Assembly (NCBI GenBank): GCA_030149295.1
Contig: JASBRV010000031.1
Location: 1-49,661, forward strand
Length of the DNA stretch: 49,661 nucleotides
Direction of reading: 5' to 3'
Origin: Bacteriovoracales bacterium
Lineage (GTDB): Bacteria; Bdellovibrionota; Bacteriovoracia; Bacteriovoracales; Bacteriovoracaceae
How positions within the stretch are numbered: the stretch's first letter is position 1; each line of letters begins with the position of its first letter. Shown piece by piece: positions 1-49,661 of this stretch. The notes under the pieces are model-generated. The model worked only from the letters and a program-made list of their open reading frames with translations, searched no databases and was not told the DNA's origin. The translations under genes and the position numbers were made by a program.

Positions 1-1356
1 TCTTCTCATACTTCAAATATTGAAGCAGCTAAAATTTTAGAAGAGGAGTCGGGACCAATCTTAAGAAAGGTTTTACTTGAAAAGGTTGGTACCTCTTTTG
101 AAAAAGATAATGAGGGAAGATTATTGTTCACAAAGGAAGCCGCTCATGCTTTTCCTCGCATTCTCTTTAAAGGAGATTATACTGGCCGCGAAATTCAGAT
201 TTCTCTTCTTAACTACATAAAAGATAAAAATCGATTTCCACGAGTTACCTTTTTACAAGGTCATACGGCAATTGATCTCCTTACTCCTATGCATCATGGT
301 AAGGACATCCAGCAGCGCTATGAGGCCAATAAAGTTGTTGGCGCTTATCTCTTTGATCGTCAATCAGAAAATGTAATCAAAGCTATTGCCAGAAATACTG
401 TCTTGGCCACAGGAGGAGTGGGTTCCCTTTATCTTCACCATTCAAACTCTGAAGGAGCGCGTGGAGATGGACATGCTATGGCAAGAAGAGCGGGGGCTAT
501 TCTTACCAATATGGAATTTATTCAATTTCACCCCACAACTTTTTTAGATCGCTCAAGTCATCGACGCTTTCTCCTTAGTGAAGCTGTTAGGGGTGAAGGT
601 GGTATTCTTATTAATAGTGAAGGTGAAGCTTTTATGGGGCGTTATCATTTCGATAAAGAACTCGCTCCTAGAGATGTCGTTTCTCGCTCTATTGATGAAG
701 AGATGATTAACACTCGTCACGATTGCTGTTACTTAGATATAAGTTTTAAAGATCCTTATTGGATAAAAGATCGCTTTCCTACTATTTATGAGCATTGCTT
801 GAAAAAAGGTGTGGATATGACGAAAGAGCCTATTCCCGTTGTTCCAGCAGCTCATTATACTTGTGGCGGAGTAAAAACCGATTTAAAAGGCCGCACAACA
901 CTTGATGCCCTATATGCCGTTGGAGAGGTTGCCTGTACTGGCCTTCATGGTGCTAATCGTTTGGCCTCAACGAGTCTCGCTGAGGGAGTCACTTGGGGAT
1001 ATCTTGCAGCTAAAGACATTGCCCAAAAAATACGCCAATACGAGGTTTATAATTCAGAACATCTTAAGGACTGGCAAGATGGTACCCTTCCCACTGATCC
1101 TGCCCTTATTCAGCAAGATTGGTTAACATTAAAACAAACCATGTGGAATTATGTTGGTTTAACGAGAACTACGAATCGTCTTAAAAGAGCGGAAGCTATG
1201 TTTAAGGAGTTGTATGATGAGATCCAAAGATTCTACAGAGACGCTGCTCTTAAGGATGAACTCATTGGACTGAGAAATGGAGTAGAAGTGGCTTCCCAGG
1301 TCTTAGGGGCTTCAAGTCGAAACCGAAAAAGTGTGGGTTGTTTCTATCGAAAATGA
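1..1356 (+). CDS. nadB: L-aspartate oxidase, 5' end outside window
   Basis: This enzyme oxidises L-aspartate to iminoaspartate, the first step of de novo NAD synthesis, using FAD in the cytoplasm. The frame is open from base 1, so the N-terminal FAD-binding Rossmann glycines (roughly 80-90 residues) lie off the window. Visible family blocks are LATGGVGSLY, the substrate/FAD region EFIQFHPTTF, RGEGGILIN, HYTCGGVKTD and the C-terminal GLHGANRLASTSLAEG followed by a helical domain. The carboxy end is complete and the stop is TGA. An internal ATG at 124 is not the start, because coding sequence continues upstream of it. Fumarate reductase and succinate dehydrogenase flavoproteins are related, but the GLHGANRLAS block and the overall length favour NadB. 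No nadA or nadC is visible. Confidence 0.93.
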   Translation, partial: SSHTSNIEAAKILEEESGPILRKVLLEKVGTSFEKDNEGRLLFTKEAAHAFPRILFKGDYTGREIQISLLNYIKDKNRFPRVTFLQGHTAIDLLTPMHHGKDIQQRYEANKVVGAYLFDRQSENVIKAIARNTVLATGGVGSLYLHHSNSEGARGDGHAMARRAGAILTNMEFIQFHPTTFLDRSSHRRFLLSEAVRGEGGILINSEGEAFMGRYHFDKELAPRDVVSRSIDEEMINTRHDCCYLDISFKDPYWIKDRFPTIYEHCLKKGVDMTKEPIPVVPAAHYTCGGVKTDLKGRTTLDALYAVGEVACTGLHGANRLASTSLAEGVTWGYLAAKDIAQKIRQYEVYNSEHLKDWQDGTLPTDPALIQQDWLTLKQTMWNYVGLTRTTNRLKRAEAMFKELYDEIQRFYRDAALKDELIGLRNGVEVASQVLGASSRNRKSVGCFYRK

Positions 1357-1389
1357 GTGATTAGTAAGAAGGTGCGTGATACCTTTTAA

Positions 1390-1470
1390 TCAGGCATGGA
1401 AATCTACATTTTACAATTTTGCATACTAACTCAATTATAATTTGTTGATACCAGTGCCTGACTTTTTTAA
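1390..1470 (+). terminator. possible weak terminator after nadB
   Basis: TCAGGCA (1390-1396) and TGCCTGA (1455-1461) are perfect complements, and the second arm is followed by CTTTTTTAATT. The loop of about 58 nt is long for an intrinsic terminator, so this is a weak call. It sits between convergent genes, where termination is expected. Confidence 0.3.
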
Positions 1471-1505
1471 TTATCCTCTTAATTATGAAGAATATTAATT
1501 AAGGC

Positions 1506-2354
1506 CTAGTCCTTAATTGGTATTCTTACATCAATCCTGTCATTAGATTTATTTAGCATTATTATTGTTATCGACTTCCATCCATTTTTTGGTGAATGGT
1601 CACCTGTTAAGTTTATTTTTGTGAATAAGCAATCCGACCCAAAACAGCCCATATGTTTGACTGTATATTTCGGCATCATAATTATTTCTTTTATAAACTT
1701 TGTTTCATTTATATTGTTTGCAAGTTCATCTGCATTATCACTGCAGAACTCTTGATGAGTGTTATCTTTCGGCCAGGGAATATTGAGGTAGTCTTGATTA
1801 CTTATATTTTCTAATTTGGGAATATAAACACAACGAATGTTTTCAAGAGCCTGGGCGGAGATGTTGAAGTTTAATTCATATTTTTCCATAGTGGCCTTTA
1901 CTATCTTGTCATAGGGGACTAATCTTTGATCAAGCTCATACTTTTCTAAAAGTACTGTACTTGAGTCAATGCTACCTACCTTCTTCATTTCATGCATTTT
2001 TATCCAAGGTTGATGACCTCTAGCATACTTTCCTAAGCTTTGCAGATTACCATTTCGATCTTCTAAAATAATGTCTTCAAAGAATATGAGGTTGTTATTA
2101 GATGTATCTTGGTGCCGATATCGTCTAACAATTGGAAATAAAAAATCTTCATTAGAATTACAGTTTTTTTGAAGTTCTTTATGGGGTTCTTTTAAATGAA
2201 TACATTTAATGTTTTCTGCATTTTCAAGTATAAAGTTAAAGCGGGCGGTGAAGTTACCGAGCTTTTCTATCGACTTGATCTTTAGCTTTGGTTGATCTGC
2301 TGTAAAAGCATGTGTACTGAAAAACATTAAAAATACCAAAAATAACTTATACAT
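1506..2354 (-). CDS. hypothetical exported protein with internal duplication
   Basis: 282 residues with a typical signal peptide (about 19 residues, ending STHAFTA), so probably periplasmic or surface-located. I do not recognise the family. Two halves look related: residues around 35-70 carry LENAENIKCIHLKEP followed by a Cys, and the second half has AQALENIRCVYIPK followed by a Cys. This suggests a tandem duplication of a beta-rich, Cys-containing domain of about 130 residues. A third CFGSDC motif near the C-terminus may form a disulphide. AGGAG lies 7 nt before the ATG and supports this start. It is a single gene facing nadB. Confidence 0.7.
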   Translation of the reverse strand: MYKLFLVFLMFFSTHAFTADQPKLKIKSIEKLGNFTARFNFILENAENIKCIHLKEPHKELQKNCNSNEDFLFPIVRRYRHQDTSNNNLIFFEDIILEDRNGNLQSLGKYARGHQPWIKMHEMKKVGSIDSSTVLLEKYELDQRLVPYDKIVKATMEKYELNFNISAQALENIRCVYIPKLENISNQDYLNIPWPKDNTHQEFCSDNADELANNINETKFIKEIIMMPKYTVKHMGCFGSDCLFTKINLTGDHSPKNGWKSITIIMLNKSNDRIDVRIPIKD

Positions 2355-2583
2355 GAAGGGTCTCCTGGGTTTTTGTTTAAATTCCCCGATTTATTTGCAA
2401 TGTCAGTGCCAAAAAAAAGTAAGATAATTTATTGAGATTAGGAAAGACTCTTCAAAAGCTTGTGTAAACTATTTTTACAGCTGTACAACTCTTTCAAATT
2501 AAAGGATTAGCACTTGAGTGTCAGGTTAAGAGAGATACTGCCCTTAGGATTGACTTGATTGGCTTGTTTCTAACGCAGGCAAC

Positions 2584-3360
2584 TTATTTATTAAAGATCT
2601 CTACTAGCTTTTGGTCTTTTTCCTTAATGGCAATATCTTTTGCACTAAGGCCTTCGTGATTTTTTAGATTAGGGTCAGCCCCTGCCTCAACAAGAAGAGA
2701 AGCCACTTCAAAGTGACCTGCGAGAGTGGCGAGATAAAGTGGGCTTTGGCCTAAGTCATCTTGATGGTTAACTTGCTGTGAAGTGACTTTTCCAAGAATT
2801 GTTTTCACCATTTTTAAGCTTCCATTAAGAGCAGCGTGATTGAGGGCTTTCTTACCTGCAAATAAATCTGGATTGCTTTCTTTTGAAAGTTTTGAAACTT
2901 CTAAAAAGAGATTTTCATTACCACTTAGAACCGCTAAAGCGGTTGCACTTAGACCTTCTTTGTTTTGAACATTAGGGTTTGCACCCTGCTCTAAGAGAAA
3001 AAGTGCGAGTTTGGGATCTTCACTATCGAGCGCTAAAAGAAGGGGCGTATTTCCCATTTCGTCTCTTTGATTGAGTAAATTAGGATATTTTTTAATTTTG
3101 GCTTTCAAGGACTCCAAGTCACCACTTTCGAATATATCAGAGAGAGGTAGCTGAGATCTTTGAGTAGCCATTTCTTGAGAAATATTTTCTTCAGCTTTTT
3201 CCCTAAGTCTAGGTTTTTCATCTTTTAAGTTACTTTCTGCCCTTGAGGAAGCTTTCAGCCCTTCTTGAGAATCACTTGTTGATAAATTCTTATTTTTAAA
3301 GAGGGTTAATCCTGTTAGGATCACTATGAGCAAAAAAATTAAACCAATCTTCTTTTTCAT
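2584..3360 (-). CDS. membrane-anchored ankyrin repeat protein
   Basis: 258 residues. The N-terminus is a lysine-flanked hydrophobic segment (residues 3-21), either an uncleaved anchor or a signal, followed by a charged linker to about residue 70. Four to five ankyrin repeats then run to the C-terminus, with the signatures GNTPLLLAL, LLEQGANPNVQNKEG, GQSPLYLATLAGHFEVASLL and AGADPNLKNHEG. Ankyrin repeats bind proteins, so an envelope scaffolding or inhibitory role is plausible. It starts 7 nt downstream of the PBP4-like gene on the same strand and is probably co-transcribed, which suggests a partner in the peptidoglycan compartment. The partner itself cannot be read from sequence. Confidence 0.82.
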   Translation of the reverse strand: MKKKIGLIFLLIVILTGLTLFKNKNLSTSDSQEGLKASSRAESNLKDEKPRLREKAEENISQEMATQRSQLPLSDIFESGDLESLKAKIKKYPNLLNQRDEMGNTPLLLALDSEDPKLALFLLEQGANPNVQNKEGLSATALAVLSGNENLFLEVSKLSKESNPDLFAGKKALNHAALNGSLKMVKTILGKVTSQQVNHQDDLGQSPLYLATLAGHFEVASLLVEAGADPNLKNHEGLSAKDIAIKEKDQKLVEIFNK

Positions 3361-3367
3361 GGAAGCT

Positions 3368-4684
3368 TTATTCTTGGATAAGATTACTATCTAGGACATT
3401 AAGGTATTTACGGCGATAACCAAAATCTTCGCCACCTTCAAAGTCGCTCATGAGTTTATAAGCAATTTCATTTTGAAGGGCACGAAGAGGTCCAGCACTT
3501 AAGCGTCCACCACCCATTTGACGATGATTAAAGATACCGAAATACCTTCTTCCCGTTCTTGTATTCATCATACCAGCAAGGGCGGAGACGGGATTTGTTG
3601 TTCCTGTTTTTACTACGGCTTTGTCTTTAATCCTTTCACCACGTAATCTATTTTTGATGGTTCCTAGGTCAATACCTGTTACAGCTATTGATTCTTCTAT
3701 TTTTCTTTCCATTGCTTGGATTTCTTTATCCATTTCACGAATCATAGTGATGATCACTGCACAGGTTGCGAAATTATCTTTTCTTGATCCTGTTCGATAA
3801 TCGGGAAGACCAGAACCATTAAAAATACCAATTGTTGGTTCGTCTGCCTTAAAACCTTCTCTCTCATTTTTATAATTTGGGAAGTGCTCTTCCATAAAGT
3901 CAGTGAGTATTTTTTGAAACTCTTCATTACCTACCACATTAAGATACTCGTCAGCGTAGTAGTTGTGAGACAAGACATTCATGTACTTAAGAAAATTCTC
4001 TATTTCTGGAGAGAGGTGAACGAGTTTTAAAATATCATCTTTTTCAATATCAAAAGGCGCGCTGGCAGAGTGATTTACTTTGCCAATGGCAAGGTTTAGC
4101 TCCTCTGGTCTTTCATTAATTCTAAGGAAATCCAGCGTGTCCTTTTGATATCTCTTGTAAAATTCTTTATACCGAGTCAGAAGGACATTCCATTCTGGTG
4201 TGTGAAGGTAGTCATAAAAGAATTTTGATTTTTGCGCATGAGTTATTACAGGTGAATTTTGGCGGTCCCAGTGGGATTTAGGCCAGAAAAGGGTCTTATC
4301 ATCATAGGTTAGATTTTTAATCTCCGTAATTCCGTAATGATTAAATTGATTAACGAGGAAAAAAGTTTTTTCAAACGTAAAAAGAGGATCCATTCCCCCT
4401 TGGATGTGCATACTTTTACTTTCAGGATCATAAAAGAAGGTTGTTTGGTGCTTGAAAGCGACCCCCATTTTCTTTGCCACCGCAAATGTGGTGACAAGCT
4501 TACTTACGGAGGCAAGATAGGCCTTCTTATGAACATTAGCCCCTTGAATTTCCCCAGAGTCATCAAAGTAGCAGTAGTTATTATGGGCAGGATTGAGACC
4601 TGAAGCCTTTATGAGCCTGTCCCAAGTGGGGCCGGCATAACTTACTGTATTTATGAAGGTCGCAAGAATCAAAGCAAGTTTCAT
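3368..4684 (-). CDS. D-alanyl-D-alanine carboxypeptidase/endopeptidase, PBP4-like (peptidase S13)
   Basis: 438 residues with a signal peptide (cleavage probably near SYAG), hence periplasmic. All three penicillin-binding active-site boxes of the S13 family are visible: SxxK as SVSK near residue 60, SxN as SHN in VLSHNYYADEY, and KTG in VVKTGTTNPVSALAG. The conserved GSGL box is also present. The family trims or cleaves peptidoglycan cross-links. In a predatory lineage, PBP4-type enzymes are known to round up prey in Bdellovibrio, but there is no evidence here for that specific role. An ankyrin gene follows at once on the same strand. The ATG directly precedes the MKLALILATF signal peptide. 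Confidence 0.85.
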   Translation of the reverse strand: MKLALILATFINTVSYAGPTWDRLIKASGLNPAHNNYCYFDDSGEIQGANVHKKAYLASVSKLVTTFAVAKKMGVAFKHQTTFFYDPESKSMHIQGGMDPLFTFEKTFFLVNQFNHYGITEIKNLTYDDKTLFWPKSHWDRQNSPVITHAQKSKFFYDYLHTPEWNVLLTRYKEFYKRYQKDTLDFLRINERPEELNLAIGKVNHSASAPFDIEKDDILKLVHLSPEIENFLKYMNVLSHNYYADEYLNVVGNEEFQKILTDFMEEHFPNYKNEREGFKADEPTIGIFNGSGLPDYRTGSRKDNFATCAVIITMIREMDKEIQAMERKIEESIAVTGIDLGTIKNRLRGERIKDKAVVKTGTTNPVSALAGMMNTRTGRRYFGIFNHRQMGGGRLSAGPLRALQNEIAYKLMSDFEGGEDFGYRRKYLNVLDSNLIQE

Positions 4685-4948
4685 GTCATTCTCTTTTGGT
4701 GGTTTGGGTAAAAGTAGACGTGGTTTTTAACACACTGCAGTCTATTATCTATACACCCTGTAATTTTTAGTGAATCTAATAATTGAATCCTTTTAGACAA
4801 AGGGGTAATTTCCTTTTTATTTCGCCAACCTAGAGAATTTAGATGACCAATTTTTAAAGAAGGGGACCGTATTGAGGTCGATGAAAAAAGAGGGTTTGTT
4901 ATTGAAAGGTCTCTCCTTTCAACAAAGATCCTAGAGATTGGACCAGAG

Positions 4949-5371
4949 ATGAATTCTCAGCAAACAACAGGGAATATTGTTACCCTTCCCAATAGCCTTA
5001 TGCTATCGCATTCAATAAAGAAAGAAAGTTATTTTAGAGGCTACTTTATTAAGAATTTCACGTTCAAAGTATTTGATCCAACCCTTGCTAAAGATTTTGA
5101 AGAGAAACTATTAAATAAAGCAATAGAAATTTCTGCGCCCTACCTAGAGGAAGCCAAAAAGGAGATTAGTAAATTTTGTGACAAAGAAGGAATCGTTATT
5201 CCAGGAATTGGGCCAAGAACGAAAATCCTAGTAGGTGAAGATAACTACGATATATTAGTCTTGGTTAAACTTCCTGCTCAAAATCTTCATATCGCTGATT
5301 TGGAGCAGGACCTTAATCGTTTTTATCTAGACTGGCGGGTAGAAGAGCTCACTAGGAAAAAGTCTGACTAG
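4949..5371 (+). CDS. MscS-like beta-domain and C-terminal fragment, no membrane part
   Basis: From the ATG at 4949 this gives 140 residues. GNIVTLPNSLMLSHSI matches the hallmark of the MscS beta domain, and the rest resembles the MscS C-terminal alpha/beta domain. The same frame is open upstream to 4847 and encodes more of the beta domain (FKEGDRIEVDEKRGFVIE, RSLLSTKILEIGPE), but it has no ATG, GTG or TTG and is closed by a TGA at 4844. An ATG at 4843 in another frame reads M-T-N-F and then TAA. Skipping one T in the TTTTT run joins it exactly to the MscS frame (see findings). No pore helices precede it, so it cannot form a channel alone. It is a decayed channel gene, a frameshifted soluble MscS-domain protein or a recoded gene. 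Its 3' end overlaps the next gene by 4 bp, convergently. Confidence 0.6.
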   Translation: MNSQQTTGNIVTLPNSLMLSHSIKKESYFRGYFIKNFTFKVFDPTLAKDFEEKLLNKAIEISAPYLEEAKKEISKFCDKEGIVIPGIGPRTKILVGEDNYDILVLVKLPAQNLHIADLEQDLNRFYLDWRVEELTRKKSD

Positions 5372-5940
5372 CGATTTTTTAAAGATTTTTCACTGCATTT
5401 ACTCGCAAACCACTTCATACGTAAAACGACTTTGCTTGAATTCGATTCACCTTCATTGGCGTGTTTAACAGTTAACTCAGAGTTGTTGTTTGCCATAACA
5501 TTGATAATTCTCGGTTTCTCACCAGGACATAAATGCTTATAGGTATATTCCTTTTTTGTGGACTTGATGACCTTTACCTTACATTTTTCATTTTTATTTT
5601 GACCAAAGTTGTAATTTTCTTTTTTTAAATCTTCTTCTTTAATGCAGACACGCATATCAGTAAGGCCATCAAGTCCTGTGGCCATGGGATTAGCTCCGCC
5701 ACCTCCGAAGGCCTTCATTTTTTCTTTAAGCATAGCCGCTTGTTCGGGTGGCATATCTGCAAACATCTTTTTCATTTTCTCTTGTTGAACTTTGAGCTGT
5801 TTCATCATTTCTTTGTTTTTAGTGAGGGGGCTTTCAATGATTTTCCATTCACCAGCCTTGACATCTATGGGGGTTATATTCGAAGCAGAGGTCGATAATG
5901 AGAAAAGAAGAATCAAATAAGAAAGAGATTTCATAAGCAC
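5368..5940 (-). CDS. exported DUF3617-like protein
   Basis: 190 residues with a signal peptide of about 19 residues (ending STSASN). It opens with the DUF3617 pattern (VKAGEWKI), has a charged Met-rich middle (KMFADMPPEQAAMLKEKM then AFGGGG), and continues with a short beta-rich domain containing MRVCIKEEDL and paired cysteines. DUF3617 proteins are small periplasmic proteins of unknown biochemical role. This is the last gene of a four-gene minus-strand operon, 16 nt after the HugZ-like gene. Family assignment comes from recalled pattern, not a search. Confidence 0.65.
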   Translation of the reverse strand: MLMKSLSYLILLFSLSTSASNITPIDVKAGEWKIIESPLTKNKEMMKQLKVQQEKMKKMFADMPPEQAAMLKEKMKAFGGGGANPMATGLDGLTDMRVCIKEEDLKKENYNFGQNKNEKCKVKVIKSTKKEYTYKHLCPGEKPRIINVMANNNSELTVKHANEGESNSSKVVLRMKWFASKCSEKSLKNR

Positions 5941-5956
5941 ATCCTTTATATAAAAA

Positions 5957-6694
5957 CTATTTTACTGACTTGGCGAGTTTGACAAATTCACGATGAAGCC
6001 CTTTGGCATCACCAGCATCGGCTAAGAAATTGAGATAATGGATGTTATCATCTATCTTCATGTGAAAGCCTTCTCTATCAACAGAGATAAGGCTCACCTC
6101 TTTGGCCGTTTTATCGAGAAGTTTTTCGCCAAAAGAAATTAGAGTGTCGGCATGATCTTCATTCATGTGATCAATGGCTCCTTGTTCTTCACCGTGCCAT
6201 TCAGGAGCTTCTGTTTTCCATCCTTCGCTTGCTTCATAGGTATAAATTTTCCCAAAACCTTGGATAAAGTGAATATGGTTGGGGCGGATCCTCCAAAAAT
6301 CAAAGCCATGGGCTTTGAAATAATTGCGGGCCATGGGAAAGAAAGTAAAATATTTCTCTGAAACTGATTTGTAATTATCGTCACCTTCTTTCACAACTGA
6401 GGCATCACCGATGAGCATAACCCTAGAAGAGGCTTGCTTATGAGAAGAGGTCATATCAAAAACAGTAAAGCCTACTTTTGGGTTAGCTTTTATGTTCTTG
6501 GTATGAATGGCGATGTCACTTATGAGGATAATTACATCTCCTTCTTCCGTCAGTACAAAGGGACACACGCTACCTAGGGGATAGTCTGATTCACTCTTAG
6601 TGAACTGGGTTGAAAGAACTCCAGTGTCCCAGTTTCGCATAAAGCTTCTCGCAACGTGCGATACCTCTTTCATATCAGTTAATCTTTCACTCAA
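5957..6694 (-). CDS. HugZ-like haem-binding/FMN split-barrel protein
   Basis: 245 residues. The N-terminal two thirds is a pyridoxamine-5'-phosphate-oxidase-like split barrel (SFMRNWDTGVLST, SDIAIHTKNIKANPKVGFTV). The C-terminal DUF2470-type domain carries AIDHMNEDHADTL. This arrangement is that of HugZ-type haem-degrading proteins and of general FMN-binding PNPOx relatives. Cytoplasmic; no signal peptide. It lies 17 nt downstream of the TPR/zinc-ribbon gene and 16 nt upstream of the DUF3617-like gene, so it is probably co-transcribed. Whether it degrades haem, only binds it, or is a flavin reductase cannot be settled from sequence; no haem uptake gene is adjacent. Confidence 0.75.
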   Translation of the reverse strand: MSERLTDMKEVSHVARSFMRNWDTGVLSTQFTKSESDYPLGSVCPFVLTEEGDVIILISDIAIHTKNIKANPKVGFTVFDMTSSHKQASSRVMLIGDASVVKEGDDNYKSVSEKYFTFFPMARNYFKAHGFDFWRIRPNHIHFIQGFGKIYTYEASEGWKTEAPEWHGEEQGAIDHMNEDHADTLISFGEKLLDKTAKEVSLISVDREGFHMKIDDNIHYLNFLADAGDAKGLHREFVKLAKSVK

Positions 6695-6711
6695 TTTGAT
6701 TTCCTTTGGAT

Positions 6712-7398
6712 TTAGAGAGATTGAGCGAGCTCTTTTAGGAACTGCTTCATTTCTTTATTTTTTTCCAGTTTCGCAGCTGTACCAAGAGCCCTCTTCGCGA
6801 GGGTAGCATTTCCTAAGTCTTTATAGAGACTTCCAAGGCAAGCCCAAGCACGAGTAAAGCAAGGATGAATTTTTATCGCTTTTTCAAGATGGATCATGGC
6901 ACTCTGAGGTTCACCATCAATGTGGTAAATGTGACTTCCTAAGAGAAAATGGCCGTAAGCCAGATTTGGATATACTTTTAATGCTGCTTGGATTTGTTTT
7001 TCACCAGCATCATTTCTTTGTTTACTTAGGTAAGCTTTAGCATCCATGATCTCATTGATAGCCAAAGCTTTAGCATTATTAGGATCTTTTAAAAATAGGT
7101 GGGAAAGGAGTGTTTTAATTTTTGAGGGAGGGCCATCTGATTCAATTAGGGCCTCAATATAAACCATAAGGAAATTCACGTTCTCTTTGAGTTTTGGCTT
7201 ATTATGAAAAAGTTGATCGGCATTTCGTAAAACGAAAGCATAATCACCCTCTTTATATTTCTTTTTTAAATGGCTTAACAGGTGACCATCTTTGTCTTTC
7301 TTATTGGGATGATCAATTGAAGTTTTGCAATAAGGACAGACTCCAACTGAGGTATTACTAGGGGCACCACAATTTGGACAAAAGATATCAAAGCTCAT
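6712..7398 (-). CDS. zinc-ribbon and TPR protein
   Basis: 228 residues. The N-terminus is a zinc ribbon with two CxxC pairs (CPNCG and CPYCK). A helical region of TPR type follows, clearest at residues 150-215 (AYGHFLLGSHIY, AMIHLEKAIKIHP, AWACLGSLYKDLGNATLAKRAL). There is no signal peptide, so it is cytoplasmic. The ATG overlaps the stop of the upstream SPFH gene (ATGA), indicating translational coupling. Both genes carry zinc ribbons, so the two products probably act together, perhaps as a membrane-microdomain protein with a TPR adaptor. Substrate unknown. Confidence 0.75.
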   Translation of the reverse strand: MSFDIFCPNCGAPSNTSVGVCPYCKTSIDHPNKKDKDGHLLSHLKKKYKEGDYAFVLRNADQLFHNKPKLKENVNFLMVYIEALIESDGPPSKIKTLLSHLFLKDPNNAKALAINEIMDAKAYLSKQRNDAGEKQIQAALKVYPNLAYGHFLLGSHIYHIDGEPQSAMIHLEKAIKIHPCFTRAWACLGSLYKDLGNATLAKRALGTAAKLEKNKEMKQFLKELAQSL

Positions 7399-8351
7399 GC
7401 CTTAGCCCCGCAGTTAAAACAAAACTTATGTCCGACCGAAAGGCCTTGACCACACTGAGTACAGAATTTCTTTTTAGAGGCAGCAATTTGCTTTGGCTTG
7501 ACGAGTACTGGAGCTTCCTCGCTTTCCAAGTCCATTAAGCCTTTGCCCATCATTAATCCCATCATCATTTGCATGGAATCATTGCTTGAGCCATCCCTGA
7601 GCTCGTCGAGACTATTGGCCGCCTTATAGAGAAGAAACTTTTTGGGGTCGCCTATAATATCCATAGCGACTTTGGTATCGATAGCTTCCATAACTTCTTT
7701 GGGGGGAAGAAGGGATTGAATTTGAATGTCCTTCACTTTAATACCGTAGGGCTTAAGCACTTTATTGACGATTCTTTCAAGATCTTTAGAAACATCATCT
7801 TGATTGCGACTTAGGTCTTTTACTTCTTTAATTTTTTGGAGAGCTTGAGAGAGATTTTCAATAAGTTGTGATTGAACAAATTCTTCTACTTCAGAAATGT
7901 CTAAAGCCGTACGCGAGCCAACGAGGCCATTAAATATTTTTTTGGGGCTCATGGCCTTAACGTTGTAGGTGCCAAAAGCTCTAATTGGAATAGTGCCTAC
8001 TTCATCAAACTGACTTAAAACTGGATTTTTTGTGCCCCACTTTCTGGAGGTGTGAACATTTCCCATGAAAAACCAAAGTTCACAGCGAAGGGGACTTTTA
8101 AAACCGAACTTCCAATTAGCAAGTTGGGTGAGAACGGGTACGTTTTCGGTCTTAATCTCATGAGTGCCAGGAGTTAAGATCTCAGCAATCTTACCCTTGT
8201 AAACGAGAATCGCCCTTTGGTTGGGACGAACGACGACCGCTGTCCCATCATAAAGATCAACAGATCCAGATGCGGGAACTTTGGCCGCGATCAGACCACC
8301 CGAAGGATCCTCAAATTCATATATACCGCGATAAAAAGTTTCTTGTTTCAC
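7395..8351 (-). CDS. SPFH/band-7 domain protein with C-terminal zinc ribbon
   Basis: 318 residues. The N-terminal half resembles the YdjI / virion-core-protein branch of the SPFH (stomatin-flotillin) superfamily: VVRPNQRAILVYKGKI, a beta-rich core, then EEFVQSQLIENLSQAL and a helix with GIKVKDIQIQSLLPPKEVMEAID. A Met-rich linker (MQMMMGLMMGKGLMDL) leads to a terminal zinc ribbon with CTQCG and CFNCG. There is no obvious transmembrane helix, so membrane association would be peripheral. It is the first gene of the operon running down to 5368. In Bacillus, YdjI belongs to an envelope-stress/dynamin-like system, but no such partner is visible here. Confidence 0.8.
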   Translation of the reverse strand: MKQETFYRGIYEFEDPSGGLIAAKVPASGSVDLYDGTAVVVRPNQRAILVYKGKIAEILTPGTHEIKTENVPVLTQLANWKFGFKSPLRCELWFFMGNVHTSRKWGTKNPVLSQFDEVGTIPIRAFGTYNVKAMSPKKIFNGLVGSRTALDISEVEEFVQSQLIENLSQALQKIKEVKDLSRNQDDVSKDLERIVNKVLKPYGIKVKDIQIQSLLPPKEVMEAIDTKVAMDIIGDPKKFLLYKAANSLDELRDGSSNDSMQMMMGLMMGKGLMDLESEEAPVLVKPKQIAASKKKFCTQCGQGLSVGHKFCFNCGAKA

Positions 8352-8405
8352 CTTAATAAGATTAATGGAAAAAAGAAAAAAGTGCTAGAAGAAGAAAAGA
8401 AGTGA

Positions 8406-8423
8406 GCCCCTCCGAAGAGGGGC
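8406..8423 (-). terminator. intrinsic terminator with UUCG tetraloop
   Basis: On the minus strand GCCCCTC-TTCG-GAGGGGC forms a perfect 7-bp stem capped by the very stable UUCG loop, followed by a pyrimidine-rich TCACTTCTTTTCTTC tail. It lies between the pentapeptide-like gene and the SPFH operon, both on the minus strand, and probably ends transcription from the former. The tail is not a pure U run. Confidence 0.6.
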
Positions 8424-8564
8424 CTTGTCGGTGTGATGTGGGAGAGGTCTAGAGGATTTCCTTATCCTTGATCTAGAGAGGAAAGGTTCGCGATTCGAGT
8501 TTAAGAAATGTTTTTGGCGGATAAATCCATGAGTCGCGAAGACTATTATCTTTAAGCCAAAGCT

Positions 8565-9059
8565 TTATGCTGCAGTTGGTGTTTCAAGCACATCTTCCCA
8601 AGTAAGAGGCTCAAGTTCTTTGCATTCGAAGAGGCGGTTTTCTTCTTCGTTAAAGAAATAAGAGAACTTGTGGTCATAATCACAAAATGAGAGTGTGCAT
8701 TTCTTCATTGGACTTTTAGTCCACAGGGTCTCTTCCATAGTGCAACGGTTAAAGAGACAGTGTTGCATCTGGGTGAATTCGAATTTGCAATCTTTGAATG
8801 TGCAATTGATGAAAGTGCAATTTTCCATCTTACTAGCGTAAAAGACACAAGACTCGAAGGTCACATTGGTGAAAGTGGTGAGAGAAAACAGAGAGCCAGA
8901 AATGGCCAAGTCTTTGAAATCTCTGGACTCGATGGTCTCATTTTCAATGATCTCATATTGTCCAGAAGCCTTGGCCTCATCGATTCCACTACCTTTCTCA
9001 GCGGTGAGATGGTGGGTTAGAGAAAGTTGAGAATCGATAAATTGGGTTAGTGTGTTCAT
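8565..9059 (-). CDS. pentapeptide-repeat-like protein
   Basis: 164 residues, cytoplasmic. Residues about 50-125 consist of five-residue steps with an aromatic or leucine centre and Cys/Thr/Asn flanks (ATFTNVTFESCVFYAS, ENCTFINCTFKDCKFEFT, HCLFNRCTMEETLW), as in right-handed quadrilateral beta helices of the pentapeptide-repeat class. Some members mimic DNA and protect gyrase, but most have no known function, and this one is Cys-rich rather than A(D/N)LXX. It is transcribed divergently from the HTH regulator at 9304. The dyads between them suggest that regulator controls it. Confidence 0.7.
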   Translation of the reverse strand: MNTLTQFIDSQLSLTHHLTAEKGSGIDEAKASGQYEIIENETIESRDFKDLAISGSLFSLTTFTNVTFESCVFYASKMENCTFINCTFKDCKFEFTQMQHCLFNRCTMEETLWTKSPMKKCTLSFCDYDHKFSYFFNEEENRLFECKELEPLTWEDVLETPTAA

Positions 9060-9142
9060 GTGTTTCCCCCGAGTCTTGTGCTTCCGCTGGGTTTGTGTGT
9101 TGCGTTACCCAGCTTGTATTGCATATTAATATGCCTGACTGT

Positions 9143-9219
9143 TTGCGTCAAGCAATTTGATTGCATAGTGCAAGGTAAAATTGCAATTTGCTGAGATATT
9201 AGGGGGTTGCATGACGCAA
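9143..9219. promoter_or_regulatory. cluster of TTGC-N5-GCAA operator-like dyads
   Basis: Three 13-bp sites fit TTGC-N5-GCAA exactly: 9143-9155 (spacer GTCAA), 9161-9173 (ATAGT) and 9207-9219 (ATGAC). A fourth, degenerate site at 9181-9193 keeps the first arm (TTGC-AATTT-GCTG). A separate perfect 14-bp palindrome GCATATTAATATGC lies at 9121-9134. All sit in the 244-bp intergenic region between the divergent pentapeptide-like gene and the HTH regulator. Binding by that regulator, with autoregulation, is inferred. Confidence 0.7.
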
Positions 9220-9303
9220 TTTGTTGCAATGAGGATTAACATTATGAAATAGATAACCGATAAGCCTTATAAGTCATTAAAACCTCGTACTAAGGACTAA
9301 GAA

Positions 9304-9918
9304 ATGGCGCAATTTCATAAAGATAAAGTCTCACTCTTTCTCGGTGCAGTTCGCAAGTATATGGAAATACGAGGACCAATGACTCAAAGAGAGCTTGCAG
9401 AGGACACAGATACTGGTGTTTCTACAATGAGCCGCTTTTTAAACCAGCAGACTCAAGAGCTTAATCCCAATCTGATAGCCAAAATAACGGCAACTCTTAA
9501 TATCCCCCCTATGGAAATCATTGATTTTGTCGAAGAGGACTATAGCCCTGAGTTTTTAAGGCTCGTGCGTTTCTATAAAGGCGAAGATGCTGGAGCAACG
9601 CAAACAAGTGTCGGGGCTCCCTCTCCTTTACCTGCTGAAGAAGTGGAGGGTGAAGAAGATCAAATTGCAGAAGCCCTAGAAAGTGGTGGAAGCAGGGTGA
9701 ATACTTCGGCAAGTGTGCGTGTGGGTAATAAGAATACTCGTCTTAACTATGTAGCTGAAGGAGATAGCCAGCTAAGAGACAAGTTAAAAAGACTTTCTCT
9801 TAAGCAAAAAGGCTTTCTGAATGGATTTTTAAATTTAGATAGCGATGGACGCGATCTTGTTGCTGATGTTGGGGAAAAGATCATTACTTATCTCAAACAA
9901 AAAGGAATCGATTTTTGA
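9304..9918 (+). CDS. XRE-like helix-turn-helix transcriptional regulator
   Basis: 204 residues. The N-terminal domain (about 10-75) is a Cro/C1-type HTH: RELAEDTDTGVSTMSRFLNQ is the recognition region and EIIDFVEEDY closes the domain. An acidic, low-complexity linker (about 95-135) joins it to a C-terminal helical segment (SLKQKGFLNGFLNL) that may dimerise. It probably binds the TTGC-N5-GCAA dyads directly upstream and controls itself and the divergent pentapeptide-like gene. AAGGA lies before the ATG. The TGA stop overlaps a TTG start of the next gene, so the two are coupled. Confidence 0.82.
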   Translation: MAQFHKDKVSLFLGAVRKYMEIRGPMTQRELAEDTDTGVSTMSRFLNQQTQELNPNLIAKITATLNIPPMEIIDFVEEDYSPEFLRLVRFYKGEDAGATQTSVGAPSPLPAEEVEGEEDQIAEALESGGSRVNTSASVRVGNKNTRLNYVAEGDSQLRDKLKRLSLKQKGFLNGFLNLDSDGRDLVADVGEKIITYLKQKGIDF

Positions 9919-10706
9919 TAAGAAAACTTTTTATTACTTTTCTTCTCATTCTCTGCCAGTCTTTTGCTTGGTCTGCGGATAATGTAAAAGTTATTTTCTT
10001 ATCACGTCCTAAATCGGCCTTTTACCAACTTCCCTTGCCCTTTCAATGGGTGAGTCGATCTATTGCTCAAGCAGGGGTGGAATGTGAACCCTTTGGTGAT
10101 GGATGTTTTCATCCACAACTAGGGTTTATAGAAGATCCTGAAAAGGTGCAAAAGGCAAATGTGAAAAAAAACCTTGATGAAGGTAGCCTTGAATTAAAAA
10201 CAATTAACTCTGAAGAAGTGAATCTGGTCAATTGTGATAAAGATTATCACTTTGATCTTTTTTGCGGAAAGGCAAAAGCTAAAAAGGCTAAGGAAAACGT
10301 TGGTTCTCCCTATCAAGTTTGGATTGATATCAGCAGCAGTATGAGGGTCGTGGATTATTCTAATGATCCATCATTTTGTGAGAGAAGAAGGTTTGTTGGT
10401 CAAATAAGGAAGGAGTGTGGTGACAAGCTCGATATCTACACTTTCAATACTGGACGGCAGACCATGGGAGGTTTGGAAACCTTATGTATCAACAGGGGAA
10501 CAAATGATGGTTCGCGCATGGTGCAATGGTTAAAAAACACAGAGGCAAAAAGTGTTCTTATTATTACAGATGTTGATGAATACGTTGGAGAGTTTCAGGA
10601 GTATCTTGAGACCACAGGGGCTGAAGTGGTAGGAATCGGGGTCAAGCCGGTTTATGCTGATGAGCTTTTCACAATGACAGGTGAGTTGAAAAAGATTTGT
10701 CTTTAA
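9915..10706 (+). CDS. exported von Willebrand A-like protein, TTG start
   Basis: 263 residues with a signal peptide (cleavage after QSFAWSA). The start is TTG within TTGATA, overlapping the TGA of the regulator. No better start precedes the hydrophobic segment. The C-terminal half resembles a VWA fold: a first strand ending in the MIDAS-like DISSSM (DxSxS), then KLDIYTFNTG, SVLIITDVDEYVGEF and AEVVGIGVKP. The N-terminal half is unassigned and has several cysteines. VWA domains bind metal and mediate protein contacts in the envelope. Coupling to an HTH regulator suggests a regulated surface function. Confidence 0.65.
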   Translation: MIRKLFITFLLILCQSFAWSADNVKVIFLSRPKSAFYQLPLPFQWVSRSIAQAGVECEPFGDGCFHPQLGFIEDPEKVQKANVKKNLDEGSLELKTINSEEVNLVNCDKDYHFDLFCGKAKAKKAKENVGSPYQVWIDISSSMRVVDYSNDPSFCERRRFVGQIRKECGDKLDIYTFNTGRQTMGGLETLCINRGTNDGSRMVQWLKNTEAKSVLIITDVDEYVGEFQEYLETTGAEVVGIGVKPVYADELFTMTGELKKICL

Positions 10707-10721
10707 TGGTAAATCCTTACC

Positions 10722-11774
10722 ATGAACAAACACTTAATTGAATGGAGCTCGAAAGAATATGGCCATCTCCCATGGCGCAAGAGGCGAAGCCTTTATGGCA
10801 CCTTGGTCAGTGAAATCATGTTGCAACAAACAACTGTTGGAACTGTTCTCAATCATTTCGATCGCTTTTTGAATGTTTATCCTGATATTTTTTCTCTCGC
10901 TCGTGCGAGTGAGGAAGAGGTTTGTTCTCATTGGCAAGGACTTGGATATTATCGTCGGGCTCGAAATTTACGTAAAGCCGCGGTCACCATTGTTGAAAAG
11001 CATGGAGGGAAATTTCCTAGGAGCCTAGATGAGCTCAAAGAAATCCCAGGTATTGGTGTTTATACGGCTTCAGCTCTCTTGGCGATTGGGATGAATAAGC
11101 CCGCCTTAGCCGTGGATGCCAATTTAGAGCGAGTTCTCTCTCGCCTCTTTCTTATCAAAGAAGAAAAAGGCCCTAAGCTTCAAAAGAAAATCCAAAGTCT
11201 CTATTCCTCGGGAGAAATAAAAATCCCTTTTAAAAAATTTTCTCCTCGAGACGTCAATGAAGCACTCATGGATTTAGGGAGAGTTTATTGTCAGGCGAGA
11301 AAAGCAGATTGCCTTCTTTGCCCTTTGAAGAAGTCCTGCCAGGTCTATGCCTCAAGCATTGTTCCTACTGATATCCCAGTTGTGACTCAGGAAAAGAAAA
11401 AAGAGAGTCATGAACTGAAACTTCTTAGGGTGATCGTACAACACGGCAATAAAGTGTTGGCCTATGAAAAAAGCGAAAGTGAATGGTTGAGTGGCCAAAT
11501 TGAAATTCCCACATTTGTTCTTTCCTGTACGGATAAATCATTCAAACAGTACCCAAAGTTAAAGGGCAAAGTTAGCTTGAAAGGAGAAGTCCTTAAAAGT
11601 GCCATCACCAAATATAAGATTGAAAATGAAATCATTGTTCTTAATAAAAAAGAATTTCAAGAACTTATGAGCGAATCCGATGTTGCATCTCGCTATAAAT
11701 ACTACCTTAGAGATGGCCAAAAGCATCACTTTTCTACTACAACCCTCAAGTGCTTTAAGAAAATCTCTATCTAG
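10722..11774 (+). CDS. mutY: A/G-specific adenine glycosylase
   Basis: 350 residues, close to the family length. MutY removes adenine mispaired with 8-oxoguanine in the cytoplasm. Visible are LPWRKRRSLYGTLVSEIMLQQT at the catalytic-Glu end (split here by HLPW and SEIMLQQT), the helix-hairpin-helix IPGIGVYTASALL, the catalytic Asp in ALAVDANLERVL, and the 4Fe-4S loop C-x6-C-x2-C-x5-C (CQARKADC to KKSC). A NUDIX-like C-terminal domain follows and is divergent. The start codon lies inside a perfect hairpin (10706-10723) with no Shine-Dalgarno sequence, so translation may depend on coupling to the upstream gene, whose stop is at 10706. Confidence 0.93.
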   Translation: MNKHLIEWSSKEYGHLPWRKRRSLYGTLVSEIMLQQTTVGTVLNHFDRFLNVYPDIFSLARASEEEVCSHWQGLGYYRRARNLRKAAVTIVEKHGGKFPRSLDELKEIPGIGVYTASALLAIGMNKPALAVDANLERVLSRLFLIKEEKGPKLQKKIQSLYSSGEIKIPFKKFSPRDVNEALMDLGRVYCQARKADCLLCPLKKSCQVYASSIVPTDIPVVTQEKKKESHELKLLRVIVQHGNKVLAYEKSESEWLSGQIEIPTFVLSCTDKSFKQYPKLKGKVSLKGEVLKSAITKYKIENEIIVLNKKEFQELMSESDVASRYKYYLRDGQKHHFSTTTLKCFKKISI

Positions 11775-11783
11775 GTGTGATCT

Positions 11784-12920
11784 ATGAAAAAGTTCCTTTT
11801 GATTCTTGGCCCTCTTTTATCCTCGGCTTTAATGGCTCAAACTCTAAAAGCGACGACCTATAACGTAGGCCTTGCTCACACCTTCGTTCCTCTTGCGAAA
11901 GAGAGAATAGTGCCACTTCAAAAAGAGCTTTCTCAATATGACTCAGACATTCTTTGTCTTCAGGAAGTTTGGCGTAAGAAGGATCAAAAAGCGCTTAAAA
12001 AAGTTCTTAAGAAGCGCTACCCCTACTCTTTTTCTACAAAGATAAAAAACTACCGTCAAGGCCAGAGACCAACTTGCCGAATCAAAGAGATTTTTGGAGA
12101 AGGAAAATTTGTAAGCTGTATGCAAAAGCAATGTGGTGGTGTCGATGGTGATGATTTCACCGATTGTATTATCGATCGATGCGGAAATGCTCTTGAAGAT
12201 CTCAAGGAGAGCAATAGAAATTGTGCCAGCGCACTCATGGCCCAAGTAGGAAAAAGTCCTGTTGCAAGTATTCTTACGTTATTAAATCCACTCTGGAGAG
12301 CCGGTCTTTTTGCTTATAAAGGTTCAAATGGTTTAATGCTTTTTTCCAAGCACCCTTTTTCAAAAACTGAGTACATAGATCTTAAAGAGATTTCTACTCT
12401 TAATAGGAGAGGGGCTTTGCAAGCACGGGTTGAAGTGAAGGGGAAATCTCTTGATGTCATGTGCACTCATATTTCTGCAGATCTGACAGAAACTGCTCCT
12501 TATACTGGGCCTTATGAAAATTGGGGCGCAGAGAATGCGGCTCAATTTAAAAAACTTCTAGATTACTCTCGCCATTCAGTCTTACCACAAGTTCTTCTTG
12601 GGGATTTTAACTGTGGATTTGAAGATGTTTTGGCGGGGATCGCCCCTGAATTGAATTTTAGCTGTCAGCAAGCCTTAGACGCTGGCTTTTCCGACCCACT
12701 TTCTACAAGCGCAAGGGAATGTACTTTTTGTCGCGATAACTTTTTGAATGATGAAGATGATACTAACGTCGCCATTGATCATATTTTTCTAAAATATCTC
12801 ACTCCTGTGAGAGATGAAGTGATTTTCAAGGCTCCTTTACTCCTTCAAACTGAGACAGGTTTGGTGAAGTCAAATCTCTCAGACCACTATGGTTATGAAG
12901 TTGAATTTGAGTTTCCTTAA
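11784..12920 (+). CDS. exported endonuclease/exonuclease/phosphatase-family enzyme
   Basis: 378 residues with a signal peptide ending LMAQ, so exported. It has the metal-dependent EEP fold motifs in order: TYNVG, DILCLQEVW (catalytic Glu), VMCTHISAD, LLGDFNCG (Asp/Asn), and the C-terminal AIDHIFLK and LSDHYGYEVEF (Asp-His). Family members are sphingomyelinase C-type phosphodiesterases and secreted nucleases; the SDHYGYEV ending resembles the sphingomyelinase/nSMase group. A Cys-rich insert near residues 95-150 (CRIKE, CMQKQC, DCIIDRC, NCASA) is unusual and suggests disulphides. In a predator this could attack host lipids or nucleic acid, but the substrate is unknown. It follows mutY by 9 nt. 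Confidence 0.82.
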   Translation: MKKFLLILGPLLSSALMAQTLKATTYNVGLAHTFVPLAKERIVPLQKELSQYDSDILCLQEVWRKKDQKALKKVLKKRYPYSFSTKIKNYRQGQRPTCRIKEIFGEGKFVSCMQKQCGGVDGDDFTDCIIDRCGNALEDLKESNRNCASALMAQVGKSPVASILTLLNPLWRAGLFAYKGSNGLMLFSKHPFSKTEYIDLKEISTLNRRGALQARVEVKGKSLDVMCTHISADLTETAPYTGPYENWGAENAAQFKKLLDYSRHSVLPQVLLGDFNCGFEDVLAGIAPELNFSCQQALDAGFSDPLSTSARECTFCRDNFLNDEDDTNVAIDHIFLKYLTPVRDEVIFKAPLLLQTETGLVKSNLSDHYGYEVEFEFP

Positions 12921-12989
12921 AATTTGACACTTTATTCCTAGTTTCAGACACTTAAATAGTCATCTTTGAGAGTGTACACGGAGGTATAC

Positions 12990-13448
12990 ATGCTACGCTT
13001 TTTGGTTTTTATAACCTGTCTAATCATGATTATGGGCTGCTCGAGTATTAACAAATCTCATATGAATGCGGCCATCCAAATTGGGATTACCAGTCCAATG
13101 GATGCCAAGATTGATGTGGATATGACAAAAAAGCTAGTAGGCTACGCTTCTGGTGGATACCTTTTTCACCTCCTTAAAGTAAGTGGTGATAATAAATTTG
13201 CGGATGGGATTAATTTTAATTCTTCAGGAGAGCAAGGATTTTTAGCCAGCACTTTAAAAACCTTTTCTAAAATAGAAGAGGTAAAAGCTGCTGCGGCATA
13301 CAATGCTATTCGTACCTCTGATGCTGACGTTCTTATTAGCCCTCAATATGTTATTGAAGAGGGAAATTGGAATCCGTTTTATAAACTCATAAAAGTAAAA
13401 GTCACTGGTTATCCAGGAAAAGTCATTAGCATTAAGAATAAACTCTAA
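12990..13448 (+). CDS. predicted lipoprotein
   Basis: 152 residues from the ATG at 12990, chosen because CGGAGG lies 5 nt upstream and the signal peptide follows directly; an upstream in-frame TTG at 12966 is not needed. The lipobox IMGC sets Cys17 as the lipidated residue. The mature part is about 135 residues with no family I recognise; a VKAAAAYNAIRTSDADVLISPQY stretch (split around the alanines) recalls outer-membrane lipoproteins of the LptE/YajI size class. It overlaps the next gene by TAATG and is co-expressed with it. Confidence 0.75.
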   Translation: MLRFLVFITCLIMIMGCSSINKSHMNAAIQIGITSPMDAKIDVDMTKKLVGYASGGYLFHLLKVSGDNKFADGINFNSSGEQGFLASTLKTFSKIEEVKAAAAYNAIRTSDADVLISPQYVIEEGNWNPFYKLIKVKVTGYPGKVISIKNKL

Positions 13449-14062
13449 TGGTTAAAATAGTTTTTCTCGCCATTATCTTTTGGAGCTTTTCAGCTCGTGC
13501 AATGCTTAAGCAAGATACGAAATTTATTGCTCGCATTCTTGGTGTTTCAGACACCAAAAGAACGCTTCTGGTGAATAAGGGAAAGGAGCACGGTTTGGGA
13601 ATGGATCAGCACGTAAAGATCTCCCTTCCAACGGGAATTCTCGCGCGTGCCGTTGTCGTGAAGCTCTCTCCTTCTCGTTCTGTTTGGTCTGTGTATCGTT
13701 TCTTTAAAAAGGAAAGTTTAAAGCCCCAAACGGTCGCAACTTTTAAAATAAGTTCACCTGTCAGACTGACGACTGATGAATCAAAGGCCTTAGGTTCTCT
13801 GGCGGAACGAGTAGATAAGAAAACAGAGCCAATACCTAAAGATCCTAAATCGCAAAAGAAGCAAAAGGAAGTAGCTAAGAGTATACTTAAAAGTCAGAGG
13901 GTAACCTCTCAATTTGATAGTATTGACTACTCTCTTTTAGAGGAAGATGACGAAATTATTACTAATCCAAAGTTAGATCCTGAGCTCGATTGGAGTGCTC
14001 TCAATGGGAAAAAGGACAAAGAAAACTTTGACCCTTCTTTAGATTACGGCGCTTTACGCTAG
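13448..14062 (+). CDS. hypothetical exported protein with repeated acidic C-terminus
   Basis: 204 residues with a signal peptide (to about SARAM). The central domain is basic and beta-rich (FIARILGVSDTKRTLLV, GLGMDQHVKISLPTG), resembling the short envelope protein at 38902 (both contain a G-x-x-x-G-L-x-x-x motif after a 'kg' turn). The C-terminus carries three imperfect repeats with an S-I-D-Y / L-D-W / L-D-Y core (FDSIDYSLL, DPELDWSAL, DPSLDYGAL). Such short tyrosine/tryptophan repeats often bind another protein. TAATG overlap with the lipoprotein gene implies co-translation and a shared function in the envelope. Confidence 0.65.
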   Translation: MVKIVFLAIIFWSFSARAMLKQDTKFIARILGVSDTKRTLLVNKGKEHGLGMDQHVKISLPTGILARAVVVKLSPSRSVWSVYRFFKKESLKPQTVATFKISSPVRLTTDESKALGSLAERVDKKTEPIPKDPKSQKKQKEVAKSILKSQRVTSQFDSIDYSLLEEDDEIITNPKLDPELDWSALNGKKDKENFDPSLDYGALR

Positions 14063-14147
14063 ATTTTCCTCATCCTATTTACGACACTTATCTGTAATAT
14101 TTTCAACTAAACGGCGACTTATCTGTATTTTGAGTTAAAATTAGTAC

Positions 14148-14717
14148 ATGTTAAAGACCCTAAGCTTAGCCCTTTTCTTGTTTTTTTCCTCCAGTGTTTT
14201 CGCAACAGAAATCACAAGAATTGTCGTTTTTAAAGACAAGAGAGAATTACAACTTTGGAGCGGGAAAAAAATTTTTAAAACCTATCCAATAAAATTAAGC
14301 CTTTCTTATAATAATCCTATCTTCATACCCGGACCAAAAAGAAGGGAAGGAGATATGCAAACTCCAGTAGGCTTTTACAATATCTCTAAAAAAAGAGAGA
14401 GAACGAATTATCCAAAAAGTCTTTTGATTAGTTATCCCAATTGGAAAGACCGTCATAATGCGAGAGCTTTGGGTATTCCTGAAAATGAGATTGGCGGAAT
14501 GATTCTTATTCATGGCAACCCTTATCGTCCATCTCCTAGTGTAAGAGCCTTTGCTGAGAAGCTTGGAATTAATGAGGCGACTCTTGACCAATGGGCGAGA
14601 GATTATTTTTACCCGAACTTTGATTGGACTAATGGTTGCATTGCTGTGAGTGATGAAGACATGAATGAGATATTTGAATTAGTTGATCAGGGCACAAAGA
14701 TAAATATTTACCCTTAA
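14148..14717 (+). CDS. L,D-transpeptidase (YkuD family)
   Basis: 189 residues with a signal peptide ending SSVFA, so periplasmic. YkuD-domain motifs are present: ILIHGNPYRPS (catalytic His) and TNGCIAVSDEDM (catalytic Cys within the SxGC(I/V)R-like box, here NGCIAV, with the usual Arg replaced by Ala-Val). The family makes 3-3 peptidoglycan cross-links or attaches proteins to the wall. The region upstream holds two copies of ACTTATCTGTA 31 bp apart (14086 and 14117). The gene is convergent with the hydroxylase at 14721, with 3 bp between stops. Confidence 0.87.
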   Translation: MLKTLSLALFLFFSSSVFATEITRIVVFKDKRELQLWSGKKIFKTYPIKLSLSYNNPIFIPGPKRREGDMQTPVGFYNISKKRERTNYPKSLLISYPNWKDRHNARALGIPENEIGGMILIHGNPYRPSPSVRAFAEKLGINEATLDQWARDYFYPNFDWTNGCIAVSDEDMNEIFELVDQGTKINIYP

Positions 14718-14720
14718 GTC

Positions 14721-15695
14721 CTAAAAAAGCGAAAGCACTCCATAAATAAGACTCAAAAGAATAATCAACAAAATGAAATTCGTCGTATGTTTAACTACCT
14801 TGTAGAGAAAGAGGTTGGTCTCTTTTAACGTTCTGACTTTTGCAATGGTAGGCGTGACAAAAGAGAAGATACGGTTAAAAAGCCCCTTGTCGTCTTCAGG
14901 TGTATTAGGAACCACACTTAAAGAGAGAATACTTTTAAAGATCCAGTTGAAAAAAGAGCCAATAGGGCTCAATGGTCTATCGATATCACACATCAAAATA
15001 ATGCGATCTTTCTCTGAATTGTTATTGGCAAAGTGGAGGTAGGTTTCATCAAAAATAAAGTCATCACCATCTCGCCAAGAGTAGGGAGTACCATCAACAT
15101 TGATAAAGCAACGATCATCATTGGGAGTGTGGAGACCAAGATGATAACGAAAGGAGCAGGCTACAGGGTCTAGGTGGCGAGTAAGCTTAGAACCAACTGG
15201 TAGCACCGAAAACATGGCTCCATTGACACATTTAATATCTTTTAAAATCTCTACTGTTTTTGGGCAAAGCCTTTGAGCTGACTTATGAGTAGAGCCATAC
15301 CAGTTGATATAAAACTTACTCCATCCGTACTTGTAAAAGGTTCGAAAGCCTATATCGTAATAGGAATCATTTTTCTGATCTGTTATTTGATCGAAGTAAC
15401 CTTGCTCTTTGATCGCTAAGACTTCATCTCGAATAACTTCCCAGTTTTCTCTTACTTTTTTGAGTTCAGGAAATTCTTCTGTGGGGATAATGGGACGCGC
15501 GACTCTTTTTTTGGTGAAGAGATAAAGAAGGCAATTAATAGGAGTGGCAATCGGCCAGCCTTTTCTTACGTACTCAGTGAATCCAGCATAGCGCTCGCTT
15601 CCGCGATACGCGTATACATAAGTCATGGAGGCAAGCGAAAATAAAACGAATGCAGAAATGCCGATAGTTGCTATCATGGCTTTACTATAGAACAA
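14721..15695 (-). CDS. aspartyl/asparaginyl beta-hydroxylase family, LpxO-like
   Basis: 324 residues. The non-haem Fe(II)/2-oxoglutarate dioxygenase motif is clear: SKLTRHLDPV (first His and Asp), CSFRYHLGL (2-oxoglutarate side), DETYLHFANNNSEKDRIILM (distal His and Arg). An N-terminal membrane helix (residues 5-30) and two C-terminal hydrophobic segments (KHTTNFILLIILLSLIYG) match the membrane-bound LpxO architecture, which 2-hydroxylates acyl chains of lipid A. The C-terminal helices make it longer than soluble AspH-domain proteins. Substrate assignment is by architecture only. Confidence 0.8.
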   Translation of the reverse strand: MFYSKAMIATIGISAFVLFSLASMTYVYAYRGSERYAGFTEYVRKGWPIATPINCLLYLFTKKRVARPIIPTEEFPELKKVRENWEVIRDEVLAIKEQGYFDQITDQKNDSYYDIGFRTFYKYGWSKFYINWYGSTHKSAQRLCPKTVEILKDIKCVNGAMFSVLPVGSKLTRHLDPVACSFRYHLGLHTPNDDRCFINVDGTPYSWRDGDDFIFDETYLHFANNNSEKDRIILMCDIDRPLSPIGSFFNWIFKSILSLSVVPNTPEDDKGLFNRIFSFVTPTIAKVRTLKETNLFLYKVVKHTTNFILLIILLSLIYGVLSLF

Positions 15696-15887
15696 ATTTT
15701 GTGTTTTTGGGGAGAAATTGACCTATTTTTTGGATCAAGATTAAAGACCTATATCCGCCACACGAACAAGTCTGTCGTGCAACTGAAGGATTCGAAAAAA
15801 TTCATTTATTTTGAAAGCTTGCTTAAAATTGACATTGAGCTCATGAACTTGACCTGGGAATAGGGCATACTAACTTTGGGTCAACAG

Positions 15888-15969
15888 GAGAGTCTCAAGG
15901 TTTTCATGTCTCCAAACCTTCTCCCAACATGTCCCTTGGATTTGCCGAATTTCCTGCCTTGAGACTCTC
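15888..15969. repeat. 13-bp perfect inverted repeat in the gene-free region next to rnpB
   Basis: GAGAGTCTCAAGG (15888-15900) and CCTTGAGACTCTC (15957-15969) are perfect complements enclosing 56 nt, which contain further short complementary pairs (CATGT/ACATG). No U run follows on either strand, so it is not a simple terminator. The rest of 15696-16012 shows no coding signal. It could be a processed rnpB 3' extension, a small RNA or a short mobile remnant. Confidence 0.6.
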
Positions 15970-16012
15970 GCCCCATTTTTCTAAAAATTATTCACAACAA
16001 CTATTTAGACAA

Positions 16013-16312
16013 AGGACCGAGAGCGGGTATAAGCCGGGTCCTGTCATGAAGTGCCATTCGTCTAGGACGAGGGTTACCCATCGCCTCAAGCACCCTACCC
16101 GTCTGCTCGGACTGGCCGCCTTAAAACACAGACCTATTTGGGCTTGCACCACGTAGAGTTTACCTGATTTCACTACAGCCGAACTGTACTTGCTTTCTGT
16201 TGCACTTGTCCTCACCTCGCGGTGGACGGGCGTTACCCGCTACGCTGCCATATGGTGCCCGGACTTTCCTCCCGCCGATTACTCGGCCGGCGACACTTTC
16301 CCACTCTCGGCA
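16013..16312 (-). ncRNA. rnpB: RNase P RNA (bacterial type A), about 300 nt
   Basis: The catalytic RNA subunit of RNase P, which matures tRNA 5' ends. Read on the minus strand it contains the universal blocks GAGGAAAGTCCGGGC, GCAACAGAAAGCAAGTA, GGTAAACTCTACG with GTGCAAGCCCAAATAGG, and GACGAATGGC close to ACAGGACCCGGCTTA. Helix P1 is formed by GCCGAGAGTGGG at the 5' end and CCCGCTCTCGGTC at the 3' end, which fixes both ends to within a few bases. At about 300 nt it is compact for a type A RNA. A promoter-like element lies upstream (16318-16347). Confidence 0.95.
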
Positions 16313-16317
16313 AGACT

Positions 16318-16347
16318 CTTATGGCACGGGGCATCTAAGTTAGTCAA
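16318..16347 (-). promoter_or_regulatory. sigma70-type promoter of rnpB
   Basis: On the minus strand TTGACT (16347-16342) and CATAAG (16323-16318) are separated by 18 bp. Transcription would start about 7 nt downstream, matching the 5' end predicted from helix P1 of rnpB. The -35 box is good; the -10 box matches 4 of 6. Confidence 0.6.
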
Positions 16348-16405
16348 TAAAGATCAGTTCTGATATACAAATTGCTCAGTTTTTCTACTCTTTCTTGGGG
16401 TTTTC

Positions 16406-17833
16406 ATGACCAAATTGATTGTCTTTTTTTCACTATTTATTTGGGGGGCTTCTACTCATGCGGGCCTAAAAAAAATTGCTCAGGATTTCTTAGAAAATAA
16501 TTCACAAGTGAAAGTGGCTGAGGCCGAAGTCTCTCTCGCGGAATTGGATCTTCGCTCCTTTGAACTAACAAGAAACACGAATCTTTCTTTGGAGTCGAAT
16601 TACTCAGACAGCCAGTCCGCGAACTTTTCTGCCTTTGCTGTTCGATTAACAGGTGGCGCCTTCGTTCAACCAATTGTTACCAGTAGTCATGCCCTTACTG
16701 TGGGCAAAGATTTTAACTGGGGAGGAAGTCTCAGTTTCTCAAATACTTATCAGTCGATAAAGATCCCTGGTCTAAGTGGGGTGACGGGTTTTGAGCAAGC
16801 CATTACTTATAATCAAAATCTAGGTGAAAACCTTTTTGGACGAACATTTTATCTTCAAAGGGACGAGTTTGCTTTTAATCTTGGTTTTACTAAGGCAGAT
16901 AGCGAAAATACTATTCAAAACTCCCTTCTAAACTTGGTTAATAATTACTACAACGCCGCTCTTAATAAGGCTTTGGTGAAACTTCAAAGTGAAGCCAAAC
17001 AAAGGGCGAAAAGAAGGCTTTCTCTAATCAAAAGAAGAGTGCGAGATGGGCTTCGAGAAAAAGTCGATCGCATTCAAGCTGAAATTTCTCTTTTTCAAGC
17101 TGAGGAAGCGGTGAAAACAGCTCAACAAAATTTTACATCGGCCTTAGAGTCTTTAAGCACTGCCGTTCATCGGGGGGTGCCTGCTGAGGAGGTCTTGAGT
17201 CTCAATGATGACGTCTTTAAAATGACCGATATTCCTTCTGGTGAAGCTGATCAAAATAAAAATGTCATGGCATTAAAGGAGTTGGTCAAATCGAGAGAGT
17301 TAAATTTAAGTCGAACAGAAAAAGCTCTTATTCCAGATATTAACCTATCACTCGCAGCAACCAATAATGATTTTAATGTGAATTCTAGTGATGCTATTTC
17401 AGGAGGTTTATTAGGAAAGCCAAACAGAGATTTAAGGGCTAGCCTCAATGTTTCGTGGGAACTAGGAAGTGAACCTGAAAAAGTGGAAAAAACAAGATCT
17501 CTCGTCAATTTAAAGACTTCAAAACTTCAACTAGAACGTTTACAAAAAAATGTTATTCAAACAGAGAAATCCATAAAAGATCAGATTAACTTATTGTCCG
17601 CAAACTTAAAGAGTTCTAAAAAACGTCTGCAGCTCGCTCGCAAGGCTTTAAAAGAATATAATAAGCTGTATGAGCGTGGGCGCGCTGACCTTGATCGTCT
17701 CATTCAAGCCGAAGAAACTCTAATTGATACGGAAATTAGTCATATTCAGTATCTTGCACAAAGAGAGCGTCTCATCCATAGTCTTGCCTTTCTCTATGGT
17801 GATCTTCGCGGCTTTTTGCTAGCGGCCAATTAG
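16406..17833 (+). CDS. TolC-family outer-membrane efflux protein
   Basis: 475 residues with a signal peptide ending STHAG. It has the two-fold repeat of long amphipathic helices and short strands of outer membrane efflux proteins: AEAEVSLAELDLRSFELT in the first half, YYNAALNKALVKLQSEAK, and ISLFQAEEAVKTAQQNFTSA before the second half with ALKEYNKLYERGRADLDRL. It forms the outer-membrane duct of a tripartite exporter and lies 11 nt before an RND pump gene. No membrane-fusion (adaptor) gene is present in this operon. Confidence 0.87.
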   Translation: MTKLIVFFSLFIWGASTHAGLKKIAQDFLENNSQVKVAEAEVSLAELDLRSFELTRNTNLSLESNYSDSQSANFSAFAVRLTGGAFVQPIVTSSHALTVGKDFNWGGSLSFSNTYQSIKIPGLSGVTGFEQAITYNQNLGENLFGRTFYLQRDEFAFNLGFTKADSENTIQNSLLNLVNNYYNAALNKALVKLQSEAKQRAKRRLSLIKRRVRDGLREKVDRIQAEISLFQAEEAVKTAQQNFTSALESLSTAVHRGVPAEEVLSLNDDVFKMTDIPSGEADQNKNVMALKELVKSRELNLSRTEKALIPDINLSLAATNNDFNVNSSDAISGGLLGKPNRDLRASLNVSWELGSEPEKVEKTRSLVNLKTSKLQLERLQKNVIQTEKSIKDQINLLSANLKSSKKRLQLARKALKEYNKLYERGRADLDRLIQAEETLIDTEISHIQYLAQRERLIHSLAFLYGDLRGFLLAAN

Positions 17834-17844
17834 GAAAGAGAAAA

Positions 17845-20800
17845 ATGAAAAAAATTATTGAATTTTTTCTTGAACGCTCTTTGTTGGTGAATCTCCTAAC
17901 CGTAATGATTTTAATTTTGGGAGCCATCTCCCTTTATGGATTACAAAAGGAAACATTTCCTGCCGTTGAATTTGATGTGATTTTGGTAAGAACCGGTTAT
18001 CCAGGCTCTTCATCAGAAGATGTGGAAAAGCTTGTCACAATTCCTCTAGAGCGTGAGATAAAAACCGTTGATGGGATTAAACAACTCAATGCTCTCTCTG
18101 CTGAAGGTTCTTCTATTATTTATCTTGAGGTTGAACCGGATGCAGAACTTGATAAGGTTTTAGAAGATACCAAAAATGCTATTGATGCTGTAGATGATCT
18201 TCCAGAAGATGCAACGGTTCCTATTGTAACCTCTCTTGATAATAAACAAAGAGGCATCCTCAAAGTAACTTTAACGGGAAGTGAGTATTCAGAGCTTAAG
18301 CGAGTTTCGAAAAAACTAAGGGATAGATTAGAGAGAGTACCGGGTATCGCTATCGTAAATCTGGATGGCTATCGTATTGATGAGATAAGAATAGAGCTTA
18401 ATCCGGAACTTATGAATCGCTATGAGGTTACTGTCGGTGAGGTTTATCAAGCGGTTCAGCAGAGAAACCTTAACCTTTCTGGTGGTAGTATTGAGTCGCC
18501 AGAGGGAGATATCATTATTCGAACATTAGCGGAATTTGAATCTCTTTCGGACATTGAGGATGTTGTTATTGTATCAAATAACACTGGTCGAAAAGTTTTG
18601 GTGAAGGATGTAGCCTCTGTAACAAGGGGACCAAAGGAGGATGGGATTTTACAGAGAAGTAACGGTGAACAGGCTATCTTCCTTGATGTTAAAGCGCGCG
18701 AGTCTGCCGATATCCTCGATACAACAGAGAAGCTAAAAAAAGAAACGGAAGACTTCTTCAAGGCAAACGAATTTCCCGGAGTTACCTTTAAATATACCGA
18801 TGACTTTTCTTATTATGTGAAAAGAAGACTTAATATCCTAAAAGATAATGGTCTTATGGGGATGGCCTTAGTGTTTATCACTCTTCTTCTTTTCTTAAAT
18901 GGAAGAACCTCTTTTATTACCTCAATGGGGGCACCGATTGCCTTTATGGTGGCTTTTCTTTTGATGGATATGATTGGGGTTAGTGTAAACCTCATTTCTA
19001 TGTTTGCTTTGATTCTGGTATTGGGCATGCTCGTGGATGATTCCATTATTGTTGCCGAATATTATTATCAACAGCTCGAAGCGGGATTACCTCCTCACGA
19101 AGCGGCACGAAAAGCGGCATGGAATACGATAAAACCGGTCACGGCAACTATCGCGACGACAATGGTTGCCTTTGGTTCTCTCTTTTTTATGGGGGGAATC
19201 ATGGGGAAGTTTCTATGGCCGGTTCCTGCAGTGGTCATCATTTGCTTACTTGCCTCTTTATTTGAGTGCTTTTTTATTCTCCCTTCTCACCTTGCAGACT
19301 TTTGTCGTTTGAGTGAAAAAGAAAAAGGCAGACGCTGGTATGATGGCCTAACAGATTGGTATGGAAAATTTCTGGCTAAATTTTTAAATCGCCCTTGGGC
19401 CATTTTAATCACTTTCTTCTTTCTTTTTTGTGGCTCTATGTTCATGGCGACGAAAATGGATTTTGAATTATTTCCTGGAGACGACGTTAGAACTGTTTTT
19501 CTCCAAATCAAAGGAAAAGTGGGTACGCCTTTAGAGGAAACTGATAAGGCAGTCATGAAGCTAGAAGAGATGATTCTTGGCGAGTTAAAGAAAGAAGAAC
19601 TTGATCAGATTAAAGCACAGGTGGGTGTATTAAGAGGAGATAATGGTAATAAGACGGGCAGCCATTATGGATCGGTCATTATTTATCTGACTCCTCCTGG
19701 CGAAAGAGAGCGCTCTACTGATGAACTTCTTAATGTGATGACTAACAAATCGGAAAAGCTCATTCCTGATTACGTTGTGACTACCACAAAAATTCAAGGT
19801 GGCCCACCCAAGGGAAAAGCAGTTGATATTCAGTTAACGAGCGATTCACTTTCAGAACTTCAAGAGGTAAGTAAGGTGGTCCACAAGGCCTTGGCGAAAG
19901 AGCCCGGTGTTCTTGCTCCTGAGATTGATTTCGAAGAAGGAAAAGAACAAGTTGTTATTGATGTCAATGATGCTGAAGCGAGGCGGCTAGGACTTACGAC
20001 TCAGCAAATTGCCTTTGAAATGAGAAGAATTCTCTCTGGTGATAGCGTGACAGAAATTAGAGAGTCTGAAGAAGATATTGAGATAAAACTTTTTTTCGAA
20101 GAAAAAGCGCGTTCACAGGTGGAGACCATAACGAAACTTTATATTTTGAATAATCAAGGAAGAAGAATTCCCCTTAGCCGAGTGATTGCTCTCAAGAAGC
20201 AACCAGGGGCTTTCATTATTAGAAGACTCAACCGAAAGAGAATTATTTCTGTAACTTCAGATTTAGATAAGAAAATTTCAACGCCTACTAAAGTTGCTCA
20301 AACCTTCGGCCCTAAACTTAAAGACCTTTTAAAGGATTATCCTGGGGTGAGCTATTACTTTGGTGGCGAAAATGAAGACACCAAGGAATCGATGCAGGGC
20401 TTGGCCAAGGCGATGATTATTGCGGTGAGTTTGATTTTTATTATTCTCGTGGTGATGTTTAATTCGCTCATGCATCCTGTAATTATCATGATGGCGATTC
20501 CTTTGGGACTTATAGGTGTCATTTGGACATTCTTTATTGCAGGTCAGGCCCTTGGTTTTATGGCCTTTATGGGCGTTGTTGCCCTTGCGGGGGTAGTGGT
20601 AAACGACTCCATCGTACTTGTTACTTTTATTAACGAAAAGCGAGAGGAGTACGGAGAAGAAAACTTGGGACGTGCAGTGCTTGAGGCATCTAAAGGGCGC
20701 TTTCGTGCAGTTATACTAACGACAGTGACAACTGTGGCTGGTCTTATCCCTATCGCTCACCCAACAGTTTCAAGAATCCTTTCTTTTGGAGTGAATACCG

Positions 20801-20994
20801 ACAGTGATCCTTTTATCCAGCCAATGGCCTTAAGTTTTGCTTGGGGGTTATTCTTTGCTTCATTGGTGACACTCTTTTTTATTCCTTGTAATTACCTAGT
20901 GTTTGAAAGAATAAAGGGATGGGTGAGTAAGAAATTTAAGCTTCAAGAGGAATTAACAGTCTCTCACACTGAGAGCACTGCTCAACACCAGTAG
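17845..20994 (+). CDS. RND-family efflux pump, AcrB-like permease
   Basis: 1049 residues, the full family length, with the first transmembrane helix at residues 12-30 and two groups of six helices. Motifs include FPAVEFDVI, PGSSSEDVEKLVTIPLE, the TM4 proton-relay acidic pair in LGMLVDDSIIVAEYYYQQ, and the TM10-region GVVALAGVVVNDSIVLV. It exports small molecules or lipids from the inner membrane or periplasm by proton exchange. It is co-transcribed with the TolC-like gene, but the usual adaptor gene is absent, so the adaptor must come from elsewhere or is not used. The last 59 bp overlap the convergent zinc-ribbon gene. Confidence 0.92.
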   Translation: MKKIIEFFLERSLLVNLLTVMILILGAISLYGLQKETFPAVEFDVILVRTGYPGSSSEDVEKLVTIPLEREIKTVDGIKQLNALSAEGSSIIYLEVEPDAELDKVLEDTKNAIDAVDDLPEDATVPIVTSLDNKQRGILKVTLTGSEYSELKRVSKKLRDRLERVPGIAIVNLDGYRIDEIRIELNPELMNRYEVTVGEVYQAVQQRNLNLSGGSIESPEGDIIIRTLAEFESLSDIEDVVIVSNNTGRKVLVKDVASVTRGPKEDGILQRSNGEQAIFLDVKARESADILDTTEKLKKETEDFFKANEFPGVTFKYTDDFSYYVKRRLNILKDNGLMGMALVFITLLLFLNGRTSFITSMGAPIAFMVAFLLMDMIGVSVNLISMFALILVLGMLVDDSIIVAEYYYQQLEAGLPPHEAARKAAWNTIKPVTATIATTMVAFGSLFFMGGIMGKFLWPVPAVVIICLLASLFECFFILPSHLADFCRLSEKEKGRRWYDGLTDWYGKFLAKFLNRPWAILITFFFLFCGSMFMATKMDFELFPGDDVRTVFLQIKGKVGTPLEETDKAVMKLEEMILGELKKEELDQIKAQVGVLRGDNGNKTGSHYGSVIIYLTPPGERERSTDELLNVMTNKSEKLIPDYVVTTTKIQGGPPKGKAVDIQLTSDSLSELQEVSKVVHKALAKEPGVLAPEIDFEEGKEQVVIDVNDAEARRLGLTTQQIAFEMRRILSGDSVTEIRESEEDIEIKLFFEEKARSQVETITKLYILNNQGRRIPLSRVIALKKQPGAFIIRRLNRKRIISVTSDLDKKISTPTKVAQTFGPKLKDLLKDYPGVSYYFGGENEDTKESMQGLAKAMIIAVSLIFIILVVMFNSLMHPVIIMMAIPLGLIGVIWTFFIAGQALGFMAFMGVVALAGVVVNDSIVLVTFINEKREEYGEENLGRAVLEASKGRFRAVILTTVTTVAGLIPIAHPTVSRILSFGVNTDSDPFIQPMALSFAWGLFFASLVTLFFIPCNYLVFERIKGWVSKKFKLQEELTVSHTESTAQHQ

Positions 20995-21667
20995 CAGTTT
21001 CAACTCTATTTGCTGTTAAAGAGTCTATTTGAAAGCGACACTTCTCACATGCACGATTGAGAATTCGCGCAAGGCTTGAGTTGAAACGATGCTTTTCTCT
21101 CGCTCGTGAAAAACCTTCCCATAGAGCATTGGGGATTTCACTCTTGAGAGCATCGATTCGCTTCTCGTATTTTTCAATGGCGTCACGTTCTTGTTTGGTT
21201 TCGTCAAGGATCTCAGCTTTGACTTCCTCAACTGTTTCAAGTGAGCCTTTAAGAAATTCTTGAGCTTCTGCGATTTTTTCTTCAAGCTCCTCACATTTTT
21301 CTAATAGGTCGAGTATCTCGTCTTGAATTTCTTCAATTTTTTCTGAGGAAAGTTTTTCTTCCTTTTCCAAGGCAGAGATCTCTTTTTCATTAGTGGCCAA
21401 AACTAATTGTTCACCTGCCTTTTGATATTTCTTTTCCCAATCGAAGAGTTCTTTTTCTTGATGGGCTGTGTCTTTTTTGTACTGCTCAAGTAAATCAGTC
21501 AGACTCTGTAATTCTTGGCTGCGTCGCTCCCTGAGAGCTAGAATGTCTTTGAGGCGCCCTTCCTCTTCTTTGATGGCATCAAGATGTTTCTTAATAAAAT
21601 TATCGAGTGATTGAATCTCTTTTAGATGGGAAAAGGCCTCGATGTTCATAGCTTCCACTCTCTGCAT
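20936..21667 (-). CDS. coiled-coil protein with C-terminal C4 zinc ribbon (DUF164-like)
   Basis: 243 residues. Residues 10-180 are a long, highly charged heptad coiled coil. The C-terminal 60 residues hold the zinc ribbon (CEKCRF and CSQCER) preceded by AREKHRFNSSLARI. This is the architecture of the DUF164/CdsZ/zf-RING_7 group, which includes type III secretion regulators and proteins of unknown role. Cytoplasmic. Its 3' end overlaps the RND gene on the opposite strand by 59 bp, and it is divergent from aroC. Confidence 0.78.
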   Translation of the reverse strand: MQRVEAMNIEAFSHLKEIQSLDNFIKKHLDAIKEEEGRLKDILALRERRSQELQSLTDLLEQYKKDTAHQEKELFDWEKKYQKAGEQLVLATNEKEISALEKEEKLSSEKIEEIQDEILDLLEKCEELEEKIAEAQEFLKGSLETVEEVKAEILDETKQERDAIEKYEKRIDALKSEIPNALWEGFSRAREKHRFNSSLARILNRACEKCRFQIDSLTANRVETATGVEQCSQCERLLIPLEA

Positions 21668-21717
21668 TTGATATTATAGAGGTCCCTCACATTAGCAGAA
21701 GAATTAGGAGTGAGTAA

Positions 21718-22707
21718 ATGCGCGGGAATTCCTTTGGAAAAATGATTTCGATTACTTCATTTGGCGAGTCCCATGGAGTAGGAATTGGTGTGGTCGTTGA
21801 TGGAGTCCCACCAGGACTAGACTTCTCTCTTGAGGATCTTGCAGCTGAATTAAAAAGAAGGGCTCCTGGGCAAGTTGCTGGAACCACAGCTAGAAAGGAG
21901 TCAGACCTTCCTGAAGTTTTATCAGGAGTTTTTGAAAATAAAACTTTGGGCACACCCATAGCTGTTTTAATAAGAAACACAAATCAAAGAAGTGGTGATT
22001 ACGATAAGTTAAAAGATAATTATCGACCTGGTCACGCAGATGAAACAACGATGAAAAAGTTTGGCATCAGAGATCATCGCGGTGGGGGGCGTTCCTCAGG
22101 GCGTGAAACGATTGCCAGAGTTATCGGTGGGTATTTCGCTTCACTTATTATTCCTAAAATAAAAGTGAAAGGTTTTATGACAAAGATGGGACCTTTTGAA
22201 GCTGAAGTTCCCGCCAATATAGACGAGGATTGTTCTCCTTATCACTTTCCCATTAAGGGAAAAGAAAAAGAAATTAGAGACTATCTCTTAAATCTTAAAA
22301 AAGAGGGAGAAAGTCGAGGAGGAAAGGCTACGATCATCGCTAGGGGAGTGCCGGCCGGATGGGGAGAACCAGCTTTTGATAAATTAAAAGCAGACCTAGC
22401 CAAGGGACTTTTATCGATTGGCGCAGTTGTCTCTTTTAGTTTTGGTTTAGGGGAGAAAATGGCTGACCTCGACGGAAGCGTTGTCTCTGAAAAGAGGGAA
22501 AATTTTGGGGGGATTGAAGGAGGCATCTCAAATGGAGATGATATTACTCTCAATGTGACCTTCAAACCAACGAGTACGGTAGGGGATAAAGCAAAAGAGG
22601 GAAGGCACGATCCCTGTATTATCCCGAGGGCCATCCCAGTGGTTGAGGCCATGGTTAAGCTTGTCTTAGCCGATCATTATTTAAGGCAAAATGCATATGA
22701 ATTCTAA
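21718..22707 (+). CDS. aroC: chorismate synthase
   Basis: 329 residues; converts EPSP to chorismate using reduced FMN, the last shikimate step. Family blocks: the N-terminal GKMISITSFGESHG, the catalytic-region NYRPGHADETT, and RDHRGGGRSSGRETIARV, then the C-terminal RHDPCIIPRAIPVVEAM. Length is slightly short of the usual 350-370. TTAGGAGTGA lies before the ATG. It overlaps aroB by 17 bp, so it is part of a tight aroC-aroB-aroA operon. Confidence 0.96.
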   Translation: MRGNSFGKMISITSFGESHGVGIGVVVDGVPPGLDFSLEDLAAELKRRAPGQVAGTTARKESDLPEVLSGVFENKTLGTPIAVLIRNTNQRSGDYDKLKDNYRPGHADETTMKKFGIRDHRGGGRSSGRETIARVIGGYFASLIIPKIKVKGFMTKMGPFEAEVPANIDEDCSPYHFPIKGKEKEIRDYLLNLKKEGESRGGKATIIARGVPAGWGEPAFDKLKADLAKGLLSIGAVVSFSFGLGEKMADLDGSVVSEKRENFGGIEGGISNGDDITLNVTFKPTSTVGDKAKEGRHDPCIIPRAIPVVEAMVKLVLADHYLRQNAYEF

Positions 22708-23737
22708 AATAAAAAAAGCGACCTTTGAGGAAATTGCTGAAGACTTAAACTCTCTTGATACGGACACAGTTTTAGTAGTAGTCGATAGTAGGGTATGGCA
22801 ACACTATGGTGAATCTTTTCAAAAAGAGCCTCTCAATTTGCTAAACTTAAAGAATAAAAAAGTTCACCTCTATAAAACGTTAGAAGGGGAAACAACCAAA
22901 ACCTTATTAGAGTTTGAAAAAGGTTTAGAATTTTTTTTAGAAAAAGGAATTCATCGCCAATGTCATCTGGTCGCCATCGGCGGTGGTGCAACCAGTGATT
23001 TTGCTGGATATCTCGCCTCCTCATTGCTCAGGGGAATTTCTTGGTCGGTCATCCCTACCACTCTACTTGCCATGGTTGATGCAAGTATTGGTGGTAAAAC
23101 GGGCCTTAATTCTAAGCATGGGAAGAACCTCATAGGCTCCTATCATATGCCAGTGAATGTTTGGATAAATGAAGCTTTTCTTGAAACTCTTCCGCCAGAG
23201 GAGTTGGCAAGTGGTCGTGGAGAAGTCATTAAATATGGATTTCTTTCCCAAGAAATAAGTGATTTATTTAAAAAAAAGGCGAAGCTTTCTCAAGTGATAG
23301 AAGCCTGTGCTCGAAAAAAAGAAGAGATTGTTGCTAAGGACTTTAGAGAAAGGGGTGAGAGAGTTTCTCTCAATCTTGGACATACTTTTGGTCATGCGCT
23401 TGAAAAAATCTATGATCTTCCCCATGGCACAAGTGTTTTCTGGGGGATGGCCTTAATTTTTAAATTATGGGGAAATAGTGATCACTTAGAGCTTTTAAGG
23501 GATTTTGAAAAAGGCATAGGCGCCGATTTTGGGAATCCTCCTTGGCTAAATAAAACTTTTCCAGTTGATAAAATCATCGAGTATGTAGAAAAAGACAAAA
23601 AGGTGAGAAATAACGGTATTGTCGATTTGGTGACAATCAAAGACGTTGGCACTTTTGAAAAGGTTCCTACTAGCATCGAAAAAGTCGAAGAAGTTTTGGA
23701 GAAAAATAAAGATGACCTCAGAACCTTCAACTTTTAA
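22691..23737 (+). CDS. aroB: 3-dehydroquinate synthase
   Basis: 348 residues; NAD-dependent cyclisation of DAHP to 3-dehydroquinate. Key motifs: LVAIGGGATSDFAGYLASS (NAD site), PTTLLAMVDASIGGKTGLN, SGRGEVIKYG, and the metal-binding His pair in LNLGHTFGHALE. The ATG at 22691 lies within the aroC 3' end (17-bp overlap), implying translational coupling. It overlaps the aroA start at 23712 by 26 bp. Confidence 0.96.
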   Translation: MHMNSKIKKATFEEIAEDLNSLDTDTVLVVVDSRVWQHYGESFQKEPLNLLNLKNKKVHLYKTLEGETTKTLLEFEKGLEFFLEKGIHRQCHLVAIGGGATSDFAGYLASSLLRGISWSVIPTTLLAMVDASIGGKTGLNSKHGKNLIGSYHMPVNVWINEAFLETLPPEELASGRGEVIKYGFLSQEISDLFKKKAKLSQVIEACARKKEEIVAKDFRERGERVSLNLGHTFGHALEKIYDLPHGTSVFWGMALIFKLWGNSDHLELLRDFEKGIGADFGNPPWLNKTFPVDKIIEYVEKDKKVRNNGIVDLVTIKDVGTFEKVPTSIEKVEEVLEKNKDDLRTFNF

Positions 23738-24962
23738 TACGGTTGTCTCACCGTTTCAAAAAGAAATTGATATTCCTTCATCTAAATCTTATGCCAATAG
23801 GTTGCTAATTTTAGCGGCCTTAAGTCCTAAACCCGTCCGAGTGATTAATCTTCCTCTCTCCACAGATGTTCTTACAATGATTGAGTGTCTTAAGAAAATT
23901 GGGCTTCATTGCGAGGAGGTTAATAATGAAGTCATTGTTCATAATCAATTTCCTGAGTGTGAATACGATGAATTGAAGATTGTGCTTCATACAGGTGATG
24001 GGGGAACAACCAATCGCTTTTTGATTCCACTTCTCTCTCTCGGAAAGAGAGAATATGAGGTGAGAGCGAAAGGCCATATGAGAAAGAGACCAATGAAAGA
24101 TTTGGTAGAGGCCTTAAGGGATTGTGGCGCTCAGGTAAAGTATAACCCCACTGAGAATGACAATGAAGCTTGGATTACTATTCAAGGTCCTATTTCTACC
24201 TCCGTAAAAGACTCACTGGAGATAGAGAGTTCACAGACTACCCAGTTTTTAACAGGCCTGGCATTGGCCTTTTCTAAAATCGGTATTAATGTCATACCGA
24301 AGAATCTTTCGGTCTCACTTCCTTATTGGAATTTAACCAAAGCCCTTTTGAAAAAGGCTGAAAGTGAACCTGACTTTTATGAAAACCCCGTTGATTTTAG
24401 TTCTCTTTCTTATCCGATAGCTCTTGCTGCCTTGATTGGAAAAGTGAAGGTCAAAAACTGCTTTGCCGTTGATTCAAACCAAGCGGATTCTCAGTTTCTC
24501 AAAATCCTAGAGGAAATGGGAGCGAGAGTTGAATTTACTAATGAAGGATTATTGGTCGAAAAAGGTGAGCTCCAAGGAATAGAGTTTAATGGGTCACAAT
24601 GTCCAGATGTTATTCCAACTCTGATCTTTGTTTGTAGTTTTGCGATGGGTAAGTCAAAGCTTACTCATCTTGAAGTTTTATCTCATAAAGAGTGTGATCG
24701 TTTTGAGGAAATGGTACGACTCCTCCAAACAGCAGGAATAGAACATACTGTAAATCGAAATGATTATAGCCTCGAGATCGTAGGTAAAGGATTGCCTGGA
24801 GAGATTGAGGAACTTAGCGGATTTGACTTCGATCCTGTTGCCGATCATCGCATGGTGATGGTGACATATCTTTATCAGAGAATTTTAGGCGGTGGGCACA
24901 TCCTTGATAATGCCCACCACGTGAAAAAATCTTTTGCTAATTTTTTTGAAGTTATGTCTTAG
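23712..24962 (+). CDS. aroA: 3-phosphoshikimate 1-carboxyvinyltransferase (EPSP synthase)
   Basis: 416 residues from the ATG at 23712. An in-frame ATG at 23646 also exists, but the family begins at about PSKSYANRLLI, and the upstream 22 residues overlap aroB with no homology. TGGAGA lies upstream of 23712. Active-site residues: Lys-Ser and Arg in SKSYANR, the GDGGTTNRF loop (in place of NAGTAMR), ESSQTTQFLTGLALA, PDVIPTL (catalytic Asp) and HKECDRFEEM. It adds PEP to shikimate-3-phosphate. The T-T-N loop suggests a divergent, class II-like enzyme. The stop overlaps the convergent DUF1854 gene by 4 bp. Confidence 0.94.
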   Translation: MTSEPSTFNTVVSPFQKEIDIPSSKSYANRLLILAALSPKPVRVINLPLSTDVLTMIECLKKIGLHCEEVNNEVIVHNQFPECEYDELKIVLHTGDGGTTNRFLIPLLSLGKREYEVRAKGHMRKRPMKDLVEALRDCGAQVKYNPTENDNEAWITIQGPISTSVKDSLEIESSQTTQFLTGLALAFSKIGINVIPKNLSVSLPYWNLTKALLKKAESEPDFYENPVDFSSLSYPIALAALIGKVKVKNCFAVDSNQADSQFLKILEEMGARVEFTNEGLLVEKGELQGIEFNGSQCPDVIPTLIFVCSFAMGKSKLTHLEVLSHKECDRFEEMVRLLQTAGIEHTVNRNDYSLEIVGKGLPGEIEELSGFDFDPVADHRMVMVTYLYQRILGGGHILDNAHHVKKSFANFFEVMS

Positions 24963-25438
24963 CTAACATAGGGCGAGAGTTCTTTTTGGCTGTGACTATC
25001 TAGATTCTTCCAGTTGTCGATACGAAAAAGATCTCCTGCTAAATCCTCAATAAGGATAGTTCCATTGGCCAAGGGGACAGGCCAATCTTCAAGCTTCGTT
25101 TGAAAAACTCTTAGTCCTTGAGAGGTGTGCACCCGGAAACTTCGAAGCTCTACATCTTCATCAATTTTCTCAATTTTTTCAATATGGAGAACAAATTGAG
25201 AGAAGGCGAGCTCCTCTTCAATGAGAAGTCTGGATTCTTGATCCAAATCGTTTAAGTTTTCAATTAAGCAAACTTCATTGTCGTCCTTATCTCTCAAAGA
25301 GAGAAACTCCCCCGGATTTGACCATGGAAAGCATTGCTTTAAAAAAACTTCAACTTCTCTTTCTCCGTACTTGAGACAAAGAATTCCATTAGATTGACGC
25401 CAAAGTTTTAATGTTTCTATTTTTGTTTTTGTTAACAT
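24959..25438 (-). CDS. DUF1854 family protein
   Basis: 159 residues, cytoplasmic, beta-rich. It matches the DUF1854 pattern: an N-terminal basic segment, EFLSLRDKDDNEVCLIENLNDL, RLLIEEELAFSQF, FRVHTSQGLRVFQTKLEDW, and a terminal IEDLAGDLFRI with DSHSQKELS. In Betaproteobacteria this family lies next to an ABC transporter in cyanophycin loci and is named for that. Here the ABC transporter is upstream (25590), but no cyanophycin synthetase or cyanophycinase is visible. It is separated from that transporter by 151 bp holding two hairpins. Confidence 0.8.
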   Translation of the reverse strand: MLTKTKIETLKLWRQSNGILCLKYGEREVEVFLKQCFPWSNPGEFLSLRDKDDNEVCLIENLNDLDQESRLLIEEELAFSQFVLHIEKIEKIDEDVELRSFRVHTSQGLRVFQTKLEDWPVPLANGTILIEDLAGDLFRIDNWKNLDSHSQKELSPYVS

Positions 25439-25503
25439 TTTATTCTCCGTTTTTAATTAATTTGCCTTAGTTCGATCCTACTTCTCCCGCTCGGTCTAAG
25501 GTG

Positions 25504-25537
25504 GGGAGGATGCGCATCCATGGATGCGGACCCTCCC
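25504..25537. repeat. long hairpin around a 16-bp palindrome
   Basis: CGCATCCATGGATGCG (25513-25528) is a perfect 16-bp palindrome nested within an outer GGGAGG (25504-25509) / CCTCCC (25532-25537) stem. It lies between the ABC transporter and DUF1854 genes on the minus strand. There is no U run after it. It may stabilise or attenuate the downstream transcript, or be a short REP-like element; direct TTTGTACT repeats follow. Confidence 0.7.
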
Positions 25538-25567
25538 GTCTTTGTACTTTTTGTACTCTCGGGGACA

Positions 25568-25597
25568 CTTTATAGAAATCTATGGATTTCTATAAAG
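25568..25597 (-). repeat. hairpin spanning the ABC transporter stop codon
   Basis: CTTTATAGAAATC (25568-25580) and GATTTCTATAAAG (25585-25597) form a perfect 13-bp stem with a 4-nt loop, on the mRNA of the ABC transporter, whose TAG stop at 25592-25590 falls in the stem. It is AT-rich without a U run, so it is more likely a stability or attenuation element than a terminator. Confidence 0.7.
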
Positions 25598-27890
25598 CGA
25601 ACTCCTTATTCATTTCAGATTGCATTCTATGCAGCTTTGCATAGGCACCATCTTCTTTTTCAAGTAGCTCACTATGAGTTCCTTGCTCCTCGATATTTCC
25701 TTTACCGATGACGAAAATGCGATCAGCTTTACGAAGAGTAGACAATCGGTGAGCAACCGCAAAAACAGTTCGACCTTCTATCAATCGATCGAGAGCATCC
25801 TGAATTTTGCGCTCGGTTTCCGTGTCAACGGCCGAGGTCGCTTCATCGAGTATAAGTATGCGTGGATTGGCCAAAACTGCCCGTGCAATACTCACTCTTT
25901 GTCTTTCCCCACCACTTAGGGTGTGGCCTCTTTCTCCAATAACTGTGTCATAACCTAACGGAAGCTTTCCGATAAAATTATGAGCATTCGCAATCTTTGC
26001 CGCTTCGATAATCTCAGCCCTTGTCGCTTCTGGTACACCATAGGCGATATTTTCGATAATACTTCCGTGAAAGAGGTAGGGCTCTTGAAGAACCATCCCT
26101 ACTTGTCTTCGAAATTTACCGAGATCAAGTTCTCGAAGCTCTTTTCCGTCAATGAGGATCTTCCCTGCTTGAGCGTCGTAAAATCTTGCGATCAACTTCG
26201 TAATAGTGGATTTCCCACCACCACTTGAGCCTACGAGCCCAATCATTTCTCCTGCCTTAACTTGAAAGCTAAGGTCTTGAAGAATAGGGCGAACACCATC
26301 GTAGCTAAAGAAAACATTTTTAAACTCCACATTTCCACACACCTCTTTAAGGTGAGTTGGATTTGCTACGTTTGTCACTGTCGCTCTTGTATCGAGAATT
26401 TCAAAAATTCGATACGCAGAGGAAAGTGCGCGATTCACCATCCTGGCCACTTGTCCGAGAATTTCAATTGGTGCTGAAAACATGGTCATATACAAAAGAA
26501 ATGACACAAACGTTCCGGCACTCAAGTGATTCTCTTCGCTAATAAGCCTCGGCATAGCAAAACACCAAACTGCAAACAAAACTCCTTGGAAAGTTAACAT
26601 CAAAAGTGGCCAGAACTTGGTCCATTCACCATGGATGTTATTAAACTCATCAGTAACTTCTTCGTTACGCTGGTCGAAGCGTCTCTTTTCTTTTTCTTCT
26701 TGGTTAAAGGCCTTAACAACTTGGATCCCAGGAATAGTATCCGAAAGGACCGCTGTAACGTTGGACCATTTCCTCCAAGCTTTTAGGAAAAGTTTCTTCA
26801 TTTTCTCCCCGTGGTTATAAATGCTATATAAAAGCAAAGGCACAGGGAGTGCCATCACAAGTCCAAGTCTCCAATCAAGGGCGATGAGAACTGCTGATAA
26901 ACCAAGAAGAGTGATAACGGCAATTCCCGTTTCCACTACTCCAAAGGCGACAAAGTCCCAAATTCTATCCGTATCCGAACTCACTCGACTAATAATTGAG
27001 CCAGTTTGTTTACGTGAGAAGAAGTCCATACTCAACGTTTGAAGGTGAGCGTAAAGCTCTCTTCGAAGATCGTAGGCAACTTTTTCACCCAAGATACTCA
27101 TCTTATTTAAGCGAATATAGATAAAAAATTCGCGAAGAAGATAAGTAATCCCCAGAGTTCCCACCATGATCCAGCCTAATGTGCTGGCTTCATTCATGCT
27201 GAGAGACTCATCTTGAAAGGGACGAACTACCTCATCGATAAGACGACCTGAAATATAGGCGGGAACAAGGCTTACTAAAGTTGTGGCCACAGCACCGCTC
27301 GAGCCCAGAAGAAGTTCTCTCTTGTAGGGTCGAAGGTAACTAAGAAGACGCCAAAGGGTCTTGGCATTTTCACTCGTTACGCTGTTTTGCGCCTCCACGA
27401 TTGGCTTCATTACTGACTCTTGGTAAATAGCATCAGCATTGTCATTTCCTCCAAGGAGGGTGTGGGTCATCTCTGTGAAACGCTGATCAGTAGCATTTTC
27501 ACAAAGAAACTTAATATGGCCCATAATGACTTTTTGTCTGTGGGTAAATTGCACTTTGGCTAACGCCTCTTTGTCGTGAGCCTCGATAAAAATAAGGCTT
27601 GAACAAGAGAGGGAGCGAAGTTCTTTAACCTGTGCGATTTTTGATAATTCAAAACGCTTAAGGATCAAAAACTGCTCATTTCTTTCGGCCATAATAGTGA
27701 TAAAACCATCAGTAATAATAAGCCAGTGCTCGCAAAACTTGAGTTGGTCGTCTAGGTCAATAAGTGAGTAGAGTAGGATCGAGCCCTTATCTTCACTTGC
27801 AAGAAGTTCTCTTGCTTCAAGAGGGAGAGCTTCCTTTTGACCGAGATAGCGATTAATAAATTTTTTGTTCTGTTCTAATTCAATATTCAT
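25590..27890 (-). CDS. ABC transporter, fused permease and ATPase, with N-terminal extension
   Basis: 766 residues. Residues 1-150 form an extra beta-rich cytoplasmic domain, six transmembrane helices follow (about 190-470), then an ABC ATPase: Walker A GLVGSSGGGKSTI, signature LSGGERQRVSIARAV, Walker B RILILDEATSAVD, H-loop AVAHRLST. It is an exporter-type half-transporter that would homodimerise. The N-terminal extension plus neighbouring DUF1854 gene matches the transporter named after cyanophycin metabolism in Betaproteobacteria, although no cyanophycin genes are seen here. Substrate unknown; polyamine or peptide export is possible but unproven. A 91-residue gene precedes it by 18 nt on the same strand. 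Confidence 0.92.
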   Translation of the reverse strand: MNIELEQNKKFINRYLGQKEALPLEARELLASEDKGSILLYSLIDLDDQLKFCEHWLIITDGFITIMAERNEQFLILKRFELSKIAQVKELRSLSCSSLIFIEAHDKEALAKVQFTHRQKVIMGHIKFLCENATDQRFTEMTHTLLGGNDNADAIYQESVMKPIVEAQNSVTSENAKTLWRLLSYLRPYKRELLLGSSGAVATTLVSLVPAYISGRLIDEVVRPFQDESLSMNEASTLGWIMVGTLGITYLLREFFIYIRLNKMSILGEKVAYDLRRELYAHLQTLSMDFFSRKQTGSIISRVSSDTDRIWDFVAFGVVETGIAVITLLGLSAVLIALDWRLGLVMALPVPLLLYSIYNHGEKMKKLFLKAWRKWSNVTAVLSDTIPGIQVVKAFNQEEKEKRRFDQRNEEVTDEFNNIHGEWTKFWPLLMLTFQGVLFAVWCFAMPRLISEENHLSAGTFVSFLLYMTMFSAPIEILGQVARMVNRALSSAYRIFEILDTRATVTNVANPTHLKEVCGNVEFKNVFFSYDGVRPILQDLSFQVKAGEMIGLVGSSGGGKSTITKLIARFYDAQAGKILIDGKELRELDLGKFRRQVGMVLQEPYLFHGSIIENIAYGVPEATRAEIIEAAKIANAHNFIGKLPLGYDTVIGERGHTLSGGERQRVSIARAVLANPRILILDEATSAVDTETERKIQDALDRLIEGRTVFAVAHRLSTLRKADRIFVIGKGNIEEQGTHSELLEKEDGAYAKLHRMQSEMNKEFAL

Positions 27891-27908
27891 AATTCCTTCT
27901 TTCGTAAG

Positions 27909-28184
27909 TTACCTTAGTAAATGATGACTTGGTGGATGCATTGAAGCCTGGATCAGTGGCCGCTTTTCAAGATGATCTACTTGTCTAAAGCGGTCAGGTC
28001 CTATTTTTTCCCAGATCTTAGCCGGCTCCATTACCCACCAAAGGATTTGATTGGCTTTTTTGAAGCTCGCTCGCACGATAAATGACGAGATTCTTCTTGC
28101 TGGTTTAAAGCTTTTCTTCAAACCTAGCGCCAATTCTCTAAATTCTTTTTCTAATTCAAAAATTTCCAAGTTATTACTAAGCAT
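27909..28184 (-). CDS. small basic hypothetical protein upstream of the ABC transporter
   Basis: 91 residues, basic and helical, no signal peptide or transmembrane segment. The middle (RRISSFIVRASFKKANQIL) is amphipathic and Trp-Trp (LWWVMEPAKIWEKIG) follows. I recognise no family. AAGGGAGAAG lies before the ATG. Only 18 nt separate it from the ABC transporter, so it is probably co-expressed and may be an accessory subunit. The region to its right (28185-28381) shows no coding signal. Confidence 0.55.
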   Translation of the reverse strand: MLSNNLEIFELEKEFRELALGLKKSFKPARRISSFIVRASFKKANQILWWVMEPAKIWEKIGPDRFRQVDHLEKRPLIQASMHPPSHHLLR

Positions 28185-28381
28185 ATAGCTTCTCCCTTTT
28201 TCCCAGCATCATTACGGGGAATTGTGTTTTTAAGTTAAAGTGTTGAAAAGACGAGCGAATGCAGTGATGACAAAAGACTGTGATGAGCCTTTTGCCAAAA
28301 AAGCACGCGAAAACGCCTTTTGGTTAAATCACCAAGTAAATGTAAAAAATTAAATGGGGTACGTTGCGGTCTGGAGTGGCT

Positions 28382-28501
28382 TTAGCGCGGATCCAGAAGC
28401 GTCGTGAGTGGTGAGGTCACTACGCCAACAACAAATGATGCATCTTTGCCTGCATTAATAAGGGCAGTCTCGATGTACATTTTTTGAATGTTGTTATTCA
28501 T
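28382..28501 (-). CDS. candidate 39-residue small protein
   Basis: A short ORF with a strong start: GGAGG at 28511-28507 is followed by AAACT and ATG at 28501-28499. It reads MNNNIQKMYIETALINAG, then a hydrophobic run around FVVGVVTSPL, ending LLDPR and TAA. It is too short for family calling. The strong ribosome binding site, and codon use without rare codons, argue for translation. It stands alone in a 432-bp gap between the ABC cluster and the SDR gene and could be a leader or toxin-type peptide. Confidence 0.5.
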   Translation of the reverse strand: MNNNIQKMYIETALINAGKDASFVVGVVTSPLTTLLDPR

Positions 28502-28616
28502 AGTTTCCTCCGTGGGGAAGTTCTCACTAATCCAATTAGTGATGTTCGTATTACCAAAATAGCCGAAAAAAAACCATTGTCAACTAGGAAAATTGATTTT
28601 CTTTTTTAGAGTTTTG

Positions 28617-29609
28617 TTAGGAGTAGACTTCAAACCAAGTGGAAAAGAAAGAGTCGAGTTTTTCTGGGCTCCATAAGGGTGCTCGATTCCACTCTTGAAG
28701 AACATCCAAAGAAAACTCTATTCCATTTTCAATGGGTACTCTTGGTTGCCAATTGCAATCGAATTGAAATTTAGAAATATCGGCCCAAACTTTATTTGGC
28801 TCATCTTTTCGATCTTTAAGCGCTGTTGTTTTTCCCTTTAGAAGCCTCGCTAATTCTTGAAGTTCAAGCGGTTTACCACTTCCAACATTATAGGATTCTC
28901 CATCTTTACCTTCTAAAGCCGCGACATAAAAAGCGTTGGCGACATCAGTGCAATAGATAAAATCACGAGAATGAGATCCATTTCCTAATAAAGTGAAAGG
29001 CATTTCTTCAGCCTTTTGTTTCATCCACAAACTAAAGACTGATCCTGGATAAAGGCGTGAAACAGAACGAGGTCCATAGGCATTAAAAATTCTCAAGCTA
29101 GTTGCCGGCATTTCAAAGAGATCACCCCAGTGAAAGACGGCTTCCTCTGCTTGGAGCTTAGTTAAACCTGAGGGGGTCAAGGGAATGGTAGCGTCAGTTT
29201 CTAGAGTAGGTGTACTTGCTTGTCCATATACAGAAGAGCTACAGGCAAAAACGAATTTCTTAAGTTTTGATTGCCTTGCCGCTTGGAGGACTTTAATTGT
29301 TCCATGAACATTTGTCGTGTAGAAAACCTCTGGGTTTTTGATGCTAGTGACTGGGCATTCAAGTCCTGCCAAATGAAAAACATAATCTAGATTTTGAAAA
29401 TGAATATCCAAAGGAGAAATTTCTAAAATATCTTGATGGACTTTCGTGAAGCGAGGGTGTTTTTCCCATTGGATAAGATTATCCCATGATCCGTTAGTCT
29501 CATTATCTAGTCCAATCACTTCATGATCAGCTTTGATGAGTTGGTCAACGAGATGACTACCAAGGAATCCGGCTGCTCCGGTGACTAAGGATCTGGGTTT
29601 CTTTTCCAT
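28617..29609 (-). CDS. NAD-dependent epimerase/dehydratase (extended SDR), catalytic Tyr replaced
   Basis: 330 residues. The N-terminal nucleotide-binding fold has TGAAGFLGSHL and later the HLAGL and CSSSVYG strands, as in GalE/RmlB/WbpP-type nucleotide-sugar enzymes. C-terminal substrate-domain motifs (RIFNAYGPRS, DFIYCTDVANAF, YNVGSG) are intact. In the Y-x3-K catalytic motif the Tyr is absent: the site reads LTPSGLTKLQAEE, so Ser takes the place of Tyr (codon TCA at 29171-29169). The Ser and Lys are otherwise placed as in the family. This suggests a non-catalytic or altered sugar-binding protein. It stands alone; no glycan cluster surrounds it. Confidence 0.88.
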   Translation of the reverse strand: MEKKPRSLVTGAAGFLGSHLVDQLIKADHEVIGLDNETNGSWDNLIQWEKHPRFTKVHQDILEISPLDIHFQNLDYVFHLAGLECPVTSIKNPEVFYTTNVHGTIKVLQAARQSKLKKFVFACSSSVYGQASTPTLETDATIPLTPSGLTKLQAEEAVFHWGDLFEMPATSLRIFNAYGPRSVSRLYPGSVFSLWMKQKAEEMPFTLLGNGSHSRDFIYCTDVANAFYVAALEGKDGESYNVGSGKPLELQELARLLKGKTTALKDRKDEPNKVWADISKFQFDCNWQPRVPIENGIEFSLDVLQEWNRAPLWSPEKLDSFFSTWFEVYS

Positions 29610-29803
29610 AAATAAATTTTAAAGTTCAATCGGATTTCTGTCCATGAATCATTTTTTGCCGTAAGTGCCAGTATTTACTTGGTTTTCAGGTAGGTTTTCT
29701 AAATAAGAAAATGATAAAAATTACCCGCAGGACTTGCAGGGAGGGCGATATCAAGGGAGGTTAGTCAAAAATAATGTTAAAAAGCACTATTAAGGATAGA
29801 TCT

Positions 29804-30517
29804 ATGAAAAAACTGTTGTCTTCACTTCTTCTTGTTTTAAGTTTTACGAGCCTTGGGCAAAGTCAAGTTACGACAACCTTAGAAATGAGTGATGTTTTTA
29901 AAACTGTGGATATGCTGGGAGAAAAATATGGCCAACAAAATACTCTAGTGGTTTTTGATATCGATGATACTCTTCTCGTCATTGAGCATTGTCAAAGACC
30001 AGATGGCTCTTGGACAAGAGGAATTGGCAAGCTCTTTCATTGTCCTTCGGAACATACAGAAGACATTCTTGCCAATGAACTAAGAAGAATTCAAGAGAGC
30101 GGCTATTCAACGATTGCCCTCACTGCTCGTGGGGCAAGTTTAATAAAACCGACGAAAAGAGAATTGGCCCGTAGGCATTTTCGCAAAAAGACTTTGATCT
30201 TCAAGGGCAAACCTCATCTTAAAGAATTTAATTCTGTCTCTGTACCTCGAACCAGAAGATGTAAAGCAGATGAGATTCCACCATGCCTTAAAGGCGAAGA
30301 TTCTGATAAGCCAAAATTTCTCGAAGGTGTTATGTATGCCAATGGAACACATAAAGGTTTAGCACTGAAAAGACTTCTTGAAGAACTAGGTGATACATAT
30401 TCTGCGATTGTCTTTATTGATGATAGAAAGAAAAACACTGACGACGTTCACGAGGTCTATAAAAATCAGGGTAGTGTTGAGGTTCATAACTTTCTTTATC
30501 TTCGTCATAGAGACTAA
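29804..30517 (+). CDS. exported HAD-superfamily phosphatase-like protein (DUF2608-like)
   Basis: 237 residues from the ATG at 29804, which directly precedes a signal peptide (MKKLLSSLLLVLSF) and follows AAGGATAGATCT; an in-frame ATG at 29774 is less likely. HAD motif I is VVFDIDDTLL (DxDxT), motif II ALTAR, and motif IV IVFIDDRKKN, as in acid phosphatases of the DUF2608/class B type. A CHG-type cap region with Cys residues (HCPSEH, CKADEIPPC) suggests disulphides. Probably a periplasmic phosphatase of unknown substrate. Confidence 0.8.
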   Translation: MKKLLSSLLLVLSFTSLGQSQVTTTLEMSDVFKTVDMLGEKYGQQNTLVVFDIDDTLLVIEHCQRPDGSWTRGIGKLFHCPSEHTEDILANELRRIQESGYSTIALTARGASLIKPTKRELARRHFRKKTLIFKGKPHLKEFNSVSVPRTRRCKADEIPPCLKGEDSDKPKFLEGVMYANGTHKGLALKRLLEELGDTYSAIVFIDDRKKNTDDVHEVYKNQGSVEVHNFLYLRHRD

Positions 30518-30523
30518 GAAAGA

Positions 30524-31255
30524 TTATAAGTTGAGCATTCTCCAAGAAAGACCTAGAGAAACAAATTGATTTTCTAAATCACTCTCTAGGTCCGTGCCAA
30601 AAGAGAAGTCTAAAGAAAGGTTTCGGTTAATTAAAAAAGCAAAACCGGTGTCCCAGAAAAACTGAGCTCCGCTAACTCTGTCGAGGGTATAGGCTTCTAG
30701 AAAGGGACTCCATCGACCAAATGATCTTCCCCATGAAACAATAAAGCCAGAATACTCAATGCTATCTTGAGAAAGGTTATCAAAGTTAAGGTTCATGGTA
30801 AGTGAGCCCAGTTCTCCAAGGTCATGACCGGAAGAAAGAATGGAGGCCATGCGAAGTTTATTAGGACTATCTCCTGTAGAGTCGGTGATTTGAAAAAGGG
30901 ATTGAAAAGAAAGTTGAGGAATAAACCCGTTGGCGCTTTCAATAAAGTTAATTCGCCCACCGACTTGGATGTCCCCGATTTCACTGTCAGCTTCATCAAG
31001 TCCGTTATAGTTGAGATTAGCATCGAGCTCAATATAGTCATTGATTCCATAACGAATGAAATTATTGAGAAAGAGATTACCTTCATCATTGGTCTCATCG
31101 GCTTGAAAGCCGGATTCAAATTGGAGGACTCCTTTTCCAAGGGTGCGGGATTCAATAGAGACGCCCGGACGGCCGGAGGATATATTTTCACTTACTTCAG
31201 CGAATAATGGTGTTAATGTTGAAAGTACGCTTAATAGTGTGATGACTGTTTTGAT
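30524..31255 (-). CDS. outer-membrane beta-barrel protein (transporter/MetA-like), apparent ATC start
   Basis: The frame is open from ATC (31255-31253) to the stop at 30526-30524, giving 243 residues. An excellent AAGGAGA ends 5 nt before the ATC, and the first 18 residues are a typical signal peptide (KTVITLLSVLSTLTPLFA). There is no ATG, GTG or TTG before residue 136, so a standard start would yield only a 108-residue C-terminal piece. The mature part alternates in 8-12-residue strands typical of small barrels (FESGFQADET, YIELDANLNYNGLD, IGDIQVGGRINFIES, LSLDFSFGT) and ends in FVSLGLSWRM, close to the C-terminal aromatic signature. Family resemblance: phenol-degradation MetA-type transporters. 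Non-AUG initiation or a start-codon mutation must be considered. Confidence 0.75.
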   Translation of the reverse strand: MKTVITLLSVLSTLTPLFAEVSENISSGRPGVSIESRTLGKGVLQFESGFQADETNDEGNLFLNNFIRYGINDYIELDANLNYNGLDEADSEIGDIQVGGRINFIESANGFIPQLSFQSLFQITDSTGDSPNKLRMASILSSGHDLGELGSLTMNLNFDNLSQDSIEYSGFIVSWGRSFGRWSPFLEAYTLDRVSGAQFFWDTGFAFLINRNLSLDFSFGTDLESDLENQFVSLGLSWRMLNL

Positions 31256-31323
31256 AGTGATCTCCTTGTCGATGTGTTTATTTTAACGAGGAGAAGGGGC
31301 TTTAATCAAATATTGATAATAAT

Positions 31324-32073
31324 ATGAATTTAGATGACTATACTCATGAGTTAAAAAATTTCTTTTATAATCGACTTGATGGAAAAAGTACTGCTGTCCT
31401 TTATGGCTCTGCCGTATGTGGAGATTGGACAAGGGAAAGAAGCGACATTGATGTTGCCATTTTTCTTGATTCAAGTTCTTGCATAGAGTCTTTTGAGGCG
31501 ATTCTCACTGAATGGCAGAAAAGGTTTGGAAAAGATCTTTTAGACGGATTTTTATTATTTAAAGACCAAACTGATTATTTAACAAAAAGATTTTATAATT
31601 TTTCTAATGACCCCAAGTCGTTAATGGAAAATGTTCTCCCCCCAGATATATGGCAGATCAAAAATAGGGGAAAATACATTTTTGGCTCTTCTAGGGTCAA
31701 AGATTTTCTTCCAGACCAAAAAATTAATGATTTAAAAGAATGGGCTAGGGCTAATAAAGCTAGCTACTGGATTCCTACAATAAGGGAACAATTAAAAGCA
31801 CTAGAGGTTGAATCCAGTAGCGTTAAATGTGATTTAACAGCGGCCATTTGGATTACGAGTGGGGCTGCTAGAATTAAAACGTTGGAAGATACCGGAGTCT
31901 TAAGCTCAAAAAGAGATGCTATAAAATGGTTCAGCAAGAATAATCTGAATCTTTCAGATACGGCTCAAGTATTATTGGATAACTACGATAGCGCTGATTC
32001 TTTTGCCCCCAAAATGAATAAAGAACAAGTAGCTCTTTTATATGAAAGCTGCTTAAAACTGCTTTTGGACTGA
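31324..32073 (+). CDS. nucleotidyltransferase, aminoglycoside adenylyltransferase-like
   Basis: 249 residues. The N-terminal nucleotidyltransferase fold shows the catalytic AVLYGSAVCGDWTRERSDIDVAIF (GSx10DxD), split as GSAVCGDWTRE and RSDIDVAIF. A helical C-terminal domain (about 130-249) fits the DUF4111/AadA-type substrate domain. Such enzymes adenylylate aminoglycosides or unknown amines. No resistance neighbour or cassette signal is present, so chromosomal, non-clinical homologue status is likely. It opens the accessory region and is divergent from the barrel gene. Confidence 0.72.
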   Translation: MNLDDYTHELKNFFYNRLDGKSTAVLYGSAVCGDWTRERSDIDVAIFLDSSSCIESFEAILTEWQKRFGKDLLDGFLLFKDQTDYLTKRFYNFSNDPKSLMENVLPPDIWQIKNRGKYIFGSSRVKDFLPDQKINDLKEWARANKASYWIPTIREQLKALEVESSSVKCDLTAAIWITSGAARIKTLEDTGVLSSKRDAIKWFSKNNLNLSDTAQVLLDNYDSADSFAPKMNKEQVALLYESCLKLLLD

Positions 32074-32107
32074 GAGATGAGCTTTATTTTAACAAACCTT
32101 TGAGTTT

Positions 32108-32695
32108 TTAATCACTCCATAATTTGCCGCATCTCTTGTTAAGGTCTTCAGGGAATTTTAAAGAAAAGGCTATTGGTGCTTTAGATAATTTTTCTTTTAA
32201 TTTAATAAACTTACTCCCGTTGTAAAAGAGCTCTTGGTAGGACGTTTTGCATTCAACTTTTGCCTTTTTACAGTAAGTTTTAAACTTTTTGGAGGACTCT
32301 GGTGGAATATACTCACAATCCACTGACGGATCTTTTTTGGAAAAAAGCATCCTATAGAGTTTAAGTTTCTTATTTTTAATTTCAAATTTAGAAATTTCTC
32401 CCCAAGTTGTTCCGGCATCTCCACTTAGCCCACCAAGCCGTAGGTTTGGATATCCCTCTATGATTACACCGCCTAAATAGTCGTTGTGACACTGAAAGTT
32501 CAGGGTTGTGTTATCAAACTTAATAGTCAAAAAATTTTTAAATTTACTTTCGTTAGGACATTTGAGCTCCAGCTTTTTACCATCAACAATGAGGCTCTCG
32601 TGGCTAATTTCAAGGGTTTCTTTGGCAACAATGATTGAAGTTGTTGCATAGGTCTGGATGGTATGAAAAACACAAAATATCGTCAAAAATCTCAT
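32108..32695 (-). CDS. hypothetical exported protein
   Basis: 195 residues from the ATG at 32695 (an in-frame TTG at 32713 precedes it). Signal peptide residues 1-17 ([17 protein letters not shown]). The mature part is about 178 residues and beta-rich, with four to five Cys. No family recognised. There is no Shine-Dalgarno sequence before the ATG; instead TATACT (32707-32702) lies 6 nt upstream of it, so the mRNA may be leaderless or nearly so. Confidence 0.65.
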
Positions 32696-32717
32696 TGAAT
32701 TAGTATACTGCAAATTG

Positions 32718-32963
32718 ATGAAGTACTTAAGTCATCATTTTATTTTGATGGATATCCAGATGCCGGTAATGGACGGCCTTACTGCGACTAGGTTTCTTCG
32801 CGAAAGAGGTTGTAAGATTCCTATCGTCGCTAAAAATGCTGGAGTGAGTTGCTTTATTGGAGAAAACCCATCAATAAAGATACAAAAACTAAAAGAAAAT
32901 CAATTTTTTCTTTTAGATAGTGGGTCAGGAAAATTTTATAAGACTTTTTCCTCTAATGTTTGA
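32718..32963 (+). pseudogene. response-regulator receiver fragment
   Basis: An ORF of about 82 residues whose first third is the core of a receiver domain: [18 protein letters not shown] then [13 protein letters not shown], including the phosphoacceptor Asp. The usual TANA-type sequence and the rest of the fold do not follow; the last 45 residues (from KNAG) are unrelated. The N-terminal beta1-alpha1 portion is also missing. It is probably a deletion remnant of a hybrid kinase or response regulator rather than a functional gene. Confidence 0.6.
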
Positions 32964-33106
32964 AGGGAACTAAGCATTTTACTTAAGAACTTTTTAGTTC
33001 CAAAAAAAGAGAATTTCATTTTCGACGATCTCCTTTTGGTCTTGTTGATCCAAAGTCGTGAATAAAAGGTCTATATAGACTTTGAATATCAAATAGTTTT
33101 TGCTTT

Positions 33107-33397
33107 TTAGAAGATTTTATAAACTAAGAAAGCGGGCTCCTGATTTTTCAAGATATCATTTTTTGTAGTTTTGTCTGCTTTTATGACAGGGACTTCATAT
33201 TTTAGATTTATTTTAATACCAAAAAAATCAGAGCTGCTGTCATGGATTCTTAATTTGGAACTGAATACTTTTTCTACTTTTCCAGTTTTGATATTTTTAA
33301 CGTTGTAATAAAGGCTGTCGTGACTAGAACTAGATCCAAATGTGCTGAAACTGAGAAAGAAATTAAAAGCTATTGATAATAAAAACATAGTTTTCAT
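33107..33397 (-). CDS. small exported hypothetical protein
   Basis: 96 residues with a signal peptide (about residues 1-22, ending STFGSS), then a short beta-rich, Ser/Lys-rich domain (VKNIKTGKVEKVFSS, KINLKYEVPVIKAD). No Cys and no recognised family. It stands alone; the gap 33398-33678 to its right holds a bidirectional hairpin terminator and no supportable gene. Confidence 0.5.
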   Translation of the reverse strand: MKTMFLLSIAFNFFLSFSTFGSSSSHDSLYYNVKNIKTGKVEKVFSSKLRIHDSSSDFFGIKINLKYEVPVIKADKTTKNDILKNQEPAFLVYKIF

Positions 33398-33469
33398 CGA
33401 ACAAATCCAATCAAAAGATAATCTTAAGGGGATTGTAACAAGTGCCTCTATTCTATGTAACGGTGTTCA

Positions 33470-33493
33470 AAAAGCCCCTCTTTCGGGGCTTTT
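33470..33493. terminator. bidirectional intrinsic terminator
   Basis: AAAAGCCCC (33470-33478) and GGGGCTTTT (33485-33493) form a 9-bp stem with a 6-nt loop; U/A runs flank both sides. On the minus strand it ends in TTTTTGAAC, on the plus strand in TTTTGTT. No supported gene ends here on either strand, so it may mark a lost gene or a small RNA. Confidence 0.7.
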
Positions 33494-33678
33494 GTTAAGT
33501 ACTGGGATGAATAGTTCAAGTAGTTGCACTAATGATGGTCTATCCAGAAACTTAAATGAACTGTTTTTCCTCAATATCGTAATCTCTGAAGTCATTAAGT
33601 TTAGCTCTCCTAAGGCAAGGAATGAGGTGAGTTTCCTCACTGATTTTATTTTCAAAAACACGTTATTTTCAATAAGAT

Positions 33679-34188
33679 ATGCGAATGAATTATAATATTA
33701 AAGAGATAGAAAAATTAGATTTTGAACCATTTTTTGATTTAATGGGAGAAGTTGAATTAGGAAGTGAATTCAATTCCACTAACGAGAACCATAGATCCTG
33801 GCTTAAGAGAAAAATTGAATCACATTACCAACGAGGAATGTCTTTTTATGCCCTCTATGATGAAAATGAGAAGCCGGTAGGTTTCGCTTCTTTATTAATA
33901 GAGAAAGGACCAAGTGATATTTCTTACTTTAATCAAAAGGCGGAGCTATATGATATAGCTATCTTCCCAGAGCATAGGGGAAAAGGACTTGGAGGAAAAC
34001 TTCTCAAGTATATCGAAAATATTGTTAAAAAAGAAAATAGGTATTGTCTTTACATTTCAACATATGAAGGAGATCCAAAGGCCATTGGTTTTTATGAAAC
34101 AAATGGTTACTCGTTAGTTGCAACACTCCCTGATGTTCATGGGCCAAGCGATAAGGGAATAGTCTATCTTAGAAAAGTCTTTAAATAA
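33679..34188 (+). CDS. GNAT-family N-acetyltransferase
   Basis: 169 residues. The GNAT acetyl-CoA pocket is clear: beta4 LYDIAIFPEHRGKGLGGKLLKYIE contains the R/Q-x-x-G-x-G/A loop (HRGKGLGGK) and is followed by CLYISTYEGDPKAIGFYETNGY (split here), the usual motif B. The N-terminal half is the variable substrate domain. Acetyl acceptor unknown. ATG at 33679 or 33685 (codons ATG CGA ATG) are both possible starts. It lies in the accessory region and converges with the gene at 34291. Confidence 0.85.
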   Translation: MRMNYNIKEIEKLDFEPFFDLMGEVELGSEFNSTNENHRSWLKRKIESHYQRGMSFYALYDENEKPVGFASLLIEKGPSDISYFNQKAELYDIAIFPEHRGKGLGGKLLKYIENIVKKENRYCLYISTYEGDPKAIGFYETNGYSLVATLPDVHGPSDKGIVYLRKVFK

Positions 34189-34248
34189 GAAGTAACATTC
34201 TGTCTAAACAAGTGTTTCTCAATGTAAAATTGGGTATTATTGAAATAA

Positions 34249-34273
34249 AAAAGCCTCCGGAATGGAAGCTTTT
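34249..34273. terminator. bidirectional terminator between convergent genes
   Basis: AAAAGCCTCC (34249-34258) pairs with GGAAGCTTTT (34264-34273) over 10 positions with one C-A mismatch and a GGAAT loop. A/T runs flank both sides. It lies between the acetyltransferase (plus) and the exported protein (minus). Confidence 0.6.
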
Positions 34274-34290
34274 ATGAGCTCTTCTCAACT

Positions 34291-34839
34291 TTAACAACCT
34301 TTACTGGGTTTAAGATATTTAATTTTTTCTTTAACTTTTTTGGTCTTAGGATGATTTGGGTAGTTCTTTAGCCATTTTTTGTATTTTATGGTCCATCTAT
34401 TTACATCATCTTGAGTAATATCTGGGCATCCATCTGGAATCCCTCTAATTTGTTCTAAGTCAAAATCACCTAAAAGGTCATGCTGCTTATTTTTTAATTT
34501 ACTTAGCCAGTATCTACTGGGGTAATAAAGACCGCTTGGTTCATAATATAGAAAGCGATAGTTACTGCCATCTTCTAGATTTTCAAATTGCTTTATGAAG
34601 CTTAGATACTTTTTGCGATCTTTATCTTTGGCTTGCGATGAAGAATGTGCTTTTTCACCAATGATTTGGTCTATTTTATAAAGTAAGATATATTTTTCAT
34701 CTGAGTTACTTTCCTTCTTTAGTCTTGTGCTTGCTTCGATTGGATTATTTTTGTAACTCTGTTTAATCTCTGTCAAATTTGCAAATGGGTTATAGGAAAA
34801 AAACGAACAAAGTATTATTAATATTCTTTTAAAATTCAT
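34291..34839 (-). CDS. exported hypothetical protein, Lys-rich
   Basis: 182 residues from the ATG at 34839 (GGAGGAGCTTCA precedes it; an upstream in-frame start at 34869 is not needed). Signal peptide to about residue 22 (FFSYNPFANL). The mature part is highly basic, with the motifs SGLYYPSRYWLSKLKN and GIPDGCPDITQDDVNRWTIKYKKW, and a C-terminal lysine-rich tail ending PSKGC. No family recognised. It sits just outside the leftmost tRNA-tail repeat. Confidence 0.6.
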   Translation of the reverse strand: MNFKRILIILCSFFSYNPFANLTEIKQSYKNNPIEASTRLKKESNSDEKYILLYKIDQIIGEKAHSSSQAKDKDRKKYLSFIKQFENLEDGSNYRFLYYEPSGLYYPSRYWLSKLKNKQHDLLGDFDLEQIRGIPDGCPDITQDDVNRWTIKYKKWLKNYPNHPKTKKVKEKIKYLKPSKGC

Positions 34840-34921
34840 TGAAGCTCCTCCGACGTTCGGATAAGACAAGTAAGCACTTTTCCTACCATTGTAACGGAAA
34901 AGGTCCCTATAGAGTCACGAA

Positions 34922-34957
34922 TTTTTCTGGTGGGTCATTGACGTCACTAGTTGAACT
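34922..34957 (-). repeat. tRNA 3'-tail repeat A
   Basis: TTTTTCTGGTGGGTCAT (34922-34938) is identical over 17 nt to the 3' end and downstream flank of the intact tRNA gene (37644-37660): acceptor strand ATGACCC, discriminator A and CCA. It continues with a second conserved block, TTGACGTCACTAGTTGAACTC, shared with copies C and B. It directly follows the stop of the minus-strand gene at 34959. Confidence 0.75.
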
Positions 34958-34958
34958 C

Positions 34959-35372
34959 TTAATTAACTGTATTGCTAAAATCTCGAATATTTACTAACGG
35001 TTTTGTTATAAAAAAGTAAATGATCATACTGTAGAAGATTGGAAGTATGGCAACTATCATCCCTGCTGGAATTTCGGAGGAGGGTAGGTTGTTATAGTTG
35101 GTTGCAAGAAGAATAAAACCTAGAATAGAGGAAAAAAATCCAACTTGAATGCAGGTTTTACCAATCCATGATGCAATTTCAGATTTTTTACTTTCATCGG
35201 ATAGTTTCCAAAAGAGTAGGCCTTCACTTTTATATTTTGCCATGCTTAAGCCGGTTGTAATGAAAAGAACCATTAATAAAGAGGGAATATCAATAAAGGC
35301 ATAAATAGGTCCCCCTACATTTATGAAAAAAAGAATTGTGACTAGTGAAAAAAGTAAACCAAAGGCCTTCAT
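34959..35372 (-). CDS. small integral membrane protein
   Basis: 137 residues from the ATG at 35372 (TTGGAGAAATTT precedes it; a TTG at 35384 was also considered). Four hydrophobic helices are visible: GLLFSLVTILFFINV, DIPSLLMVLFITTGL, GFFSSILGFILLAT and MIVAILPIFYSMIIYFF, with a charged loop (KYKSEGLLFWKLSDESKKSE) between the second and third. No family recognised. It is bounded by repeats A and C and may be a module carried by the array. Confidence 0.6.
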   Translation of the reverse strand: MKAFGLLFSLVTILFFINVGGPIYAFIDIPSLLMVLFITTGLSMAKYKSEGLLFWKLSDESKKSEIASWIGKTCIQVGFFSSILGFILLATNYNNLPSSEIPAGMIVAILPIFYSMIIYFFITKPLVNIRDFSNTVN

Positions 35373-35493
35373 AAATTTCTCCAATTAGCTAGCGCATAGT
35401 TAAATAAGAATATTTTACTATTTTTTGTCAGAGTATATATAAGGAAAATTTTTCATCAAAAGGGGCCGGTTTAATTTTGGCTTTTGCCAATTT

Positions 35494-35524
35494 GGGAAGG
35501 GCATTGATGTCACTAGTTGAACTC
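35494..35524 (-). repeat. tRNA 3'-tail repeat C, degenerate acceptor
   Basis: CATTGATGTCACTAGTTGAACTC (35502-35524) matches repeat A in 22 of 23 positions. The acceptor/CCA part to its left (GGGAAGGG) has decayed relative to TGGTGGGT. Same orientation as A, B, D and the tRNA. It lies 17 bp past the stop of the Rha-like gene. Confidence 0.65.
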
Positions 35525-35541
35525 ATTCGTAAACTTATCTG

Positions 35542-36018
35542 TTAGACGTTTTCTTTCATTCTTGTGCGGTAATATCCCTTTAGGGCTCCAACCTGATTGT
35601 CTGTTAAGCCTTCAACATAAGTTTTAAGGATGAAAAAACGATAAAGTATCTCTGCTGAAATTCTTCTTGCTTTGGGTGTATTTATGTAGAGAAGGAGGAG
35701 GCTAAGTCCAAATTCGGTGATATCGACTTTTCGCAGTTTCCTCTCCTTTCCTTTTGCACCTCCTAAGTACTTGTTTTCTATGAAGTTTTTATTGAGCCCA
35801 AGTTTGGGCTCAATAGAAAGTTCATCAATGCACTTATCTATGGCCCTCAAAATATGTTTATGTTGAACTTCAAAATGCTGAGAAATCTTGAGTGAGTCCG
35901 TTACTGGTCCAAAGGGAGTATCTCTTATCCATACATCACTCATGATATGTTCGTTGACGAGATCTTTAAGTCTAGGTGGTCTTGTTTCAAATGGTTTATC
36001 GATTCTGAAGTCGTTCAT
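35542..36018 (-). CDS. phage Rha-type regulatory protein
   Basis: 158 residues from the ATG at 36018 (AAAGGAGAATTT before it; an in-frame start at 36048 is less likely). The phage Rha domain spans about 35-135: VTDSLKISQHFEVQHKHILRAI, an NFIENKYLGG-type segment, then KVDITEFGLSLLLLYINTP and ARRISAEILYRFF. Rha-family proteins are prophage or satellite regulators that act on host or helper functions. This is the only clear phage gene in the array and suggests that at least one module came from a phage or phage satellite. Confidence 0.75.
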   Translation of the reverse strand: MNDFRIDKPFETRPPRLKDLVNEHIMSDVWIRDTPFGPVTDSLKISQHFEVQHKHILRAIDKCIDELSIEPKLGLNKNFIENKYLGGAKGKERKLRKVDITEFGLSLLLLYINTPKARRISAEILYRFFILKTYVEGLTDNQVGALKGYYRTRMKENV

Positions 36019-36120
36019 AAATTCTCCTTTTGGGAGTTTTAAGAACATTGTTGCGATATGTATTCAATATAGATTTAGTGTAGTGAAGTTGAAACAGGCG
36101 TCCAGTGATTCTTCGGCATA

Positions 36121-36150
36121 AAAAAGCCATCTTAGAAAAGACGGCTTTTT
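36121..36150 (-). terminator. terminator attached to tRNA-tail repeat B
   Basis: AAAAGCC-A-TCTT (36122-36133) pairs with AAGA-C-GGCTTTT (36138-36149), one mismatch, with T/A runs both sides. The same terminator with the same orientation, almost base for base, precedes repeat D (37428-37454). On the minus strand it would end a tRNA transcript reading out of repeat B. Confidence 0.7.
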
Positions 36151-36151
36151 C

Positions 36152-36186
36152 TTTTTGGTGGGTCATTGATGTCGCTAGTTAAACTT
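36152..36186 (-). repeat. tRNA 3'-tail repeat B
   Basis: TGGTGGGTCAT (36156-36166) is the exact acceptor/CCA tail of the intact tRNA, followed by TGATGTCGCTAGTTAAACTTG, which matches repeats A and C at about 16 of 21 positions. It is preceded by the terminator at 36121-36150, as in repeat D. Confidence 0.75.
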
Positions 36187-36394
36187 GTAACCTATCGGAA
36201 ATAGAAAGGTTTGGAAGGGATTGGTTTTGCGAAATTCTATTTCGATATGCTAAGGAATGTAGGGTTCATACTAAACGGTTTGAGGGTCACATAGGTAAAA
36301 AAACAGATATCATTAAAAAAATTTTTATTCACATATTATCTTTATTGACGATTTTAGGTGCCTTCTTAGCCCTTATTCAGGATATTCTTAGTAA

Positions 36395-37276
36395 ATGAAA
36401 ACTATATTACTTATTCTCGCCGTTCTTCTGATGAATAGCTGTTCTTCTCAACGAGCAACTGGTCATACATCATACTCTATTCAAACACTTAATAATTGTG
36501 AGGATAGTGAGTTTGAGTTGATTCTAAAAAAGTGGCGACCTTACCTCTCTGCACCTATTGCTGAGGCTCTTACTGTTAGGGAGAGGTGGTTTATTCGTGA
36601 TGGGGTTGTCTTTCTTAGGGGGCCTATAAAAAAGGGAGATTATAAATACTTCCTTAAGCTAGTGAACTCAGAAGCCAATGATTTACGAAAATTGAATGTA
36701 ATTTCATTTGGGGGGGTTACCATTGATGCCAGCCTAATTGGAGAATATATTTATAATCAAAACTATATCGTTGCAGTCGCTGGCCCTTGCTTATCTTCTT
36801 GTGCCAATTACCTTTTTGGATTTTCCAAGAATAGAGTTTTTTTAAAAGATGGCTATGTCGGATTTCATGGTAATCATACGGCCGCGGTCAAAGAAGCAGG
36901 GGGTATTGATAAATTTCTCGATACTATTAAGAAAAACTTTAAAAAAGTAAAAACAAGCGATGAGAAATTAAATAAACAAGAAGTCGAAAAAATTCTTACT
37001 CGCATCAAAAGTGAAAATATTGAAGTTATGGAAAAAGAGAAAAAATACTTTTCTTACCATTCTATTCCTCAATCATTTTTTGATAAGACACAGGAGCCCC
37101 AAAAGGGCTATGAGGGTGATGAAAGTTCTATAGATTATATCGCCCTGTATCCTAGAGTAAGTGCTTTGGAATCCTTAGGGTTTAAAATTACCTCTGGTGA
37201 GCCTAATCTCTGTCGTGCTCAAAACTTAATTAGTAAAATTAGGAAGAAACAATCTGCGATATTAATCGCTCACTAG
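36395..37276 (+). CDS. lipoprotein with ClpP/crotonase-like serine protease domain
   Basis: 293 residues. Lipobox LLMNSCSS makes Cys16 the lipidated residue. The domain from about 95 to 190 resembles the periplasmic ClpP-like group (COG3904 type): strand LNVISFGGVTIDASLIGEYI, the serine block VAVAGPCLSSCANYLFGFS, and the histidine block DGYVGFHGNHT. Ser in CLSSCANY and His in FHGNH are placed as in ClpP/SPP-A relatives. A coiled-coil, Lys-rich stretch follows (NKQEVEKILTRIKSENIEVM). Start ATG at 36395 overlaps the TGA of a putative membrane peptide frame (ATGA). The gene is bounded by repeats B and D. Confidence 0.7.
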   Translation: MKTILLILAVLLMNSCSSQRATGHTSYSIQTLNNCEDSEFELILKKWRPYLSAPIAEALTVRERWFIRDGVVFLRGPIKKGDYKYFLKLVNSEANDLRKLNVISFGGVTIDASLIGEYIYNQNYIVAVAGPCLSSCANYLFGFSKNRVFLKDGYVGFHGNHTAAVKEAGGIDKFLDTIKKNFKKVKTSDEKLNKQEVEKILTRIKSENIEVMEKEKKYFSYHSIPQSFFDKTQEPQKGYEGDESSIDYIALYPRVSALESLGFKITSGEPNLCRAQNLISKIRKKQSAILIAH

Positions 37277-37427
37277 CTTGAATATGTGCTAGGAAGTCGT
37301 ATTACAAATGCCTGAACCGAGCTTACGGATATAAGTCGTTTAAAAACTAACGGTTGAAAGTTCTATATGCTTGTACTTGAAGGGTTGAGTGCGGTGCAGT
37401 CCACCATTAAGGGAGAAGAGGCCATAA

Positions 37428-37454
37428 AAAAGCCATCTTAGAAAGACGGCTTTT
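37428..37454 (-). terminator. terminator attached to tRNA-tail repeat D
   Basis: AAAAGCC-A-TCTT (37428-37439) with AAGA-C-GGCTTTT (37443-37454), followed on the minus strand by A/U runs. It is near-identical to the terminator at 36121-36150, including the flanking CATAAAAAA, showing that the two tail copies share a common origin. Confidence 0.7.
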
Positions 37455-37460
37455 CTTTTT

Positions 37461-37480
37461 TGTGGGTCATGCTGGATTTG
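37461..37480 (-). repeat. tRNA 3'-tail repeat D (attachment-site-like)
   Basis: GTGGGTCATGCTGGATTTG (37462-37480) is identical over 19 nt to the intact tRNA (37652-37670), covering the 3' half of the T-arm and the acceptor strand; the final CA of CCA is not conserved. Such duplications of the tRNA 3' end are typical of att sites left by tyrosine-recombinase elements. Confidence 0.85.
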
Positions 37481-37589
37481 GTTTCATGCGGTCGGCATCG
37501 TGCCTCCCTTTTCGACCCGGCTCAGTCGCTTCCATTCGCTTCACGCTCACTCTTCGCCTAGCGGCGCGCTCCTTTACTTCAAATCCAAC
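37471..37589. other. 63% GC insert bounded by short inverted repeats
   Basis: Positions 37481-37572 contain 58 G/C in 92 bases, against about 38% around it. It is bounded by GCTGGATTTG (37471-37480) and its near-complement CAAATCCAAC (37580-37589). On the minus strand one open frame encodes an Arg-rich peptide (VKERAARRRVSVKRME, then TEPGRKGRHDADRMKPNPA) ending in a TGA supplied by the tRNA-tail repeat. No family recognised. It lies between repeat D and the tRNA terminator. Confidence 0.55.
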
Positions 37590-37596
37590 AATCCCC

Positions 37597-37648
37597 AAAA
37601 AAAAACCTCTCAGAATATTCACTTACGTTCATATCCTAAGAGGTTTTT
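37597..37648 (-). terminator. terminator of the tRNA gene
   Basis: On the minus strand AAAAACCTCT (37648-37639) pairs with AGAGGTTTTT (37610-37601) and is followed by a run of T (9 T in total, 37605-37597). The loop is 28 nt. It begins immediately after the tRNA CCA end. Confidence 0.7.
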
Positions 37649-37649
37649 C

Positions 37650-37726
37650 TGGTGGGTCATGCTGGATTTGAACCAGCGACCATCCGGTTATGAGCCGGAG
37701 GCTCTAACCAACTGAGCTAATGACCC
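37650..37726 (-). tRNA. tRNA with CAT anticodon (Met elongator or Ile2)
   Basis: 77 nt folding as a full cloverleaf: acceptor GGGTCAT/ATGACCC, D-arm GCTCAGTTGGTTAGAGC, anticodon stem TCCGG/CCGGA with loop CTCATAA, T-arm GCTGG-TTCAAAT-CCAGC, discriminator A and encoded CCA. The CAT anticodon with GGCTCATAACC context resembles tRNA-Ile2 (lysidine-modified), but elongator Met cannot be excluded. It is the insertion point of the accessory modules to its left, four of which carry copies of its 3' end. Confidence 0.93.
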
Positions 37727-37809
37727 TCAATTGATAGGGAACTAAAATAACTTAACTGTCCTCGGTTGGTAAAGTGTCGAAAGGAGCTTTCGCGTGCTAA
37801 GATCTCAAT

Positions 37810-38598
37810 ATGTCGAAAAATTTTTGTCGCTATTCAGCAACTGGAAATACATTTCTCATTTTTGATAACCGAAGCGGTGAGTTATCAGACCTTCCGAGAG
37901 AGACCTATGCCTCTTGGTGTAAGGATCACCAAGTGGATGGCCTACTTTTTGTGGAGCCTCCGCGGGGAGAAGATTTTGATTTTCACATGCGCTATCTGAA
38001 TGCTGATGGTGGAGAGGTGGAGATGTGTGGTAACGGAGCACGAGCGATTCTTCACTTTGTTTCCCGTGAATTAAAAGTCATCCCCAGAAAAGACTCTTAT
38101 CAATTCAGTACTCAAAAGGGAGTTTATTGGGGCAAAGGAAGTGAAAATTTTCCCGTTCAAATGACGGAAATTTATGATTGGAATAAATTTAATGTCTCCG
38201 ACCTTTTTTCGTCCTCATTTTCTTACTATCTCAATACAGGTGTGCCTCATACTATTTTTGAAGTTGATTTCCTTAAAGAAGTTGATCTTCAAAAGATAGG
38301 CTCTGAAATTCGATATAACCCCCGCTTTGAAAAGGGCGTCAATGTGAATTTCTTTAAAGTAATAAAACCAAATGAAGTCTCCATGCGTACCTATGAAAGG
38401 GGAGTTGAGGGGGAAACACTTAGTTGCGGAACTGGTGCAACTGCGGTTGCTCTCTCTCTAGCAAAGGAGAGGGGCTGGGATTCTCCTATTAAAGTTCACG
38501 TACCTGGAGGAGAGCTTTCTATTTCTTTTGATTGTGATTTTGAAAAAGTCTATTTGGAAGGACCTGTCGATTTGTTAGAAAGAAGCTCTTTAGCATAA
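37810..38598 (+). CDS. dapF: diaminopimelate epimerase
   Basis: 262 residues; interconverts LL- and meso-diaminopimelate for lysine and peptidoglycan. The two catalytic cysteines are in EMCGNGARA and LSCGTGATAVAL. GNTFLIFD near the N-terminus (in place of GNDFVVVD) and RTYERGVEGETLSCGTG (split) match the family. It is monocistronic; its last 49 bp overlap the convergent VanZ-like gene. No other lysine gene is near. Confidence 0.95.
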   Translation: MSKNFCRYSATGNTFLIFDNRSGELSDLPRETYASWCKDHQVDGLLFVEPPRGEDFDFHMRYLNADGGEVEMCGNGARAILHFVSRELKVIPRKDSYQFSTQKGVYWGKGSENFPVQMTEIYDWNKFNVSDLFSSSFSYYLNTGVPHTIFEVDFLKEVDLQKIGSEIRYNPRFEKGVNVNFFKVIKPNEVSMRTYERGVEGETLSCGTGATAVALSLAKERGWDSPIKVHVPGGELSISFDCDFEKVYLEGPVDLLERSSLA

Positions 38599-38903
38599 AA
38601 AAGCGCGAGCCCTAAAAATGCGCCCAAGGAATTACCCAGCATATCGCCGTAGGAAAAACCACGTCCAAAATAAGGCTGGATTATCTCGACCAAAATACCT
38701 TGAAGAATGAGACCTACTAAAACCTTAAGAGAGGAAAATCCTGTTAGGCGAAAAGCACTATAAAGAAACAAGTAGATAAGCGCGTGAATTTCGGCATGAC
38801 CCGAGTTCTCGATAAGTTCGATATCACTCTTAATAGGAGCTAAGAAAGCGATTAGGGCGAAGGTGTTGGCAATCCATGCATAGATCGGGGATAATTTGAA
38901 CAT
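38550..38903 (-). CDS. VanZ-like membrane protein
   Basis: 117 residues with three to four hydrophobic helices (YAWIANTFALIAFLAP, IHALIYLFLYSAF, LKVLVGLILQGILVEIIQP, GNSLGAFLGLALFY). The conserved VanZ-type features are GHAEIHALIY near residue 38 and the FGRGFSYGDMLGNSLG motif near the C-terminus. VanZ relatives affect teicoplanin resistance or have no known function. It overlaps dapF by 49 bp on the opposite strand and starts back to back with the gene at 38902. Confidence 0.75.
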   Translation of the reverse strand: MFKLSPIYAWIANTFALIAFLAPIKSDIELIENSGHAEIHALIYLFLYSAFRLTGFSSLKVLVGLILQGILVEIIQPYFGRGFSYGDMLGNSLGAFLGLALFYAKELLSNKSTGPSK

Positions 38904-39330
38904 GACTTATTTTAAGCCTAGCTTGCTCATTTTATTAAGCCTTTTTTGTCTTCAATCAAAGGCGCGTCTTTTTATGGATGTCTCCATTATTAATAAGAAA
39001 GGGATTGATAAAGGTCTCACCTTAGGTAGTGAACTTCACTCTATTGAAGAAGTGAATAATAGAGAAAATATCGTCCTGAAAATGAGATCTGGTATTCAAG
39101 TCATTCTTCAGGCTAAATTTGCAGAACTTGAAGAGCTTTCTCAAGAAGAGATAAGCTACGGACCTAGTTCAAAAGTAAGAATTACGGGAAAGATTCTTAA
39201 TGCTCAGGGAAATGTTATGAAAGACTTTTCTGAATCCCCCCTTTTTATCCCTTTGGAAGAATCCTCAAAGGTTGTTCATTCTAAAGATTCTCAGTTAGTA
39301 GAAGTTTCCTTGCGGCCTCACCTTAAGTGA
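38902..39330 (+). CDS. exported hypothetical protein
   Basis: 142 residues from the ATG at 38902 (an in-frame TTG at 38896 precedes it). Signal peptide to about residue 20 (LLSLFCLQSKA). The mature domain begins RLFMDVSIINKKGIDKGLTLGSELHSIEE and is beta-rich (split here to keep it short: MDVSIINKK, KGLTLGSELHS). It resembles the central part of the protein at 13448. The stop overlaps the tlyA start (TGATG), so expression is coupled to the methyltransferase. Confidence 0.6.
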   Translation: MTYFKPSLLILLSLFCLQSKARLFMDVSIINKKGIDKGLTLGSELHSIEEVNNRENIVLKMRSGIQVILQAKFAELEELSQEEISYGPSSKVRITGKILNAQGNVMKDFSESPLFIPLEESSKVVHSKDSQLVEVSLRPHLK

Positions 39331-40061
39331 TGAGACTTGATCAAGCGCTCGTTGAAAAAGGCTTGGTTGCCACTCGCTCCCAGGCCCAGCAACTGATCAA
39401 AGATGGTCAGATAAAAGTTAATGGGGAAGTTATTCAAAAGGCGAGTCTCAAAATAAAGGAAAGCGATATTTTAGTCGTGAGTAAAGATAATCTGTGGGTT
39501 GGAAGAGGCGCAGAAAAACTAGCTGGAGCCCATGAAGACTTTAATCTCTCTTTTGAAGATAAAGTGGTCGGTGATATGGGAGCTTCGACAGGAGGCTTTG
39601 TTGAGTATTCTCTTTTCCATGGGGCTAAGAGAGTTTTTGCCGTCGATGTCGGCCATGATCAATTGGCACCCAAACTCAAAGAGGACCCAAGGGTCGTCAA
39701 TCTTGAGGGCACAAATATCAAAGAAGGCCTTGATCTTGAGGAACCTTGTGACTTGGTTGTTGTGGACTTAAGCTTTATCTCTTTAAAACTTGTTTTGGAT
39801 CCAATCTTAGCCGTTTTAAAAAATGGTGGAGAATATTTATTCTTAGTAAAACCCCAATTTGAAGTAGGAAAAGAGGCCCTAGGTAAAAAAGGACTCGTTA
39901 AAAATAGTGAAGCAATAGATAAAGTTCTTATTGAAATAGAAAAGCTTCTTTTAGAAAAAGAAGCTCCTTTGTTGAAAAAAGCCCCTTGTCGGGTTAAAGG
40001 CAATAAGGCGGGAAACCAAGAATATTTTTTCTACGGTAAAAAAGAAAAGAGGGAACCATGA
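39330..40061 (+). CDS. tlyA: TlyA-family rRNA methyltransferase
   Basis: 243 residues from the ATG at 39330; a GTG at 39327 precedes it, but ATG overlaps the upstream stop (TGATG). An S4 RNA-binding domain (MRLDQALVEKGLVATRSQAQ, KVNGEVIQKAS) is followed by an RrmJ/FtsJ-type SAM methyltransferase (VVGDMGASTGGFVEYSL, FAVDVGHDQLA, LVVVDLSFISLKLVL). TlyA 2'-O-methylates 16S/23S rRNA. Its stop overlaps the next gene (ATGA). Confidence 0.92.
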   Translation: MRLDQALVEKGLVATRSQAQQLIKDGQIKVNGEVIQKASLKIKESDILVVSKDNLWVGRGAEKLAGAHEDFNLSFEDKVVGDMGASTGGFVEYSLFHGAKRVFAVDVGHDQLAPKLKEDPRVVNLEGTNIKEGLDLEEPCDLVVVDLSFISLKLVLDPILAVLKNGGEYLFLVKPQFEVGKEALGKKGLVKNSEAIDKVLIEIEKLLLEKEAPLLKKAPCRVKGNKAGNQEYFFYGKKEKREP

Positions 40062-40597
40062 AAAAAATCTGTGTGTTCTGTGGATCAAGCGCAGGAAGAG
40101 AGGACTCATATATCAGTAGCGCATGGCAGCTAGGCCAAGAGATGGCAAAAAATAAGATTGGTCTTGTTTATGGGGGAGCCTCTATTGGTGTGATGGGTGC
40201 TATTGCCGATGGCTGCCTGGAAAAGGGTGGAAAAGTTTGGGGAGTGATTCCTCAATCCATTATTGATCTTGAAGTAGGTCACCAAAACTTAACCGGACTT
40301 GAAGTTGTGGAGGACATGCATACGAGAAAGGCAAGAATGTATGAGCTCTCTGATGCCTTCTTCGCATTGCCGGGGGGATTTGGCACTTTGGATGAACTCT
40401 GTGAGATCATGACATGGAATCAGCTCGGTTATCATAATAAGCCTTGTTACATTATTAACGAAAATGGCTTTTTTGATTACCTGTTGCAGCATTTTAAGCA
40501 TGCCAATAAAGAAGGTTTTGTCAGTGACAAGCATATGGAGATTTTTATTGAGTGCTCCTCAGTGGATGAAGCCTTGAAGGATTTTCTACAACGCTAA
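40058..40597 (+). CDS. LOG-family nucleotide hydrolase/Rossmann protein
   Basis: 179 residues of the TIGR00730 (LONELY GUY-like) family. The signature PGGFGTLDELCEIMTWNQLG is present with the N-terminal CVFCGSSAGRE and GLVYGGASIGVMGAIAD, and ARMYELSDAFFALPGG. Family enzymes cleave the base from cytokinin nucleotides or AMP-type substrates, and bacterial members often act in nucleotide salvage or as PpnN-like enzymes. It overlaps tlyA by 4 bp (ATGA), so expression is coupled. Confidence 0.9.
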   Translation: MKKICVFCGSSAGREDSYISSAWQLGQEMAKNKIGLVYGGASIGVMGAIADGCLEKGGKVWGVIPQSIIDLEVGHQNLTGLEVVEDMHTRKARMYELSDAFFALPGGFGTLDELCEIMTWNQLGYHNKPCYIINENGFFDYLLQHFKHANKEGFVSDKHMEIFIECSSVDEALKDFLQR

Positions 40598-40614
40598 ATT
40601 CTTAGGTGGAGAAA

Positions 40615-40643
40615 TTGCCAGATTTACCCCTATGTCTTATACT
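40615..40643 (+). promoter_or_regulatory. sigma70-type promoter for the cytochrome c gene
   Basis: TTGCCA (40615-40620) and TATACT (40638-40643) are separated by 17 bp, close to the sigma70 consensus. The cytochrome c gene starts 57 nt further on, preceded by AGGAG. Confidence 0.65.
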
Positions 40644-40700
40644 GCAAATCAAAAAAGTATCTAACTCTTTGATTTTTCGAAGTTCCTAGGAGAGCTCTGT

Positions 40701-41186
40701 ATGGCCAGGCTGATCTATTTTCTTGCCTTTGTAATTGGACTTGTTCTTGTCATGAATATTTCAAAATACCAAAAACAAGAAGTTTCTAATGAGAAATTTG
40801 ATTTCAAAAAGGTCGCAGAAGCTAACCTGAAAAAGAAAAAAGAAATTGAAGAGCTTTTGAAACCCAAGGTTGAAGAGAAGCAAGAAGTTGTCGTTGTTAA
40901 AGAAGGACCTCTTGTTGAACTGACAACACCTCAACTTCAAGCAGGGCATGATCTTTATAAGAAATGTATTGCTTGTCATGGAAAGAGGGGAGAAGGAAAG
41001 AAAGGTCAAAAAGCTCCTGCTATTGGTGGTCAATTTGACTGGTATATCAACAAGCAAATCACTGCTATGCAAACTGGCGAACGTGTTAATAAGGTTATGA
41101 TGCCTTATATTTCTCGTCTTTCCCCAGAAGATGTAGCTAATCTTTCGACTTATATTTCAAAACTTCCCCACATGGGACAGAAATAA
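40701..41186 (+). CDS. monohaem c-type cytochrome, membrane-anchored
   Basis: 161 residues. An N-terminal hydrophobic segment (RLIYFLAFVIGLVLVM) is followed by a lysine/glutamate-rich linker (about 20-70) and a class I cytochrome c domain with CIACH haem attachment and the distal Met probably in KVMMPYISRLSPEDV. The linker tethers the haem domain to the membrane surface. It probably passes electrons to the cbb3 oxidase or another terminal acceptor. It has its own promoter and a strong terminator at 41189. Confidence 0.88.
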   Translation: MARLIYFLAFVIGLVLVMNISKYQKQEVSNEKFDFKKVAEANLKKKKEIEELLKPKVEEKQEVVVVKEGPLVELTTPQLQAGHDLYKKCIACHGKRGEGKKGQKAPAIGGQFDWYINKQITAMQTGERVNKVMMPYISRLSPEDVANLSTYISKLPHMGQK

Positions 41187-41188
41187 AA

Positions 41189-41218
41189 AAAGGCCGCGAT
41201 TGCGGCCTTTCTTTTTTT
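41189..41218 (+). terminator. strong intrinsic terminator
   Basis: AAAGGCCGC (41189-41197) and GCGGCCTTT (41202-41210) form a perfect 9-bp stem with a 4-nt loop, followed by CTTTTTTT. It ends the cytochrome c transcript; the flanking A run allows it to work for the convergent gene at 41244 too. Confidence 0.93.
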
Positions 41219-41243
41219 AACACCTAGTCTTTCAACCCAATTA

Positions 41244-41969
41244 TTACATTGAACCGGCGTTGTTGAAGATGCTGTTCACTGATCTACCTTCAATACTTCT
41301 TACGTGAAGGAGAACCTTGTCAGACTGGAGCTTGCTTGGAACACGAACTTCATATTCAAAGGGCACCATCTTCATTGGGCAGTGATCAGAGATTTGCTTC
41401 ATTTTAGGAAGGATACTGTAAACATTTTTTTCGTTGTCGAGGATTTCGATTTCGTCGAGAACGAAACAGTCACTTGGGTTGTACCCTTTTAAAACAACAT
41501 CTCTACTGCCTGGATTTCTGTCGATGTACTCAACTGCTGCATAAACATGATCGTCAACGGCATCTGAGGAAGCCTCTGCCACACTCAGTTGTGCTCTATT
41601 TTCATAGATTGATTTACCGTTCACAACGATGTCATAAACACCTTTGTCGAGAACTCCGAGGTCGATAGCTTCTACAAAAGGAACGATCATCTCTGGGCAG
41701 TAAGGATTTGAGGCGTCGTACTTGAGAGAAACAATTTTAATGTCCACTTTACGATCCATCATCTTTACTATGGATTTTGGACGTTTGTGGCAAAGGTTGG
41801 GGAGATAACCGGCAATGACAACTTGGGAGTTGTCATTGGAGTCAAATCCTTTTGGTGAATAAACGTCTTCAATAGGCACCATGACTTCTACTGGAACTGA
41901 GGCTTCTGCGACAAGTCCAATGGCCATAAGGGCTATGAACACTCTCATAATAATACTTCTAACTTTCAT
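41244..41969 (-). CDS. exported protein with two tandem Cys-containing domains
   Basis: 241 residues with a signal peptide (to about VAEASVP). The mature part consists of two related halves: GYLPNLCHKRPK then PYCPEMIVPF in the first, and GYNPSDCFVLDE then DHCPMKMVPF in the second. Each has a Cys pair about 30-35 residues apart and the motif CP-x-x-MVPF. This is a tandem duplication of a domain of about 95 residues that I do not recognise. AGGAG 7 nt before the ATG supports the start. Probably periplasmic, possibly disulphide-stabilised. Confidence 0.7.
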   Translation of the reverse strand: MKVRSIIMRVFIALMAIGLVAEASVPVEVMVPIEDVYSPKGFDSNDNSQVVIAGYLPNLCHKRPKSIVKMMDRKVDIKIVSLKYDASNPYCPEMIVPFVEAIDLGVLDKGVYDIVVNGKSIYENRAQLSVAEASSDAVDDHVYAAVEYIDRNPGSRDVVLKGYNPSDCFVLDEIEILDNEKNVYSILPKMKQISDHCPMKMVPFEYEVRVPSKLQSDKVLLHVRSIEGRSVNSIFNNAGSM

Positions 41970-42152
41970 GTCTTTTCTCCTGTTATTGGAATGAATTCCG
42001 TTTCTTAAGTTCGTACTCAGGATAGGGAAAACTAAACAATTTGCACTTGATTCATAACTCTTTTATTTATCTTTTTGAACATAAGAAAAGATGATATGGC
42101 TCATATAAATTTTGTTTCAATTTTATAAAAATGGTGGGACGAGGAGGAACTT

Positions 42153-43013
42153 GTGAAGTTCTTATTATTGATGACCTTATTGTCTGTACACGCTGAGCGC
42201 ATTAATTACTGCCTTCCTGAGAGTGATTTACAATTTCCCCTGAGTTTTCAAAAGGGAATTGATAGTGCAACCGAAATGCGCGTTGAGCAACAAATTCAGC
42301 ACTTTACTAAAGTTATGAAGCCAGAAGTGAAAAGGCTTACTGGAAAGGACCTTAAAGTTCAGTTGGATTGGGGTAATCCTCGCGTCAACGCAAGCGCCAC
42401 CCGCGATGATGAAAACAACCCGGTTTTGATCCTCCTTGGAGGTATGGCGCGTCATCCACAACTAACTTACGATGGTCTTTATGGCATCCTTTGCCACGAG
42501 CTAGGACATTATTTAGGGGGGGCTCCTAAAAAGAAAAGAGGTCGCTCTGATAAGCTTTCTTGGTCAAGTGCCGAGGGACAAGCGGATTATTATGCAACTT
42601 CTAAATGCCTTCCCCTTATTTTCAAAAAGCCGCTCAAAAGTATAAACCCCAATGATGTTGCCGAGAAAAAGGAAGTGGATTTGGCTTTTGAAATTTGTCA
42701 GGGCGATACCGATTGTATTCGCATGGGATTGGCCAGCCTTTCGATGGCAAGGGTTTTCGCAAGTTTAAAAAATTATTATGATCTCCCTAGTCTCGATCTT
42801 CAGGACAGTTTCAATGTTTGGGAAACTGAGCTTGGTCATCCTCAGCCTCAATGTCGACTGGATACCATGAAGGCAGGGATTCTTTGTTCGGTTTCACCGA
42901 TGGCCCCCTTTGACAATAAAGACCCAAGTGTAGGGGCTTGTTATTCTTTTAAAGACCTTGCCGGTGATGGGGAAAGACCCCGTTGTTGGTTTCAGCCACT
43001 TTCGAACCCTTAA
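42153..43013 (+). CDS. exported zinc-metalloprotease-like protein (HExxH), GTG start
   Basis: 286 residues, GTG start at 42153 with GAGGAGG 5 nt upstream and a short signal peptide (MKFLLLMTLLSVHA). The HExxH motif is in YGILCHELGHYLGG (residues about 109-122). A second Glu follows in SSAEGQADYYATSKC, giving a His-Glu-His...Glu metal site as in M48-type peptidases. Later Cys pairs suggest disulphides. Substrate unknown. Genes for a ribosome-hibernation factor and a CISCH protein follow on the same strand. Confidence 0.7.
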   Translation: MKFLLLMTLLSVHAERINYCLPESDLQFPLSFQKGIDSATEMRVEQQIQHFTKVMKPEVKRLTGKDLKVQLDWGNPRVNASATRDDENNPVLILLGGMARHPQLTYDGLYGILCHELGHYLGGAPKKKRGRSDKLSWSSAEGQADYYATSKCLPLIFKKPLKSINPNDVAEKKEVDLAFEICQGDTDCIRMGLASLSMARVFASLKNYYDLPSLDLQDSFNVWETELGHPQPQCRLDTMKAGILCSVSPMAPFDNKDPSVGACYSFKDLAGDGERPRCWFQPLSNP

Positions 43014-43026
43014 AAAGGAGAGTTTC

Positions 43027-43314
43027 ATGAATTTAGAGATTTCTTTTCGCCACATGGATCACACAGAAAGCATTGATGAAAGAATTAGAGATAAAGTTGA
43101 TAACTTTGCTAAAAAACACCTTTCTCAAGAGGCAAGAGTGCAATGGACTTGCATGGTTGAGCATGGAGCTCACGAGTCAAAAGTGCATATCATGGATAGA
43201 GGACATGACTTTCACGTTAAGGCATCTTCGGATAATATGTATAAGACTATTGATCAGGCCATGGAAAAGCTAGGCTCCCAACTTGAAAATAAGGGGCATC
43301 ACCCAGGCCATTGA
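43027..43314 (+). CDS. HPF/RaiA-like ribosome-associated protein (S30AE)
   Basis: 95 residues from the ATG at 43027 (AAAAAGGAG upstream; an in-frame ATG at 42958 would overlap the previous gene and adds unrelated sequence). The S30AE/HPF fold is indicated by MNLEISFRHMDHTESIDERI, KVDNFAKKHL and, at the C-terminus, YKTIDQAMEKLGSQL. It would bind the 30S subunit in stationary phase and inactivate or protect ribosomes. The short length fits HPF short form. The C-terminus is His-rich (ENKGHHPGH). Confidence 0.82.
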   Translation: MNLEISFRHMDHTESIDERIRDKVDNFAKKHLSQEARVQWTCMVEHGAHESKVHIMDRGHDFHVKASSDNMYKTIDQAMEKLGSQLENKGHHPGH

Positions 43315-43325
43315 AAAGGATTTCT

Positions 43326-44492
43326 ATGACCAAGCACATTCTCACTCTTTGTTGTTTAATTCTAACAACAGGAGCCATTGCCAAAGATTATAAAAATACA
43401 AAAGAGGCCATGAATGAAATCTTCAAGGCCTTTGTTGATCTCGTTCCCTATGCTGGGAACGAGATGAAATTTAAAGATCCTAAATCTGAAGAGTACATTA
43501 AAGATCGCCTCTTAAAATTAAAGACAGCTTTTCAAAATGCGAAACACCTAAAAAAAATCAATACGCCGGGCTTTAGCCCAAGCTATGAAACCATAAGCCA
43601 ACACCTCGACCAAACTTATGAAGGCTTTAGTATGAGCCAAAAGTCTTTTGCGAGAAATCGACTTAAGGCAACGGCAGAGATGTGTATTTCATGCCATACC
43701 CAACTTCCCAAAGGAACATCAAATACTTTTCGTTCTCTATCAAAAGTGAGTCGCTCCACCTTTGATAACGACTATGAGTATGCTGATTACTTATTTTTAA
43801 TTCGAAATTACACGCAAGCAGCTCAATATTATCGTCAAGAAATTTTAGGGCGTATAAAGAAAAATACAGAACTTAGAAAAATTCAAAAGTCGAATACGGC
43901 CGTCTTCATTGATTTTACTATTGAAAAGTCTCTGGAAAGGCTGGTCACCATCTACACCAAGGTTTTTTACAAACCAGAAAAAGCTTTAAAAGAAGTTTTA
44001 GCCCAAAAATCAGTAGAAGGAATGCCAAGGAATCTTGTTAAAAAGCTTGATGATTGGAAAGAAGATCTTGAAAAGTGGGAAAAAAGAAAAATTTCTGAAT
44101 TTAAAAGTGAGAAAGACTTAAATAAGTTTCTTTCTCAATATGTTGAAGGAGAAATTAATCAAATTTCTTCTCATGTAGACCTTCTCGTTATTTCTGGTTT
44201 TCTTTATCGCTTTTTAAATAAATACCCCAACACACCGGCTGAACCGAAGGTCCTTCTTTTTCTAGGTTCAATTGATGAAGTTCTGAATCACAGCTATTTT
44301 TATTCATTATCGGAAATTTATCTTAAAAGATGCATTACAAGATTCCCAAAGTCTTCTTATGCGAAAAAGTGCTTTCAAAAGTATAAAGATCAAGTTGAAT
44401 TTGGTTATACCGGAACAGCGGGCACTAATATCCCTGACGAAGAACAGGCGGAACTTGCTCGCCTTAAGAAAATTCTAAACAACGCTAAATAA
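43326..44492 (+). CDS. exported protein with single CxxCH haem-type motif
   Basis: 388 residues from the ATG at 43326 (AAAAGGATTTCT before it; TTG at 43311 precedes). Signal peptide ends TTGAIAK. One CISCH motif lies near residue 122 (TAEMCISCHTQLP), a candidate c-type haem site. The rest is helical and TPR-like (EYADYLFLIRNYTQAAQYYR, LLVISGFLYRFLNKYP). It resembles the cytochrome c-type helical proteins found near respiratory genes. The last 18 bp overlap the convergent small cbb3-operon peptide gene. Confidence 0.65.
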   Translation: MTKHILTLCCLILTTGAIAKDYKNTKEAMNEIFKAFVDLVPYAGNEMKFKDPKSEEYIKDRLLKLKTAFQNAKHLKKINTPGFSPSYETISQHLDQTYEGFSMSQKSFARNRLKATAEMCISCHTQLPKGTSNTFRSLSKVSRSTFDNDYEYADYLFLIRNYTQAAQYYRQEILGRIKKNTELRKIQKSNTAVFIDFTIEKSLERLVTIYTKVFYKPEKALKEVLAQKSVEGMPRNLVKKLDDWKEDLEKWEKRKISEFKSEKDLNKFLSQYVEGEINQISSHVDLLVISGFLYRFLNKYPNTPAEPKVLLFLGSIDEVLNHSYFYSLSEIYLKRCITRFPKSSYAKKCFQKYKDQVEFGYTGTAGTNIPDEEQAELARLKKILNNAK

Positions 44493-44612
44493 CAGAATAA
44501 CACTTCCAATAGGAAGGAGTGCGATAACGCTGATAAGGAGAAAGTAAAAGAGAGCACCTTCAAGATCGAGCTTTTCTTTGCCCTCACTATCAGTGACAAC
44601 TGGCTTGTTCAT
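44475..44612 (-). CDS. 45-residue single-pass membrane peptide at the end of the cbb3 operon
   Basis: Starts MNKPVVTDSEGKEKLDLEG and has one hydrophobic segment (FYFLLISVIALLPIGSVILL), ending SVV-TAG. GGTGG lies 6 nt before the ATG. It overlaps the end of the upstream TauE/SafE gene by 23 bp, the same close packing as the rest of the operon. It is too short for family assignment; CcoS is of similar size but I see no clear CcoS motif. Topology and position suggest a small assembly or stability subunit. Confidence 0.6.
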   Translation of the reverse strand: MNKPVVTDSEGKEKLDLEGALFYFLLISVIALLPIGSVILLFSVV

Positions 44613-45285
44613 AAGCTACCACCATTCGATATGAAATTGTTATGAGACCTAATGTAATAAGGGAGAGACTTGCCATTTTTGGCCAAGCCTCTCTTATTGG
44701 TTTAATGAGTTTTGAGAGGATACTGGGGGCAATAGTTAGGGCAGGAATTGTTCCTAGTCCAAAGGCCATCATGCCAAGTGCACCGTAGTAAGGGTTTTGT
44801 AAAATGGCGAAACTTAAGAGAACACCATAAAGGAGTCCACAAGGAAGTAACGCTGAAAGAAAACCTGTCAAAAAACTTCTTCTCGTGCCTTCTTTAAGAT
44901 TAAAAGAATAAATGAGCCATTTTTTACTTACTTTTTCAAAAGCTTTGGGAAGTGAAAGAGACAGGTGAGAGCTTCCAAGGCTTTTGACTCCAAGGTAAAT
45001 GAAAACGATGCCCATAAGAACACTAGGGATAATCTTGAGATAAGGATTATCACTGATAAGGCTAAAGCTAGCTCCAAAAATGCCGGCAATTAGGCCAAGA
45101 AGGCCATAGCTAGTTAACTTTCCCAAGTGATAGGAGATAAGCCCTTTTTGAGTTTGACCACAGCTGGTTGCGAAGGCACCACACATACCAACACAGTGGA
45201 GACTACCAGCAAGACCTGCACTAAAACCGATGCCAATGATGCCCCATAATGATGCTTGAGAAAGATTAATTAAGAGGTCCGACAA
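44590..45285 (-). CDS. TauE/SafE-family membrane protein of the cbb3 operon
   Basis: 231 residues with six hydrophobic segments. The N-terminal signature GSLHCVGMCGAFATSCGQ places it in the sulphite-exporter/urease-accessory-like (UreH-domain) group often found in cbb3 oxidase operons; these proteins are linked to copper or cytochrome assembly. It overlaps the ccoG stop by 20 bp, so translation is coupled. Other motifs: LLPCGLLYGVLLSF and GLGTIPALTIAP. Metal specificity unknown. Confidence 0.82.
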   Translation of the reverse strand: MSDLLINLSQASLWGIIGIGFSAGLAGSLHCVGMCGAFATSCGQTQKGLISYHLGKLTSYGLLGLIAGIFGASFSLISDNPYLKIIPSVLMGIVFIYLGVKSLGSSHLSLSLPKAFEKVSKKWLIYSFNLKEGTRRSFLTGFLSALLPCGLLYGVLLSFAILQNPYYGALGMMAFGLGTIPALTIAPSILSKLIKPIREAWPKMASLSLITLGLITISYRMVVAYEQASCH

Positions 45286-46669
45286 GCTTTACCTCCTTTT
45301 CTAATAAAACAGTTTTACTCTCATCCATAAATTGAATGGTGATCGACCTAGAACCAGCCTTTAAAATTTCAGGGGAAAACTTAAAGTGAATGATACTATT
45401 TTTTGAGCGCCCGCCATTAATCGTGAAGGGATTCTTTGGCGTCACAAGCTCTACCCCTGGGTTGTCCTTTATTTTCATGAAAACTTCAATTTCTTTTTTA
45501 TTTTTAAAGTCTGTTCTTACTCGATAAAGGTTTAGCACTTCTTTTTGTCCATCGGAGAGAGTGGTCTCACGATAGGGAACCCCTGTACCTCTGATAAAAG
45601 TTGCCTTGAGATTTCCTGATTGGGAAATACTATAGATTAAAATGGAGACAACCGCTGTAATGGCGGCAAGGTAGATGAGAGAGCGAATTTTAATCGTTTT
45701 TTTCTCTTTGCCTTCAAAACCATTTTCACTGTCGTAGCGAATAAGGCCTGTTTCTTTGCCCACTTTAAGCATAATTTCATCGCAAGCATCGATGCATTGG
45801 GTACAGGCAATGCATTCAAGTTGAGTGCCTCGACGGATATCAATTCCTGTAGGACACGCTTTTACACAATGGTAACAATTGATACAGTCACCCTCTTGTG
45901 AGCGCTCCACTTGGCCTCTTCTTGGTTCACCTCTTTTGACATCATAACCAACCACAAGAGAGTCCTCATCCATCATCACTGATTGAAGACGTCCATAGGG
46001 ACAAGCGATGATACAAAACTGTTCTCTAAACCAGCCAAAGTCAAAAAGAAAAACTCCCGTAATAAAGAGCATGATGAAAAAGAGAGTCATATGCTCTGCT
46101 GGCGGAGACATCGTAATCCAGAAAAGTCTTCGCGCCCCAACAAAGTACCCAAGAAAGGAATGGGCGATATGAAGAGAGGCAATAAGAAAGAGAGTCCATT
46201 TTAGACTTTTTTTCCAAACTTTTTCAAAACTGAGGGGTGAGGCATCTAGTTTTTGTCGTTGACGGGATTTACCCTCAACCCATTTTTCAATTTGTCTATA
46301 AATAGTGTCGATAAAGACAGTTTGGGGGCATGCCCATCCGCACCACACTCTTCCCCAGATACTTGTGATAAAGCCCATTGTGAAGACAAAGGCCAATAAA
46401 ACGAGAAGGAAGAGGGGAGCATCATGGGCATAAAAGGTCATTCCAAAAAAGGTAAACTCCCTGTGGGGGATATCAAGAAGAATGATTTGTTTACCTTTGT
46501 AATGAATCCAAGGCAAAATGAGATAAAGACCGATAAGAAACCAATAAAAAAGTTTCCTTCGGTTTCTCCAAGGACCTTTAACATCTTCAGGATGAAGGTA
46601 AACTCGATGACCATGCTCATCTGTGGTGCTTAGTCTTTCTTCATGGAGATCAAATCGATTTTTACTCAT
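45266..46669 (-). CDS. ccoG: cbb3 oxidase accessory protein CcoG (FixG/RdxA)
   Basis: 467 residues. Membrane helices occupy about 35-200. Two ferredoxin-like 4Fe-4S clusters follow: CINCYHCVKACPTGIDIRR and CIACTQCIDACDEIM. The C-terminal part is an Ig-like FixG domain (EVFMKIKDNPGVELVTP). It reduces copper or supports oxidase assembly. It starts 12 nt after ccoP and overlaps the TauE/SafE gene by 20 bp. A separate ccoH (FixH) is not visible in this operon. Confidence 0.92.
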   Translation of the reverse strand: MSKNRFDLHEERLSTTDEHGHRVYLHPEDVKGPWRNRRKLFYWFLIGLYLILPWIHYKGKQIILLDIPHREFTFFGMTFYAHDAPLFLLVLLAFVFTMGFITSIWGRVWCGWACPQTVFIDTIYRQIEKWVEGKSRQRQKLDASPLSFEKVWKKSLKWTLFLIASLHIAHSFLGYFVGARRLFWITMSPPAEHMTLFFIMLFITGVFLFDFGWFREQFCIIACPYGRLQSVMMDEDSLVVGYDVKRGEPRRGQVERSQEGDCINCYHCVKACPTGIDIRRGTQLECIACTQCIDACDEIMLKVGKETGLIRYDSENGFEGKEKKTIKIRSLIYLAAITAVVSILIYSISQSGNLKATFIRGTGVPYRETTLSDGQKEVLNLYRVRTDFKNKKEIEVFMKIKDNPGVELVTPKNPFTINGGRSKNSIIHFKFSPEILKAGSRSITIQFMDESKTVLLEKEVKLVGPLN

Positions 46670-46681
46670 ATAAATAATTCC

Positions 46682-47284
46682 TTAAGGGAGCTTTTCCCCT
46701 TGAGGTTCTTTGCCAGGAATGTTGGTGCCTTTGACGGAAAGAACAAAGTGAACGGCAGCGTAAAGCTCCTCTTTAGAAAGCATATCTTCCCAAGCGGGCA
46801 TACCGTTGTCTTCATTACCTCTTAGAATGAAGCCATAAAGAGTGCCTGGGTTTGTGTCTTGAACGTTAATCCAGTAAGCATCGGTCAGGTTGGGACCAAT
46901 ATCGCCTTTGCCCTTTTCTTCGTGGCAAGAGAGACAGTTTTCCTCATAAACACTTGCGGCAAGCTGGTCTACATTCTCTCCTTGTTGCCACGTTTTAAAG
47001 TCTGCCTCGTCAAAGTTTCCTGTGAGCTTTCTTTGCTCCTCGCGAACTTTTTCAATAGCGGCCATTTCTTGCTTAAATTCATCTTTTAAACTGGGGGCTC
47101 CAGCATAGTTATAGAAATAAATATAACCTGCAGCGAAGACGATGCCACCGATAAAAGTCCAAACCCACCAAGCGGGTAGGGGATAATCGAACTCTTCGAT
47201 TCCATCATAGTTATGATCGAGGAGGAGTTTTTCCTCCTCTTCGTTTATAAGGATATTATTGGCTTTCGTTTCTTTTCTATTCAT
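46682..47284 (-). CDS. ccoP: cbb3 oxidase subunit III, CcoP, mono-haem
   Basis: 200 residues. The N-terminal DHNYDGIEEFDYPLPAWW motif and one transmembrane helix (WVWTFIGGIVFAAGYIYFY) identify CcoP. A single cytochrome c domain with CLSCHEEKGKG and MPAWEDML (Met ligand) follows, whereas the usual CcoP has two haem c domains. Electron entry must therefore use one haem here. It overlaps ccoQ by 4 bp. It is a member of the cco operon from 49618 to 44475. Confidence 0.9.
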   Translation of the reverse strand: MNRKETKANNILINEEEEKLLLDHNYDGIEEFDYPLPAWWVWTFIGGIVFAAGYIYFYNYAGAPSLKDEFKQEMAAIEKVREEQRKLTGNFDEADFKTWQQGENVDQLAASVYEENCLSCHEEKGKGDIGPNLTDAYWINVQDTNPGTLYGFILRGNEDNGMPAWEDMLSKEELYAAVHFVLSVKGTNIPGKEPQGEKLP

Positions 47285-47475
47285 CTCTTTACTCCTGCTC
47301 TCTTTGAAACCGGATGCCCCTCGCTAAGAGGCAAGGAGCCAGCATCTTCATAGAATTGTTTGCTATCTTTTCGAAATGTCCAAAAAAGAACAAAAACGAA
47401 AATACTTAGGAACATAACAAAGGCAACGACTGTTAAGTCGGTCCAGGCAAAATTACTTAGTACTTGCGACTTCAT
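47281..47475 (-). CDS. ccoQ: cbb3 oxidase small subunit CcoQ
   Basis: 64 residues with one transmembrane helix (LTVVAFVMFLSIFVFVLFWTF, 21 residues, here cited in part as VVAFVMFLSIFVFVLFW) and a charged cytoplasmic tail (RKDSKQFYEDAGSLP). This size and shape fits CcoQ, which stabilises the oxidase complex. It overlaps the CcoNO stop by 23 bp and the ccoP start by 4 bp. Confidence 0.85.
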   Translation of the reverse strand: MKSQVLSNFAWTDLTVVAFVMFLSIFVFVLFWTFRKDSKQFYEDAGSLPLSEGHPVSKRAGVKR

Positions 47476-49618
47476 CTTCCCCTCCTAAGTCAGTTCCTAA
47501 TCTTTGAAGATAGGCAATTAAGGCAATGATCTCTTTATCAACCATTTTTGGATCAACTCCATCAGCAACGAGTTCTTGCATAATTTTTTCTGCCTGAGCT
47601 TTTGCTGTACGGGTTGAGTTTTCAATCTCAGAATCGCTATAAGGAGCGCCAAGAGCTGCTAGTACACTCATCTTCTTCTCAATGGTGCTGTACTTAATCT
47701 TCTTTTTATATAGCCATGGGTAGTTCGGCATAATCGACCCAGGAGTAACGTCCCTTGGGTTTAACATATGACGATAGTGCCACATGTGATTGTACTTACC
47801 GCCTACTCGATGGATATCGGGACCAATTCTTCTTGAACCCCATTGAAAGGGACGGTCATAAACATATTCACTCGCTTCACTGACGCGACCATAACGAAGT
47901 TGCTCAGCGGCCATAGGACGAACAAGTTGACTATGACATACATAACAGCCTTCACGCACGTAAACATCTCGACCGACTACTTCGAGAGGTGAGTAAGGTC
48001 TAACCTTGGCGTTTTTGACGATGAATTGGTTTGAAACCAAGGAGGGAACAAGTTCTATAATAGTACCTACTAAAATGGCGACAAAGGCTAAAACTGAAAA
48101 CACAAGTGGAAGCCCTTCGAGTTTTCTATGGGAACCTCCGTGCTCATCAAGAGGTGAGGCACTAAGGGGAGCCGCTTTAAAAACATCTTCTTCACTAGCT
48201 TCTTTAGGTGCTGCTTGAATAGTTTTAAATACATTATAAACAAGAAGAATAAAACCAAAGAGGACAAGAGTTCCACCACAGGCTCTTACCCAATACATGG
48301 GAAGAATCTTAACTACGGTTTCAACAAAGTTGGGATAAACAAGTTTTCCAGTCTCATCAATGGCACGCCACATAAGACCTTGGGTGATACCAGCAGTCCA
48401 CATAGACATGATGTAAAGAAGAAGTCCAATGGTTGCTGACCAAAACTGAATATTGGCGAGACGATCAGAGTAAAGTTTTGTTTTCCACAGTTTAGGTACA
48501 AGGAAATAAAGCATGCCTGAAGTAAGCATGTAGTTCCAACCAATCGTACCAGAATGAACGTGTCCTACAATCCAGTCTGTAAAGTGAGCTAAAGAGTTTA
48601 CTGACTTAATAGAAAGTAAGGGACCTTCAAATGTCGACATTCCATAAAAAGTAACAGCGGTCGCGAGAAATTTAAGAACGGGCTCTTTTCTCACACGGTC
48701 CCAAGCTCCTCTAAGAGTAAGAAGACCATTGATCATCCCACCCCAAGAAGGGGCCCAAAGGGCAACTGAGAAGGCCATTCCCAAGGTCTGAACCCACTCT
48801 GGAAGAGTTGAGTAAAGGAGGTGGTGAGGGCCGGCCCAGATATAAACGAAAATCAAAGACCAAAAGTGAATGATTGATAGGCGATAGGAATAAACGGGAC
48901 GATTAATGGCCTTAGGAATGTAGTAATACATGAGACCAAGAAAAGGCGTTGTCAAAAAGAAAGCAACAGCATTGTGCCCATACCACCATTGAACGAGAGC
49001 GTCTTGAACACCAGCAAACACAGAGTAAGATTTCATGAAACCTACTGGAATGGCGAGGTTGTTGACAACGTAAAGTAGGGCAACGGTCACAATCGTTGCA
49101 ATATAAAACCAAATGGCGACATAGATATGTCTTTCACGGCGATTTTTTAGCGTTAAAAAGAAGTTCACACCAAAAGTAACCCAAACGACAGCCACTAAAA
49201 TATCTAACGGCCATTCAAGTTCGGCATATTCTTTGGCAGAAGAAATTCCCAGAGGGAGAGTAATGGCAGCACCAACGATAATAATTTGCCATCCCCAAAA
49301 ATGAATCTTTCCAAGGAGGTCGCTGGCCATCCTCGTTTTGAGAAGTCTTTCTGTTGAATAGTAGACTCCAGCAAAAATAGCATTACCAACAAAAGCGAAA
49401 ATCGCGGCATTGGTATGGAGGGGGCGTAGACGACCAAAAGTAAACCAAGGGAGGTCTAAATTGAGACGCCATTCAGCTAGCTGAAAAGCAATCCAAACAC
49501 CTAAGAAGAGGGCGACAACCCCCCAAATCAAAGTAGCAATGACAAACATCTTCGTCAGCTTGTCATTGTAGGAGAAAGACTCGAGGTCTTTTTCCGGTAC
49601 ATTAGCAACCGTACTCAT
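47453..49618 (-). CDS. ccoNO: fused cbb3 oxidase subunits I and II (CcoN-CcoO)
   Basis: 721 residues. The first part, about 490 residues, is the catalytic CcoN: RPLHTNAAIFAF (haem ligand), WYGHNAVAFFLTTP (CuB His), IWAGPHHLLYSTLP and DWIVGHVHSGTIGWN (haem b and b3 ligands). After a linker (EASEEDVFKAAPLSAS) and a further helix comes CcoO with GCYVCHSQLVRP (haem c) and PGSIMPNYPWLY (Met ligand). Subunits I and II are normally separate genes. It is the terminal oxidase for low-oxygen respiration at the inner membrane. The operon continues with ccoQ, ccoP, ccoG, a TauE/SafE gene and a small peptide. Shine-Dalgarno GGAAGGAATT precedes the ATG. Confidence 0.95.
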   Translation of the reverse strand: MSTVANVPEKDLESFSYNDKLTKMFVIATLIWGVVALFLGVWIAFQLAEWRLNLDLPWFTFGRLRPLHTNAAIFAFVGNAIFAGVYYSTERLLKTRMASDLLGKIHFWGWQIIIVGAAITLPLGISSAKEYAELEWPLDILVAVVWVTFGVNFFLTLKNRRERHIYVAIWFYIATIVTVALLYVVNNLAIPVGFMKSYSVFAGVQDALVQWWYGHNAVAFFLTTPFLGLMYYYIPKAINRPVYSYRLSIIHFWSLIFVYIWAGPHHLLYSTLPEWVQTLGMAFSVALWAPSWGGMINGLLTLRGAWDRVRKEPVLKFLATAVTFYGMSTFEGPLLSIKSVNSLAHFTDWIVGHVHSGTIGWNYMLTSGMLYFLVPKLWKTKLYSDRLANIQFWSATIGLLLYIMSMWTAGITQGLMWRAIDETGKLVYPNFVETVVKILPMYWVRACGGTLVLFGFILLVYNVFKTIQAAPKEASEEDVFKAAPLSASPLDEHGGSHRKLEGLPLVFSVLAFVAILVGTIIELVPSLVSNQFIVKNAKVRPYSPLEVVGRDVYVREGCYVCHSQLVRPMAAEQLRYGRVSEASEYVYDRPFQWGSRRIGPDIHRVGGKYNHMWHYRHMLNPRDVTPGSIMPNYPWLYKKKIKYSTIEKKMSVLAALGAPYSDSEIENSTRTAKAQAEKIMQELVADGVDPKMVDKEIIALIAYLQRLGTDLGGEDEVASTK

Positions 49619-49661
49619 AATTCCTTCCTTTCTGTATGAGATTGATTCTTATTATTTTCAT

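Follow-up and report, generated by a model that had tools for sequence, protein, structure and literature searches.

Small gene modules in a row beside a tRNA-Met gene, with joints resembling half-sites for large serine recombinases

The tRNA-Met gene and the modules beside it

The stretch of DNA analysed here (the window) comprises 49,661 nucleotides of contig JASBRV010000031.1 from a Bacteriovoracales bacterium, and this host of the tRNA-Met array is a relative of marine predatory bacteria. An intact tRNA-Met(CAT) gene was located by ARAGORN on the minus strand (37650-37726), in agreement with an earlier note made from the letters of this DNA, and its 3′ end, TGGTGG-N14-GAAC (37650-37673), is a putative attB half-site as judged by its geometry. 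A tRNA-Met(CAT) is also present left of dapF in 18 of 20 stretches from relatives. Between the tRNA and the last gene shared with the sister species G005 (29774-30517) lies a variable island (30518-37649, unstranded). Among its ORFs of at least 90 aa, rha is the only one with a homolog (E ≤ 1e-6) in the stretches of the 20 relatives. The window appears to hold small, mostly one-gene modules in a row beside tRNA-Met, joined at sites that resemble the attachment half-sites used by large serine recombinases (LSRs).

The sole ORF of module 1 encodes a 141-aa protein (34959-35384, minus strand) that has the appearance of a membrane protein, module 2 carries a Rha-family regulator (35542-36048, minus strand; PF09669, E = 1.2e-14) that other genera also have at this tRNA locus, and module 3 carries a putative lipoprotein of 293 aa (36395-37276, plus strand). 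The phage Rha regulator of the earlier note is thus borne out, as are its two gene ends close to repeats, since the stop at 34959 lies 1 nt from arm A and 18 nt separate the stop of rha from arm C. Its "ClpP-like" lipoprotein and its membrane protein fared less well, as neither has a Pfam match at E ≤ 0.01. The module 3 cargo had no match at E ≤ 1e-8 in the 128 other genomes of the family and occurs in the window only (1 of 129 genomes).

Junction A (34922-34957, plus strand) consists of the tail core TGGTGGGTCAT (34928-34938) and the arm TGACGTCACTAGTTGAACT, with GAAC 19 nt past TGGTGG, and junction B (36156-36185, plus strand) of the same core TGGTGGGTCAT and the arm TGATGTCGCTAGTTAAACT, in which AAAC replaces GAAC. 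Both hold 11 nt of the tRNA-Met tail followed by a foreign arm. Junction C (35494-35523, plus strand) is the arm alone, with an intact arm block (35504-35523) behind a degenerate core, GGGAAG (35494-35499). The exact match to the tRNA tail is 19 nt in a further copy, D, 17 nt in A including the flank, 11 nt in B and 5 nt in C, and the longest match in shuffles of 34000-37640 (n = 500) was 13 nt, so that A and D are beyond chance on length alone. B is beyond chance only when the block shared with A and the hairpin shared with D are counted, and C is placed in the series only by the non-tRNA block, its core being lost. Of the four partial tail copies previously described, A, B and D therefore stand, with the lengths given for D and A reproduced, and C falls within chance.

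The second, non-tRNA block common to A, B and C was likewise recovered. This block, TTGAYGTCRCTAGTTRAACT, has exactly three copies in the 4.0-Mb genome, all inside 1.25 kb, and the whole-genome search that had been proposed revealed one locus and no genome-wide dispersal; with three mismatches allowed there was one further place, against two in the backwards control. The arm block is confined to this locus in its own genome and occurs once in G005, at the same tRNA. A pseudo-tRNA reading of A, B and C was ruled out because the shared block is not tRNA. An integron attC reading was set aside; the arm holds GTTRRRY-like letters, but inspection by eye showed no second box.

D had been counted in the att series, from which it has to be removed as a different object and a separate hairpin unit. 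It begins a unit of about 146 nt (37460-37606, minus strand; fold z −2.6) made up of a tRNA tail copy, a G+C-rich spacer of about 100 nt and a closing inverted tail copy. The spacer is shared only with G005, and G021 has two D-like tail-spacer-inverted-tail units in tandem. A hairpin with a T run, terminator-like in the tRNA sense, lies left of B (36120-36151, minus strand; −17.7 kcal/mol, z −5.2), a near-copy was identified left of D by repeat search (37426-37456, minus strand; −16.2 kcal/mol, z −4.2), and another terminator-like hairpin lies behind the tRNA itself (37599-37649, minus strand; −26.6 kcal/mol, z −8.6). A consensus terminator scan gave three sites where 2.7 were expected; it listed neither the hairpin at B nor that at D, both of which folding revealed.

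The locus in relatives and its recombinases

In G014 the tRNA site is empty, with an aroA-like gene ending 22 bp from the tRNA, and at nine other relatives' loci 3-14 kb of differing content lies between the neighbour gene and the tRNA. Junctions of a similar kind, with different cargo, occur in other genera as well. In G003/L151, an empty/occupied pair drawn from two genomes, the flanks agree through TGGTGGGGCAT and then part into tRNA or an A/B-like arm, the divergence beginning just past the core. This tRNA-Met is an insertion hotspot, and the empty and differently filled loci, the junctions with other cargo and the G003/L151 pair support repeated site-specific capture at its tail, as the earlier note had suggested. 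The comparison between species disclosed neither a fixed gene order nor dispersed repeats, the two outcomes that the note had named as contrary evidence. Sixteen small modules between such junctions were collected (568-2417 bp), of which 11 have a single ORF and none has an LSR homolog at E ≤ 1. By folding, a terminator-like hairpin stands beside the core at the end of 9 of the 16, including two of the three in the window.

In G021 and G074 this tRNA, next to dapF, is occupied by LSR-bearing elements (10 kb and 15.8 kb, respectively), with the LSR ending on the tRNA. At their far end is TGGTGG-N13-CTAGTTGAAC, which is the core, spacing and 10-mer of A. The G074 LSR has Resolvase, Recombinase and zinc-ribbon domains (PF00239, PF07508 and PF13408), and its G021 homolog is 81% identical. 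Among the 30 PF07508 loci examined in the family, a tRNA or tmRNA adjoins the LSR at 18 and no tRNA does at 12, and for the closer LSR homologs the figure is 11 of 12. Where LSR elements sit at tRNAs other than this one, the far end was convincing only for G078; one in the window's own genome (G000:C32) is a candidate, and the others are ambiguous or off contig.

The own genome has three LSR (PF07508) matches, none of them on the window contig, and no LSR of the G074 type was found in it. Its two full-length LSRs, at tRNA-Asp (G000:C22) and tRNA-Asn (G000:C32), were rejected as drivers, as they are 21% and 31% identical, respectively, to the G074 LSR in the aligned part and such arms as were seen misfit. 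Tyrosine integrases (PF00589) occur in 39 of 39 genomes; of the own-genome matches listed (10 of 13), none is on the window contig. The statement that the window lacks a recombinase agrees with these searches, within the matches listed for tyrosine integrases.

Half-site geometry

After the 6-nt core TGGTGG, GAAC stands at 14 nt in tRNA tails and at 19 nt in arms. For LSRs, the available text of PMC3783163 places the recognition motif at 16-24 in attP and 11-19 in attB. Taking the palindromic arms of G074 to fix the centre puts GAAC at 21-24 in attP and 16-19 in attB. The offsets of 14 and 19 thus match the published 5-bp shift between attB and attP, which argues for LSR-type geometry. Across 19 loci, 9 of 114 plus-strand cores have GAAC at offset 19, where 0.35 would be expected, as does 1 of 48 minus-strand cores. 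Without the three cases that suggested the rule the count is 6 of 111 (P about 1.5e-6), and with these seed cases removed and one counted per locus it is 4 (P about 4e-4). Inside the window, A follows the rule exactly, B is one base off and C has no core; exceptions elsewhere are G016 −3802 (offset 20), G008 −3056 and G015 −2715. The half-site geometry and the recombinases adjoining the tRNA indicate that the tyrosine recombinase envisaged in the earlier note is probably the wrong enzyme and that an LSR is the probable one.

Of 18 LSR loci, 13 have GTTC at the mirror position (15 nt to the left of where the tRNA ends) and 5 lack it there, and both attP arms are visible in the LSR elements of G074, G021 and G078. 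In the 16 small modules, GTTC was never found exactly 15 nt from the right-hand core; it lies at 12-14 nt in four (two in G016, L159 and L152), and 12, including the window's three, have none within 32 nt. A search for TGGTGG..CTAGTTRAAC gave 10 matches and 9 in the backwards control, so that a match alone proves little. A looser pattern, TTTT..TGGTGG-N19-GAAC, matched in 71 of 129 genomes; many of its backwards controls were positive too, and it served only to spot TGGTGGTCCAT-type arms, not for statistics. In the LSR elements, the 10-mer falls in a reading frame and its conservation may thus be partly coding; A and those arms mismatch in register between the core and the 10-mer.

Origin of the array and related systems

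We consider it likely that the tRNA-Met 3′ end is the attB of an LSR family, and that successive small insertions, made by an LSR acting in trans, left A, B and C as their junctions, C having since decayed. Small elements would insert one after another at the tRNA-Met 3′ end, and each hybrid junction would read from older DNA through the shared tRNA-tail core into the element's attP arm. Given the hairpin beside the core at module ends, a new insertion would restore the CCA end of the tRNA and also terminate the transcript. The modules would travel without a recombinase, the LSR of a larger element being supplied in trans. The junction geometry, the hotspot behaviour, the LSR elements on the same tRNA in relatives and the recombinase-free modules between junctions are all observed; that LSRs moved the small modules, and the order of events, is inferred from them. 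The window array is probably immobile as it stands, since its modules show no second attP arm. Several observations count against the LSR reading, namely the small modules without an exact second arm, AAAC in B, the missing core of C, an own genome with no G074-type LSR, the offset exceptions, the 12 of 30 LSR loci without a tRNA, the 5 of 18 without GTTC at 15 and the possible coding of CTAGTTGAAC.

tRNA-anchored islands are usually ascribed to tyrosine integrases and, to our knowledge, LSRs are not usually linked to tRNA genes. Tyrosine integrases of the tycheposon, satellite or additive-island type, abundant in these genomes, could have built the same architecture, with the 11-nt match as their core and the block as an arm-type site; A and B do share 11 nt with the tRNA, beyond what an LSR needs, and the small modules have no exact LSR-type second arm. 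We regard this as unlikely, however, because every recombinase seen to end on this tRNA is an LSR, no PF00589 lies at the compared tRNA-Met loci among the matches listed, the core shared in G008 is only 6 nt (TGGTGGTCCAT vs TGGTGGAGCAT) and the +5 shift is left without a reason. Local copying of the tRNA tail and terminator (rtT-like or by slippage), with the copies kept as terminators and the genes incidental, would suit the D unit beside its terminator-like hairpin, the tandem pair in G021 and the hairpins at B and D, near-copies of each other. It is improbable in view of a shared block that is not tRNA, the similar junctions with other cargo in other genera, the G003/L151 pair and the rha copies of G013, G015 and G008, which also lie at tRNA-Met and are 75-82% identical whereas dapF in these genomes is 41-47%. 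A dispersed repeat family of the REP/MITE type, here by accident, would also yield short intergenic repeats, some beside hairpins, but with three copies in 4.0 Mb, all inside 1.25 kb, it is scarcely credible.

The LSR reading can be widened, more tentatively, to a clade of LSRs in relatives of Halobacteriovorax and Bacteriovorax. Such LSRs might read as attB two features universal to tRNAs (or tmRNA), namely the CCA end and, at a fixed distance from it, the T-loop GTTCRA, move from tRNA to tRNA, and also stack recombinase-free, mostly one-gene attP-half-site cassettes, often with a terminator, in an integron-like manner. The sites at which LSRs were seen are the tRNAs for Met, Leu, Val, Arg and Ala, tmRNA, and in the own genome Asn. 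If serine recombinases also build tRNA arrays, and do so with half-sites of a geometry legible in the sequence, then module borders, insertion order and enzyme type would become predictable in islands where no recombinase remains. A serine recombinase whose attB is a conserved tRNA end would also be of practical interest, as every bacterium has that sequence.

In staphylococci, composite SCC arrays depend on Ccr serine recombinases acting at rlmH, and their elements stand in tandem, some of them recombinase-free, joined at half-sites; the target is a protein gene and the elements are larger. By this general description, the tRNA-Met array resembles composite SCC in its tandem elements, some without a recombinase, and in its putative serine-recombinase half-site joints, and differs in its target, tRNA-Met instead of rlmH, and in having no PF07508 match on the window contig. 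Integron cassette arrays consist mostly of single-gene modules joined at one site type, whereas the anchor here is a tRNA. The rtT repeats of E. coli tyrT repeat the tRNA 3′ tail behind the tRNA gene. D has the same repeated tail but differs in its closing inverted tail copy, and 33000-38600 has no match to the Rfam RtT family at E ≤ 5.

Arrays of tRNA-tail repeats are already known, and LSR-type junctions on tRNAs were not found described. Within the portions available of the open-licence literature, there was no description of LSR junctions on tRNA 3′ ends, and a word count for an LSR survey (PMC10083194) gave no "tRNA". One repeat inside the LSR gene is not new, as serine-integrase elements of this kind are already known (PMC4701971, available text). 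'Ca. Methylopumilus' has an island at tRNA-Lys in which the final 20 nt of the tRNA are repeated and the variable genes are mostly of unknown function (PMC10872708). Like these additive islands, the array has tRNA-tail repeats at an island of variable content, with one site and variable modules between species and with the tRNA 3′ end recurring as a direct repeat in A, B and D, not C; unlike here, the available text on them mentions no LSR and no attP-type arm. Tycheposons, as outlined in the same source (PMC10872708), differ in having a tyrosine recombinase and a size of 4-200 kb, and are alike in being cargo elements at tRNA genes, once tRNA-Met.

Repeats beside the tRNA-Met gene

The tRNA-Met(CAT) gene (37650-37726, minus strand) adjoins dapF; the source genome measures 4.0 Mb and comprises 140 contigs. 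The same tRNA was found left of dapF in 18 of 20 relatives' stretches and was absent from the stretch left of dapF in G020 and G007. The earlier note had claimed four copies of the tRNA tail to the left of this gene, and three can be retained: D matches over 19 nt, A over 17 nt including the flank, and B over 11 nt, where shuffled sequence matched at most 13 nt. Repeat C has 5 nt in common with the tail and is recognisable solely by a second block common to A and B. This block, reported in the same note, is indeed present in A, B and C, which are its three occurrences in the whole genome; the sister species G005 carries one exact copy, which sits behind a comparable hairpin 1.1 kb to the left of this tRNA.

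D, which had been placed in the same repeat series, proved to be the start of a separate unit of ~146 nt (37460-37606), comprising a tail copy, a G+C-rich spacer and an inverted tail copy; next comes the terminator-like hairpin of the tRNA itself. Its spacer occurs in two of 129 family genomes, the window's own and G005. By eye, G021 has two units of this plan in tandem with different sequence, and similar pieces lie near the tRNA in G004 and G015. In relatives' stretches, units of this order stand behind the tRNA and before such a hairpin at L035 18738-18880 and L043 1915-2385. Next to the same tRNA, G001 (L045, reverse complement) carries a series of ~50-bp tandem repeats, roughly 380-130 bp to its left. 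The D-type unit is reminiscent of the rtT repeats of tyrT.

Variable gene content at the locus

The tRNA-Met locus is an insertion hotspot, with gene content that varies across relatives, in line with the repeated capture that the note had inferred. ORFs of at least 90 aa left of the tRNA were compared in the window and 20 relatives (21 stretches), and an aroB/aroA-like gene pair was reached in 10. The aroA-like gene ends 22 bp from the tRNA in G014, an empty site. Elsewhere the end of the pair stands farther off, by about 3 kb in G001, 7.0 kb in G011, 7.6 kb in G024 and 8.8 kb in G010, and by 12-14 kb in G004, G005, G006, G015 and the window itself. Members of the genus share a few genes beside aroA (including an ABC transporter and an epimerase), and content nearer the tRNA varies.

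The sole window island ORF with homologs in the relatives' stretches is rha. Its product is 82, 76 and 75% identical to copies at the same tRNA in G013, G015 and G008, respectively, far above the identity of dapF (47, 43 and 41%), which suggests that rha moved between loci. Records of close Rha homologs are mostly named Halobacteriovorax, Bacteriovorax or Bacteriovoracaceae. Two genomes provide an empty/occupied pair: the flanks of G003 and L151 are alike up to and including TGGTGGGGCAT. Beyond it G003 runs into the tRNA, and L151 has TGAGATCACTAAATGAACTC, an arm resembling those of A and B; the stretch stops short of L151's own tRNA. Two rha-like genes (5001-5525 and 6823-7374, reverse complement) flank one junction in L151, and L150, inspected by eye, also seems to carry two near each other, suggesting that one module type was captured repeatedly.

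Serine recombinase elements and junction geometry

In G021 and G074, the tRNA-Met locus is occupied by elements of 10 kb and 15.8 kb, respectively, each with a large serine recombinase (LSR) at its tRNA-side end. The two LSRs are 81% identical, and that of G074 has Resolvase, Recombinase and zinc-ribbon domains. The far end of both elements reads TGGTGG-N13-CTAGTTGAAC; junction A is identical in core (TGGTGG), spacing and final 10-mer, and differs in the intervening 13 nt. PMC3783163 places the outer LSR recognition motif 5 bp further out in attP (16-24) than in attB (11-19). When the G074 element's palindromic arms are used to set the centre, GAAC occupies positions 21-24 of the arms and 16-19 of the tRNA.

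The distance from TGGTGG to GAAC (offset) was counted for tRNA-sense cores (n=114) in the 14 kb to the left of each of 19 tRNA-Met genes. GAAC stood at offset 19 in nine, where 0.35 were expected, and in 1/48 cores on the opposite strand; the runner-up, offset 14, had four (three in copies of the tail, the fourth within a coding repeat). The rule had been drawn from three of the nine (A, G005 and G021); without them, six of 111 remain (P about 1.5e-6), or four at one per locus (P about 4e-4). Among the window junctions A alone has offset 19, B having AAAC and C no core.

A profile search found PF07508 in 76/129 genomes. Among 30 loci of the best matches, a tRNA (14) or tmRNA (4) lay downstream of the LSR on the opposite strand in 18, and neither lay downstream in 12. 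For closer LSR homologs, a set overlapping the first, a tRNA was found at 11 of 12 loci (Met 4, Leu 5, Val 2) and none at one. GTTC, which mirrors the offset-19 GAAC, stood exactly 15 nt from the tRNA/tmRNA end in 13 of the 18 loci, and was missing there from both tRNA-His, two of four tmRNA and one tRNA-Leu loci. The consensus ahead of tRNA-Met, -Leu and -Val is close to GTTCGAATAGCTTGACAAA, and the LSRs of G074 (tRNA-Met) and G078 (tRNA-Val) are 79% identical. The simplest reading would be that the LSR uses the CCA end and T-loop of the tRNA, at one constant distance in the tails seen.

In L078, L090, L094 and L095 an LSR of the family adjoins the tmRNA gene at its 3' end, and the tmRNA tail has the same CCA/T-loop spacing. 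The window's own genome has two other full-length LSRs, at tRNA-Asp (G000:C22:6448-8171, L112) and tRNA-Asn (G000:C32:32331-34028, L111); at the tRNA-Asn locus GTTC stands 15 nt from the tRNA, and TGGCTG-N19-GAAC, at a distance of 14.3 kb, is a candidate for the far end. In two elements the LSR frame runs on past the att core and enters the tRNA (L043 10920-12560; L105 15430-17070), and at the other end an HTH-coding frame begins at the core in the same frame (L043 2373-2558; L105 1214-1408). A circular form would join both into an LSR-HTH fusion, and integration would therefore truncate the enzyme. Att repeats inside serine integrase genes, with one repeat of the element within the gene, are already described in PMC4701971.

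Small modules and their possible origin

Sixteen modules between junctions were picked by eye, so the list is not exhaustive (window 3, G005 1, G016 4, G008 2, G018 1, G023 1, G079 2, L159 1, L152 1). They measure 568-2417 bp; 11 hold a single non-overlapping ORF of at least 60 aa and five hold 2-4, with Rha cargo in the window, G008 and G079. No LSR homolog (E<=1) turned up in any of them. Folding of the 16 module ends placed a strong hairpin and T run beside the core, tRNA side, in nine (window C-B and B-D, one G016, both G008, G018, G023, both G079), and none at the tRNA-side end of window A-C and the G005 module. Four modules (two of G016, L159, L152) have GTTC at a distance of 12-14 nt from the right-hand core, and none of the 16 has it at exactly 15 nt; the second arm, where present, is therefore near the LSR position, not on it.

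We propose that LSRs from larger elements inserted the small modules in trans at the tRNA end, each insertion replacing the last four letters of the tRNA plus terminator and shifting older modules leftward. Against LSR insertion in trans count the second arm, displaced or missing in small modules (absent from the window's); the G074-type LSR, not found in the window's own genome; the 10-mer, which sits in coding context in the LSR elements; a search for core plus 10-mer, with 10 matches vs 9 in controls; and three exceptions (G016 -3802, with offset 20, G008 -3056 and G015 -2715). Tyrosine integrases abound in these genomes, but among the matches listed none lay at the tRNA-Met locus.

Islands marked by tRNA-tail repeats are already known: PMC10872708 describes one at tRNA-Lys of 'Ca. 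Methylopumilus'. Listings of open-licence papers showed no account of a tRNA-anchored array divided by LSR half-sites. For M. abscessus prophages, PMC8092301 reports that 10 of the 15 tyrosine-integrase attB sites overlap tRNA genes and that two clusters use serine integrases. Three tyrosine-integrase matches stand in a row on one strand at G024:C19:35410-37774.
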